Positions 1 through 64,000 of a stretch of DNA of 64,000 nt are shown piece by piece. Made by a program: the position numbers and the translations under genes. The stretch lies in assembly GCA_023548195.1 (NCBI GenBank), contig JAJHZJ010000008.1, positions 399,999 through 463,998 on the forward strand, written 5' to 3'. Every line of letters begins with the position of its first letter. Positions within the stretch are counted from its first letter, which is position 1. The notes below the pieces were generated by a model. The model saw only the letters and a program-made list of their open reading frames with translations. It was not told where the DNA came from and did no database searches. Source of the stretch: Bettongia penicillata ogilbyi. Its lineage: Eukaryota; Chordata; Mammalia; Diprotodontia; Potoroidae.

Positions 1-90
1 AGTCTACCCACCTCATTTTATAGGTGATGAAACTGAGGTTCAAAGACGATAAAAGATTTATCCAAAGTCACATAGATTATATGTTTTTAT
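1..90 (-). repeat. MIR/CORE-SINE fragment
   Basis: The segment reads like the reverse complement of the MIR core: 'ctcattttataggtgatgaaactgagg' in pieces, followed by a decayed 'aagtcacatag'. It is cut by the window edge. The next 60 bases (from 'gttggaagggacctcag') look like a second decayed piece of the same superfamily. Boundaries are approximate. Confidence 0.6.
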
Positions 91-183
91 AGAGTTGGAA
101 GGGACCTCAGTGGTAATGTAGGTCAACTTCCCCAATTTGCAACAGAAGAAAATGAAGTTAAAGAAGTTTAAAGGATTAGAGGC

Positions 184-450
184 AGCTAGGTGACTCAGTA
201 AAGAGTATTCCACTTGGAGTCAAGGAAGACAAGTCAAATCCTGCCTCAGACACTATATGCCGTGTAATCAATTATATGCCGTGTAAGACAAGATGCTTAA
301 GTTCTGTGTGCCCCAATTTCTCCATTTGCAGAGTGAAGTTAATAAGATCAACTGTCTCCCACAGTTTTAGTAAGGGTTAATGATATAGCATATGTCAAGT
401 ACTTTGTGAATCTTAAAGCATTATATAAATGCTAGTTATCATTCTCATTA
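184..450 (+). repeat. tRNA-derived CORE-SINE (MIR/MAR1-like)
   Basis: Starts with the tRNA-like head 'ggcagctaggtgactcag', continues through 'gagtcaaggaagacaagtcaaatcctgcctcagacac', and ends with the typical 3' part 'tactttgtgaatcttaaagcattatataaatgctag'. A short internal duplication of 'attatatgccgtgtaa' is visible near 262-285. Family assignment is from recognition. Confidence 0.75.
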
Positions 451-836
451 ATCTACATAGTTTATTATTATTTGTCTAAGGTCACACAGGTAAGTAAGCA
501 TCATTTAGTGGATTTTAATTCACTTTTATGCCATGGTGCCTTGATAGATCTTGCATAAAAGTGATCCAAATAACAGTACTGTATTGTATAATGGAGGTAG
601 TGACTGCTTGGGATAGAAAGAATCTGGAGGCAGGGAATAAGGCACAATTCCAAGGCTAGTGCTCTGAGTACCAGGGATTACTCAAAGGACTATGGCTGCC
701 TCAGAACAGGGAAATTAGGAACTTTCACAGTACAAGAAGGGCTCAGAATGGGAGAGTGTTGGGGAATAAGGGTAGGTGTTTTTATGTTGGATGCAAACTC
801 CAGGATGGTCTATTGTAGCAGGGTGAGCTAACCTAG

Positions 837-1084
837 GCAACTAGGGGGTGCAGTGGGTAGAGCAATGACCCTGGAGTCAGCAAGACTTGAATTCAAATAT
901 GACCTAAGATATTTACTAGTTGTCTGAATTTGGTAAGTCTGTTAACCCATTTGTCTCATTTTCCTTATCTGTAAAATGGAGATGATCATAATAGCATATG
1001 CCTCATGGGGCTGTTGTGAGGATCTATAAGCACCCAGAGACTTGAACATGGCAGGTGCTTAATCGCTGCTTCTTTCCTCCCTCA
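837..1084 (+). repeat. tRNA-derived CORE-SINE
   Basis: Head 'gcaactagggggtgcagtgggtagagca' followed by 'ctggagtcagcaagacttgaattcaaat' and 'cttatctgtaaaatggagatgat'. This is the same lineage as the SINE at 184-450 but more diverged. Confidence 0.75.
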
Positions 1085-1254
1085 GAAGTAGTGGGTTCCC
1101 CATCAGTGAAGATTTTAAACTAAGTTTGCATGATATTTGTTAAGGCCTTTGGAGAAGAGAATTTTTTTAATCAAATACATATTGGACTAGATTGCCTGTG
1201 AGGCCCCTTTCAACTCTTGTATTCCATGATTTGAATTTCTCTTATTTTGAGCAT

Positions 1255-1435
1255 TGAAGGAGACCCGGCTCAAGAGTCAGGGAACCTGGGTTCAAATTCT
1301 GCTCTGATGCTTACTACCTAATGTGACTTTGGGCAAGTCATTTAACCTCATAGTTCCTTATCTGTAAAATGAGGGGGTGGACTCGAAAACCTCTGAGGTC
1401 CCGTATAACTTAGTTCTATAATTCTATAATTTGGT
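1255..1435 (+). repeat. tRNA-derived CORE-SINE, 'ctctgaggtccc' variant
   Basis: Recognised by 'caagagtcagggaacctgggttcaaattctgctc', 'gggcaagtcatttaacctc' and the variant 3' end 'ggactcgaaaacctctgaggtcccgtataac'. Mammal-wide MIR type. Confidence 0.7.
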
Positions 1436-1684
1436 TTTATTGTGATTTCCTTTACACTGTAGTTTAATAGCACGGACCCTAAGGGTAGTGTTAGGTCATA
1501 ATCAAGATCCAAAATCATGTATATCGTCAGTGGCAGGTCAATATTAGAGCATTAAATGAGACATATACAATTGAAATAACTTTTTCATATATACTCATTC
1601 TACAGGAAAATAATTATGTTCAGGTTATCTTGACTTGAATTTCTTCAGTTTTAAAGAATATCATTTTTATGATATTAATAAGAA

Positions 1685-1850
1685 AAGAGTATAGATCCTG
1701 TAGTTAAGAAAACTTGAGGTTAAGTCCTGTCTCTGTCACATTCTAACGGAGTCATCCTGGTCAAGTAACTCAATCTCTGAATGTCTTAAGCAACTCTCTA
1801 AAATAATAATTTTCAGAATAATTATTTATCCCTATTAGGTGGATGAAGTT
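1685..1850 (+). repeat. Decayed CORE-SINE
   Basis: Weaker match to the SINE core ('gttaagtcctgtctctgtcac', 'gtcaagtaactcaatctctgaatg'), with a 3' part like the copies at 15600 and 58222 ('aagcaactctctaaaa'). The 600 bases that follow (1851-2450) hold nothing I recognise. Confidence 0.5.
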
Positions 1851-2449
1851 TCTAAACTAGAAGTTTTCTATCTGAGGGGTCAAACTTGCAGCCAAAGGAA
1901 AATTCCCAAGTGTGACTGAAGCAGATTAAAATTTAATTGGAAAATATTTAATAAAATAAATAAAAATACAATGAAACATAAAGTTAATTTGTGGTTTTTC
2001 TAGGTTAACATGCAGTTCACAGGGATCCATTTCTGTTTACGAGAGAAAAGAAGCACTTTCTGGGACAGGAGTAAGGCAGCATGCTTGCAGTCTTGTTGGA
2101 GTCTGGGACTTGGACATTTCCCTTCCCTTTTTCTCTGACTTGGAGAAGAAAATCCCTTCCAAAGAAGGAGATGGACAAGTGGCTAAGGTCAAATGAACCC
2201 AAGCGGCTAAGGTCAGATGAGCCCAGTCACAAGAAGAGATCAGGGTATCTCAGACTGACAACCTGCTCAATAGCATAGCACTTCACCATGACCAAGACTG
2301 CAGAAAGTGCTTCTTTTCCCTCTTTTCTTGAATGTCATAAAAAGAAGCAATAATTTGCTTTCTTTCAACTCTGAAACTCCAATGGAAAAACTACTCAGGT
2401 AAATATCAAAAATCTAGCCTTTTCTCTTCCCACTGCTCTGCTACTTTTT

Positions 2450-2715
2450 ACACGGATGTATGATAGTTATATCTATATTTATTATGTCTATCTATCTATA
2501 TACATATATACATATATTTCTATCTCTACATGATATATTGCATACCCTATATTATACCAAATATTATAATACATAATTATGTCATATTATATACATTCTA
2601 TAATATTATAGAACATGATACATAAGGATAAATAGCATATATTATCCAACAGTATATAACATAACACTTAGTATTATATGATGTAGTATTATAATATACA
2701 ATATGTTATATGTAT
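2450..2715. repeat. AT-rich simple-sequence tract
   Basis: Degenerate TATC, TACATA and TATA runs form a low-complexity block of about 265 bases. No gene or element is recognisable in it. Confidence 0.8.
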
Positions 2716-2724
2716 GACCAGAAA

Positions 2725-3062
2725 CAGCTATGAAAGCCCCTCTCCCAGTCTGACTTTTTTTTTTAAAGGACTATCCTTTGGCTCACTTCTTTAAACAGCT
2801 CTAACTACTGAATGAACCCTGACTCAGTCAAAGTGAGAACTTGGAAAGACCTTAGCTTAAAAAGGCCAACGTCTACCACTGCATCCTGGGCTATTACCAG
2901 TTTCCTGATCTATATCAGGCCACTAGACCCAGATGACTTTAGAGGAGAAAGTGAGGCTTGTGACTTTGCCCAGCCCTCCCTCACTGTAATCCTATTCATT
3001 TGCAATTCATGGCATTACCTTTCAGATGACATGGTCCTCTTCAAGAATGAAGGACAAACTAC
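2725..3062 (+). repeat. Marsupial SINE of MAR1/WSINE type, RTE-type tail
   Basis: The body contains 'cagtcaaagtgagaacttgg', 'aaaaaggccaa', 'gcatcctgggctat' and 'ccagatgactttagagg', and ends in the tail 'gacatggtcctcttcaagaatgaaggacaaac'. The tail is the same one seen at the 3' end of the RTE-derived unit at 4478, so this SINE probably borrows RTE machinery. The upstream 'cagaaacagctatgaaagcccctc' and T-run are shared with the copy at 3325. The family name is recalled, not verified. Confidence 0.75.
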
Positions 3063-3690
3063 AGCCTATGTGTTGTCCAGTCTGGCCAATGTGGACCCAA
3101 TTGGCCATTTCCAGTTGGGCAAATCAACAACTCTCTTCTCCTCCCTTCCCCCTCTCCTTTCGTCTCCTCTCCTGTTCTTTCTCTCCCCTCTCCTTGCCTC
3201 CCCTGATATCTTGGGGCTTACTGCTTAGATTTCTTTCTTAAAGACCATGCCTAAAACCCAGTTCACTCACTCTAGCTCTCATTGCCAACAATAAGAACCA
3301 CTTATTGATTATTATTTGGGCTCTGATGGCTCAGAAACAACCCTGAGGGTCTCCCCCTTCAAATTTGATTTTTTTTTAATGAAAAGGGCTATCATTTGGT
3401 TCACTTCTTAAGCACCCCCAGTCATTGAATGGTCTCTGCCTCAGTCAAAGTGAGAACTTAGAAAGACCTTACCTTAAAAAGGTCAAGGTCTCCCTCTGCA
3501 TCCTGGGCCATTTTCAGTCATCCTGATCTCTGTCTGACCACTGGACCCAGATGGCTCTGGAGGAGAAAGTGAGGTTGATGACTTTTCAAAGCCTCCCTTA
3601 CTGTAATCCAATTCACTTGCAAGTCATGATATCCACCTTCCTGATGTCATGTTCCTCCTTGAGAATGAAGGACAAACCAAAACCACATCC
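3063..3690 (+). repeat. Second, longer unit of the same RTE-tailed family
   Basis: The last 325 bases (3365-3690) repeat the SINE body and tail of the preceding copy. Upstream is a pyrimidine-rich stretch and 'aaacccagttcactcactc'. Both are also recognisable, inverted, in 5010-5265. The two units are therefore pieces of a longer retroelement rather than a simple SINE. The tail is followed by 'gacaaaccaaaacc'. Confidence 0.65.
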
Positions 3691-4244
3691 ATGATGTGTA
3701 CACACAGATTTGTCCTAGAATCCAGACTTGAAAATATCAAATATCTGTCACTTTCTCTGAAATGCTTGCTCTCCCTTTTGCATCACTACAAGTTCTCACC
3801 ATAGCTGCTGCTTCTCCTCTGCTTGCTGCTTTCTCGTTGATCTTTGGCTACTTAACATAACTTAATCAGAAAAGATAGATCAATCTATGAATCCTACTGC
3901 CTCTTCTTTACCCAATCTCAGGTTTGTTAAAATTCTGGAGTATCTAGGAGTCATATGCTCCTATAATTTCTGTCAAATCCAGCAGGTGTCCCTCTCTTGT
4001 ATACCGATCTCGATGGTAGCACTTAGACAGCATTGGATGAATGTGAAATGTCTATATCACACTTCCTTTGTATTGTTTTCTGGTCAAATACTATAGCTTT
4101 AGTTACTGAAGTCCATGAAAAGGGAAAGTATTACTTGAACTCCTGGGTGGCAAAAAACTTTGATGTACAGGCAATTGTTCCTTCAACTCCTGATGCTATT
4201 GTGAGATCATCACCATCATCACCATCACTTTTGCATTTTCACCT
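3691..4244. other. No gene or repeat recognised
   Basis: AT-rich unique-looking sequence with a short (CAT/CAC) trinucleotide patch near 4206-4230. The open frames here are short and show no protein family signature. Confidence 0.6.
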
Positions 4245-4470
4245 TTGCCATTGTTATTGTTTGTCCTTTGTTCCCAAAAAAGTCTATGACATCAAGATGA
4301 TGACATGACTTGCATTTGACTTTGTTTTGAGTGAGGGAGGTCACTAGCAAGGTGCAAGGTCACCAACCTCACTTTCTCCTCCAGAGCCATCTGGGTCCAG
4401 TGGCCAGAAATCCTGGCTATTTTAGATTAAGGTCTTATCAGATTGTCTCTTTGAGTGAGATACTGGCTGT
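4245..4470 (-). repeat. MAR1/WSINE-type SINE, inverted copy
   Basis: Reverse-complement tail 'tttgtcctttgttcccaaaaaagtc', then 'gatgatgacatgacttgcatttgac', 'gagtgagggagg' and 'tcctccagagccatctgggtccagtggcc'. The 5' end reads 'ctttgagtgagat' at the right edge. Confidence 0.8.
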
Positions 4471-4477
4471 CATCCTT

Positions 4478-5265
4478 CACTCTTGAAGAGGACCAAAATG
4501 ACATCACTATGATAAAGTCAAGTTTCATTGTGTCGACTGTGACTGATCAGACCAATACAAACTTGGAGTGCTCTACCACAGACTGGACACAGGTAGTCCA
4601 TGTGAACATTTGGGGTGGAAACTCCAAATTTGTGCATCCTAAGTTTTCTTTGTGCTGTTTCAATTCTCATATTGCTCATAGAGCACAGCACCTTTTGTGA
4701 TGTGGGCACACCATGCTGAATAGTGCTGTGCCAGAGTCTCCCATGTCGCATAATCAAATTCAGAGTTCTTGAGGGTGTCCTTGTATCACTTCTGACCACC
4801 TTATGATCGCCTGCTCCATGTGAGTTCTCCTTAAAACAGTCTTTTTGGCAAGCATTCACTTTGAATGGGAACAAAGTGGACAGCCTATCAGAGATGCACT
4901 CTTTGAAGCAATCATTCAATGCACAGGCTTCTTTAAGTAGTTACTCAAAGGATGGCCTCTTTAATTTAAAAAAAAAATCAAATTGGGAGAGGAAGACCCT
5001 CAAGGTTCCTGGGTAAAAGAGAAACAGTTACTATTCAATATTGACATTCACTCTGTACTAGGAGGGTGGAGACCTATTGTCCAATCTATGAGCTCCAGAG
5101 TGAATTGGGCGTAAAACTTGATCTTTGAGCAAGAAATCTGGCCAGTAAACCCAAAGGAAAAGAGGCAAGTTTTGGCTATGGGAAGTGCACCTTCTGCTGG
5201 GCAGAGCACCCCAGGCAAGTACAGAGAGGAGAGGAGAAGAGAGAAGAGGAGATGACCTGCTACTC
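4478..5265 (-). mobile_element. Non-LTR element of RTE type, long form of the SINE-like unit
   Basis: At its left (3') end this unit has the same tail as the neighbouring SINEs ('cttcactcttgaagaggacc' inverted). At its right (5') part it shares the poly-T, 'gaccctcaaggttcctgg' and pyrimidine-rich segments seen at 3063-3400. Between them lie about 370 bases absent from the SINE copies. These carry a decayed RTE-like C-terminal coding remnant. The likely reading is that the short SINE is a derivative of such an element, or that both took their ends from the same LINE. Boundaries are approximate. Confidence 0.55.
4518..4919 (-). pseudogene. RTE-type LINE polymerase, C-terminal remnant
   Basis: A 133-codon open frame. 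Near its C-terminus it has Cys-Pro-Val-Cys-Gly-Arg followed by Ile-Gly-Leu-Ile-Ser-His, which resembles the C-terminal zinc-finger-like motif (CxxCGR...GL.SH) of RTE-like retrotransposon polymerases. The region between is not clearly conserved, and no catalytic reverse transcriptase motif is present. It is a fragment with no expected function. The motif resemblance is by recognition only. Confidence 0.45.
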
Positions 5266-5269
5266 ACTC

Positions 5270-5535
5270 ACAGGTTATGTTGTCCTTTGCTCTCTAAGAG
5301 GACCATGACATCAGAGATGATGACATGACTTGCACTTGACTTTATTTTGAGTGAGGGAGGGCTATGCAAGGTCACCACCCTCACTTCTCCTCCAGAGCCA
5401 TCTGGGTTAAGTAGCCAGATATTCATCAGGGCTGGAGATGGTCCAGGATGCAGTGGGAGACCCTGGCCATTTTAGAATAAGGTCTTACCAGATTCTCACT
5501 TTGAGTGAGATATACCCATTGAATGAATAGACCTC
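5270..5535 (-). repeat. MAR1/WSINE-type SINE, inverted copy
   Basis: Contains inverted 'ttgtcctttgctctctaagaggaccatgacatcag', 'gagtgagggagggctatgcaaggtcacc', 'ccagatattcatcag' and 'cactttgagtgagatatacccattgaatgaat'. Nearly full length for this family. Confidence 0.8.
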
Positions 5536-6900
5536 TTTGCAATACCTTTTTATCAAGACCTCAGCTTTTCTAGGGTCCAATTTGTAATTATGGATGCAAT
5601 CAACACTACTTTGATAATTGTTCACCATATTACAATGATCAGGTTGGGATTTCTCACTATGCTTTGTATTTTGTTCATGTTTTAAAGATTAAAAATATTA
5701 AAACACCTGACAGTAAGTTTTCTGTTCATTGGAAACTCAGGGAATTTCTACATTGGAAGACAAATAGTATTCATTCAATTTAATAATTGCTAATATATAT
5801 ATATTTTTTTTTCTCACAATTTCTTTATAACTCTGGCCAACTAAATCCATTATGACTCTCTTCAATCATATTTATACATTATGTGGCCATATTAAAAACC
5901 AGTTTTCGCATTCTTTCTTTATCTGTGCAGTGCAGATGCTATTATTTTTTTCTTCCCATTCAGTCATTCTTGCACAATCAGCAATTTCCCCATTCAGACA
6001 TACATTATGTTGGTTAAAAAGAAAAAAAAATACCTAGAGTCAGGATTAGGTAAATTAGCAACATTCACAAAAGATTCCTTCCTGTCTAATGTGTGATTCA
6101 TGTTATTTCATTGGAGATGATTTCTCCTCTCATTCTGGCATGCCACAGTACTCCCACCCAAGCCTGGGGAAGCTCTGGATCCAAGGGAACTCTTCATTCT
6201 ATTTCCACTTCCTTTTAGCTATAGGTCACCACAGTTCTATAGCTGTTAAGAAAGTTGAGTTTTCTGAAGTTTGTTTTTAATTCCTCATTATTTCCTAAAG
6301 GAATCAGCTATCAGTAGATGAATAGAAATATTTGTCTTGATGATTTGACCTATGGCTGTCAAACTCTAAGAGATCACATTAGGATCTGGTCAGGAAGGAC
6401 ATACTGAAGTAGGGGGAATTAAGTCAAGCCCTGGATGACTTCATGGACTTGGAACAATACAAACAAAAATTACGAGAAACCAAAGATGAAATAGTGAGTC
6501 TGTTATATTAAGCCTACTGTTAAGAAAATGATATCTCTTAAGAAGTGCTAATTGATGATTAACCTATATAAAAAACATAAGAGGACATGGTATTACAGTA
6601 CAGGGGCCTAAAATTTTATCCATTACCTTCCTTATAATAATTAGTCTTTTCCTCAGCCAGCAAGCATTATAATTGAGTCAACTGAACCCTTCTTCATGTT
6701 TCTAGCTGCTACTGTCATCACCTTTTTTTATGAAACTGATTTTTACTTTTAAATTGACTTAAAGACTTAAATTTGACTTAAAGAAGCATTCTTTTCTGTC
6801 ACAAGTCCATCAGCTGACCCTGTAGGCCTTCCTTTTTCATCCCCAGGCAACATATTTTGATCTAAACTTTCTTTATCCCTGTCCTTGTGCTTTATGATTC
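5536..6900. other. Unique AT-rich sequence, nothing recognised
   Basis: There are no repeat hallmarks beyond short A/T runs, and no open frame with family signatures. Possible intronic or intergenic DNA. Confidence 0.6.
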
Positions 6901-6904
6901 TCCT

Positions 6905-7155
6905 TGATATTGTCAGTGTTGTTCAGTCATTTTCAGTCACATCTGACTCTTCGTGACCCCATTTGGGGTTTTCTTGGTAAAGTTACTGGAGGGGTTTGTC
7001 ATTTCCAGTTCATTTTATGGATGAGGAAGCTGAGGCATGCAGGGTAATAGTTGACTTGCCCAGGGTCACACAGCTAGTAAGTGTCTAATAACATATTTGA
7101 GCTTAAGAAGACGAGTCATCCTGACTAACCTGGGCACTCTATCTATTTAGCTTCC
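6905..7155 (-). repeat. CORE-SINE with BovB-like tail
   Basis: Inverted 'cagtcacatctgactcttcgtgaccccatttggggttttcttgg', then 'ctggaggggtttgtcatttcc', is strikingly like the BovB/RTE-derived tail of ruminant Bov-tA SINEs. It is joined to a CORE-SINE body ('gatgaggaagctgaggca', 'cagggtcacacagctagtaagtgtc'). Related copies lie at 17405, 24850 and 61490 on the plus strand. Confidence 0.8.
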
Positions 7156-7404
7156 AAATGCCCAGGAAAGACCTATAATACAAGCCCTATATGCTCTACT
7201 GTCTAGGTACCTGACTTGAGGGATTTAGAGAGACTTATTAACATGTTGACTGCAAAATACTGGGCTTTTAACCATAACAACTCTTTCCTCAGTCATAGAG
7301 GGTGGTTGTGATCTATGCGGGTAAAGCATATTGATGAAATTCCTTCATGAGGATCCCTATAACCTGTATAAAGTTTGTACATAGATTTAGCAGATAATTT
7401 TCAG

Positions 7405-7660
7405 AAGATAATAATTAACATTTATACAGAATTCTAAGTTTTACAATCACTTCACATCTATTGTCTCATTTGATGCTCATACAGCCATGTGAAGTAGGTA
7501 CTGTTATTATCCTCATTTTTACATATATGGAAATCAAGATATATGGAGATTCAGTGACTTTATCCAACATCATAGAGCTTGTAAGTGTCTGAGGTAGGTT
7601 GTGAATAGAGATTTTCTTAATTCCAATGCTCTCTCCATTGTACCATCTAGATGTCTTAAG
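7405..7660 (-). repeat. CORE-SINE (MIR-like)
   Basis: Inverted order 'ctattgtctcatttgatgctcatacagcc', 'ggtactgttattatcctcattttt', 'cttgtaagtgtctgagg', ending at the tRNA-like head 'ctctctccattgtaccatctagatg'. Same lineage as the SINE at 184 on the opposite strand. Confidence 0.75.
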
Positions 7661-8994
7661 ATAAGAAGGTAAAATATATTTCATAATCTAATTTGTTGGT
7701 GTTGAGGCAAACTTTCAGACTCATGTCTATAAGACATGAATGGAGGCAAATAATTGCCTGACTATTTAAATTGATTTGTCATAGGGAATTCTGGGCCATG
7801 GCTTTTAAATGATTGAGTTTTTTTTGTTTCCTGCAGTCCATGAAATTAAATTGTGGTTTTTCCTCCCACAAGAAAGTTTTAATAGACATGAAAGACCTTT
7901 GACTTCATTTTTTTCCCGAGTGACAGTATTACCAATCTATTTGCCTTTCTGAGTTCAACCCATTGAAGAAATATGTCATGTCGAGTAAGGAAACTGACTC
8001 AAAAAATTTTCGCTTTCATTTTATCTTAAGTGCATTGATATACTTGAACTTAATGGTTTTAATTCATTTCCTTCATAATAAAATATTTTATTTCTACTAT
8101 ATTAAAAAATGAAGGCAAATTATTTATTTTCCTCAACTACATTCTACATCTGCTGCTTCCAATTTTCTCACTCATTTGGTCAGGTCCTCAAGAATGAAAC
8201 TGACATTGTCCTGATATCCTATAGTGATGTGATGTTTAACCAGTGAAGTTCATAGCCTGGAACATGATTGGATCAGGCCTGGGTATTTAAACAGTTGATA
8301 GATGCCCAAGATAAATTTTGATTCAGCGATTATATCTTCTCACCTTATGCTCTGAGGAAGTAGGGAGTTGATCAAGGCATTATTGAGCACTATGAGTGAG
8401 ATTTCATATGACTGGTCATTTGACCCTTTTAAAAACAAACCTTTGTGCATATTTTAGCATAACTACTGTGCTTTTCAGAATAACTTAGATTTAAAAATTT
8501 TATGTACTGTGTAGTATTTGAAAATGCAATATCTTTGTACCTGTCTCCAGAAATTTCATTGTCAGCATTCTATAATATGTTCAGTAAATAGATAAAGGTT
8601 TTTTTATATAAAGCAGATGGAACTGGCTTCATTTTTTCCATTCTGATAGATACTTTTATATGTGCTATTTTTAAAATTATCACCCTTCCACAAACATTCA
8701 CAAATTGAATAGCATGTATATGTACATACGTGTAAGTATGTATGTACACACACATTTTGTATTGATAGTAGCTGGGATTTTAATTGATGAAAGGAACTCT
8801 ATAAATGCAATTGTGTGAGTACTCACACACCCACATGCCCATATATATTTGAAGTGTATATATTTTCAATACTGTCTATGACTTCAAAGACCTTAAAATT
8901 CCATTGGGGAAGCAAGTCCTAATATGTCAAGAATGTAAAAGTCATATAAGAAAAGACTAGTTCTTAGTATTTTTAATATCTGAATCTTTGTTAA
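7661..8994. other. Unique AT-rich sequence, nothing recognised
   Basis: No gene-like frame. Short CA/TA runs near 8715-8760 and 8815-8880 are the only repeats. Confidence 0.6.
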
Positions 8995-9190
8995 AAATTC
9001 ATCCCACACATACATATACATTCATTCACAGAGACAAATTAAAATGTAAGCATATCTGTATCTCTCCACACACATACATATACACATGCACACACATATG
9101 TATATGTGTATAATGCATATACATACATACATATGTATATTCATCTATACATATATACAAAATACACAGAGATAAAAAGTATATGCATTT
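8995..9190. repeat. CA/TA-rich simple repeat
   Basis: Degenerate (CACATA)n and (TACA)n runs with interruptions. Low complexity only. Confidence 0.8.
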
Positions 9191-9204
9191 CTAATTATTT
9201 TAAA

Positions 9205-9325
9205 CCTTCTAGTATCTATGGTTCTGTCACTGTGAGGACATCCTTAGCTAATGCTCATCATAGCTCTTACATATCTTAGAAGACAATTTCAAAATTTCTT
9301 TGGTTATAAAACAGACTATCGAATG
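9205..9325 (+). repeat. Duplicated segment, uninterrupted copy
   Basis: 'tagtatctatggttctgtcactgtgaggac' through 'gacaatttcaaaatttctttgg' is clearly homologous to 11362-11421 joined to 14331-14375. Those two pieces are separated by the HAL1 insertion. This copy represents the pre-insertion arrangement. Whether it is a local duplication or an unnamed dispersed repeat cannot be told here. Confidence 0.7.
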
Positions 9326-9534
9326 GTCAACATTCTGATAACAAATCTTTCAAAATGTAGCTAGGTTAATTCTTGGATGCTTTCTAATCTACCATCATAT
9401 TCATACTTGAAGATTTTCTATCTTGGTAGGACTCACCAGAATTTGAACTTCTTTTGGATTGCATTCAAGAATGCAACATATTGAGTCCACAGCATGAGTC
9501 ACCTGAATTAGCTGTTTTAGGAAGCATAGATCCA

Positions 9535-9870
9535 TATGAAAATACTTTATATAATTCATAATTTTCAAATATTCAAGCCACTGCTCCCCTCATATGTAAT
9601 CCTGCCTAACACTAGAAATGAGTTGCAAGCCTTCTTGGCTGGTGTAAGCTGGAATCAGCTCAAAATATCTTGGGAAATATGCAGTTCAATTTTCAGGGTG
9701 AATATTTGTACCTTGGAAATCAGCATACTCTATAAATCAGGGCTTGATTTATTGTTTCGTTGATTGTCTAGACATAAGAAAGTGATGTAAAAAATGTCAA
9801 TATAGCAGATTAAACTTAAAAGTGTATCAGTTTTACACATTTTCCACCCAAAGATCTGATTGTTAAAGAT
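9535..9870 (+). repeat. Unnamed dispersed repeat, copy 1
   Basis: The stretch 'cttgatttattgtttcgttgattgtctagacataagaaagtgatg' matches 44125-44180 with scattered differences, and similarity continues into 'gattaaacttaa'. I do not know the family. Boundaries are rough. Confidence 0.5.
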
Positions 9871-10264
9871 TTATCAATGTACCCCTGCTTCCTGGATCTA
9901 TTGAGCTTTTAACTTCCCTTCCCACAAAAGACTGGCATTTCAGGCCATCTGATTGTTCCTTAACAAGGGTATTCAATGGTATTGAATTTACCAGAACAAG
10001 GATATTTTTTGGAATGTTGAGTACTTGATGCATATATGGGTACCTGAGTATGAGTGGGTACATGATGATTCAGGTGAACAATTTCTTTAAATTACTGATG
10101 TTCCCCCTCTTGTAATAAAAGGGGAGTGTTTACTTATAAAATGGCAGAGGGTATTTAAAGACCACTTCATTACTAAAACACTGCTATTTAAGAACAAAGT
10201 CCTCTACCTGTGAGAATTCTGCATAAATGAACAAAGTAAGCTTGCTGTAAGAATCAAGCAATTT

Positions 10265-10390
10265 CTCAACTCAATCAATCAATACTTTTTAAGCCTTTTT
10301 TAATACTTTGTGCCAGGCCCTGTGCTAAATGCTGGGGATACAAAAATAGGTGAAAGATGGTCCCTACCCTTAAGGAACCTAAGTCTCTGT
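10265..10390 (-). repeat. L2 LINE 3' end
   Basis: 'tgtgccaggccctgtgctaaatgctggggatac' and 'cttaaggaacctaagtctctg' are the reverse complement of the usual L2 3' terminus (poor match to 'tccttgagggcaggg' and 'taataaatgc'). Confidence 0.65.
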
Positions 10391-10487
10391 GAGACATGCT
10401 TTTATAGAATATACTAAGTACGAGATTCATCAGTCATCCTTTTATAAGAATAAACCTGTATTGTTACTTATATCATCTAAGACAGGA

Positions 10488-10634
10488 GTGAGCAACCTGT
10501 GGACTCAAGGCCACATATGACCCTCTAAGTCCTTCAAAATGGCCCTTTGACTTCACAAATCTGAATTTGGTCCAAGGGTCACACTTGAGGACCTGGAGGG
10601 CCACATGTGGCCTTGAGGTCCAGGTTCTCCACGC
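10488..10634. mobile_element. Small hAT-like MITE
   Basis: About 45 bases at the left ('aggagtgagcaacctgtgg...ggccacatatgaccctctaag') are repeated inverted at the right ('gagggccacatgtggcc...ccaggttctccacgctg'), leaving only about 45 bases between. Ends of the CAGgxxTGxGCAACC kind and an imperfect 8-base flank (atctaaga / acttaaga) fit a hAT family. It has no coding capacity. Confidence 0.6.
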
Positions 10635-10639
10635 TGACT

Positions 10640-11361
10640 TAAGATATAGCAGTGGTTCTCTTGTGCTCAGTGTTTATGACTATTGACTTGGCTATGAGCC
10701 TGGAGGAGCATTATCAGCTATTCAAACCAAGTTATCTACTGCTACAGGGCCCAACTTATATTATGACATATCCAATGAGAATTAGGTTGTTCAGAGACCT
10801 AAATAACGTACCTCTTTATGCTAAGTACTTCACATTAGTAACTTCACAGGAACGCAGATTACTCTCTATCTCAAATTAGATATAAGAGCATGTCTGGACA
10901 AAACATCTCCTGAGGAATTCACATCATTCAAAATCTGAGGGTATAAGTTATCTGTCCATAAAGGACACTTTTCCAGAGAAGTCAGATTATTTATTATCGT
11001 ATTCATAATATGATATGGCAGATTTATTTTGGGTTAATCTCGGCTCCCCCACCCCAATTTATTTTCAGAACAAATTAATTTGAAAGGCTATTAGGAACAT
11101 TCAGTGATAATATAAGCATAAGTAATTATAGACTTCCATGTCCCATTTTTCTCTTTTATCAAATGGGAATAATGTGTGTATTTGTATGTATGTGTGTGTG
11201 TTCTTTCCCTCATCTCCAGGTTGTCGCAAAAAATAAAGGAATATAAGTCACATGGGTAGTGAATGTTAGCACTAGAAATTATTAGAGATGATCTATATGC
11301 ATAATATATACTTATACTTGCACATACATACAGATAACAAATACATCTCAATATTTTAAAG
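10640..11361. other. Unique sequence, nothing recognised
   Basis: No repeat or protein signature seen apart from short TG runs near 11175-11200. Confidence 0.55.
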
Positions 11362-11421
11362 CTTCAGATATCTATGGCCTTGCAACTGTGGGGACTTTCT
11401 TCTCTAACACTGATCACAGTT

Positions 11422-11510
11422 TTTTTTTTTTTTTTTGGGAAACAGCGAGCCATATTTTTATTTATTTATTTTTTTCTTTTTTAAAATTTATTTATTTAAC
11501 TTTTTACATT
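11422..11510 (-). repeat. Double A-rich 3' end of HAL1 with short transduced segment
   Basis: On the minus strand the element's A-rich end (AAATAAATAAAT type, 11458-11510) is followed by about 20 unrelated bases (TATGGCTCGCTGTTTCCC, about 11438-11457) and then a pure run of about 18 A. Two tails separated by non-element sequence are the usual mark of 3' read-through transduction. Confidence 0.6.
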
Positions 11511-12610
11511 CATTTTCACAAAATTTTGGGTCCAAATTTTCTCCCCTTTTATCCCCTCTCCCCACCCCAATATACCAAGCAATCTAATTTTCCCTGTCTC
11601 CAATCTGCCCTCTCTTCTATCATCCCTCCCTTCTCTTCTCCCCATCTTCTCTTTTCTCCTGTAGGGCCAGATGACTTTCTATTCCTCATTAACTGTATGT
11701 CTTCTTTCCTAGTAGCAACAACAATACTAAACAGTTGTTCCTAAAACTTTGAGTTCCAAATTCTCCCCATCCCTCCCTCCCCACCCATTCCCTTTGGGAA
11801 GGCAGGCAATTCAATACAGGCCATATCTGTGTAGTTTTGCAAATGACTTCCATGATAGTCATGTTGTGTAAGACTAACTGAATTGCCCTCCATCCTATCC
11901 TGCCCCTCATTGTTTCTCTTCTGTCTTTTGATCCTGTCCCTCCCCAAGAGTGTTGACTTCAAATTGCTCCCTCCTCCCTTTGCCCTCCCTTCCATCATCC
12001 CCTCCCTTGCTTATCTCCTTCTCCCCCACTTTCCTATACTGTAAGATAGATTTTCATACCAAAATGAGTGTGCATTTTATTCCTTCCTTTAGTCAAATGT
12101 GATGAGGGTAAACTTCTTGGTTTTTTTTTTTCTCAGCTCTCCTCTTTTTCCCTCCTCTAAAAAGTCTCCTACTTGCCTCTTGAATGAGAGATAATTTACC
12201 CCATTCCATTTCCCCCTCTTTCCTCCCACTACATTTCTCTCTCACCATTTACCTTAATTTCTTTTAAGATATGGTCCCATCCTATTCAATTCACCCTGTG
12301 CTCTCTGTCTCTGTATGTGTGTGCATGTGTGTGTGCATGCATGCATGTTCATGTGTGTGTATAGTCCCACCAACTACCCAGATACTGAAAAGTTTTAAGA
12401 GTTACAAATATTGTCTTTCCATGTAGGAATGTAAACAGTTCACTCATGGTAAGTCCCTTAAGACTTCTCTTTGCTGTTTACTTTTTCATGCTTCTTCTCA
12501 TTCTTGTGTTTGAAAGTCAAATTTTCTTTTCAGCTCTGGTCTTTTCATCAAGAATGTTTGAAAGTCCTCTGTTTCATTGAAAGACCATATTTTCCCTTGA
12601 AGGATTATAC

Positions 12611-13540
12611 TCAGTTTTGCTGGGTAGGTGATTCTTGGTTTAGTTCCTTTGACTTCTGGAATATCCTATTCCACGCCCTTCGATTCCTTAATGTAGAAGC
12701 TGCTAGATCTTGAGTTATCCTGATTGTATTTCCACAATGCTGGAATTGTTTCTTTCTAGCTGCTTGTAAGATTTTCTCCTTGACCTGGGAATTCTGGAAT
12801 TTGGCCACAATGTTCCTAGGAGTTTCTCTTTTTGGATCTCTTGCAGGTGGTGATCGATGGATTCTTTCAATACTTATTTTGCCCTCTGGTTGTAGAATAT
12901 CAGGGCAGTTTTCCTTGATAATTTCATGGAAGATGATGTCTAAGTTCTTTTTTTGATCATGGCTTTCAGGTAGTCCCATAATTTTTAAATTGTCTCTCCT
13001 GCATCTGTTTTCTAGGTCAGTTGTTTTTCCAATGAGATATATCACATTCTCTTCCATTTTTTCATTCTTTTGGTTTTGTTTTGTGATTTCTTGGTTTCTC
13101 AGAAAGTCGTTAGACTCCATCTGTTCCATTCTAATTTTGAGAGAACTATTATCTTCAGTGAGCTTTTGAACCTCTTTTTCCATTTGGCTAATTCTGCTTT
13201 TGAAAGCATTCTTCTCCTCATTGGCTTTTTGAACCTCTTTTGCCAATTGAGTGAGCCTATTTTTCAAGGTGTTATTTTCTTCAGCATTTTTTGGGGTCTC
13301 CTTTTGCAAGGTATTGACCCGTTTTTCATGCTTTTCTTGCATCTCTCTCATTTCTCTTCCCAGTTTTTCCTCCACCTGTCTTACTTGCTTTTCAAAATCC
13401 TTTTTGAGCTCTTCCAAGGCCTGAGCCCACCCAAAATCCCCCTGGGATGTCTCGGGTACTGAAGCTCCGCCCTCCACGACCTTCCCTGATGGCAAGAATA
13501 TGTCCTCGTTGTCGGATCTGAAAGTCGGGATCATTTGCAT
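12611..13540 (-). CDS. L1/HAL1 ORF1 protein, C-terminus frameshifted
   Basis: A 309-codon frame encoding an L1-type ORF1p, the nucleic-acid-binding chaperone that coats L1-family RNA. Residues about 40-180 are rich in E/K/Q/L with heptad spacing and predict a long coiled coil. The RRM-like domain opens near residue 182 (RRDNLKIMGLPE). The later basic segment PRNIVAKF...VKEKILQAARKK (241-264) is the typical ORF1p C-terminal domain. The last residues after about 300 leave the family reading. In another minus frame the expected end (ITYPAKLS...) continues to a TGA near 12498. Relative to the copy at 36458, the net difference here is 7 bases. The frame is otherwise open, which suggests a fairly recent insertion. 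Confidence 0.85.
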   Translation of the reverse strand: MQMIPTFRSDNEDIFLPSGKVVEGGASVPETSQGDFGWAQALEELKKDFEKQVRQVEEKLGREMREMQEKHEKRVNTLQKETPKNAEENNTLKNRLTQLAKEVQKANEEKNAFKSRISQMEKEVQKLTEDNSSLKIRMEQMESNDFLRNQEITKQNQKNEKMEENVIYLIGKTTDLENRCRRDNLKIMGLPESHDQKKNLDIIFHEIIKENCPDILQPEGKISIERIHRSPPARDPKRETPRNIVAKFQNSQVKEKILQAARKKQFQHCGNTIRITQDLAASTLRNRRAWNRIFQKSKELNQESPTQQN

Positions 13541-13689
13541 CTGTTCAAAAAAACTCTCTGTAGTCTTATTTTTCTTCCCTTTTCTAGGTATTTTCCCAGC
13601 CAGTTACTTGACTTCTGAGATTCCTGTCCACCCCAGCCTAGATCCACCCAGCTAGTGCTTGGGGTCTGAGATTTAAATGGGCTTTCCGT

Positions 13690-14320
13690 GACAGGTGCTG
13701 CTGCTATTCAATGTCAGCTTTAGTTCTGCTGCTGGGGTGGGGGCAGGGCCACCTCCCAGGCTCAGTTCCCTCAGGGGCTTTATGCAGAGACCTTCAGAAA
13801 TGGAGCGGGTGGGGCAGGGCCGTCTCCCAGGCTCAGCTCCTTCAGGTGGTTTATGCAGAGACTTTCAGTAATAAAGATCCTGCCTGCTGCTGGGGGAGTC
13901 CCGGGCTGCCGTGGCCCCTCCGCCGCTGCCTCCGCTGCCGCCCCCGCCTCTGCCTCCGCCACTTCCTGCCCCTGCCTCTGCCTCTGCCGCTTCCTCCCAA
14001 GGGGGCCCGAGCCATGGAGACACTCCGCTCCCCTCTCGTCCATCCCGGCCATCTCTCTCACTGACCTGTAGAGTCTGTGGGCGGAGGGACCTTCCAGGAC
14101 ACCGGAGCTTCTGTCCCTGAAGCCTGCTCGGATCAGCTTCTCTGGGGCTGTGGCCAGGGCAGCGCTGGGGTGGGGTCCGCTTTCTGGGGCGGGACGGACC
14201 CTGGGGATGGCTCTCCAGGGCTCTCTGGAATGGAAATCTCTTCTACTATGTTTCTGCACACCCTGCAGTGATCCAGAACTTCTCAGGAGCTCTTCTTATA
14301 TTAAATCTATGGGTTGTGGG
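13690..14320 (-). promoter_or_regulatory. GC-rich 5' UTR / internal promoter of the HAL1
   Basis: This is the only strongly GC- and CpG-rich block of the window (for example the gccgctgcc-type repeats at 13918-13995). It lies directly upstream of ORF1 and ends at the 5' target duplication, the position of an L1-type internal promoter. An incidental 159-codon frame (14259-13780, minus) crosses it. I treat that frame as a product of base composition. Promoter activity is inferred from family knowledge. Confidence 0.6.
13735..13870 (-). repeat. Tandem ~71-bp duplication in HAL1 5' UTR
   Basis: Two adjacent units, each with 'ggcagggcc..tcccaggctcag' and 'tttatgcagaga..ttcag', start 71 bases apart (anchor C at 13744 and 13815) and differ at several positions. 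The layout recalls promoter monomers at the 5' ends of some L1 families. Confidence 0.75.
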
Positions 14321-14404
14321 TGATCACAGTTCTTACACTCCTTAGAAAAGAGAAGACTATTTCAAAGTTTCTTTGGTCAAAAAACCAACAAATATCTATC
14401 TGCT

Positions 14405-14590
14405 AGAGATGATTAGAAATTGTCTAGTTCAGACTGTTCCTTTTAAGAGTGAGAGAATTGAGGTCCAGTGACTTGCCCAGGATCACACTTAAGGCAAGCT
14501 TCTGAGACAGTTTTCCAACCCAGACTCCTGACTTTCCTTTCCAACCCAACTTCTTGACTCCATGCCCAATGTTCCATGCTCTGGTAATAA
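14405..14590 (-). repeat. MIR-like SINE fragment
   Basis: 'gagagaattgaggtccagtgacttgcccaggatcacac' is the MIR core inverted, and the rest is decayed. It lies just outside the HAL1 insertion. Confidence 0.65.
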
Positions 14591-14711
14591 TTATATTAAT
14601 CTATGAAGGATTTATTGGCAGGCATAGGCAAGAAATGCACATTATAAAATGATATCATTTCAGGAACTCATTCACATTCATGTGGTTCTGGATCAACTGA
14701 AGTATTATAGG

Positions 14712-14992
14712 TGATGGTACTAAGAATAGTATTAGCTATAATTTATATTTATGTAGCATTTTAATGTTTGCAAAGAGCTTTACAAACATTATCTCATTTT
14801 ATCCTCACTACAATCCTGGGAATTAGATGACATTATTATTTCCATTTTGCAGAAAAAGAAATTAAGGCATACAGAGATTAAAGTGATTTTCCCAGGGTCA
14901 CATTGCTAGTAAGTGCCTGATACTGGATTTGAACTCATTTCTTTACTCCAGCCCGAGTGCTCTACCTACTCTGCCACCTAGGTGCCTCAGTT
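14712..14992 (-). repeat. CORE-SINE, near full length
   Basis: Inverted 3' part 'tgtttgcaaagagctttacaaacattatctcattttatcctc', core 'cccagggtcacattgctagtaagtgcctga', and tRNA-like head 'gctctacctactctgccacctaggtgcc'. Well preserved. Confidence 0.85.
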
Positions 14993-15599
14993 TTGAGGAA
15001 GTCAACAACAATAGCTTAGGGATGTGTACCAGTCTTGTCTTCTCAAAATATATTCAACTTCATCAAATTCACACATTTTATCACTACAGATAGATCAGGA
15101 GATGGAACTGAGTACCCTTTAAAGTCCATTTCAATTCCCAATCTGTGGTGCCATGATTTTTAACTCGTGTCACATGTTCCTATTATCTGCACTCAAATTC
15201 CAAATTTGAACTGCACATAAAATTACAAAATATTTGCCTGCTTATAACTTAGCATCTACATATTTATATCTGGAGAGTAGGTTGAATCACAAATTACTCA
15301 TGCGAGGTGGGTCAGGATATCCTTTATTATTCCAGGTAAAAGTTGTCAGAATCAGTCTGATCCTTCACTAATTATGCAACTGAGACAAAAGTAAAACACC
15401 AAATAGAGATTTTGAAAGGAATTTTAGTTTGTTTTTTGTTATTGATACATCAGCTTCTGCAACTATTCTGAAAAACACCAATAAGTGGATTGGAATAATA
15501 ATCTTTCCATTTAGACTATTAGACATGATTATCACCTCCACAACCATTATTATTGTTGTCAACATCTCCTCTATCTTCATCACCACCATTGCAAGAGAA
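14993..15599. other. Unique sequence, nothing recognised
   Basis: No family hallmarks. Overlapping short open frames around 15370-15640 on both strands look like chance frames over ATT/CAC trinucleotide-rich DNA. Confidence 0.5.
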
Positions 15600-15750
15600 G
15601 TCATGGAGGAAAGAGCGCTGACCATGTTCAGTCTGTGATACATGCTGTCTGTGTGGCCCTGGGCAAGTCCTTAACCTCTCAGTTCTCCCAGACAACACTC
15701 TGAAATTGTGATTTACAAGAGAATATGCCAATCTACACTGGTAGAGGAAA
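15600..15750 (+). repeat. CORE-SINE fragment
   Basis: 'gtgtggccctgggcaagtccttaacctctcag' followed by 'acaacactctgaaattgtg' and 'acactggtagaggaaatg'. Same 3' variant as the copies at 1685 and 58222. Confidence 0.65.
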
Positions 15751-16202
15751 TGTTCTTACTATGCCAATGTTCTTACTAATGTTCTGATTATGCCAATGAA
15801 AACATAAATGAAAACTAACCCTCCTCCAAAATCACTGTCTTCTTGGTTATTATTAATTGTAATTGGGTAAGTGGCCAGTTGTAGTAATCTTGTGCTCTTT
15901 TATATGTTGAGTATATTTAGTAAAGTAAATAATCATCATCAAATGTATCAGTTTGGAAATTCTGGATTTTTATCATCAGATTTGCCTATAACCAGGCTAA
16001 CTTGTACCAAGAATGTCCACTTGATATTTTTTTTTCATTTAGACATAAAGAAGTTTCCAATCTATATTTTAAAAAAATCAGGAGTTTCATTGGTATTGGT
16101 GCTAAGAATGGATGATGAAAACCTAATAAAAGAGCTTAATACTAAATATTTATTGGAAGAGAGGAGGTGTTTTCTTAAACCTCACATTCTTCTCCCATGG
16201 TT

Positions 16203-16217
16203 ATGTGTGTTTGTGTG

Positions 16218-16256
<39 letters not shown>
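16203..16256. repeat. (TG)n microsatellite
   Basis: About 50 bases of TG dinucleotides with two early interruptions. Confidence 0.95.
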
Positions 16257-16257
<1 letters not shown>

Positions 16258-17144
16258 AATTAAGGAGACTTCCAAGAGAGCAAAGGGTCACTGGATAAGC
16301 TCATTCATGACATCCTGGCTGTTGAGCATATTTGCTGAGATGCTTCAAGACTCTGTTCTGGAAATTGAAAGAGCAGATAAGTGTCTACTTCAAACTCCCC
16401 AGGGAAGTTGTCTATAAAGCCAGATGATAAACCTGAACTCCCTAAGATGTCTGAATAAGGAGCTTGACAGAGTGCGAGGAAAAGGTCATCTTCATTTATC
16501 ATAGCATTGATTATCCTCTGAGTTACCAATCTTTTCTTACTCACCAGGGCAGCCCTAAGTAAAACTGCAAAACAGTTAAAGTTTCTTTGGTCTATGGTCA
16601 TTCCCTCTGAGGGAGGGGGCAGTTCTTTGCTCTCTGTCAGCACATGCCTACAGCTTTTTTGCTGTCCCCATGAATCCATCAGTTTTCTTCCACTATAATG
16701 TCTTCAAGGCCACTCTTTCACCTTTTACTGATCTTTTTTTTACCTTTCTCCTTTATCAAAAATCACCTCTCATTTTATTATGGGTTTAAAAGTGACATGT
16801 CAGAAATCAAACCAGTTCTTCCCCTCAATTTCCACATTTTTATAAATGGTAATATCATTCTCCCTGGTCTCCTGGTCTCTTTCCCTTGCACCTCACTTGA
16901 AACATTAAAATCATATCCAATCTAAAGTATATTTTGCTCTTTTAAAAGTCCTATTGCTCCCCCAGTATCATCACCTTTTTCACTCCCTACACTATCAAAA
17001 TATTTCACAGAATCTATTGCCTTTTTTCCCTGACACTCTTAAACTTGACCACAAATTCATCTCTACTGAAAGTCTGTGTTGTATGCTGCTACTAGATTGA
17101 TAATCCTTACACATAGCTATGATCATGTCAGGGCCTTGGTCAAA
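16257..17144. other. Unassigned sequence
   Basis: No repeat recognised with confidence. A 124-codon minus-strand frame (16679-16305) has no domain I can name and no upstream promoter or splice signals I trust, so I do not call a gene. The stretch 16960-17130 may be decayed LINE DNA. Confidence 0.45.
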
Positions 17145-17404
17145 TCTTTCAATCAATCAGCCTGCATGAATTAAGTACATACTGTGTGAGAATCTAGAAG
17201 TGCAAAGATAAAAAGTGAAATGATCCTTTCTGTCATTTAATAGGAGGACATAAACATGAACTTATATGAAAAAATGTAAGTATATATAGAAAAGATATAA
17301 AAAGATAAATTCAATAAAATACAAGGGAATTGATAGACATTAGCAGTTGAGGGTGTCAGGAAAGGAGTCATGTAAAAGGTGGTGCTTGAGCTGTGTCTTT
17401 GAAG

Positions 17405-17645
17405 AAGTATGTCAGAGGTAGTACAATAGATAGACCACCAGCCCTGGAGGCAGAAAGACCTGAGTCCAAATCTGCCCTCAGACACTTACTAGCTGTGTGA
17501 CCCTACGTAAGTCTCTTAACCCTGTTTGCTACACTTTCTACATCTGTAAAATGAGCTCTAGAAGGAAATGGTAAACCATTTAGTACCTTTGCCAAATGGA
17601 GTAACAAAGAGTCAGGCATGACTGATATAACTAAATAGCAACAAA
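17405..17645 (+). repeat. CORE-SINE with BovB-like tail, inside L2
   Basis: 'gtacaatagatagaccaccagccctggagg' head, 'cttactagctgtgtgaccc' core and BovB-like end 'agaaggaaatggtaaaccattt...gagtcaggcatgactg'. It sits within the older L2 sequence. Confidence 0.8.
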
Positions 17646-17714
17646 AGGCAAAGATGAGGGAGACATGCTGAGGGGAGATGGTATATTATATGAGTGGAGG
17701 AGAGGAGGGGAGGG

Positions 17715-17905
17715 AAGAAAAATAAGGAAAAAAAAGAAAGTTACATGATAACTCTGTTATATACTTTAAAGAAATTACAAGTTTTATAGAACAAAATTTC
17801 AATTTGATGTACAATAATCTTTTTTCTATTCTATTGTTTTACAAATGTTTGTTTTATTAAGTTTAGTATAAAATAAATATAATACAAAAATAAAAAGGAG
17901 AGGTA
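17715..17905 (+). repeat. Unnamed dispersed repeat, copy A
   Basis: 'aaagttacatgataactctgttatatactttaaa' through 'gtttagtataaaataaat' matches 23225-23400 along its length. It looks like the 3' portion of a retroelement family I cannot name. Confidence 0.6.
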
Positions 17906-18419
17906 GACCAGTTTGTCTTGACTGTAGATTATGGGAAAGGGAGTAGTATAAAATGATATTGGAAAGATAGTTTGGAGTCAGATTATGAAAGGTTTTAAAA
18001 GTCCAACAAAGGGGTTTGTCTTTTATTTTACAGGTGTTGTGAGTCAAGTCTTCACTTAAAGAAAACTTTTTTGGGGAGAGTATAGAGAGAATGGACTGGA
18101 GTGGTGGTGGTGGTGGAATGAGTCAAGGAAATCAATTAGAAGGCAATTGCAATAATCTAGCTGAAGGGAGAAAAGGGCTGGAACTAACATGGTGGACATG
18201 TGAGTACAGATAATAGTTTGGACCTAAGATGTTGTAGAGATAAAAATGGCAATATTTGGAAAAAGATTATTCCCATATAGAATGAAAGAGTGGAGGATGA
18301 CACTGAAGTTAGATTAGAAAAATAGCCAGACTTTGAGTAGAAACAGTGAAAATTGGTAGAGGGGTGGAAAAGACAATGAATTCTGTTTTGGGAATGTTGA
18401 GTTTGAGATATCTTTGGGT

Positions 18420-18690
18420 TGTTGTTGTGTTTGTCCTTCATTTTTGAGGAGGACCATGACGTCAGGCAGATGATGACATGACTTGCAGTTGACTCCGGTT
18501 TGAGTGAGGTACGGTGATGCAAAGTCACCAGTCTAACTTTCTTCTCCTGAGTCATCTGGTTCCAGTGACCAGATATTCATCAGGAAGGCTGGAGATGTCT
18601 CAGGATGCCATAGGAGACCCTGGTCCTTTCAGGCTAAGGTCTTTCAGGTTCTCACTTTGAGTGAAGTAATGCCCATTCAGTGGCGGTGGT
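18420..18690 (-). repeat. MAR1/WSINE-type SINE
   Basis: Inverted tail 'tttgtccttcatttttgaggaggaccatgacgtcag', then 'gagtcatctggttccagtgaccagatattcatcagg' and 'ctcactttgagtgaag'. Third insertion into the L2 at this site. Confidence 0.8.
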
Positions 18691-19639
18691 GAGGAAATCT
18701 CTGGAATTTCCCAGTTTAAAGTGTGAAATAAACACCTCGTGATGTGATACTGGAGCTCAAGTAAAAGACTGGGAAAGGACATTTAGATCTAAAAGTCATC
18801 TTCAGAGAGATGATAATTAAACTCATGGGAACTGATGTCATCAAGAGAGAAAATATAGGGAGCAATGAGAAGATTCAGTTCAGAGAAATAAGAAAACTTG
18901 ACAGCTAAGAAAGTGAAGAAGATTGATAAAGAATAGACAGGAAGACAGGGAGAAATAGGAGACAATTATGTAAAGAAAACTCTGCAATGATGTTATCTAT
19001 ATTTATATATCCAAATATGAGTGTGGTTAATAGCATCAAACATAAGAAATAGAATAAGAAGAATGAGGACTGAGGAAGAGCAATTTGCAAAGTGAAAGAT
19101 AACTGATAACTTTGGAAAGAACAGTTTTAGTTGGGTAAGGCAGAATCCAGATTGCAAAAGGCTAAAGAGTGAGTGAGAAGTGAGGAAGAGGAAGTGCCTT
19201 TTTCTAGGATTTTGATTCTAAGAAGGAGATGATGGGATGATAGTATCAGGTAGTAAATGGGATCTAAAAATGGTTTTATTTTTTAATGTATTTTTTAATA
19301 ATGAGGTTGGATAAATAAATTGAGAATAAGTTGTGAAGAGCTTAAAAAAATATAGGAAGTTGTGTTTAATTTTATGGTTAATGACTGTCTTTTTCTCTCT
19401 CCCTGCCTTCTTCCTTCCCTCCTTGTTTTCTCCCTCTTTCTCTCTGTTACAGAAAGACAAAAATAAATAAATACTTATCACATATATACATACATGTATT
19501 CAGTAAATAAATATATATGCAGATAAACATATATATCTATATATATTTGTTTTGAGAGGTTATGTGATGGCATCAAAATCACAATGTTTGCTACTAGCTG
19601 AGCAAACTAAATCCCAAATCTCTTCATTTCTGGGTCAGC

Positions 19640-19985
19640 ATTCTTTGTTAGATTTCATTGTGTCATGATATTTAACCCACCTAGAATGTCCACTTACCTC
19701 ACCCCCATCTCTACCTGTCAAAATCCTACTCTTCAAGGACCACCTTAAATACTATCTCTGTGATCAAGTCTTTCCTCATTACTCTGGCTAGATATGAATT
19801 CTTCTGCCTCTGAATTCCCATAACACTTTGTTTTGCTGTGACATTTATCACATCTGCCCTATTAGATGGTAAACTCTTTGAGGCTGGGGAATGTGTCTCT
19901 TTTTTTTTTATTAATCACGGTGTCATCATAGTACCTACCTAATTTAAAACACTGAAGATATCTGTTGAATGGATGATAAATCTTG
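19640..19985 (+). repeat. L2 LINE 3' end
   Basis: 'tcaaggaccaccttaaatactatctctgtgatcaagtctttcct' and 'ttagatggtaaactctttgaggctggggaatgtgtctc' are typical L2 3' sequence, ending 'gttgaatggatgata'. Confidence 0.75.
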
Positions 19986-19989
19986 AAAT

Positions 19990-21030
19990 CCTTTATTGCA
20001 TTCTGTTTACGAGTAGTACTTAATTACATGCTTATTAAATTAATTAATGAATCATTTCAAGATTTTAGGAGTGAGCTTGTATTCTTACTCCCAAAAGAAT
20101 GTTGGGATTTGATCAGGGTCAATGCACAATTTTTGTTGGGGTGAGTGTACAATAGGTACCTTTTAACACCCCTCTAGTCAGTCTTCTGAGGGGGCTATCC
20201 ACTCTAATTCTAAGACTGTCCCTGACTAGCTCTATTAAATTTAAAAGTCAAGAAAGTTCTTTTTATACCCAATCAAAAATATTACTAGAGCAGAGATATA
20301 ACAACTGAGCATAGTAGCTTCTAGAAACATTAATCAAAACCGTGTTTGGATTCCAAAGCATTGTTGCTAGATTACCTTCTGAAAGCTAATAAAATGGTAA
20401 TGGGAGAACTGAATAGGATTAGAAGAGTCCTTTGTGAATACACTTGGAAACAACTTCTGTGCTGCAGTGTTTATGGCAATGGAAGACTCCCAGCACCCAG
20501 CTAGGGGCCCCCTTTATTGCAGGGTTTATGATTCAACACCCGAAATAATTTGAAAAGAGATGTGTTTAGTGATGATTTCCATGGCTGCTTCGTTGTTTTA
20601 TTAAATATGCTCCAGGGGCATGGGAATTTTCAAAGAGCTTTCCTATTTCAATACTGGAGATTCTGTTCAAAAGACTGAACTTTCAAACATTTCCTGTTGT
20701 TTTCTGTCATGTTTGATTCCAAATGTCAAGTTCCTAGAATCACAAGATATTTATTGTTGCTTGGGATCATTTGATCAATTTTTTTTTAACTCCTTCCTCA
20801 GTTTTTATATATGTGATGAGAGTAGTTTGGAAGAGAAAAGTATATAATTGTCTTAGCATTTCCATTTTCTCTACCTTTCTCCTTATCCAGCTACCATTTT
20901 GGCCTTCTGTCCATATTTCCAATAGTCCTTTGTTTTTCAGCTGGCAAAGATATATTTCAGTTTTAAAGAATATTTTGTATTTAATCGAAGCCATTTGCAT
21001 GTAATTATAATGAACTCTAAGATAGTAGAA
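19990..21030. other. Unique sequence, repeat-poor
   Basis: No gene recognised. The stretch 20400-20640 is of high complexity and repeat-free, and might be conserved non-coding DNA. The short open frames here are not convincing exons. Confidence 0.5.
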
Positions 21031-21034
21031 GTAA

Positions 21035-21165
21035 TATTAATAGGAAGAGAGAGAGAAAGAAGAAGGGTGGTGTTGGTGATAGTGGTGGGTGATACGAGAG
21101 GAGGATGAGAAGGAGGAAGAGGAGAAAGAAGAAAAGGAGGAGAAGAGAAGGGAAAAGGTGTTTCT
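21035..21165. repeat. Purine-rich (GA/GGA) simple repeat
   Basis: Long run of AGG, GAA and GAG units on the plus strand with one GGTGGTG patch. Low complexity. Confidence 0.85.
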
Positions 21166-21314
21166 GCATGAGCTTATTTCCTGATATCATAATACCTAAA
21201 ATGACAAAGATATTTATCCAGGAAAAAAATCCATTCCCCATTGCCCCTCCCTTTTCAGTCTTAGAAAGCACTAGACAACATCATAATCCAGGCCAACATA
21301 TGATTTTGACAGTG

Positions 21315-21495
21315 GAAAAAGTCCTGGGCATTGAGTCATAACATTCTAGGATTGAGTCCCGGTTATTACAATGCTCAGATGATGGAGGGAAAACTACTTT
21401 ACTCTTCTGGTCCTTAGTTTGTTCATTTGTAAAAAGAGTGGGCTCAAATGATCATCTAAAATTCCTTTCCAGAGTTACCACTCTGATCCAGTAAA
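21315..21495 (+). repeat. MIR-like SINE fragment
   Basis: 'gtcctgggcattgagtcataacattctaggattgagtcccgg' and 'tcatttgtaaaaagagtgggctcaaatgatcatctaaaattcc' follow the MIR pattern in decayed form. Confidence 0.6.
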
Positions 21496-21699
21496 TGTTT
21501 CCACTGAACAGCTAATTAAAGGACTTCATGATTGTCACTGGGAAAGAAATTCATGGTCATAGATTTTAACTGCCTTCAAATTTTGATCTCATAAACCCCA
21601 CTTAACCACCTATATTGATTTTTTAAATGCCCACAACTCACATTTTATTCTTTAAAACCTTCTCCAAAACCATTCCCCTTCTCCCCCCATTCCCACTAG

Positions 21700-22430
21700 A
21701 GCTTAAGGGCAAAGTTGCTGCTCTATTGACAAGATTCTCGTTTCGGACCCTGCAATGATTCACTTGGGCGTAGAATTAGTTCACTCGAAAGGCAACAGGG
21801 GAGTGCTAAGATGGTAAAGTAATAATTACTTCCTTCAGCAGCAATGGTTTAGGGAAAAGCGCAAAGACATATGGGCTGAATATTTAGCAGACAATGATAA
21901 TGATGAGGTCACCGATATGACTCTGTGGGATGCTAGCAAAGCAGTATTGCAGGGAAAATTGATTGAAATCTTTGCCCAAAAGAAAAGGAAAAGGCAACTA
22001 CAAATACCAGAGTTAGGGACTAAAATTAGGAGCCTCCAAAAGAAGCATATTAAGGAGGGCAAAGCTAAAACTAATTGATTTAAAAAATGCCAAGGGGAAA
22101 CTTAATAGGATTCTAAATGAGAGAATGGAGTGTCTAATAAAGCTCAATAAGGGCAAGTTTTCCTCCCATGGCAATAAAGCAGATACCATCTTGGCCCGCT
22201 AACTTAGAAGGAGAACACAATTGAGACTAATTAGGGAAATTAAGGGACGAAAAGGGCTCCGCACAAAACCCAATGAAACAGGAAGGAGCTTTGTGCTCCA
22301 CCATATACACAATGTGAAAATGACTAGGCTTGTGTCACTTGTAAGTTTCCAGGCTCCGCTGGTGACAGTGGAAGTTGAAATAACCAAACAGAAACATCAG
22401 CATCTTGTAGCTACTTTTCCTCCAAGTTGA
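21700..22430 (+). pseudogene. Ancient L1-superfamily ORF2 remnant (endonuclease-RT linker)
   Basis: In the frame starting near 21838 the translation contains LWDASKAVLQGKLIE followed by a basic stretch. This resembles the LWDAxKAxxRG segment between endonuclease and reverse transcriptase in L1/Tx1-type ORF2 proteins. Stops and shifts follow, but in another frame 'ILAR' and 'RLIREIKG' appear in the expected order. It differs from the L1 at 34545, so it is an older or different lineage. No function is expected. Confidence 0.55.
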
Positions 22431-22574
22431 TGGACTTCTATGATCTTAAACAAAATTACTTCTTGGTGAAAAAAGCACAATGGCTTAGAAATTGATCTTA
22501 ATGCAGCCGGTCTTAGATGAAGCACTAGCCTCATGGTCATGAGATCTGGATTTTTACTCAGAAATCTAGGACTC

Positions 22575-22720
22575 CTTAGATGTGAGACCTTGCTAGACCA
22601 ATAAGCTCCATGAGGGTAGGGATTATATCTTATCAAAATCGATATATCTACCAGAATGTCTAACTTGAGGCTCTGCATGTATTGGACAATTAATGAAGAT
22701 TTGTTGAATGAATGAATGAC
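22575..22720 (+). repeat. L2 LINE 3' end
   Basis: 'aataagctccatgagggtagggattatatctt' and 'aagatttgttgaatgaatgaatga' are standard L2 3' terminal features. Confidence 0.75.
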
Positions 22721-23019
22721 ATTTGATTAGTCATTTAGCGTTTCAGAGTCTTCTCCTGTAAAATGGAAATAATTCATAGTCCACCTGCTCCATAAGATTA
22801 TGTAGATTGAATGAGAAAATATAGGTAAATATACTTTTAAAAGCTTTAACTTTCTCTTAGTTCAACTTATTTGTTTTAAGAACAATTTTGGGTGACAAAG
22901 TCATTTTGACTATTATAAATACCCAGATTAACTACAGAGGACCTATGAAGGTCCTGTCTGAATTCACTATCTGAATCCAGAGAAAGAACTGATAAATAGA
23001 AGTATGTGTAGAATGAATT

Positions 23020-23215
23020 TACCTATCAATGTACATGTCTATGCATGTAGATATATACATAGTATGTGTATATATGTACATATATAATTATATATACCTA
23101 CATCTATTTATACATACACATATATTATATGTATATATATGTGTGCATGTATGTGTATGTATATGTGTGTGTGTGTACCTACATCTATTATACATATACC
23201 CATATACTTGTGTCA
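23020..23215. repeat. TA/TG-rich simple repeat
   Basis: Mixed TATA, TGTA and TGTG runs. The 77-codon frame across it is an artefact of the repeat. Confidence 0.85.
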
Positions 23216-23219
23216 AATG

Positions 23220-23400
23220 GGGGAAGGGAAAAAAAGTTACGTTAACTTTATTATATATTTAAAAGGAATAGCAATTTGTACACAATAGATTTGTAGTTTC
23301 ATGTGCAATCATCTTTTCCCTCATCCTACTGTATTATCAAAATACTTGTTTTATTTCTTAAGTTCAGAATAAAATAAATAACATTATAGAGATGAACTAG
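23220..23400 (+). repeat. Unnamed dispersed repeat, copy B
   Basis: 'aaaagttacgttaactttattatatatttaaa' to 'cagaataaaataaat' matches 17715-17905. The upstream 22945-23020 ('agagaaagaactgataaatagaagtatg') may belong to the same element. Confidence 0.6.
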
Positions 23401-23594
23401 TCTTACAATGTTGGTGATAGCATTCATTTAATCCAATTGATTTCCTTTTTTTCAACATTGGTAGGCTGATCCCATGATTGCAGTTTCCCAGAAGTAGAAA
23501 AAAGTCCTATGACTTTATACTGTGGTGTGTACCTACTGATAGTGATCCTATTTTCTACTTAAGGTGTGTTTTAGAAAGAATACAACATTAAAAC

Positions 23595-23965
23595 ACCAGT
23601 GCAGGAGTCAGGAGGATTTGAGTTCAAATCTCACCTCAGATACTTGACACTCATTAGCTGTGTTACCTTGGGCAAGTCACTTGACCCCAATTGCCTCATC
23701 CTAAGTCATCTCCAGTCATCCTGATGAATATCTGGTCACTGGATTCAGGTGGCTCTGGAGGAGAAGTGAGGCTGGTGACCTGCCCAGCCCTCCCTCACTC
23801 AAAACAAAGTCAAGTGCAAGTCATGTCATCATTTCTGATGGCATGGTCTTCTTCGGCAACAAAGGATGAACACACCCATTTTAACTAAGAAAAATAAAAG
23901 AACACATACACAAGTGAATTTGATACAGTTCTAGCATGATAAGGGCAAAGAAGAGATCCACAGAT
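23595..23965 (+). repeat. MAR1/WSINE-type SINE plus shared 3' flank, copy 1
   Basis: Body 'gcaggagtcaggagga...ttgggcaagtcacttgaccccaattgcctcatcc' and tail 'catggtcttcttcggcaacaaaggatgaacacaccc'. Similarity to the copy at 25283 continues about 80 bases past the tail ('aagaacacatacacaagtga', 'gggcaaagaa.agatcca'). The 5' end lacks the tRNA-like head. Confidence 0.8.
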
Positions 23966-24719
23966 TTCACATCTTATAATAATTACTTCAAAAGATTCAT
24001 TCTTTTCCATATCTTATTAAATTGTCTATTTGCAATACTATTGTTTTAAACACAATGATCATCTGATATTCAATGTTCTATTAATAAGTCTTTTTTCATA
24101 CTTAACTAGGTTGGTAAGATAGTGTAAACAATATCTATTGATAAGCCTAATCAGAGAGTGATTAGTTCAGCTTGTATAAAACATTCAAAAATTTAAAAAG
24201 GCAAGAGAGCTGGACTTTTCAAATTTAGGGAATTATAAGCCCTCCTGATGCTAATTTAGAAATTAAATAATTTGTTAAGTACACCGTGTTTTAAAAATGC
24301 TTTTAAAGATTCAACCATGTTTTGTTCAATCTGAATCAGTAATAAAAAGTTATTTTAAAAAGAATAAATTTTAAAAATCTTTGGAATGACCATACTATAC
24401 CTTGCAAAAACTTCTCTGGGCATATAGAATTAAGTGGAATAGGGTACACCATGATTTTTTTTTTTTGTCCTTTCATGTATTCACATATCCAATGACTAAG
24501 ATGAGACTTGGTCTACTTTCCCTGTTTCTCTCACCTACCTATTTGGAGCTAAAGGAATTACTAAAGCTAAAGTACAAAAAGAGCCTAATTCCCTTTGGCC
24601 AAAGTAGGAAGTATCAATCTTCTCCTCAAGACTGAAAAAGCAGTTCATTATATGTTTTAAGATGAGAGTGAAATGAGACTTTGATTCAACATGCAAGGCT
24701 TGCAAAGTTAGAATAGGCT

Positions 24720-25200
24720 AGGCGTTCTTAAATTCTTTGTGTCATGATCATAGACCCTTTTGGCAGTCTGGTAGACTCCCTTACCAGAATATGTTAAACA
24801 CATAAAATAATTTAGGATTACAACAAAAAACTGGTGCACTAGGTTCTAATGCTGATAGATTAACAGGCTTAGAATTAGGAGTTCAAATCTGATCTCTGAA
24901 ACTTGATAGCTATCTGATCCTGGGGAAGTTACTTCAACCCGTTTGCCTCAGTTTCCTCACCTGTAAAATGAGTTGGAGAAGGAAATGATAAACCACTCTA
25001 GTGCCTTTGTCAAGAAAATCTCCAGTGGGATCATGTCAAGAGTTGGATATGACTGAACAAGAAAACAACACAAAGCAATTATATTGAAATACTGAATGTG
25101 GGTCTGTATAACATGTATTATCTATAAGCTGTTTATGTGCATATGTATACATACACTCTCTCATGCTTACTTTCACAGACCCCAAGTTAAAGCACCCCTG
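24720..25200. mobile_element. Old DNA-transposon-like repeat split by a SINE
   Basis: 'gttcttaaattctttgtgtcatgatcatagacccttttgg' on the left and, inverted, 'acagaccccaagttaaagcacccctgggg' on the right look like degenerate terminal inverted repeats. The internal 'ggattacaac' and 'caattatattgaaatac' are continuous once the SINE at 24850-25075 is removed. Family not named. Confidence 0.4.
24850..25075 (+). repeat. CORE-SINE with BovB-like tail
   Basis: 'cagtttcctcacctgtaaaatgagttggagaaggaaatgataaaccactc' and 'gatcatgtcaagagttggatatgactgaacaag'. The flanks 'acaacaaaa' and 'acaacacaaa' may be the target duplication. Confidence 0.8.
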
Positions 25201-25282
25201 GGGAAGGTAACCAGTAATGAGCAGTAGACCTATTCCCCTAGATGCACCACATAGCTCTTATCTTTGAGCTAAGTTATACCCA

Positions 25283-25665
25283 CTAGGTGGTGCAGCGGAT
25301 AGAGCACCAGTGCAGGAGTCAGGAGGAATTCTCACCTCAGACCCTTGACACTCATTAGCTGTGTGACCTTGGGCAAGTCACTTGACCCCAATTGCCTCAT
25401 CCTGAGTCATCTCCAGTCATCCTGATGAATATCTGGTCACTGGATTCAGGTGACTCTGGAGGAGAAGTGAGGCTGGTGACCTGCCCAGCCCTCCCTCACT
25501 CAAAACAAAGTCAAGTGCAAGTCATGTCATCATTTCTGATGGCATGGTCTTCTTCGGCAACAAAGGATGAACACACCCATTTTAAGTAAGAAAAATAGAA
25601 GAACACATACACAAGTGAGTTTGATACAGTTCTAACATGATACGGGCAAAGAATAGATCCAGACA
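25283..25665 (+). repeat. MAR1/WSINE-type SINE plus shared 3' flank, copy 2
   Basis: Full head 'actaggtggtgcagcggatagagcacc', a body almost identical to 23595-23880, the same tail, and about 80 further bases shared with copy 1 before the two diverge near 25662. The pair differ at few positions, so they are recent relatives. Confidence 0.85.
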
Positions 25666-26974
25666 AAAGACCCCAAGAAAACTTGTGGAGGAAGAAATCG
25701 CTTTTTAGGTGAAGGGGGTGGGAGGGACTGATCTGAGAAGAAACAGAACTTCCAACTCTTATGAATTATTTATAACTCATTGTAAAGAAAGAATCTGAGG
25801 ACCATTTCTGAAAGGAGTCGAGGGAAAGTAGAAGATGTAGATGGAGGGGCACCAATTAAGTGAATTCTATTTGAAGGTGACCCCAACAACTTGATACGCT
25901 ATAGACATCCCTAGATCCAAATCCTTGAGATTGCTAACTTCGTTACCATCGAACCCGATAGCACTTTGGTCATTTGGTATTCTTTCTCTTTGAATGTAGA
26001 AGGATTTATTGTTTTTATTATATAATAAAAGGCAAATAGCCCCTAAATTTTACACATTGATAAAATGAAAAATTGACTTAAGGGGGTCTGATTTTAACCT
26101 ACTCTTAATTTCTTGGCCTCACCTAGGTCTCCATGGGAAATAATGAAATGTACATTTCTGGAATGAGTCATTTAGAAACTTAGTTGGGGCTCGCCATTGC
26201 CTACACAAATATTTTCAATGATATGGTTCATTTGTTGGAAAACTGATGATAAATGTCAAGATATGAAAGTTCTTTAAATATTTTCAAGAATATGGAGTGT
26301 TTTCTAGTTACACAAAAGCTGATTAGTATCCAACAGATATGAATTTTATAACCTCTTTAATTTTCACTGGTTGAATGGGGTGAGAAGGCTAATCTCTTAC
26401 TTTCCAGGGCTATTTAGGAGAATCAGCAAAGTGAATGGAATGGTTAGTTATTCGATCATCTTCAAATGGAATTGTCTTCATATGATTCACAGAATGAATT
26501 CCAAAAGGGCTTGCTGTAATGTAGGACAATATTTTGTCTTTCTCTGGCACATGAGATAGCTTCCACTTTTAATAAATTGATTTTTTTCAATATTACTTTC
26601 CCATACAACTATAAGCGCAGAAAAAATTGAGGATTATGCATTATTTAAAAAAAAATAAAGTTTAGAATAATGGATTTAAAAAGAAAGAAGGAACTCTTTG
26701 CCTTTTAGTGAAACAATTAAGCATAGCTCATGTTGATAAAGGCAAATAATACTGGAAAATTATTAAAGAATATTTACTTCAGTATTTAAAAAGTAAAGTG
26801 TCTTCTAGCTCTAAATATATGAACTGATGCCTTTTTTGATTCTATAACATTAAATTAAAAGACTATAGGATACAGTTTAATTATGTAGTATAAATGTTTT
26901 TATTCATAGCAGTTTCTTCATAAAATATATATATATATATAATGTTCTGTTTGTGTTACAGTGCTTTGTATACC
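25666..26974. other. Unique sequence, nothing recognised
   Basis: AT-rich, with short A and TA runs (26648, 26928). No repeat or coding signature. Confidence 0.55.
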
Positions 26975-27060
26975 TTCATTCAATAAGCATTTATTAAGTA
27001 CTTACCATGTGCTAGTACAACATAAAATGAGACAGTCATTGCCTTCAATGAGCCTATATT
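26975..27060 (-). repeat. L2 LINE 3' end
   Basis: 'ttcaataagcatttattaagtacttaccatgtgct' is the inverted L2 terminus. It abuts an opposite-strand L2 end. Confidence 0.65.
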
Positions 27061-27061
27061 C

Positions 27062-27190
27062 TATCTCCTCTAACAGATGGTGAGCTGCTTGAAGGAAGTG
27101 AACATCTCATATTCATTTTGATTCTTTCTTCAAAGTCTAGCACAGTGACTTACACATTGAAAAAATAGATTTTTAGTATATGTCTTAAAA
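27062..27190 (+). repeat. L2 LINE 3' end
   Basis: 'acagatggtgagctgcttgaaggaagtgaacatctc' and 'agtctagcacagtgacttacac' are L2 3' sequence in forward orientation. Confidence 0.65.
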
Positions 27191-27924
27191 TTTGTAATCA
27201 AATGAATAACCTTTGTGATGTAAAAGCTCTTTGTAAGGTTTAATTTAAAATCAAAGAAAAATTTGTTTCCCATGGCTTTTATTTTTAACTGATTAGATTA
27301 ATTAATAATGTAAAAAAAATTTTTTTTCCCAATGATTTCCATAGTATTCCTCAACCTCAATGAGCCTTTATTTTTAACAAAGGAACACAGCTAAACAAAA
27401 TCAACTGATTCATTGACCGTTTCTGACAATGTATACATTCCACAATCAGAGTCCCCTCATCCCAACTCTCCACCAGAAAGAGGGAGGTTATGTGTTGATG
27501 TTGTTTTTTTTTTCTATTGGGTCCCTAAGGCCAAAAGTGGTCAATACAATTTTTCACAATTTACAGTAGCTTCAGTTGTCTTTCTCTTTGTGTTGTTATA
27601 GTCATGTAAGATTGTTTACTTGGATTTGATTACCTCACTGTTTCAGTTCAGACATGTCTTTCCAAGTTCCTCTGAATTCCTCATATTCTTCAATTCTTTC
27701 AATGCAATAATATTTCATGATAATAATACAATTTGCTTTTAGAAGAAAATTGGTCAAAACACGCACCTTCCATGTTATTTCATAATTGCTGTATATGTAA
27801 CCCAATGGATCTCTTTGTGCTTTATCTTTTTTCTATTAAATAAAACTACTTATAAATATACCAGATTTTGTAAATTAATGTACAATAAATTTTGAATATC
27901 AGCAGAGGAATATTTCATTTTCAT
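27191..27924. other. Unique sequence, nothing recognised
   Basis: No repeat hallmark or credible exon. Confidence 0.5.
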
Positions 27925-28110
27925 ATCATGGTGGAATGGAATGAACATTGGCTCTAGAGTCAAAAGAACTGATTTCAAAGGTTGCTTCTGCCACTACATG
28001 TGTGATATTAGATGTCACCTCATCTAACCAAACCTCAATTTCCTTTTCTGAGAACGGTACTTACTTATCTATAGGGTGATTGTCGTGAAGATGAAAGGAC
28101 ATCAGCATAT
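27925..28110 (+). repeat. MIR-like SINE fragment
   Basis: 'gctctagagtcaaaagaactgatttcaaaggttgcttctgccac' and 'tcaatttccttttctgagaacgg' fit a decayed MIR. Confidence 0.55.
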
Positions 28111-28309
28111 CATTTTCGTTCAGCGATAGTTTAAAGGACTTCTGTTGGCTAGTAACTAAAGGGTGTAAACTCTGAAAATACACACCATAACTGATTTGCT
28201 TAATTTATGGCAGATTCCAAAGACTAAATTTAACAGATGGGATCTGCATGCATTTTTTTTTCCTTTTAAATCTTTCAAGACTTGTTGAATAACCTAATAG
28301 TAGAACATT

Positions 28310-28500
28310 TGGATTTACAAATCATTTTCTATACTTTACCTCATTCGACTATCAAAATAGCTGTGTGAGCTAAAGATCATTATTTCCATTTGAAAGATAA
28401 GCACTCTGTGGCTCAAACAGGTCAAGAGATTTGGTCGTGGTGAGGAACCAATTTGCTCTTCATTCCAAGCCCATCATTGTTTCCACTATACTGCACTAAC
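28310..28500 (-). repeat. MIR-like SINE fragment
   Basis: 'attatttccatttgaaagataagcac', 'caagagatttgg' and 'gtttccactatactgcac' follow the inverted MIR order in decayed form. Confidence 0.55.
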
Positions 28501-29890
28501 ATATAAATATCTTTTCAGGAAGTTTTTACAGACATTTTAGACTCTTCATTAATAATGACTAATGACAGGAAATACACACACACATGCACACATGCATGCA
28601 CACACACAGGAAGAGTGATAAAGTAACCCAAAGATGTACCTGTCACTTAGAAAATCATCTTTTTTTTTCTTTATGCAATCTTTATGCAATCTGAGCCCCT
28701 ACTGTAACCCTCCTACATAATCTAGAAAATATATTGAAATAATTATCAATGAATAGAAAATTCTGGGAATTTACTCAGTCATCTAGCTCATCCAGAGTTG
28801 GCTCCTCCAGTACTCACCCATAGGTGATGACCCAGAGAGTTTACAGTCAATCAGTGTACATTGGAAGCAGAGATATGCAATGAAGCCAAGATCCCTGAGG
28901 CAAAATATGCCACTGTATCAACTTGTCAAGGTGACTTTTGTTCATGCTTCCCCTTGCCTCTTTATTTCTCAGTGTGTCCTTTCTTCCTTCACATTCAGTC
29001 AAATTAAGTAAATTAAATATGACCACACATTGGAGGAGTCAGCCTTTACAAAAAAAGACAATGCTATGGAATTAAATAGCAATATACATTTTTTTAATTA
29101 AGAAAGGTATAATAATATAAAATGATTTAAAATAAAACTCAAAAGAAGGCTCTAAATCGATTTTAAAACTTATTCTTAACTTTCTTTGGTTTTTGATTAA
29201 TGCTCTCAACATAATCTTTAGTAATTTTATCAAAAAGCAAAGGAAGAAATTTTAAAAATCACTGTCTAATTTTACTTAACGTCTCCCCTACATTTTCCAA
29301 AAATGTTGTTTACAAAATTTTCATAGTTTGTAATATCTAGTTCTCAAAACAGGCTTTTTTGACGTCTGAAATAAAACTGAAAGTAAAGTAACACACACTT
29401 CAGTCCTCTATGAATTTAGATAAACTTAGCACTAAATGATCTTTCAATAGTCTTTTAAAGTCATTTAAAAGCAGTTTCAGAACTTAGAAATGAAAAAAAT
29501 TAAATCTGTAAGAGTTTGAAATGAATACATAAATGATGCTTTTAAAGTGATCGTTTTATTAATTTAACTATATGTATTGATTACATAAAAATGTTGAAAT
29601 CACAGCATCTATAGTAATCATAAAAGCATGAAATTAGAAGAGGTTAAGAAGGATATTTATAATAAGGCTTAATTCCAGACAAATGAAAACATTTATTTAA
29701 ATTGTTGATATGAAAATAGCTTTATCTTCATAAAGAAGCATTTATCGAGCGCCTAATGGTGCAGGAAACAATGCAACTCCTATGATAAGGGTCCTGTCAA
29801 TAAAACTATGTGACTCTTAATCAAAGAAGCATAATCATGGACCCATTTCTCATCTGTTCTGTAGTTTCTTTCTCTTGCTATGACTGGATT
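28501..29890. other. Unique AT-rich sequence
   Basis: Contains a short CA run near 28573-28608 and otherwise nothing identifiable. Confidence 0.55.
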
Positions 29891-29892
29891 TG

Positions 29893-30046
29893 GTGTGTGT
29901 GTGTGTGTGTGTGTGTGGCAATTTGTGTTGTGACTTTCCTAAGGTCACACAGCTCATAAGTGTTAATTGTCTGAGGCTGGCTTTGAACCCAGGTCATCCT
30001 AGCTCCAGGCCCAGTGCTCTATCCACTGGACCACCAGCTGTCCCTG
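29893..30046 (-). repeat. (TG)n plus CORE-SINE fragment
   Basis: A 26-base TG run is followed by 'aaggtcacacagctcataagtg', 'tctgaggctggctttgaacccaggtcatcctagctcc' and 'gtgctctatccactggaccacc', which is an inverted SINE head. Confidence 0.85.
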
Positions 30047-30177
30047 AATTTGATTTTATATAAGCAACAGAACTTACAAAAGAAAGATTGTGGAGGAGTC
30101 CTAGAGTCATTTACTACATACCTGGAAGGGCTCTGTTGACCATTTTAGATTCTGCCTAATTCATGTCTTAAGTTACA

Positions 30178-30430
30178 TTATAGAATCCCAGAGTCGGAAG
30201 GTCCTTTATGGTCTAACTTGACTTGGATCTGAATAGGAATCCTCCAACCAGCATTCCTGACAGTCCTCGTGTGTCTGCTGAAAGACCTCTGGCAACTGAG
30301 AATAGTGTGGAGACTATTTCCCTTTAAAAGAAAAATAAAAAAAACCTCTTAAAAAGCATTTCCTTAGAAAAAGTCCATCTTTAATCTCTACCAATTGTTC
30401 CTACCTCTGCTTTCTGGGGACAGGTGAAGC
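30178..30430 (-). repeat. CR1/L3-type LINE 3' end
   Basis: 'tagaatcccagagtcggaaggtcctttatgg' at the left and 'accaattgttcctacctctgctttctggggac' at the right resemble the inverted 3' end of CR1-clade LINEs. Confidence 0.5.
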
Positions 30431-31504
30431 AAATTTAATTCAAACTTAAAAAAACAGCTATAATGAACCCCCTAAATCTCTTCTCAAGGCAAATACACAA
30501 ACACACACACATACTCATGTGCGTATTCAAGTAACTTCACTTATTGAGCAGACTCATAGGCAGATCACACATTTTAATTTTGCACACTGTACTGTACATG
30601 CCAGACAGTTGAACTATGAATTAAAGATCATATCTGGTTTAGTCCAAAGGATATTTTGATATTTCACTTTTATTATAGTTCAATAGTTTAAGAAAATATA
30701 GAAGTTCAGGCCTAGTTTATGTTGCTTCACTCAGTGTTCATGGAGAACAAAAAATAATGTTCAAAGAAAAGAAAATTAATATTTAGGTTCAGTTCACAGT
30801 TCAGCATATTAAAATATTTCATTCCATTTGTATTTCCTCATAGCTGCACTCAACTCCTAGAGTTTATGTACAGTGGGAAATTCCAAAGAACCCTTTCTGT
30901 TTTAGTGAACCATCTGAATTGTCAGTTGTCATGGCATGTCTATACATTCTAAACTCTTGGTCTTTCCAAGATTATGTAGAGGGTGCATCACTGAACTGAA
31001 TTAATTCCTTTGACGGAAAGACATGACTGGAATAGTTTTTTTGAATTTTTATGGGGGAGAGGGAAGGTGTTATACCTAGGTAAAAACTTGGTTGTCATTA
31101 TGATCTTCTGAATGTTGCCAGATGTTTTTAAAAAAAGTTCTCAAGTGGAATAAATCCTCACAAAATTCAACTAGGGAATAAAATCATACTGAAATCAATA
31201 AAATCTGAATTACAGATTTTAAAAAATATTTTAGGCTTTCCAGTATATATAGTGACTAGAATGAAATTGACATAACATTCCTAGTGGAAATTCTTGCTAA
31301 GGAGTACAAAGTTTTGTTTATATGTTTTATGTTTTATAACATAATTTATAACTTGTTTATAGTTTTATAACATAACATAACTTGTTTATAGTTTTATGCT
31401 TGTTATAACAAGGAAAGTGACTTTGTAATACAATCCTCTCAGTTCTATAATAGCTAACCCCCTTAAATGGGATCCAAAACAAACTGAAGCTGTCAAATGC
31501 CATT
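30431..31504. other. Unique sequence, nothing recognised
   Basis: AT-rich, with a local duplication of 'gtttataacataa.ttataacttgtttatagttttat' near 31328-31400. Confidence 0.55.
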
Positions 31505-31680
31505 CCAGTGTAGAAGAAACACTGATTTGATGTTAGAAGATTCTATTTGAATGCAATTTCAGCAAATAACTATAAGATCTGTCCTAGATCAGTCCACTTC
31601 ATTCTGCAATGAAGGGATTGAATTAGTTGACTTCTAAGGTCCCTTACAGGTCTAAATCCTGTGAAACTTATGAATGTTAT
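31505..31680 (+). repeat. MIR-like SINE fragment
   Basis: 'ttctgcaatgaagggattgaattagttgacttctaaggtcccttacagg' matches the MIR variant 3' end seen at 1255. Confidence 0.55.
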
Positions 31681-32319
31681 GAATATTGTTACACCTAATT
31701 TATAGAATATAAGCATGTTTAAAATTAATTAGCTCTTGGATGTTTAATATATACATTCTCCCTCCAATATTGTCAATACCACGAATCGACTTAACAAAAC
31801 CCTTTCAATATAAATAGTGTGTGACATTAGAAAGGTTTTGAGAAGACATAGTTTCTGGGTAATTTAATCATATTATTAATAAGACCAGAATGTTTATTAA
31901 TAAAAGGATGGCCATTTGACCATTAATGAGGGAATGAATATTACAGCAAGTGTGTGGGCTATATTACAATGAGGGTCTTGAGGTACCTGGCTTGGATCAC
32001 CCAAATCTTGGTCAAAGAAAATTATTGATTTCCATATCATTTTGAACAACTGTTCCTAGACTTGTTAGAGCAAACAGAAGGAGCAGGAAAGTACCATTAG
32101 TCCAAACTTAGAATTTCTTTTACTTTCTTTGACTAGATCATAGTTGAGTAAGTGTTTTAGAAAGATTTCCCACATTGGAATGAAATAGAAATTAAAGAAA
32201 GCAGAAAAGAGAAAAAAACTTTGGTCTTAATACAATAACTAGTTAGCAAATAGAAGAGAGAAATAATAATTTCTCACAGATGCAAACTAAGCCTCAACCC
32301 AGACCTTCCCTTCAATATA
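31681..32319. other. Unique sequence, nothing recognised
   Basis: No repeat or coding signature seen. Confidence 0.5.
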
Positions 32320-32480
32320 ATTTAATAGACATTTACAAAGTGAGTACTATGTGCTAGACATAATATTTAGCTCTGGGGATCCCAAAATGGAAAGCATATT
32401 CTTTATCCCTAAGTAGCATAAGGTCTAATAGGAAAGATATACTATACACAAGTAAACATGATACAAGGCAGAATGGAATT
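32320..32480 (-). repeat. L2 LINE 3' end
   Basis: 'tagacatttacaaagtgagtactatgtgctagac' and 'ctctggggatcccaaaatgg' are the inverted L2 terminus. Confidence 0.65.
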
Positions 32481-32574
32481 GGAGAGCTCGAGACAAAGTA
32501 TAGTCAGAAAATTAGAAGAGGGAGGGATGACTGGAAAGATTAGTATCAGGCAAGACTTTATGAAAAAGCGTGTG

Positions 32575-32745
32575 ACATTTGGAATCATAATACCTTGACT
32601 GGAATCCTGATTTTGCTACTTATTTCCTGTAAGACACTGGGAAAATTCCTTAGCTTCTCTGGGAGCTAGTTGCCTCTTCTATAAAATGAGGGTGTTGTTC
32701 TAGGTGGACTGTAAGGTCCCTTCTTTGTCTAAACTTACAATCCAA
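32575..32745 (+). repeat. MIR-like SINE
   Basis: 'ttgactggaatcctgattttgctac', 'tcttctataaaatgagggtg' and 'ctgtaaggtcccttc' in the usual order. Confidence 0.65.
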
Positions 32746-32879
32746 TAGAAAAGTTATAACTGACAATGGAGAGAATTCAGAGCCAATTAACTCTTCTTTG
32801 ACTTCTATTTATTCTACCAATGAGTATCATCATCATTATCAAAGATCAAAAGGGAGTTGATGTACAAGGTAGATAAGGA

Positions 32880-33115
32880 GACAGAAAGCGAGTACATGGC
32901 TTCCCATGATGAGTCAAATCACCAGGACCAGACGAACCATGTCTAGGATACTGAAAGAGATATGATATTTGACTAATGAATAACAATCAGTGACCTTTGA
33001 AGGGCTATGGAGACTGGGAAGAGTGCTATGAGATTAGAGAAAGGCAAATCCCACTTTCAAAAGAGGGAAGGAAATGAGGAATACTGAGACTGAAGGGTTA
33101 CCAACTGAAAAGCTA
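32880..33115 (+). pseudogene. CR1/L3-type reverse transcriptase remnant
   Basis: 'gacctttgaagggctatggagactgggaagagtg' followed by 'gagaaaggcaaatccc.ctttcaaaagaggg' translates, with breaks, to a WRTGxVPxxWRKAxxxPIFKKGxK-like block. This precedes the catalytic core in CR1/L2-clade polymerases. Only this short block is visible. Confidence 0.45.
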
Positions 33116-33175
33116 AGTATTCCATTTAAACAGAGTCAAAAGAGCAGGTAACTGACCACTTGAGAAGCAAGATAT

Positions 33176-33229
33176 CCAGATAGACAGACAGACGGACGGA
33201 TGGACGGACAGACAGACAGACAGACAGAC

Positions 33230-33272
<43 letters not shown>

Positions 33273-33273
33273 A
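33176..33273. repeat. Compound (GACA/GACG)n-(GATA)n microsatellite
   Basis: GACA and GACG units up to about 33232 give way to about ten GATA units. The minus-strand frame across it encodes only LSIY/LSVC repeats. Confidence 0.95.
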
Positions 33274-33419
33274 CATTCACATTCTTAGTATGTGCCAGAC
33301 AGTAGGAATAAAAGTTGTAAATGCCAAGAACCCTAATAATCAACAGACTCCTTGTTTTTCATTTTGGAGTTGCCCAGAAAATTGTGTCTAGGATATTGAT
33401 AAGCTGAAACAATTTCATA

Positions 33420-33775
33420 TACTTTATAGTCCAGATAACTTGCCCTTCGTGCTATTCCTCATTCCCAATATTCCATCTCTGACCCTGTACAGGCAGTCCC
33501 CCTTGTGTGACATGTATTCACTCTTCAACTCTGCCATTTAAATGTTCAGTTCAAGGGACACCACTGCACAAACATTTCATGATTGCGTGGCCACAACTGC
33601 TAATGCCTCTATCTTTTCCTATGTATTTTACATCTATTTATATGTGTACATGCTATTTCTCTGAATAAAATATAAACATTTGAGGCAAGGAGTATTTTCT
33701 TTATTCTTGGTTTCCTCAGCACCTTGATCAGTGGCTGGCACAGAGTAGATATTTAATAAATGCTTGTAGGTTGAG
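33420..33775 (+). repeat. L2 LINE 3' end
   Basis: 'gaataaaatataaacatttgaggcaaggagtattttc' and 'gcaccttgatcagtggctggcacagagtagatatttaataaatgcttg' are classical L2 3' sequence. The upstream part is decayed. Confidence 0.75.
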
Positions 33776-34544
33776 GCTCAGAACTAAGTATGTTTAAACT
33801 GGAAGAAACATAAATTGAAAAGACATGACAATGGTCCTCAAGCATTAGGAAGGTTGGTCTTTGGAAAAGAAATTTTCAATTGTTTTCCTTGTGATACAAA
33901 GAGCAGAACTGGACTTGATGGAGTGGAAAATCCAGAGATGTAGATTTAGGTCATGTGTAAGGAAAATGTCCTAAGAACAAGGGAAAGCATAGAGAGAGGG
34001 CCACTGTGCTGCCCAATACACCCTGATCTGTGCCTCTAGAGGAAGGGGAAAGGCCAGAGGGAATGTTCCCCCAGGATATGCCAGCATACTTGGCCCAACC
34101 TTTGTGCATGCTTATGGCTAGTGATCACAGCTATATAAAAAATAGAACGGAATCACTTGGAAAGGAAATTGCTTCCTTTCCACTTTTTTAGAGAAAATTC
34201 TTTTGTTATTTAAAATTTTTTCTCCCTTTGAATCACGAACCTGACAAATATCAAGAAACATGAACATTTCCATATAATGAAGCAATAGGCTTATTTGAAA
34301 CCATGGGTATGTTATACATAATTTGTTTTGTTTTCTAAGTATACATACAATTTAACTGATTAACAGTACTAACACTTACATGCTTATCTGTGTCCCACTT
34401 TCAACTTCCTTCTGCTACTAGTGGGAATTGTTAATCAAGTATATATTAAATTCTAAGATCTCTTCAGTTCTGTCACTTTGTAGTGAACTCTTGACTTTCA
34501 AGTGAAGTCCAGAATGTCTTTATAAGAATTTCATAGTTAGAACA
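33776..34544. other. Unique sequence, nothing recognised
   Basis: No repeat or coding signature recognised. Confidence 0.5.
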
Positions 34545-36445
34545 GCAAAAGATAGAGAAATTTCACTCATAGTTACAGTAGACACTAGAAAATATTTGGG
34601 AGTCTGCCTGCCAAAACCAACCCAGAGACTCTATAAACACAATTAAAAAGCCCTTTTCACACAAATAAAGTTAGATCTAAGTAATTGGAAAAACATCAGT
34701 TGCTCTTGGGTAGACTGAACCAATGTAATAAAAATGACAATTCTATCCAAACTAATTTACTTATTCAGTGCCATACCAATCAAATTACCAGAAAATTATT
34801 TACTAGAGCTAGAAAAATAGAGTATCAAAATTCATCTGGAAAAACAAAAAGTTCAGAGGGATTTCAAGGGATTTAATGAAAAGTAATGCTAGGAAAGGTG
34901 ACCTAGCCATACCAAATCTCAAATTGTATTATAAAGCAACAATCATCAAAACTACTTGATACTGGCTAAGAAACAGATGGGTAGATCAGTGGGATAGACT
35001 AGATACTCAAGACGCAGTAGTCAATGAATATAGTTGTCTACCATTTGAGACACGTAAGGACCCAGGCATCTGGGATAAGAACACACTGTTTGACAAAAAC
35101 TGCTGGGAAAACTGGATAACAGTGTGGTGGAAACTGGGCATAGAACAATATCTGACACCATATCCAAGAATAAAGTCCAAATGGGTACATGATCTAGATA
35201 AAATGGCTAATACTATAAACAAATTAGGGGAGCAAGGGGTAGTGTATCTGTCAGATTTATGGAGAATGGAGAAATTTATGACGAAATGAGATAGAGAACA
35301 TTATGAAGTGCAAATGGATAATTATGATTACATTAAATTGAAGTTTTTCACAAACTGAATGCAACCAAAATTAGGAGGGAAGCAGAAAACTGGAAAGAAT
35401 TTTTATAACTAGTGTCTGTGATAAAACCCTCATTTCTAAAATATATAGAGAACTGAGTCAAATTTACAAGAGTACAAGTCATTCCCCAATTGATAAATGG
35501 TCAAAAGAAATGAACAGGAAGTTTTCAGAGGAAGAAATTAGAGCTATCTATGGTGATGTGAAAAAAATGCTCTAAACCACTATTGATTAGAGAGGTACAA
35601 ATCAAAACAACTCTGAGGTACTACATCACAACTATCAAATTGTCTAACATGACAAAACAGAAAGATAATAATTGTTGGAGAAGATGTGGGAGAGTTGGGA
35701 CACCAATTCATTGTTGGTAGAACTGAGAGCTGATCCAACTGTTCTGGAGAACAATTTGGAACTATGCCCAAAAGGCTACAAAAGTGTGCATGCCCTTTGA
35801 CCCAGCAATATTGCTTCTAGGACTGTATCCCAAAGAGATCATAAAAATGGGGAAAGGTCATACATGTACAAAAATATGTATAGCAGTTCTTTTTTTGTGG
35901 TGGCCAAGAACTGGAAACTGAGAGAATTCCCATCAATTGGGGAATGACTGAACAAGTTGTGGTATATGAATTTAATGGAATACTATTCCGCTATACAAAA
36001 TGATGAACAGTTGGACTTCAGAAAAACCTGGAAAGACTTGTATGAACTGATGCTGAGTGAAATGATCAGAACCAGGAGAATATTATACACAGTAATAGTC
36101 ACAGTGTGCAAGAACTGTTTCTCATAGACTAAACCCTTCACAGCAATTCAAGGACATAAAACATTCCCCAAAGACTCTTAAGGCAAAATGCCTTTCACAT
36201 CCGGAGAACAAACTATGGAATCAGAATGGAGAATGAAGTAGACTATTTTCTCTTGTGTTTTGTTTTGGTTTGATTTTTCTCATGGTTTCTCCCATTTGTT
36301 TTAATTCTTCTATGCAACATGACTAATGTGAAAATGTGTTTCATAAGAGTATATAAGAACCTATATAAGATTGCATGCCTTCTCAGGGAAGAAGAAGAAA
36401 TTAGAATTAAATTAAAATTAAATGAAAAATGAAAAATGTAAGACT
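34545..36445 (+). mobile_element. 5'-truncated L1 (ORF2 3' half and 3' UTR)
   Basis: Translates in pieces to L1 ORF2 sequence. YLGVCLPKPTQRL-like text lies near 34592. The frame at 34685-34876 is EKHQLLLGRLN...IPIK-like. Later blocks include 'WDTNSLLVELRADPTVLENN' (about 35690-35760) and 'NSHQLGND' near the end. The 3' UTR ends in an A-rich tail (36395-36445). Stops and frame changes are frequent, and the endonuclease and catalytic FADD region are absent. Its enzyme would once have served the HAL1 elements. Confidence 0.85.
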
Positions 36446-36457
36446 TATGGAAGTGAC

Positions 36458-38900
36458 TGTTGAAAATTTTTTAATAGTTTTATTTCTTTACTTTTAGATT
36501 TCAAATTTCATTTCCACAAAATTTTGAGTTCCAATTTATCTCCCCATCTCTCCCCTCCTCCACCCCATAACAACTTGCATTCTGATTACACCTTCCCTCA
36601 ATGTGCCCTCCCTTCTATCACATCCCACCTTTCCCTTATCCCCATCTTCTCTCTTTTCTTGGAGGGCAAGACAGATTTCTGTACTCCATTACCTGTATTT
36701 CTTGCTTCTCAGTTATATGCAATAACAATTCTCAACATTCGTTTCTAATACTTTGAATTCCAACTTCTTTCCCTCCCTCCCTCCCCACCCATCCCCACTG
36801 AGAAGGCAAGCAATTCAATACAGGATATATATGTGTTATTTTGCAAAAAGCTTCCATAATAGTTATATTGTGTAAGACTAACTATATTGCCCTCCATCTT
36901 GCCCTGTCCTCCCTTTTTTTCTATTCTCTCATTTGACCTTGTCCCTTCCCAAAAGTGTTTACCTCTAGTTACTCCCTTCTCCTATTTGACCTCTTTTCTA
37001 TCATCTTCCTCCCTCCACTTGTCCCCTTCTCCCCTACTTTCCTGTAGTGTAGAATATATTTTCATACCAAATTTAGTGAGCATGTTATTCCCTCCTTAAG
37101 CCATATGTGAAGAGAGGACCCTCTCACTTCCTCCCTTTTCTCCTCCATTGAAAAAGATTTTTCTTATCTCTTTTATGAGTGATAATCTGCCCCATTCCAT
37201 TTCACCCATTCTCCTCCCAATATTTTCCTCTCTCACCCCTTAATTTTATTGTATTTTTTATGGATATCATCTCTTCTGATTCAACTCAACCTGTAATCTC
37301 TGTCTATGTGTATGTGTGTGTGTGTGTGTGTATGTGTGTGTGTGTAATCCCTCCACCTACCAAAATACCGAGAAAAGGCTCAAGATCTACAAATATTATC
37401 TTTCCATGTCCTTAAAGTATTATACTCAGTTTTGCTGGGTAGGTAATTCTTTGTTTTAATTCCAGTTCCTTTGACTTCTGGAATATCCTATTCCAAGCTC
37501 TTCAACCCCTTAAGGTAGAAATTGCCAGATCCTCTGTTATCCTGACTGTATTTCCACAATACTCAAATTGTTTCTTTCTAGCTGCTTGCAATATTTTTTC
37601 CTTGACCTGGGAACTCTGAAATTTGGCCACAAAATTCCTAGGAATTTCTCTTTTTTGGGTCTTCTTCAGGAGGTGTTTGGTGGATTCTTTCAATATTTAT
37701 TTAACCCTCTGGTTCTAGAATATCAGGGCAGTTTTCTTGATAATTCATGAAAGATAATGTCTAGACTCTTTTTTTGATCTTGACTTTCAAATAGTATCAT
37801 AATTTTTAAATTGTCTCTCCTGGATCTATTTTCTAGGTCAGTTGTTTTTCCATTGAGAAATGGAAAACTTTTCACATTATCTTCTATTTTTTCAGTCTTT
37901 TGGTTTTGTTTGGTAACTTCTTAGTTTATTTTATAGTCATTAGCTTTCCTGAACTCCATTCTACTTAGTTCTTCAGCAAGCTTTTGAAACTCCTTTTCCA
38001 TTTGGCTAATTCTACTTTTTAAAGCCTCCTTCTCCTCATTGACTTTTTGGACCTCTTGTTTCCAACTGAGTTAGCCTATTTTTAAAGGTGTTATTTTCCT
38101 CAGCAGTTTTTTCATTCTCCTTTAGGAAGCTGCTGACTCCCTTTTCAAGCTCTTCTATGACTTGAGCCAATTTCATATTCATTTTGGAAGTACTGGAGTC
38201 AGAAACCTTGACTTCCTCTGACAGTATGCATTGTTCTTCCTCATCAGAAAGGATGGAAGAAGATACCTGTTCACCAAGAAAGTAAACTTCTATGCTCTTA
38301 TTTTTTTTCCTTTTGTAGGCATTTTCCCAGGTAGTTATTTAACTTCTGAATCCTTTGTCAAGAGAAGGGTCCTAGTGCTCCTCCCCGCCCCCCCCCACCC
38401 AGGACTATGCTCAGGGCTGAGGTTCACATCAGCTGCTCAATTCCTCCAGGGCCTTTAAGTTGAGCTACTTGGACAATGGACCCAGGCTGCTTCTATCCTG
38501 ATGCCTGCTGCTGCTGCCACTGACTGGGACCAGTGCTGGGGGATCCCAGTCCCCTCCTGCCCAGCTGGGAAAGCCCTCCCACACTGACCATTGAAGTTTT
38601 CTTTGTTACTTGTGGGTTGAAGGATCTGGGACCCTCCTTGCGGGGGATTTTGCCCCAGAGGCCTGTTCTGGTCCTGTTCCACCCAGGGCTGCACAGCCAG
38701 GGTTGGGCTCCACTCCGCTCAGTGTCCCATGTGATAGATCTTTCTTGTTGGTCTTCCAGGTTGGCTGGAAATCTCTTTCACTCTGTTGTTCTATGACTTC
38801 TGCTGCTCTAGCATTTGTTGAGAGTCATTTTTACAGGTATTTTGTGGGGTGTGGGGAAGTGGTAGAGTATATGAGTCTTTCTATTCCTGATTGTTGAAAA
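36458..38900 (-). mobile_element. Second HAL1-type element, decayed
   Basis: Flanked by TGTTGAAAA at 36458-36466 and 38892-38900. The order is the same as in 11411-14331: 5' UTR (38890 to about 38300), broken ORF1, then purine-rich 3' UTR with an internal CA run (37303-37345 here, 12310-12360 there), then an A-rich end. No ORF2. It lies immediately downstream of the L1 at 34545 in the opposite orientation. Confidence 0.75.
37405..38290 (-). pseudogene. L1/HAL1 ORF1 pseudogene
   Basis: Longest intact piece is 37502-37693, with IPRNFVAKFQSSQVKEKILQ (20 residues shown), the ORF1p C-terminal domain. The coiled-coil part upstream (to about 38280) is recognisable by its E/K-rich text but is broken by shifts. 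The 3' end here keeps the spacing lost in the frameshifted copy at 12611. Confidence 0.7.
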
Positions 38901-39219
38901 CTGAGAAGAAATAAATTAATTAAATAGGTTTAAACCAAAAATAATTTCACAGTCAAGTAAAATTGCAAAGATAAGCACAAGAGGCCCCAAAGTTCAAGTA
39001 CCCCCTTCCCAGACCACTGGGCCTGCTTCAATATAATCTTTGCAGCCACCATCCAAGCAAGCAACCCTTGTTGTAGAGAAGGAGCCAGTCAACCCCACCT
39101 ACTGCTATCTGCAAAGAGAAATCATTCTTGCTGAATTAACAAGCTACTTGAGAGAGAAAGACACCTAAAGAATATGGTACTCTTCCATCTGACAGACAGC
39201 AGAAACCTTCCATATAAAT
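38901..39219. other. Unique sequence, nothing recognised
   Basis: No repeat or coding signature. Confidence 0.5.
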
Positions 39220-39350
39220 TGTCTCCCCCATTAGAATGTGAATTCTTTGAGAATAGATAATTTTTTACTTTTCTATTTGTATCTCTAGTGTTTAGCACAG
39301 TGCTTTGCACATAGTACTTGTACTTACAAAAATGCCTTTTAAATTTATGC
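39220..39350 (+). repeat. L2 LINE 3' end
   Basis: 'ttagaatgtgaattctttgagaatagataattt' and 'gtgtttagcacagtgctttgcacatagtac' match the L2 terminus. Confidence 0.7.
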
Positions 39351-39359
39351 TGAATTTTT

Positions 39360-42320
39360 GTATTCTTTTAAGGTCTAATTAAGCTCTTAAAGCCCAGGAT
39401 TCTGTGAATATTTTTGGCAACTTCAAAATCAGGGTGGTTATCATTAAAAAACATGTGGTATCTATCCTCTGAGTTTTATTTAAGTGACCCTGTTGGTCCC
39501 TATTCCACTGTAATTATTTTCTTTTCCTTCATTCTTACTTCCTAAGTCTGTTACCTTCTCTGTCACACCCATCTATCTACTTTCCCCCAAGTTTCCCCAA
39601 ATCCTTCACTTCTTATTTCCAAATAATGGATCTTCTTCTGTTTCCCTATACTCCTGTTTTGTTTTTTTTTTCCGTTCAAGGAAGAGAAGACAGAATGAAC
39701 ATCTTTTTGTCCCCTGGTATACTTCTTAGGTACCAAAGCGCTTATGAATGGGTGCCTGAGTATTTGAGGAAAAACAAGTTGAAAGCATTATCATTTTAAT
39801 AATAATTACTGCACAATGAACAAAGACTCTCATGATTCTCTTAACTAAGAGTATTTGTGTCTATATACATTGCAGCCATGTTTTGTCTTGATAATGAAAG
39901 ATTCATTTTCAGGTTTAATGGGGCAAAGAATCTTAACATCTTGAATAGAGCATTCTTCACGTGTGTGTCTGAGTTTGTGTATAAGTCTCAAAGGGAAAAA
40001 AAAAGACTCAGAGAAGGTGGGAGACTTAAGTAGTAGAAAGAAGAAAGACAAGAACTATGGTGGAATCAGGACCAAGATAGTGACTAAAGCAAAGCACATA
40101 AGACACACACACGCACGCACACACACACACACATGCACACACACACGCATCATGCTTTAAGGTAAGCCAGTCTTCCCTTCTTGACTCTCCATCACAAGTC
40201 AGGAAGAAATGTTGTCTCAGCTTCTGAAGCAGCAATGTGGTGTTCTTTAAACAGAATTTATCACTTACACTCTGGTGAGGGAGCAAAGATACGATAAGAT
40301 AAAAGAAATGAAGCTTCAAGTTATCTTTCTAATCCTCATACCTGGGATTACTTTCAAAAAGTGTGCTTGCTCTTATCTCAAGGGATATTCCTCTTCCCTC
40401 AGACTACAACATTCCAGCAAAGTATTTTAGAAAACATGGTATACTGTTTGTGATGATAACCAAAAATCCCCACCTTTTGAGAGTCTCTTCTACAGAATAT
40501 TACAGCAAAATATTTATTTATTCTTCTACCTTATTCCCAGACCCCTGCCCTTTCCCAAAAGAGAAAGTGACAAGGGGGGAAAGAAAAGACATTTTTTCTT
40601 CTATGTGCTCAAAGGATTGTCTGAACTGGGTCTTTCATCTCAGTTTTCAGACTCCAATCTAAGCTTTTATGTGCAGCATCCATAAGTGATTACCAAACCA
40701 AATGCCATTCTTCTGCCATGGAAAGGGCATCAGCTAATCAGTTACCCTGTAAAGGACATTATTTAGCTTATCTTCCCTTTAACTATTATATAGAAAGAGA
40801 TGAATACTTAGGCTATCTACAAACTGTATATTCTTTCCCCAAATCCATTTTGCTATGCAAGAGAATTGCCAGCCAAAGATTAAAATGATATATCAGTTTG
40901 TTGAACTTGAAAGGGATGATCCAAATATGAACCAAGTACTAATATAGCTGAAATACCAATAAATAAAAACAGATTATCATTAAATAGCAAAGAACGTTGA
41001 ATATTTTTTAACAAAAGGCAATAAGAAACAAAATTATTATGTATGTGAGATTAAAGGACAATGTAAATGTGCTGATGGGTATTTATTTTGTATCTCAGAA
41101 ATTTCTTCACAGCTGGAGTCAAGCTCTGTTTTAATCAACATACATAGATGGGGCAGCTCTCAAATTAGCAATTGGTACCACCATTTATGTCCTTTATTAA
41201 GAGCTTGCCTCTAATATTTCATGTGTACGGTATCCAAACTGTTAGATTCACACTGTTTTTCCCCCAAGTTTCAAGCAGTCCAAAAGTAACTTCCATATAT
41301 AACTTGTTAATAGTTTTCATTAGTGATTTAAAGACATTGTTTTAAGGTTGTTAGGGTTTTTATTTGTTCACTTTTGATTCTAATCTCTTCATTTCCTATA
41401 ACAAAATACCCCAACTACTTCTCCTCATTAGAAATAATTATTCCAACATAGTCATACCCTTGATGTAGGTAGAGCTTATCTGTGGCATTATACATTAAAA
41501 GTCATTCAGAATCAAATTACTACCCAAGAATACTTTCCCTGGAGTTTCTTAAAGACAATAATTTGACCTGCTCCCTTACAGCCATGCAGAATTGGTCCTG
41601 TCAAGAGTTATTTCAGGATATTGATTGTTTGCTAGTTCTTTGTTTAGACTTCATTTAACTACATTATACTGTTTTGCCTTTCTCATTAATTGGTATTTTA
41701 TCTTACCCCAGGTGCTAGATTTTAAAAATTATACCTCAATTTATATGCAGATATTGAACCATGAACACAGTATACTATCTCTTCCCTGGAGACTAAATAT
41801 TTTCCTTAATAGATCTTCCAGGAAAATTTCTCACTCAGATTTTCTTTTGGTAGTTGAACCTTGCAGGAGGCTACAATCACTCTTTTCTTTCACCCAGTTA
41901 GAATAACCTACATGCCTGCAATGTAGCAGAAGGAAAGAGGATTTTGACTTTTTTTAAAAAAGGACAAGATCAGCATTTTGATCATTTAAAATTAAGTACT
42001 ACATTTCCAGATACGTTGAGTGCTGAAATGTAAATGTAATTTGACTAAGAAGAATGGACATGGATGGACCATTCCAACTGGCTTCTAAAAGAATGTGGCA
42101 AAACTTTGGTTTTGCCATGAACTGGTTTAGAAGAGGAGGGGAATGGATAGGTAAAAGTGTGGGTTGGTAGGGTAGTACTGGATTGTGAAGTGTCCATAAT
42201 GACAAGTGAAGAATTTAGGTTTTATCCTGTCACTGTGGAAAAGTCACTAATGTGTTTCAGTAGGAAAATGGTTTAAGATCATTGAAAGCTTAGAAATTAA
42301 AAAAAAAAAGTTAAAGCTGT
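39360..42320. other. Mostly unique sequence
   Basis: Apart from the CA run at 40100, I see no repeats. The segment 41090-41350 is complex and repeat-free, and could be conserved non-coding DNA. The open frames (up to 99 codons) have no family signature. Confidence 0.5.
40100..40147. repeat. (CA)n microsatellite
   Basis: CACACA and CACGCA units, about 48 bases. Confidence 0.95.
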
Positions 42321-42324
42321 TTAA

Positions 42325-42400
42325 TCTTTGTTACTTTTGTCTTTGTATCCAAAGAGCCTCCCCTACAGTAAGCACTTCATGAATATTTGTTCATGAATTG
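42325..42400 (+). repeat. L2 LINE 3' end
   Basis: 'gtctttgtatccaaagagcctcccctacagtaagcacttcatgaatatttg' is a short L2 terminus. Confidence 0.6.
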
Positions 42401-42776
42401 AATCCTACCCCAAGGTAGAGTATGATTATTTTAAAGAGAAGCTATTTTAGCAACCCAAACATCTAGCACAAAGTCTAAATAAATAGGTTCATAGATAAAA
42501 AGGTCATTTTGCTGGAACAAAAGAGTCTTATCAGGGATTCACTTTTTATTTTGTGTATTTTCTTTCTGTGATAGATAAGTAGTGAAGATGAGTCTGACCT
42601 GGTGTGAGCTTGCCTGCAGTGAGATTGCTATCTGCTGTCAACAGCCTCATAAATATGAGTAATGTTATATAATTTGTAGGTTACTTAGAGGCACCGACTG
42701 AAGTCCTTGTGCCCATGTTGGAGCTGTGAGAAATTGGCTAAAAAAGACAATTAATTGGCTGTCATATGCCAGGTGG

Positions 42777-42950
42777 AGAAATGGAGAGAAAGAGAGAGAG
42801 AAAGGGAGACAGAAAGGGAGAGAGAGAGAAAGAGGGAGATGGCAGGCGGGAAAGAGAGAGAGAGAAAGAGAGAGACAGAGATAGAGAGACAGAGAGAAAG
42901 GGAGTGAGAGAGAGGGAGAGAGAGAGGGAGAGAGAGAGAAAGAGAATAAG
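42777..42950. repeat. (GA)n-rich tract
   Basis: About 170 bases of GAGA/GAAA/GGGA on the plus strand. The RE/KE-rich frame over it is an artefact. Confidence 0.9.
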
Positions 42951-42959
42951 AATGAGATT

Positions 42960-44020
42960 CTAGAATGAGATTCTAAAGGAGGACTGGTTGTAAGCTGTCT
43001 AATTATCTTTTTAAAAAAAGACTGATAAACCTGCTATTCTAGAGTCTATATTTATTCTGCAAGGGTTCCATGATGTCAATGAATAAATAGATAGGCTTTA
43101 GAAGAGAAAAGGGGGAAGTTTAGAGGGAGATAGCAGGCATGTGTCAGTGAAATCTTTGAAAGAGTCTAACAATCTATAATGTTTCAAGCTTCTTTGTTCT
43201 CATTCAGTTTCATTGTACCCAGTTTAGCTTAACTAGCAAAATTATAACCATAGTGTATCATTGACCAAGCTATAACTACAATTTAGATGTCGTAATTCCC
43301 AGGACACATTTTTCCCTTTAAGTTATCATGATGTTAGTTGATCATGCATAGTATATATTAGCCTTATTTTTTTTTTGATAACTTCGTTTTGTTTAGTGCA
43401 CAAAATGTTAAAAAGAATGATTCTTCAACACCTAAGAATCCTTTAAATGTTGATTAGTTTTTCAGGTTCACAGCATCCATTTCAATATCAGAATACATGA
43501 TTAAGAATTTTCCATCAATATGTATATTTTCCCTTTTTGATAAATGATAAAAAATATTATTTTATTTAAAACTGATAATGTGATATATGCATACACATGA
43601 CTAGTCTTCTACCATGTGTATATTTGTTATTAAAAATAATTAGTATAATTCTTAAATTTATATAACATCAATGATGTTATTAATATTTTCATGATTAAAA
43701 TCCTTTAAGGGTAGGGAGCAGAGTTCTGAGAGAGTTTTGTTTGTTTTTTCTAATTAGCTTGCATGGCAAATCATTTTATAAATAAGTGCTCTCTTTTCAT
43801 TGATAAACATCAAAGTGACAATTATTTCTTGGCACTCTTAATATAACAGAAAAATAATAAAAATCCTTATAGAATAAAGGCAGATAATGACTATTAAATG
43901 TAATCTCTTCAATTACTTATGAAATAAATGAAAATGTCTCTATGTATGTAGTCAGTTTACTTTGTCATCTTTATGATGTATAGTAAAAGCATATTAAGAC
44001 TATTCTAGATGGATGAAGGT
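42960..44020. other. Unique AT-rich sequence
   Basis: Nothing recognised. Confidence 0.5.
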
Positions 44021-44024
44021 CTAG

Positions 44025-44240
44025 ATGCAGTAACGTACTGAAACTTATTCAAACTGGCTAAGAAGAACCAATTATTAAATTTTCTATCTGATCACTTACA
44101 ATTTGGAAATTAGAGAAAACACATCAGAGCTTGGTTTATTGTTTAGGTAATTGTCTAGACTTAAAAAAACTGATGGAAGATATTAGTAATGGAAGTTAAA
44201 CGTAACCTGAATTCCTAGTCCATATCCTCCCGTACATTCA
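44025..44240 (+). repeat. Unnamed dispersed repeat, copy 2
   Basis: 'agcttggtttattgtttaggtaattgtctagacttaaaaaaactgatgg' matches 9735-9790, and the similarity continues weakly downstream. Family unknown. Confidence 0.5.
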
Positions 44241-44499
44241 AGATTTGGGATCATTTTCTCCTGTCCCATTGGAAAAGTGGGGATGGCAAATATATGTATT
44301 TTCTTTAATTTCTTATTGGTTCTGTTGGATTAAAAAAAATTGAAAACTGCTATGCATAGGTGAAACAAAGGTTTTTATTTTTATAACTTTGTGCATCTTT
44401 CTACAAGAGAACAAAAGGCTCATTCTCTTATTTGTGTCATCCATTTGTAATGTCTCATATGTATTATATGTTCATTTGAGGTTTTTTTAAAAATTTTAT

Positions 44500-44976
44500 T
44501 GACCCGTCCTGCAGGCCAAACAGACGTGGGTGACCGAAACCGGAAAGCGCCGGGGGAGCAAGGCTCGAGGGAGGTCTAAGAGACCTGGGGACAAGATCAC
44601 AAAGAGGAAGGAGACCGAGGCATAGTTGGTAGCAGGCAGTCTCGCTTTATTGCACCAGGGGAGGGTTTATATAAGCAATCACTACAAAGTCATATCCTGG
44701 GGGTGGAGTTTTTCATCTCATTGGTGTGAGCCCCTCCAGACCAAACCAAAAAAGGGCACGATTCCCTATCCCAGGTCGTATTCCCTTCTGGTTGGTTGGT
44801 GGCTGCTTAGTCTCAGACCAGGAAGTCTTTCTAGCGCTGGGCTGGCAGAGCCACGTGGGCAGGTCAGGACTTCCTAGTACTCTCTTCCCCCCAGGAAGGG
44901 CTTTGGTCCATTGTGCCCTTAACAACTAAGAAGAGGGGAAGATAGTAACCGACAATTCAGTCTCCAGTCTCCGGCA
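44500..44976 (-). repeat. 3' LTR of the provirus
   Basis: 477 bp, from TG at 44976 to CA at 44500 on the minus strand. Compared by eye, it is the same as 50318-50794 at every position. The matching short frames in both copies (such as an 83-codon plus frame) are shadows, not genes. Confidence 0.97.
44646..44673 (-). promoter_or_regulatory. LTR TATA box and poly(A) signal
   Basis: On the minus strand TATATAAA (44673-44666) is followed 14 bases later by AATAAA (44651-44646). With a start site about 25-30 bases past the TATA box, the poly(A) signal lies at or before the cap site, implying a very short R region as in betaretroviruses. The same pair in the 5' LTR is at 50491-50484 and 50469-50464. 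Confidence 0.7.
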
Positions 44977-44990
44977 TGTCCCCCGTTTTT
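44977..44990 (-). other. Polypurine tract
   Basis: Minus-strand AAAAACGGGGGACA abuts the TG of the 3' LTR. This is the expected position for the plus-strand DNA primer during reverse transcription. It is mostly purine with two C residues. Confidence 0.75.
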
Positions 44991-44999
44991 ATTTAAAAA

Positions 45000-45230
45000 G
45001 GGTAGGTGGCTGGCCTGTCTTAGGCTATGTGGCCTGACTCCATGCCTGGTACCGAAAGTGGGCAGGGCCCCTGTCTTAGGCTATGTGGGTGGCCCCCACC
45101 TCCAGCATTTCTGGTAGGTGGACCCACAATAATCCCGTCATTGGGTACTTCTGCAGCCAGTGGTATGATTATCCAGGTCATGGGGCCACAATATTCCCGT
45201 CATTGGCGCAGTCCACAGCTTCCCTGTCGG
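45000..45230 (-). promoter_or_regulatory. Constitutive transport element (CTE)-like RNA export hairpin
   Basis: Lies between env and the 3' LTR. On the minus strand CCAATGACGGG occurs at 45206-45196 and 45144-45134, and CCTAAGACAGG at 45080-45070 and 45024-45014. These are the internal-loop sequences of the simian type D virus CTE, which binds host NXF1/TAP to export unspliced RNA. The segments next to them pair: UGUGGCC with GGCCACA beside the outer loop, UGUGGGU with ACCCACA beside the inner loop, then CCACCU with AGGUGG and an ACCAG/CUGG tip. The order is motif 1, 1, 2, 2, so both loops face the same way. As I recall, the simian element alternates them. NXF1 binding is inferred. Confidence 0.85.
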
Positions 45231-45353
45231 GAACATAGTGGAGGAGATTCATAGAAATCAGAGTAAGGGTAAAGTATCAATATCACACACAAGGAATAAT
45301 GGGAGCTAAGATGCTCAAGGATGGGGAGAACAGGGGAGGGGTTGGTGGGCTGT

Positions 45354-47099
45354 TCAGCAAGGGGAGCAGAGTCTCTTCTTCCACCGCCGGTACCAAGGTT
45401 CTTTAAGGAGATCTTCGGTAAACTGAAGCCGGTTATCTGGGGGCTCAGGGACGTCATGTTCCTGTAGCCTGCTGTAAAATATATGTCTCTTCCGGTCAAT
45501 AGCTGAATCTATCTGAGATTTAACAAGGGTGGTTAGTTTGTTAAAGGCCCAAGGGCCGAAAGAAATGAGTAGGAGAAGGCCCAAGAGTGGTCCAAGAAGG
45601 CTAGGAAGGAGTGTAGAAAGCCACGGGGAGGCGGAGAACCAGTTCTTATACCAGGATTCTTGTTGTTCCCTCTCCTTTTTCCTTCTTTCTAAGCTCTCTC
45701 TGACCTTACTCAAGCTGTTTTCCACAAGTCCTAGCCTATCTGAGTAAAAGCAGCACTCTTCTTTCAGGGCTGCGCACAGACCTCCTTGTTGTAGGAAGAG
45801 GAGGTCCAAACCTCTTCTGTTTTGTAACACAACTTCCGCCAGAGATGCTACTGAGTCTTTGAGGTGCTGTAATCCTGTCTGTAGTTCCTCTAAATCCTTA
45901 TCTATAGCTGCACTAAGCTGTGCTATCTGTTTATCATTTTGAACGAGGGAGGCAATACCGGTACCCGTCCCTACAGCTCCTAGACCCAAAAGGACGGTTA
46001 ACGTTAATGCAGTTAGTGGTTCTCTTTTTACCTTTTGGGAGCTTTCTCTCCCTTGTTGCCAGATATTTAGGAAGTCATCATTTAGATAAAAGGTGACATG
46101 AGGGAACAAAACTACCAATACACAGTAATCACGGGAGCTGATGAACTTGGAGATAACTAGAAAGGTGGTAAGGCCGGAGGAACAGGCAAAATAGTGGCCA
46201 GTAGGCGCAGAAGCATAAGTATGGTTATCAGAGACGATTACAGTCTGATTGCATATAGCTTCGAGCTGAAGAGGAGGGAGCGTATCGGGGCCCAGAATGC
46301 AGGTGCCAATGCCAGTAATTAAGCTAAGTGTCAGGCCTTGTTTTTTGTCGGTACCCCACCTAAGTTGTGAGATCTCTGATGTATAGTTGGGTGCACCGAA
46401 CTGAGCCATGCCTTCATAAAAGGGGGGGGCGGAGGAGTAGCAGACCCAGCATCCTTCAATGAATGATACGTTTAGAGTGTGTAGGGTTTGTATGGAGGCA
46501 TTAACTAGACTTAGAATCATGGAGGCAGGCGGTGATGGTCCGTGGAGTATAGTGGGGCGAAAAAGAGTGGTGTTAGAGAGAGGGGGGATTGCTGTGTATG
46601 CCAGATTGCCCCCACAAACAAAAACTTGCCCTAGTGGGGGGTACAGGGGGTCAGAGGTATTCGTCCAGGAAGAGCAATTGGGGGGCAGGGAGGACCCAAC
46701 ATTGAGGATAATAGAGTTATGGGGGGTAATTCCGGTGTAGCAAGGGGAGGGGAGAGCAAAGGGAATGCCGGGCTGAACCTTAAAGTATTTAAAACCAAAC
46801 CCATTCCAATTCCCAGGAATACCCTTCTATAGACAAGGTGGGAAACCTGTGACTAGTCCTGAAAAGTTAGTGTCTCTGAAAAAGAGTCCATTATTATCAT
46901 AGTATAGTCCATCATCTTTAAACATGTGAGAAATATTGCCTTGGATGATAAATTTGGTTATTGTCTCACTCCATGACATCACCCTTAACCATGGTGGATT
47001 CCTGACGAATGCCCATCTCTGTTGTTCCTTCGGTGCTGGGTCGATGGACGCAGTGTTCTTGAGTGTCATGATAAGTACGAGAAAAATGAAAGGAGTCAT
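45354..47099 (-). pseudogene. env: env, gamma/type-D-like, one in-frame stop
   Basis: About 581 codons in one frame from the ATG at 47099 to the stop at 45354, interrupted by a TAG at 46829-46827 (codon 91). I find no other stop. The N-terminus has a hydrophobic leader. In the downstream piece (ATG at 46520), CWVC at residues 24-27 is the SU disulfide-exchange motif. KVKR at 163-166 is a furin-type site, followed by a hydrophobic Gly-rich fusion segment. LQNRRGLDLL (232-241) is the so-called immunosuppressive domain, with CX6CC at 249-257. A membrane span lies at about 299-322, and the tail has YSRL. The paired CXXC/CX6CC mark the covalently linked SU-TM class. The stop should prevent a full envelope. 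A product from 46520 would lack a signal peptide. Confidence 0.92.
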
Positions 47100-47114
47100 C
47101 GTGACCTAGTTGAT

Positions 47115-48694
47115 TAAGCTTCTCCAGAAGTTTTTTCATCTGCCACTGACAGCACCTCCTCACTTCCTGTGACCGCTTCACCTTGGCAGTCGTCCTCTAT
47201 CACTCTTATTCTTTTCACTGGAACCCAAACTTCTTTATTATCATCTGTTAAAACACAAACATACCCTTTTCCCCACGTTAACACTGTATGAGGACCAAAT
47301 CAATTTTTATTCTCATCGTGCCTCATTACTGGCTGCTTTCAGGGCACTTGTTATTGCTGATTCATTCTTTGCAGACTCCTTATTAGGAAATGTTAAGAAT
47401 TTCATAGCAGCCAATAAGCCATCATTATAGAATTTTAAATAATTTAGAATATAAACAGCCAAACAGCCAATTGTAATTTGTCATCAATTTAGAGTATAAA
47501 CAGCCAATGGCGAATTTGTCATCAACTCCTGGTCCAACTACTCCTTTTTGTTTGTGCAAGTAGGTGTCCAGGGAGCGATTTGCTCGTTCCACTATAGCTT
47601 GACCAGTGGGATTATGGGGGATTCCAGTGACACGTAAAATGGAAAATTCCACCATGAACTGTTCAATGGCTTTACTGACATAAGCTGGACCATTGTCTGG
47701 TTTAATGCTTTTCGGTACTCCATGATTTAGAATGTGACCAAGTGTGTGTGATATAAAATATTGTTGTTTTGGCCCTCATTGCCTGTTGAACTTCCACAGT
47801 AATCTGTTTAATACTATCTGCCCTATCAGGAGTATAGGCTGACTCTAATCTAGGTATCAATAGTGCTGTATACTTTCTGTCTATGATGATATTGCAAGGT
47901 TCTTTCACATATAATAATGCTTGCAATACTGCATATAATTCATTTTGTTGTGTAGAAGTAAATGTTGTTTTAAATTTATGCATCTCCTTTTTAGATGGAA
48001 TATACATAGATGCCCTAAAATTTTTTTTTTTTTTTTTTTTTGTTGCATCTGTAAAAACATTAACTCCCTCTACCGGTGAGGAAGAGCATTTGTCGGCCCA
48101 AGATCATGGCCACGTGGCAAATTGCTGCCCAGAAGGAATTGGGAGCCCATGTTGGAAATTCTGATTAATCAATATCTGCCATTCTACAAACTCTTGTATG
48201 CAGTTCTCTATTTGTTGACTTGTATACATAGTATAAATTGTGTGAGGTTCCTGTCCTATTAACATCCTTACTCTCTTCACTGCCTTATGTATGATTTGGG
48301 CTACCAGCACAGCATAAGGCACACAAGCTCTGTTCTTTATCTGAGCCAAATGTACCCACTCAATAATCCCTTGTTTTTGATGTAAAACTCCAGTGGGTAT
48401 TTTTTCAGTGAATAAAATTGTTACTTTCAAGTCCTGTGATTCTAATATCCTGCTAATAGTACACCCCATAATCTTTTTCTGCACTAATTTCAAACATTCC
48501 AGTGCTTCATCTGTCCATTCTCTGCATGAGTTTAATTGAGAAGGACCTTTCAATAAATCATATAATGGTTTCATTTGATCAGTTGTAACTCCCAACTGTG
48601 GCCTACACCACTGAATTACTCCTATCAATTTCTGAAAGTCATTTAAAGTTGTAACCTTTGTAGAATCTATGATAGGTGATTTCAAACTTAAGCC
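47115..48694 (-). pseudogene. pol: pol remnant (RT end, RNase H, integrase), betaretrovirus-like
   Basis: Three main pieces. 48694-48104 is the reverse transcriptase thumb/connection (LNDFQKLIG...LYDLLKG). About 48075-47750 is RNase H, with FTDAT, then a 21-base A run (48041-48021) that has disrupted the frame, then STQQNELYAVLQALL. About 47745-47115 is integrase: PDNGPAY and GQAIVER are present, and a C-terminal GPHTVLTWGKGYV block ends pol just before env. RNase H is joined directly to integrase near 47745, so the RNase H end, the zinc domain and the first catalytic Asp of integrase are deleted. The RT catalytic core is also missing. No enzyme can be made. Confidence 0.88.
47430..47525 (-). 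repeat. Imperfect tandem duplication within integrase
   Basis: The unit 'tataaacagccaa..g.c.aa.tttgtcatcaa' occurs twice, about 45 bases apart. In the integrase frame this appears as a repeated GCLYSK. It is a further lesion of pol. Confidence 0.75.
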
Positions 48695-50073
48695 TTACCA
48701 CCTTACATCATTGTTTCACAGGGTAGTTTCTCCTTCTCTGATTACATTTACTCTGAAAAAGAAAACCTTTTAGAAATTAAGTTGTTAATAAGTTCAAATA
48801 CTAAATTTAACTTTTGCTTAAGCCAAGGAATGACTACAAGTTCAGATTAAAAGAGCAAGATCTTTTCTGCTTCATAGACCATTACATATTAATTTACCAA
48901 TACATTGTCTTGAAAATGAAAATTTAAAACCGTTTAAAATTTGTCCTGTTGTTAACAGTCACTAAACTTTTACAAAATTTAGTTGAAAACCTTCAAAATA
49001 ATAGTTCTCTTCTCTTGATCTAATCTGGAATGATAAAAGTTACAATTCACTGTAGACCCAGCTGAATGATAGTTGGGACTGCAGGGCAAAAATCTTAATG
49101 GTTCCATCCTTTACTCAAGTAAATTTTATTTCTGTGTCCACTCCTTAAGAACTTCTTTGATTGAGAGAGTTTTTGAATTCCTCAGCTGAAGGGAGGGAGA
49201 CTTCTGGACAACTGCCCAGTGGCGCCAAGTCTGTTCCATTCTGCTGGAGAGTTTCAAAAGCTTTATCTCTGCTGAGGTGTCCCTTTAAGATTTATGCATA
49301 TTTCCAATTTGCCTAGTGCCAAATAATATAACAAATCCTGATCTGTTTTAAACATCCAATTAGGAGTGACACATTTCACTTAAAATGTGACCAGAATAAC
49401 TACCTTTTGGTTACTTCTCATTATACAAAATACTTTTCTTTTAGGTGAGATTTAGGTGAAAATGCTGATCATCCTGCACCAGATCTCATCTCGTCTCTCT
49501 CCACCCTCACAATTTGGCCAGAATTGGAGGGAAGAGAGTAAAGCGAGAGAGAGTTTAACCAAAACTTTCAAATAATACCCAAAACTTTTATGCTTTCCTT
49601 AAACTTCATATCCATGTTGTTTTCCTAATGGGCTTTGATTAAAGCCCCCTTTAAAACTGCACAAACACTATGTCCCTGCATTTCCCATCCAAGACTACAC
49701 CTTCCAATCACATAAACTAAATAATATAAGATTAGTTCCTCTCTTTCTCTCTCCCATACTTCTCCCCGATGCTGCAGTCATCAGAGAGAAGGGAGGAGGG
49801 GGAGGGAAAGAGATAACATTCCAAGGTCCAGCCACCCTGGAGCTGACCGTAATAACTCACAAACACACGCACACAGAACATGTAAAGACAGAACACATAT
49901 ACAGACAATAAAAGAATCCAAAATACTGAGAAAAAATTGTCAGAAATCCTCTGTACACATTATAACTCTGGCTTAATTTCTATCACTGTGTAACTAAGCC
50001 TTGCATAAGATTCCCTGTCTAGACTTTCTCCCATACAAGACTGCTCTTTTAGACTTATTCCTGCAACTTTTTA
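48695..50073 (-). other. Unrecognised non-coding segment in place of gag-pro-RT
   Basis: About 1.38 kb with no retroviral protein signature in any frame that I can see, many stops, and AT-rich composition like the host DNA. It has purine/pyrimidine-rich patches (49490-49560 and 49740-49815). It lies between the 43rd gag codon and the RT thumb, replacing what should be about 3.5 kb of gag, pro and RT. It may be captured host sequence or a non-coding part of another element. Confidence 0.7.
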
Positions 50074-50205
50074 CTACACCACAGATATGTGCTGAGTGCC
50101 AGAAAAATCATAGAAGTCTTTCTTCTTAACCCTTATTCCTCTCTCTCCAAGGAGTCGTTTCAAATTCTGAACGAAAAGTTGCTCCTTAGAGAGTTGTGAT
50201 CCCAT
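50074..50205 (-). pseudogene. gag: gag 5' end (matrix N-terminus), truncated
   Basis: ATG at 50205 opens 43 codons beginning MGSQLSKEQLF, ending in TAG at 50076-50074. Gly2 with a following Ser/Lys gives an N-myristoylation-type signal. The sequence FVQNLKRLL...RGIRVKKKD resembles the start of betaretroviral matrix proteins. The rest of gag is gone: past about codon 43 the sequence passes into the unrecognised segment. It lies just downstream of the primer site and splice donor, as expected. Confidence 0.75.
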
Positions 50206-50230
50206 GGTTGCGATAGACGTGAACACTTAC

Positions 50231-50240
50231 ACTTACCTTA
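50231..50240 (-). promoter_or_regulatory. Candidate major splice donor
   Basis: Minus-strand AAG|GTAAGT (GT at 50236-50235) is a consensus donor, 30 bases before the gag ATG and downstream of the primer site. It would serve the spliced env RNA. The acceptor was not identified. Confidence 0.65.
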
Positions 50241-50297
50241 ACGGGGTCCGGACGAACTGGGACGTCTATCGCGGCAGCAGACCAGCTTTTGGGGTCG

Positions 50298-50315
50298 CCC
50301 CACGTTTGGGCGCCA
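50298..50315 (-). other. Primer binding site, tRNA-Lys(1,2)-like
   Basis: Two bases after the 5' LTR, the minus strand reads TGGCGCCCAAACGTGGGG. The usual Lys(1,2) primer site is TGGCGCCCAACGTGGGGC, so this site has one extra A. Type D viruses use this primer. Confidence 0.85.
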
Positions 50316-50317
50316 AT

Positions 50318-50794
50318 TGACCCGTCCTGCAGGCCAAACAGACGTGGGTGACCGAAACCGGAAAGCGCCGGGGGAGCAAGGCTCGAGGGAGGTCTAAGAG
50401 ACCTGGGGACAAGATCACAAAGAGGAAGGAGACCGAGGCATAGTTGGTAGCAGGCAGTCTCGCTTTATTGCACCAGGGGAGGGTTTATATAAGCAATCAC
50501 TACAAAGTCATATCCTGGGGGTGGAGTTTTTCATCTCATTGGTGTGAGCCCCTCCAGACCAAACCAAAAAAGGGCACGATTCCCTATCCCAGGTCGTATT
50601 CCCTTCTGGTTGGTTGGTGGCTGCTTAGTCTCAGACCAGGAAGTCTTTCTAGCGCTGGGCTGGCAGAGCCACGTGGGCAGGTCAGGACTTCCTAGTACTC
50701 TCTTCCCCCCAGGAAGGGCTTTGGTCCATTGTGCCCTTAACAACTAAGAAGAGGGGAAGATAGTAACCGACAATTCAGTCTCCAGTCTCCGGCA
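50318..50794 (-). repeat. 5' LTR of the provirus
   Basis: 477 bp, identical by eye to 44500-44976. Contains TATATAAA (50491-50484) and AATAAA (50469-50464). This copy would drive transcription toward lower coordinates. Confidence 0.97.
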
Positions 50795-50800
50795 TTTTAT

Positions 50801-53800
50801 TATACCATATTATGCAGCTGCATTTCTGCAGGTCATTTATTTTTAATTATCCTTTAACAGAGGTGCAGTTCCTGTAAGGATTTTGGTCCCCCTTTTTCTG
50901 TATTAGCATTCCAGAACTACCCACTCACCCACCCACACTTATAAATATATTTGACTTCGATGTTTTCTCTCCTTTTATTTAGATGCTGATTGCATCTGTG
51001 TATTTCACTCCTGGGTATTTTGATTATGTATGAACTACAGCAGGTATTTCCTGAATTCCGCATTGTAATGGGTTTATATATTTGTAATCTGAGCTTGGTA
51101 ATGCATGTGAACAATATCTTCTTCTTAATATGCATTTGAAAATCTGTCATAAAGTCTGTTGTTATTTTTTACTTGATTACGATTCCTTTATAATCTTAAT
51201 GGGGCTTCTGAGGCAACATGATGTAGTTGAAAGAGTTCTGCACGTGGAGTAGGAAGACCTGGCTTGTAAGTCAATGTCTGCTGTTTACTATGTGACTGAA
51301 CTTGGACTAGGCACTCTAGTATCATCTTATGCTTTAAAGGAGGAAGGTCAGAGGAGGGGAAGGTAGAGAGGAAAGGAAGCTAGGCAGGAGGGGATAGGTA
51401 GGGAGGTGGGGATGAGACTAGAAGAGAAAGTCTCAGAGCTCCCCACCCCCAATCTCTAAATCTATCATCCAAGAACCAGCAGATAAGAGATTCTAATATT
51501 TTAGAAGAACATTCCATATAGCTGATCCACCCACTGGTATTTGGAGTTGGGCTATTGTAAATAATTTAATATATTTATCACTTGCTCAACTGACTATAAG
51601 CAATGACATACAGGTGCCATCTGTTTTCCTTTAGTGACAGCATTCTTAACTTTGTATTTTCCAATCACTTTTTATAGTTCTCTGGGATTTTTCTGTAGTC
51701 CTTAGCACCACCTTTCCTCAAATGTATTTATTGGGACTACCCCTTCTTCTGTCCGAAGCATTCTTGGAGTACAGTAAATTTTGTTTGTTTCATTTTTAGC
51801 CTGATATATGTCCTGGTTACTTCAGAGCTTGTCTTTATAACATCAGAGCAATTGAGTTTGACTGAAGGTGCTCTCTGTGGATGCTTGCTAGAGATGATCG
51901 TTTAGCAGGACTGCAAATAATCCCTACACAAAGCTCATAGTTCAGAGATCAAATCTTTTGGTGTTTTGTCAGAGCCTGGGTTATTTAGCAGTTATGGCAC
52001 AGTGAATGGTCAAGTTTTGCCTTGGTGCTTTCTCAAGAGAGAGCAGAGAAAGAAATGCTTGTTGAAATAAATCGAATTCAATTGAATGGACTTACGTACT
52101 GAGTCAACTATATCTGACAGCTGTTTTTCAATCATTCTCCACCTGAAAACAAAACAAGAAAAAACAAAACCCTCTTACCCCCTTCCCCCATAACTCTAAC
52201 GGGGTAAGGGGCAGCTATGAGGATAGGGTATGAAGCAGGTAATTTTGAAAAATTTGTAATATAATACATCTGCAATTATCTTAGGATCTCAGGAAGACAA
52301 AAATATTATTATGGCTAAATATGCCATATTAATTTGTAAGTGCCTTAAGTGCAAGAGCATTTCTCATCATTGTATCACTGGCATTGATGTTATTTGTCAG
52401 ATTTGATATTGGTGTATTGGTGGGGTGATTCATTTATTCAAACCCACTCCACTTAAGTTATGAGTCCTAATAAACACATTTAACCATAGACCTCAGAGTA
52501 AGTAGAAAAATAAATCCTTCAAACTGGAATGGATCGTATAAAAAACACATTCAGAGAGGCTGAGGAAACTTGACTGTGCCCCAAAGGTTATATAAAAATT
52601 ATAAATATAAATATATATAAATTACCAAGAAAGCTGAAAAAACAATTCAGTCAAAAGATTATAGCAAATCTGTTTCTAACATACCACTGAGGAGGAGCTG
52701 CCTGGGGAAGATCCCATCATATATCTTGTTCAGATACTCCTTGTCTCCTTTTGGCCAGAGTTGGATTTCGAGAGCTTCAAAGAATCTAGAGGATGGCGGA
52801 CCTCCCATTTGCCCACTAGTAACCCAGCTATATCCCTGTATCAATTTATTGTACTGTTTGCATCAAGAGTCAAGGACAGAGAGAATCAGATTCACCAATG
52901 CTTACATATATGGTGGAATACCCTCCAAAAAAAGGAGAAAATGATTTCCAACAACCAATAGTCCAAGGTGCTCTCTAATCTTGAAACTGCTCTTCTCTGG
53001 ACTCTGGATATACCTATATTGTGGGGGAGAAGGGATGCTTTATACCAAACATTATTACTGTTCTACCTTAATAAAACCCCTTTCTAAAAGCTACTCAAGG
53101 GTGAATAAGTGATTCTTTGTTGATTATTTTGTCAAGAAGCACACCAATGCAGGATCAAGCAACTGATGTTAATGATAATTAATGAATAATGAATAACCTC
53201 TAACTCCTCGGAGGAAGAGTTCCCTAAAATCCTCTTGAATTCAGAATTCCCCTGGAATTCTGGAGAAGAGATGGAGCTAAGCTCGAGGGACCTGATTCAT
53301 TAGTGGGAGGTGGAGTTGAGATAAGAACCCTTAAGTCATACATGGGCTGTGTTGTAAGGGTCTCATCTGGGATAAACATTGTGACCTTTAATGATCTGGG
53401 ACACCCTGGAAAGATTCTCCTGCTGGAATTTTGTATATTTCATACTCTAGAACCACTAGAATAAGTTGACCAAACATGTTCAGGGTGATTATTTTCTTTT
53501 TCTTTGTAGAGATAAGCCAGTAGTTATTGTCTCACTCTCAGTGAAAGTACACATCCCATAACAAGAAGCCAAGACTCTGAGAGCTACCCTAATCCTTCAT
53601 AGGAAGTATTCCTCTGATCATCTCTGTTTCATCATCATGGAACCACCTAAAAGTTGGTGCTCACACATTAAAATATAGACTATTTCCTAGATGTACAGTC
53701 TCCTTTCTAATTTGCTTAGTGGTAAAAAGGCAGAAGAACCAGAGAGAAAATTATTTAGCCTGGATCTCAGCTAGGTCAAAGATGGGGGAAAAAAATAATC

Positions 53801-54689
53801 AATCTAACATAATAACCCTATTTGTACTTTTAGTCTTAAGAAGAGCAAATTCTTCATTTACCTGGTGCAATGGTGCCTCATGCCCATCTTCCCTTCACCT
53901 CATTTTCATATTTTCTTCCAGAGGAAAATCACATTTGGTTAGTTCCAGGGTCCAGTTTTCTTCATGACCCCTTGGTGCAAAGTGCTTAAGATTTAGAGGC
54001 AAAAGATGCTGTGTTTGGTATTCACGGGCTGCTTCAGTTGAAGCAGTCTACCTTATCTCTCTGTGGTAGGCATAAGATCTGTCATTATACTAGGCTAGTT
54101 TTTATTTAAAAGATACTGAAGCCTTCTTCATTTTACTCAGGAGGTGAAGATTCAGACTATAGACCCAGTTTTATGGTGGCCTAAGTACAAAAAGTAGAAA
54201 AAGTCATCTAGTTCTTCCTTAGATGTCTAAACAATCAATTAATATTAGTAACACAGAGGCAGTGAAGTAATGCTCAGCTGAATCAAGATCAGATCTTTGA
54301 TGAAAGTTCTTTGTCTTGCTATTGCTATCAAATAAACTTCCTTTTACTCAATTAGATAGTCTATAAGCATTTTATTGCATTCCAGTTTTGAACCTGGACT
54401 CTCTAGTCGCTCAAAGGAATAATTCAGAAAAAAAAAACACAGGTAGATTTAAATGAATTGATGAATAACGTAGTAAGGAGGAAAAAAGCAAGCCCCATAA
54501 TAAGTCTAAGAACAAGAAAATGAAACTGAATATGTGATTATAATGAACAAATTTGGGTCTGGAAAAGAGCTGAGGAAACCCATCTCCCTCCTTTTGTTGG
54601 GGAGGTGGGAAACCCTTCACATGACTGTAATTTACTTACTTCTCATCTCCCTTTTATCCCCTTGCCCCAGAGAATTTTTTCCAGACTTA
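50801..54689. other. Mostly unique sequence
   Basis: Only a MIR fragment at 51205 is recognised. Short purine-rich (51340-51425) and A-rich patches occur. The open frames are short and unconvincing. Confidence 0.5.
51205..51330 (+). repeat. MIR-like SINE fragment
   Basis: 'caacatgatgtagttgaaagagttctgcacgtggagtaggaagacctgg' and 'ctatgtgactgaacttgg' fit a MIR head and core. Confidence 0.6.
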
Positions 54690-54912
54690 AAGTACCCCTT
54701 TCTACAGGACACCTCTTTTTTTTAGTGCCTTCCTATTGCTAGTTCCCAAATTACTTTGTAATCATTTGAACATACATGCTCTCTCCTCTGATTGAATGTG
54801 AGTTTATTATGTGGTCGTTTTGCTTTTTTCCCTATATCCTCAACATCCAACATATTGCATAGACAAGAGCAGCTGTTTAATGAATTCTTATGAATTGACT
54901 GGCTGATTGAAC
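54690..54912 (+). repeat. L2 LINE 3' end
   Basis: 'tctgattgaatgtgagtttattatg', 'catattgcatagacaagagcagctgtttaatgaattcttatgaattgac' resemble a decayed L2 terminus. Confidence 0.5.
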
Positions 54913-55084
54913 CCATACTGGTACAGATTAGCTGTGTACGTTGTGCTCTTGCTGGTGAGGCAAAGGGAAAAATTCTAGAAAGCTTTTTTATCTGTGGAAC
55001 TCGCTGGGAGGTTTCTTTCCTTACAGTTACAGAAATCTGCTTTCTGACCTATCAGAGACTCATAAGCCATACATCAGAGGATGA

Positions 55085-55240
55085 AAGGATCATAGATTTA
55101 GAGCTAGTTGTGACCTTAGAGGTCATCTGTGCCAGCTCACTAATTTGACAGGTGAGGAACCAGAGGTCCAGAAAAAGTCAAGTGACCCATTTTCCTGCTT
55201 TTTGACTTGCAGATGTAGAATTGAAACTCTGTAATCCAAT
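55085..55240 (-). repeat. MIR-like SINE fragment
   Basis: 'gatcatagatttagagctagttgtgaccttagaggtcatctgtgcc' and 'gacaggtgaggaaccagaggtcc' are the inverted MIR variant. Confidence 0.65.
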
Positions 55241-55639
55241 AATGGGTTTCTTTCACAAGTATTATGTTGCATTCTTCTTGGTGCAGCATGGATTTATATC
55301 TTATGCTCATATTTCTTCTGCATATGTTTACTACTAGGAAATCAGTTCTACATGTTTTCTGTCTGATTTTCTCTCTCCTGATTTAGTTTTTGATTGTTAA
55401 TGGTGTTAAACTCTGTAGAAATTTCTGTTGCTTTATCTACTTTCCCCCAACTAAATAGATTCTCATTTTTTAAAGTTTCATTGACGACTTTTGTTTTTCT
55501 AAAAAAGACTTTGTGCTCTTGAATCCCACTGTGGTTCTGTGCTATTTTGCTTGTTCAAATCTATGATTTCACGGGGAGAGAGAGGAACCACCCAGAACGA
55601 GGAAATGCCTGCTACTAGTGTGGATCTCTTTCTGCTTTA

Positions 55640-55790
55640 CAAGGGTAGACTTAAAGATGTTTTGGACATCAAGCGTTTAAGTGACTTGTAAAGGATCACA
55701 CGACTGATATGTATAAGAGAGCAGACTTGAATTCATGTCTTATTGATTTAGAGTCCACCTTTCTACCCAATACATTATAACACTCCTCAT
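55640..55790 (-). repeat. MIR-like SINE fragment
   Basis: 'taagtgacttgtaaaggatcacacgactgatatg' and 'cagacttgaattcatgtctt' are the inverted MIR core, decayed. Confidence 0.55.
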
Positions 55791-56334
55791 GAGCCATTCA
55801 TTACAACAAGGGAAAATATCTACATATGGAGTTGGAAAAATCACAATGACCATTTCTGACAGCTATATAGTACTCTACACCCATAATCCCTCATTTCTCC
55901 AGCAAAAGGAGGGAAATGCATTTCCTCATCTCTGCTCTAGAACTAAATTGATAATTACATTACAATGACATAATTAGAATATGTCATTATATTAACACAA
56001 CATTCAGTGACATTTTAGTTTTGTTTTCATTTAGATTCTTTTTGCACCAATTTACACAAATATTCTGTGTAATTTTTAAATTCATTATATTTGTCAGTTC
56101 TCTTTGGTTATACTCACATTTAGCGTTTCATTACATTCATATAAGATCCTTTTCTTCGCCATTCACTGACAAACTGGAACACACTTGGTTTCTAGGGTTT
56201 TGATTTTGTATGTGTGTGGTTTTTGCTTTTAACATCAGCTCCCAAAGCACCTGCCACATTGTTCCTTTTGCTGCTTTCCTCTGTTTCAGTTTACCTTTCA
56301 GTAGGTTCCATGCAAAATTGCCTGACATGCTTTG

Positions 56335-56480
56335 ATCAGTGTACATTTATTCACAGTCTATTATGTGCCAGTCACTGTGATAAGCACAGGGAGTGCAAAA
56401 GGAGGCAAAATACACTGCTTTCCCTCAAAGAACTTACAATCTAATTGGGGAGAGAACCTGCAAGCAAATATGTACTAAGA
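56335..56480 (-). repeat. L2 LINE 3' end
   Basis: 'tattatgtgccagtcactgtgataagcacagggagtgc' and 'tcaaagaacttacaatctaattgggg' are clear inverted L2 3' sequence. Confidence 0.75.
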
Positions 56481-58221
56481 AAACTACATCAGAACAAATA
56501 GCCAACATTTAACCCAGGGAAGGCAGTAGATGTACATACAAAGAATCGAATGAGTTGAATTACAGACTGATTTATAGATCATAGTCACCACACTTGAGTG
56601 CAAAAATTCATCCAGCATTTGTGGGAGACAAAGTTGGTTATGGATTAGATAGTCATCTCAACACACGCCTTTGTGACCACTTCCCCCCAAAGTTTCATCC
56701 CTGAAACCTCAAAGAATCACCTTGTTCCCTCTGAGCAACCGCTAGTGTTGCTATTAGTTTTTTTTTTTTTCTGTCTAGTTTCATTCATTTAGCCACAACA
56801 AGCTTTACTGTGCTTCAAGGCTGCCCTGAGGCATCCTGCATCCAGCTTATGTCAAGATGTCTTGATACAGCTTCTAAGCATGAAGTCTTGCAACATCCTG
56901 GAAACATGGCAAAGACCGCCGCAGGTGATTAGATGAAACGGACAGAGACACCCACAGTAAGTGCTCAAATTTCATCCCTTCTCCAAAATGAGTGTGCCCT
57001 GGGCAAGATCCCAATTTGCCACCCCCTAGGGCCAGCTTTGAACTAAGTGTTGCTTTCCTCTGCATTTGGGTGGCATTGTTATTTGGAGCTCTACCATATA
57101 GGCTGTAAGAGCCTTCCCATCTTCTTTGGGGACAATCAGAATCACTTTGATTTGTTGCTATTTTTAAAGCCTTTTTTTTTTTTTGGTCTGGAAGTATAAC
57201 TAAATTCTGTTGAGACTGAATTGTCAACTTCTTTGTGACTATGCTAATTAATTATGGGAATGCAAGAAAAGATCATACAGATTTTCTTAGAAATCCCTTG
57301 TTTCCTTCCCACCTAGCACATTTGTGTTGGAAATATTTAAGCACCATTACTTCAGAAGTCTATGCAATTCAAGATACTGGATAAAATGTATTCTATTTAA
57401 TGAGCTGCACTTTCCATTGACTGTTGAACTATAGATCACTTGTGTGCCCCTTCCTTTCAACATTCGAACTGTTTAGCTCCCACTAATAGGTACATTAAAA
57501 AGAATCTTGCTACAAATATGAATGCAGACATCATAGCTATATGCATTTCTGCCTATGCTCACACTTTCTAAAAAGCTCCTAAGAGAAATCTGTACAAAGA
57601 TGAAATGTAACCCTTTTTGTGCAGTGTTTGCTAATGGAGGAAGACAGAACATGCAAGATTTTATTTTTTTTCTGTATATGGCTGAACTAGAGCACTGTAA
57701 TAATATCAACTAGAAAAAAATGGTTAGTGGCAGTTGTTACAGTTATGTAAATTGCTTATTGATAAATTGCTTCACTTTCTGTATACTTATGAAGTCCTTT
57801 GGATGAAAAAGTATGAAAATAATCCTGTCAGAAATTGCCATTCTAATCATGATATCATAATAGTGCCTTGAAAACAGTGACAGATATAGTTAAATAAGAA
57901 GCAGGTTATTTCACTATAGATAAATGAGGTGTGAAATATGACAGAGGTAATCTAGGCTCATGGGAAAACAGCTGATAATCTTAAGAATTTCAAAGGAAAA
58001 TTTTTACATCTGCTTGGTTTCAAATGATTTTATATTATTCTATCATTTTTATTAAAAAGGAAAGAAGTGTCTGAACTAGAGAGGAAAATAAGCATGAAGG
58101 CTTTCACCCTAAAAGTCACTGTATTAAAGTACCACAATAAAAGGGTAAATGTTTCAAGACGTGTTTATGTTTCTGAGAACTGGACATAGCTAAAACATTT
58201 TTGCTTCTTTTATTATTATGT

Positions 58222-58420
58222 TTAGAGGCATTGTGGCATAGTGGATAGATTGGTGGACTTGAAGCCAGGAAGACATAAGTTCAAGGTTTGCTTCTGACAT
58301 ATATTTGCTGTGTAATCCTGGGCAAATCACTTGTCCAGGCTCTGAATTCTGAAGAACTAACCCTCATTGGTAGAGTTCCTTATTGGAACTCTGCAGAGCA
58401 ATGAAGTCCCCCAGTCACTA
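58222..58420 (+). repeat. CORE-SINE
   Basis: 'ggcattgtggcatagtggatagattgg' head, 'gccaggaagacataagttcaag', 'tgtgtaatcctgggcaaatcac', then the variant 3' part 'cattggtagagttcc' also seen near 15740. Confidence 0.75.
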
Positions 58421-58429
58421 TCTTTGTCC

Positions 58430-61370
58430 TTACAATTTTATTTACTACAATAAGATGACCACATATCTTTGCAAATCCAAATGTATGTTTTAAAAGTCAT
58501 GGAAAAACTGCTTAGCAAAGTAATTCTACAATCACTATGATAGGTATGCTATCTACTTGGCTAGGCATCTTGAGGAAAATATTCCTGTTTGAGAAGTTAG
58601 GCTCAATATTAGTCACTGAAGGCCCAATCCCCCTTTTAACTTCTACATGGGATAACTAGCGGGGTTAGCAAAATGTCTGAAACACTCATATTACCTAATA
58701 AATGGGGGAGGGGTGTTATTCACATTTAATTGTCCTCTCTCCAGATTGGTTTCACTAAAGCAGGATTAATCTGAAAAGTGATATTGAATTTCTAGATTCT
58801 ATGGGCCAAAGGAACTATATGCTTTTGCAAGACTATCATAAATATCATATTTGATGAGAAACTAGATTGAAAGTACTTTAAAATGTTATGAGCCTGAGAA
58901 GCCTGAATGAAATAATATATGAAGGGGATAGAATATTTTTTTAATCTCTTATAAAACACTAATAGTCAAAAGGAAATTAATGTACATGTTTCAAGTGTCA
59001 CCTATCAAAGGATAAATTTCAGGATACACACACATGCACATAAATACACAATATATACAGACAGACATTGCGCATGCATGTGTATATGCATATGAATGGT
59101 TTTGCATCAGCATAAGTCTCAGTGCTGATGATACATATCCCAAGTCAGTGTTAAAGTCAGCAAAACTAATTTTTGAAATACTGATGCAACTATTTAGTTT
59201 CATTTTTACAAATAGAATAAAGTGCTTGTAGGCTAAGCTAATATGAAATTAAGCTAATTTTTCTACCCTTACCATTCACTTCTTTAAAAGAAAAATATCC
59301 ATGCACTATTTATTTATGCCCTTGATTTTTGGTGGGATTGTTGTTTTTGTTTTTTTTTATATATAACAAAAACTTTTAATTTTTGTATTTGGAGGGCAGA
59401 ATAGATGCCAACGATACATGTGTATGTGTGTGTTTTTATGTGTGCATATAACCGTTAAATATCAAATTTAACAACTCTTTCTACCTCTTGCAATTTTAAA
59501 GGTTTGTCTTCTGAGGAACTGAATATTCCACACTGCCCAAAGTATATATGTAAGGTTAGATTTGGAGTGTTTATTATCTATGTGAAATGCCTTGCAACCG
59601 TTCCCTGTAAAATCCTCATATAGTCATTTTGGGGGAAGAGTTGACAGTTGTTATAAAAGTAACTCTTGAAGCATATAAACTAATGATCTCCCTTCATTTT
59701 ATGCAAATCTGCCATGTGATTGTGCTAGTATAAACATTAACCTGCAGTGTAATTTGATTCCTGATACCTTATCAAATGATTTTTCCAGTCAACAGTAAAA
59801 AAATTTCCCGAATCATTTCATGTATGTTACTAATACTGGCTTCCCTGCAAGGTTGAGTAAACAGAAAATAAAATGAAAACATCTGCCGAAAGTGATCCCA
59901 GTATGAAATATTGCCATAACATTTCATTCCAATCAAAATCACTGTTTACTTTCAATATTAAGACCAGCAGTAGGTAAGACCACCGGCTGAAAATTAAAAG
60001 CTAATCTATGGAAAATTGTGGCTAAGGGATATGGAGTCTACATTTGAACATTTGTTAAATAAATAATGAAAGAGAAGAAAGAAACAAAGCCATTTTAGAA
60101 AACCTCGTGCTTTATTTACACCCCAGTGCTCTGGCCAACATTCCCTCTCTCTCAATAAAGCTGTTTCTACTGTCCAAAGCACAGTGTGTGATCTATTGCT
60201 TAACTCTTAATGGCCTTCTCATTTGCCTACAATCTTTGCTCTACCAGTGCTCAATTCATTGTTTTTAAAAGTGCTTTGAGATTCCTTGAAAGTGAAAAGC
60301 GGTTTTCATAAAGCCCAATTCTGTTTTATGTAAAATACAACCTATTTTACCGGCACACTCTATTTTTGCTTCTTTCACAATGTGCCATAAAAACTGTTCC
60401 AATTCACAAGGCAATTTGATGAATTACCTTCTCAAGATTTCATTATAAACCTGTTTTAAGGTGCTCTGCTGTGACTGAAGTGTTTAGTAAGAACTAATAA
60501 GGACACGAAAATGAAATATTGTATATCCAAATGACTTGGGTTATGAGTCTATAAATGAAAGGTTCATCCGATTCCTTGGAGCACCAGTTTATCACTTTTT
60601 TAGTATTAGGCATGGTTATTCAATTGCTAATAGAAACCCTTCTGCAAGGGAAAAAATCCCATCTCAGGTGGGTGACATTGGTGTTCCCTAAGCAAAGTGT
60701 AACATTGAGGAAGGACTGACTTGTTATTAACTCTGCTGTTGTATGACACATTCAGGCTATGCTATGAAGTATTATGACACCTTCTATACTATGTAACTAC
60801 ATCATTTCACAAACCAAATGGGGGTTCTTTTTCCCCAGTGACATAAATTGTCATTTCAGAGGGCAAGTCCAAGGCAGAATAATCCTTACCAGAAACAATA
60901 AAAGATAATCAGTTTCTGATTAAAACCTATAGTTGCCAAATCTCATTTCTCTTCTGTCCCACCTCATGATGGCATAGATCTTTCATAATCCCAATTATCC
61001 AAATATTAAATGAACCATTGACAACCTCATAATTTTCCTATTGTACAACAAAATTAAATCCCAATTTTGGTTTTGATTCAGTTTCAAAAGTATATGTTCT
61101 GTCTTTTAGAATGGTTTGTTGTCACTCCTTTTCGAAGAGAAATGGGGCAAAACATAAATAGAAGGCTGCATAAATTTTCAGACATGGTCAGGGTGTTGGT
61201 TGGTTTTCCTTTCCTATATTTCTTTATTCTAAGGGAAGGTTCTAGGAATGATGATTGGAGAAGTATATTTGGAAATGACTGACATAAAAACAAAAAGCAG
61301 CATTCAAACAATAATTTAAAAAGTACTTATGTTTTAGGCAACTTTTAGGCAATGATAAAATACTTTACTG
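58430..61370. other. Unique, repeat-poor sequence
   Basis: Apart from TG-rich patches (59030-59090 and 59417-59450), I see almost no repeats. The part 59700-61100 is complex and balanced in composition, and might hold conserved non-coding elements. No exon is supported. Confidence 0.5.
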
Positions 61371-61374
61371 TCTG

Positions 61375-61480
61375 ACATCATGGCTGTAACTCTGGAAGAA
61401 AGTAAGGTTCAAATCTTAGCATAGATGCTAGGTATATGATCTCGACCTCCTCATTTCTAAAATGAGGATGATAAACATGA
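61375..61480 (+). repeat. CORE-SINE fragment
   Basis: 'aagtaaggttcaaatcttagc' and 'cctcctcatttctaaaatgaggatgataaac' are a decayed SINE core next to a second SINE. Confidence 0.5.
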
Positions 61481-61489
61481 AAGTAGAGA

Positions 61490-61715
61490 TTTAATAGTAG
61501 ATAAAGTGCACGACTTGGAGGCAGGAAGACTCATCTTCTTGAGTTGAAATCTTACCTGAGACACTAACTGTATGACCCTCCAGAAGTCACTTAATCTATT
61601 TGTCTCCTTTTCCATCAAATGACTTGGAGAAGGAATGGCAAACCATTCCAGCATTATTGCCAAGAAAACCCCAAATGGGGTCACAAAGAGTGGGGCATGA
61701 TTGTAAATGACTGAA
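61490..61715 (+). repeat. CORE-SINE with BovB-like tail
   Basis: 'cttggaggcaggaagac', 'gacttggagaaggaatggcaaaccattccagcattattgccaag' and 'ccccaaatggggtcacaaagagtggggcatgattg'. Clear member of the family at 6905. Confidence 0.85.
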
Positions 61716-62006
61716 CAATAAGAGATGTAGCTGTGGTAAAGCAGCTAATAGTTTTCCCTGGGGTGCTGAAGTTTAGAGGTGCCAATAGCACTAGTAGTAT
61801 TTTAGCAGCATAGAAACACTGAAGTTAATCCCCTAGTTATCATGATTAGTTAATGGATTTCCTCTCATGTACCAAAGTGAGCTTATCTCCAGTTTGCAAT
61901 CCTTATTCCATATGAACCCGATCATATTTTGTTTTGCTTGTCCGAGGTTCAAAACTGCTCACAGGATTGTTGTGAGGGAGGTACTCTTCAAACCTTAAAA
62001 CACTAT

Positions 62007-62057
62007 CTGTTTATCTATCTATCTATCTATCTGTCTGTCTGTCTATCCATCCATCTT
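62007..62057. repeat. (ATCT/GTCT)n microsatellite
   Basis: TCTA, then TCTG, then TCCA units, about 50 bases. Similar in kind to the tract at 33176 on the other strand. Confidence 0.95.
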
Positions 62058-62844
62058 CACATATATTCTTATTATTATATATTTTGTTAATTATCAAATA
62101 ACTGATATGAAACAAGACTATCTTCATGACGAAACAACCAATAGCATTGAAAGTTCCCCCTACTGAAATGATGAAATTGTCTAATTTGGAGTAGTATAGC
62201 TTCAACATCATTAAACCCCCTCTACAATGGCATACAAAGTCACAGATTGCAGATCATCTATGAAGCTAGATGGTTTAGTGCTCTAAAAGGGTCTGAGCAG
62301 GATTTAATGATGATTTGGATATAGTTCATGATAAGGCAGCACCAACTGCACAGGATGAGAAGGCATGGGTTGGTTTCATTTTTCATCCAGTAGAATGAAA
62401 ATGTGCCTTGATGAGAACACAGATCAGCTATTGCATCTAATATTGGAATATATGGCAGAAACAGGCTCTTATGCTCATGACCTGTTGAAACAAATCCTCA
62501 CCACTACTAACCAGCATTATAAAGTCATGGAATATGAGAATTGGAAAGCACCCACACAAGGAAACGACCAATCTTCCTTATTTTCCTCTCTCATCTCACA
62601 GTCTCAGTATAGCAGATCCAATCCTAGACAATAGAGATAAATAGATATATAGAAATAAATACAGATGAATAATTACTGTGGAATTGTCTTTCATTGCAAA
62701 ACTTGCCTGCATACCATTTATATCAATCGATGATTAACGACCTCATTTGGGGAGAATGATATTTAAAGGGAAAATGGCTGTTATTGTTTTTCCTAACAAA
62801 GGGTTCTGGAATAATTTTATCTGTTGTATTTGTTAATTCAATTT

Positions 62845-62940
62845 CTGGAATCATAGACTTTTAAATCTGGAAAAGACATTAAGGATTATTAAAGCTAACC
62901 TCTTCAGCAAATGAAGGCATTTAGTTTAAAAGAGGTTTGA
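62845..62940 (-). repeat. MIR-like SINE fragment
   Basis: 'ggaatcatagacttttaaatctggaaaagacattaagg' and 'aacctcttcagcaaatgaaggc' are the same inverted variant as 55085. Confidence 0.55.
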
Positions 62941-64000
62941 TATGTGTTCTGTAGTCATCTTGCCCATTAATTTAAGAGCTAAGATAAAGATCTAGTGCTC
63001 CTTACTCTAAGAAGAATCTTATTATAATAATGAATTTTATTCCCTTATTTGTTTCTGTGACACCCATAAAAGGATGAAGCTCCTTGGGAAAGGCAGTTAT
63101 GGTGCTGGGATGTATCAATTGGACTAGAAAACTGATTTGGGACAAATATCTCCTTGTTCTGTAAATCAGGTCATCACAATCTTTCTAGGTTTTCCCCAAT
63201 ATCCTTGGAGGAAAAAATGAAGCAAACCATGGGTGGTCTCTGTGGGAACAATCAGAAAGCTCGGGTGTATCCTTAACAAATCAGGATGATAAGGGAAGAA
63301 ATGAAATTATGTATAACAAACTTTGAAAGAGCCTTGGAAGAAAAATATTGCATAAATATAAGGTTAACATTCTAAAACTCAAGAGAATCTAGGATAACCT
63401 GTAACAATATGGACTTTTCAAAATCCATTGCTTAACTAGAAATGAGCAATAATTTCTAATAATTTCAATAACTAATAATAGGGCAAATGTCCAGAAGTAT
63501 TGTATTAATTAGCATAGGAACATGAACCTCAGTTATTTCAGTTGCCTTGCTGAGCTGTCCAGGCCTGGTGCGAAGCTACTTCAGGTACCAAGATAACTGA
63601 CTTTCATCAGTTCTTCATTTAATAGGTTTGCTCCAGTTTCTTTTCCAAAGTCTTATTTTGGATTCATTTATTTACTTTCACATTTTTTTTGTAATTGTTA
63701 TTGTATTTCTTATGCTTTGAGAAAGTGGGGTGGGTTGAGGGGTGTGCTTGCCAAGTAACAATTCAGAAAAGCACAACTGTACCTTTATATTTATTCTACA
63801 TTTAGTTTAATGTACATTAAACTTAATCAACATTTTTGTCCGTCATTCTCTTAAGTCTAGGAAATCAACAAAATATAAATCAAACCTTGATATGTAGTGT
63901 TTGCAGATTTATGAGGTGCAAATATTCCTATTGAAAATTCAAACAGTTGACTCTCAACAAAGCTGGCACATTCCTGGTAAGATCTGTGGCATTATTGTTT

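Follow-up and report, generated by a model that had tools for sequence, protein, structure and literature searches.

What does a marsupial endogenous retrovirus carry between the end of env and its 3' LTR? In the window analyzed here (the whole stretch of DNA, 64 kb long), a provirus on the minus strand holds, in just this place, a sequence whose RNA is predicted to fold into a long hairpin, and which contains two copies of each strand of a loop resembling that of the simian type D CTE. We propose, with a probability of roughly 0.77, that this is an NXF1/NXT1-binding export element, a type D CTE in variant form with its half-sites head-to-tail. The proposal builds on what can be read directly in the DNA, namely the sequence, its location, the order of its motifs, its complementary stems, and the compensated differences between them. 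NXF1 binding and export would follow by analogy with the simian loops, and the geometry of the loops in the cell is a prediction from folding models.

The setting is a coding-defective, betaretrovirus-like provirus of 6295 bp (6.3 kb), which runs from LTR to LTR over positions 44500-50794. On either side of it the same 6 bp, ATAAAA, stand as direct repeats (44494-44499 and 50795-50800; Table 1). We take its priming site to be of the tRNA-Lys type. A 6-bp target duplication and a tRNA-Lys priming site are typical of betaretroviruses. In pol, the RT thumb and RNase H pieces pass the profile cut-offs, though neither family is specific to betaretroviruses. The longer piece of env matches TLV_coat with an E value of 8e-93, over profile positions 236-560 of 560 only, and the 92-residue front piece gave no profile match; either shortening or strong divergence seems to have affected the front of env. 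Among the matches listed (the best 120 of 502 env relatives), the closest to the env piece comes from Sarcophilus harrisii, at 65% identity over 78% of the piece. Elsewhere in the window lies an open L1 ORF1 (12611-13603, minus strand, 330 amino acids) at 81-82% to tammar wallaby (Notamacropus) copies. A preliminary description of this DNA had spoken of a marsupial endogenous retrovirus, and both the Sarcophilus match of env and the nearness of the window's L1 to Notamacropus copies agree with it. More narrowly, the L1 suggests that the host is probably a diprotodont.

Table 1. Coordinates of the provirus, the CTE-like element, and its parts (A, 5' loop strand; B, 3' loop strand)
Feature	Positions	Strand	Basis or remark
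CTE-like RNA element, predicted long hairpin with two half-sites head-to-tail (A1-A2-B1-B2)	45000..45230	-	motifs, folding, flank shuffles, stem comparison
A1, 5' side of outer loop, CCAATGACGGG	45196..45206	-	exact motif match
A2, 5' side of inner loop, CCAATGACGGG	45134..45144	-	exact motif match
B1, 3' side of inner loop, CCTAAGACAGG	45070..45080	-	exact motif match; includes AAGACA
B2, 3' side of outer loop, CCTAAGACAGG	45014..45024	-	exact motif match; includes AAGACA
Outer apical stem, 5' strand UGUGGCC (partner GGCCACA, 45028-45034)	45184..45190	-	pair probabilities 0.75-1.00; 7/7 pairs
Inner apical stem, 5' strand UGUGGGU (partner ACCCACA, 45084-45090)	45122..45128	-	pair probabilities 0.63-0.84; 7/7 pairs
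Middle stem separating the half-sites (partner 45040-45049)	45173..45183	-	pair probabilities 0.98-1.00
Terminal hairpin stem (partner 45096-45105)	45111..45121	-	pair probabilities 0.97-0.99
3' LTR, 477 bp, TG...CA	44500..44976	-	identical to 5' LTR
Polypurine tract before 3' LTR	44979..44990	-	read from sequence
env frame, gamma-type (TLV_coat)	45354..47105	-	one in-frame stop at 46827-46829; end stop of the frame at 45354-45356
pol pieces: RT thumb, RNase H, integrase core	47425..48694	-	profile matches; integrase core below curated cut-off
Truncated gag start	50077..50205	-	weak Gag_p10 match, E 0.0025, below curated cut-off
Primer binding site	50298..50315	-	read from sequence, after 5' LTR
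5' LTR, 477 bp	50318..50794	-	identical to 3' LTR

Because the two LTRs are identical, the RNA of the element has probably changed little since integration. The provirus is seemingly a recent insertion of a coding-defective copy, presumably one that was helped, or else its LTRs have undergone conversion. No damage is apparent in the LTRs, the priming site, or the polypurine tract, and gag, pol, and env are broken, a combination that would be expected of a non-autonomous copy still in need of its cis signals. The stretch that separates the gag start from the RT piece, about 1.4 kb (48700-50070), was tried as ten stop-to-stop pieces, none with a Pfam match; it may be non-viral sequence that was captured, or sequence in strong decay. 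Lysine codons form an A-rich run close to where the RNase H piece begins (47702-48103), perhaps a small insertion.

The element itself lies past the end of the env frame (45354) and before the polypurine tract and the 3' LTR (44976 downward). This is also the genomic place of the simian CTE, which in MPMV and SRV is described as directly downstream of env (PMC3621094). The two are of similar size as well, with 150 to 175 nt given for the simian CTE (PMC7551171) and 231 nt taken for the element. On the minus strand, which is the proviral strand, the motifs follow each other in the order A-A-B-B. The start-to-start distances are 62 for A1-A2 and 56 for B1-B2, which leaves 51 nt separating the copies on the A strand and 45 nt on the B strand. 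The preliminary claim of two A and two B motifs on the proviral strand between env and the 3' LTR, spaced at 62 and 56, is confirmed. The repeats are longer than the motifs, with identity extending to 23 of 26 bases around A1/A2 and to 19 of 19 around B1/B2. Within the element, AAGACA occurs on the B strands alone, the A strands carrying AATGAC, and each half-site therefore has a clear polarity.

How close are these strands to those of the simian viruses? The printed PCR primers for the SRV-1 half-CTE contain CCTAAGACAGG in the 5' primer and, reverse-complemented, CCAAAGACGGG in the 3' primer (PMC4330393). Against these strands, B agrees at 11 of 11 positions and A at 10 of 11, so that the earlier statement that the motifs equal the simian loops holds for B and falls one base short for A. 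Put in terms of the type D CTE of SRV-1 and MPMV, the loop strand CCUAAGACAGG is identical and the strand CC-AA-x-GAC-GGG is one base off. The flank of B can be aligned too, CACATAG in SRV-1 with CAC-TAA here, CAC preceding the B strand in both. Judged by sequence, then, both strands of the type D loop are present twice. AAGACA is the conserved sequence of that loop, and each symmetrical unit of the simian CTE is reported to hold one NXF1:NXT1 heterodimer (PMC4330393).

Might such motifs have come together by chance in repeated DNA, with no function at all? A single copy was seen, in a defective provirus, and B-like sites are not rare. With up to one mismatch allowed on both strands of the window, the window yields no additional A and a single additional B (10476, plus strand); three B sites were reached in 17 of 100 window shuffles and two A sites in 1 of 100. 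The bare count of B is unremarkable. What rises above chance is exactness, clustering, and pairing: four 11-mers, all exact, fall within 231 nt, and they are joined by stems with compensated changes. The folding controls described below also speak against chance.

The order of the motifs constrains how they can pair. A1 with B2 on the outside and A2 with B1 on the inside is the arrangement to consider, because it is the sole non-crossing A-to-B pairing that uses all four motifs in the order A1-A2-B1-B2. Both apical stems of 7 bp are perfect and stand at a common offset from their loops (5 and 3 nt). They share one register, so that the stems can be compared with their partners exchanged: nested partners form 7/7 and 7/7 pairs, and swapped partners form 5/7 and 5/7. 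Two pairs therefore differ by compensated changes. Five pairs are common to the outer and inner stems, and two are changed on both sides (C-G to G-C and C-G to U-A). This covariation between paralogous halves of one molecule favors nested, same-direction pairing, as support rather than proof, given two pairs in a single molecule. About 0.33% of random flanks of equal composition contain a perfect 7-bp helix no farther than 8 nt from a loop. On the basal side of each loop, the best perfect helix within 8 nt is 4 bp, which chance easily provides. A1 can also pair, in a different register, with a strand close to B1; this competing helix of 8 bp is expected in about 0.15% of random flanks and is thus rarer than the 7-bp stems.

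The simian CTE is two-fold symmetric (PMC4330390), and, taken with the printed half CTE, which runs B...A, this symmetry suggests a simian order of A-B-A-B. The element differs in having the order A-A-B-B, with both half-sites pointing in one direction. The preliminary description had noted that the loops face the same way, unlike those of the simian CTE, and the motif order, the compensated stems, and the simian symmetry given in PMC4330390 all support this. Could a symmetric, simian-like CTE nevertheless form through some other pairing or through RNA dimers? The strands have CC and GG ends, so that loops of A1 with A2 or of B1 with B2 are possible in principle, and two copies of the RNA could pair. 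Within one RNA, however, the cost is steep. Pairing A1 with B1 costs 11.0 kcal/mol and A2 with B2 24.6. We rejected the homotypic loops, for which A1/A2 costs 20.7, B1/B2 16.3, and the two together 26.9 kcal/mol. The compensated changes also favor A1/B2 and A2/B1. We consider a symmetric CTE highly improbable. Two-fold symmetry of the loops is absent from the element, both in its A-A-B-B order and in the 11 to 27 kcal/mol demanded by swapped or homotypic pairings, and for this reason we describe it as CTE-like, a variant standing outside the simian CTE family.

Folded by itself, the 231-nt RNA reaches -93.3 kcal/mol, compared to -79.4 +/- 4.9 for shuffled sequences (z of -2.85; 1 of 200 as low). 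The three stems named in the preliminary description, UGUGGCC/GGCCACA, UGUGGGU/ACCCACA, and CCACCU/AGGUGG, are all predicted, with pair probabilities of 0.75-1.00, 0.63-0.84, and 0.97-0.99, respectively. Folding of the minus strand, which that description had put forward as a check on its two-loop hairpin, upheld one half of it. The outer loop is stable, occupying 0.95 (0.947) of the ensemble. The inner loop occupies 0.02, costs +2.43 kcal/mol, and is marginal in single-sequence folding. It is missing from the minimum-energy fold, which forms the outer loop only and places A2 and B1 in separate small hairpins. The closing pairs on the apical side of the inner loop, taken alone, are found in 14% of the ensemble.

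How unusual are these values for RNA that carries the four motifs? As a control, the motifs were held fixed and the flanks shuffled 300 times, with dinucleotides preserved within each segment. Forcing both loops to form costs 2.46 kcal/mol in the element and 19.2 +/- 5.7 kcal/mol in the flank shuffles, none of which was as low. Nor did any of the 300 match the outer loop probability of 0.947, with 5 of 300 reaching 0.5. The total fold energy was matched by 3 of 300 and the inner loop cost by 11 of 300. We rejected the chance reading on this control, no flank shuffle in 300 holding both loops as cheaply; that these motifs are functionless coincidence is scarcely credible.

These same numbers raise the question of whether the inner half-site is needed. 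It may be that the outer half-site, A1/B2, works alone, with A2 and B1 as relics of a duplication now folded into other hairpins, making the element in effect half a CTE. The disparity between 0.95 and 0.02 of the ensemble points that way, as do the 11 of 300 flank shuffles that equal the inner loop cost, and each lobe of the simian CTE can bind NXF1:NXT1 independently (PMC4330390). On the other hand, A2 and B1 are letter-perfect, and the inner apical stem has kept 7/7 pairs through two compensated changes and is predicted at 0.63-0.84. The missing 2.4 kcal/mol could be paid by protein binding. A difference of 2.4 kcal/mol is also within the usual error of folding models. We therefore regard a lone outer half-site as rather unlikely. 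It overlaps the preferred reading, an export element with two half-sites, in that NXF1 would dock on either, and the odds of the two do not sum to one.

The behavior of the outer loop in longer RNA depends on how much is folded. Without a limit on span, its probability is 0.94-0.99 in 281 nt, 0.44-0.46 in 381 nt, 0.89-0.94 in 661 nt, and 0.55-0.58 in 721 nt, and in 1101 nt it is nearly gone (0.00-0.01). In a 1201-nt stretch, the value rises from 0.00-0.01 at a span limit of 200, too short for most of the basal stem, to 0.50-0.52 at 225, 0.90-0.95 at 240, and 0.95-1.00 at 300, and is 0.82-0.87 at 400.

AAGACA loops are also known outside the type D viruses. Those of the CTE in NXF1 intron 10 and of the MLV gamma-CTE are reported to recruit NXF1 (PMC4174252 and PMC4330390). 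The first of these resides in a cellular intron and the second in gammaretroviral pol; the AAGACA loop is what they have in common with the element, and paired A/B half-sites of its kind are not described in the accounts of them in those two papers. The MLV stem-loop suggests another role, since it is reported to act mainly in polysome loading, with NXF1 (PMC4174252). Might the element, with the same loops, likewise serve mainly in translation rather than export? Its location and full loop are closer to the type D CTE than to the MLV element as described there, and export and translation are not mutually exclusive. A chiefly translational element is very unlikely. A third comparison is with the SERV-K/MER11 transport element, a constitutive element of a betaretroviral endogenous virus that likewise lies upstream of the 3' LTR (PMC11379458). 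It is about 1 kb long and, according to its authors, without NXF1-binding loops, and we rejected an element of the MER11 type on account of that absence (PMC11379458).

Does the element have relatives? A search of the whole window against Rfam at the gathering cut-off returned no CTE match, from a library that may hold no CTE family, and a search of 371 bases with E values up to 10 gave no CTE and one chance-level snoRNA match (E of 1.7). In viral contigs, four exact-match patterns (A..A, B..simian A, the B arm, and A..B plus stem) found no relatives, diverged copies being such as would escape them. With env, viral contigs gave 3 matching stretches for a single piece and 5 for an alignment of 14 sequences, none encoding a relative. 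A scan of bacterial and archaeal contigs yielded 0. Broadly like the provirus, and possibly akin to it, are marsupial type D-like betaretroviruses with a gamma-type env: TvERV(D), from the brushtail possum, and the clades MEBrv 1/2, from Australian marsupials (PMC11334065). "Nuclear export" was not found in the main text of that paper, nor "CTE" in a count of its terms. Among the papers listed in literature searches, a marsupial or head-to-tail CTE was not found in titles and the starts of abstracts, from which we do not claim its absence from print.

How would such an element work? We propose that a type D-like endogenous betaretrovirus of marsupials uses the element, or used it when it integrated, as its nuclear-export signal. 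RNA of the proviral strand would form a long hairpin with two NXF1 (TAP) half-sites. In each half-site an internal loop, bearing the conserved AAGACA on the 3' side, would be closed by CC/GG pairs, with a UGUGG/CCACA stem after it. Through its RRM-LRR module, NXF1:NXT1 would attach to each of the loops and take the unspliced RNA to the pore, no viral protein being needed. The simian CTE is modeled as a two-fold symmetric RNA carrying a domain-swapped, two-fold symmetric NXF1:NXT1 dimer, and with mutants of the dimer interface (3A/3D/3R) the response of the CTE, otherwise 12-fold, stays under 2-fold, while bulk poly(A)+ export is still rescued (PMC4330390). In the element, two NXF1:NXT1 units in tandem would probably be independent, additive binders, not one symmetric dimer, because head-to-tail sites 51 and 45 nt apart seem to fit such a dimer in no obvious way.

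As to origin, one speculation is that a half-site hairpin was copied into its own terminal loop, giving A[AB]B. Tandem duplication would instead give A-B-A-B, and both arrangements could have come from one ancestral half-site.

What the arrangement implies is a more tentative matter. It is possible, although we lean slightly to the doubtful side, that this is a working CTE with head-to-tail NXF1 sites, for which two-fold symmetry of the RNA and a symmetric dimer platform are unneeded, and that A[AB]B nesting in marsupial type D-like viruses stands opposite A-B-A-B in the simian ones. If export does work, the parallel half-sites would offer a natural test of whether a CTE depends on symmetry or merely on having two sites. 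The type D loop sequences would also have a place in a marsupial retrovirus, and this touches the question of whether the element is old in the lineage or has been made repeatedly.
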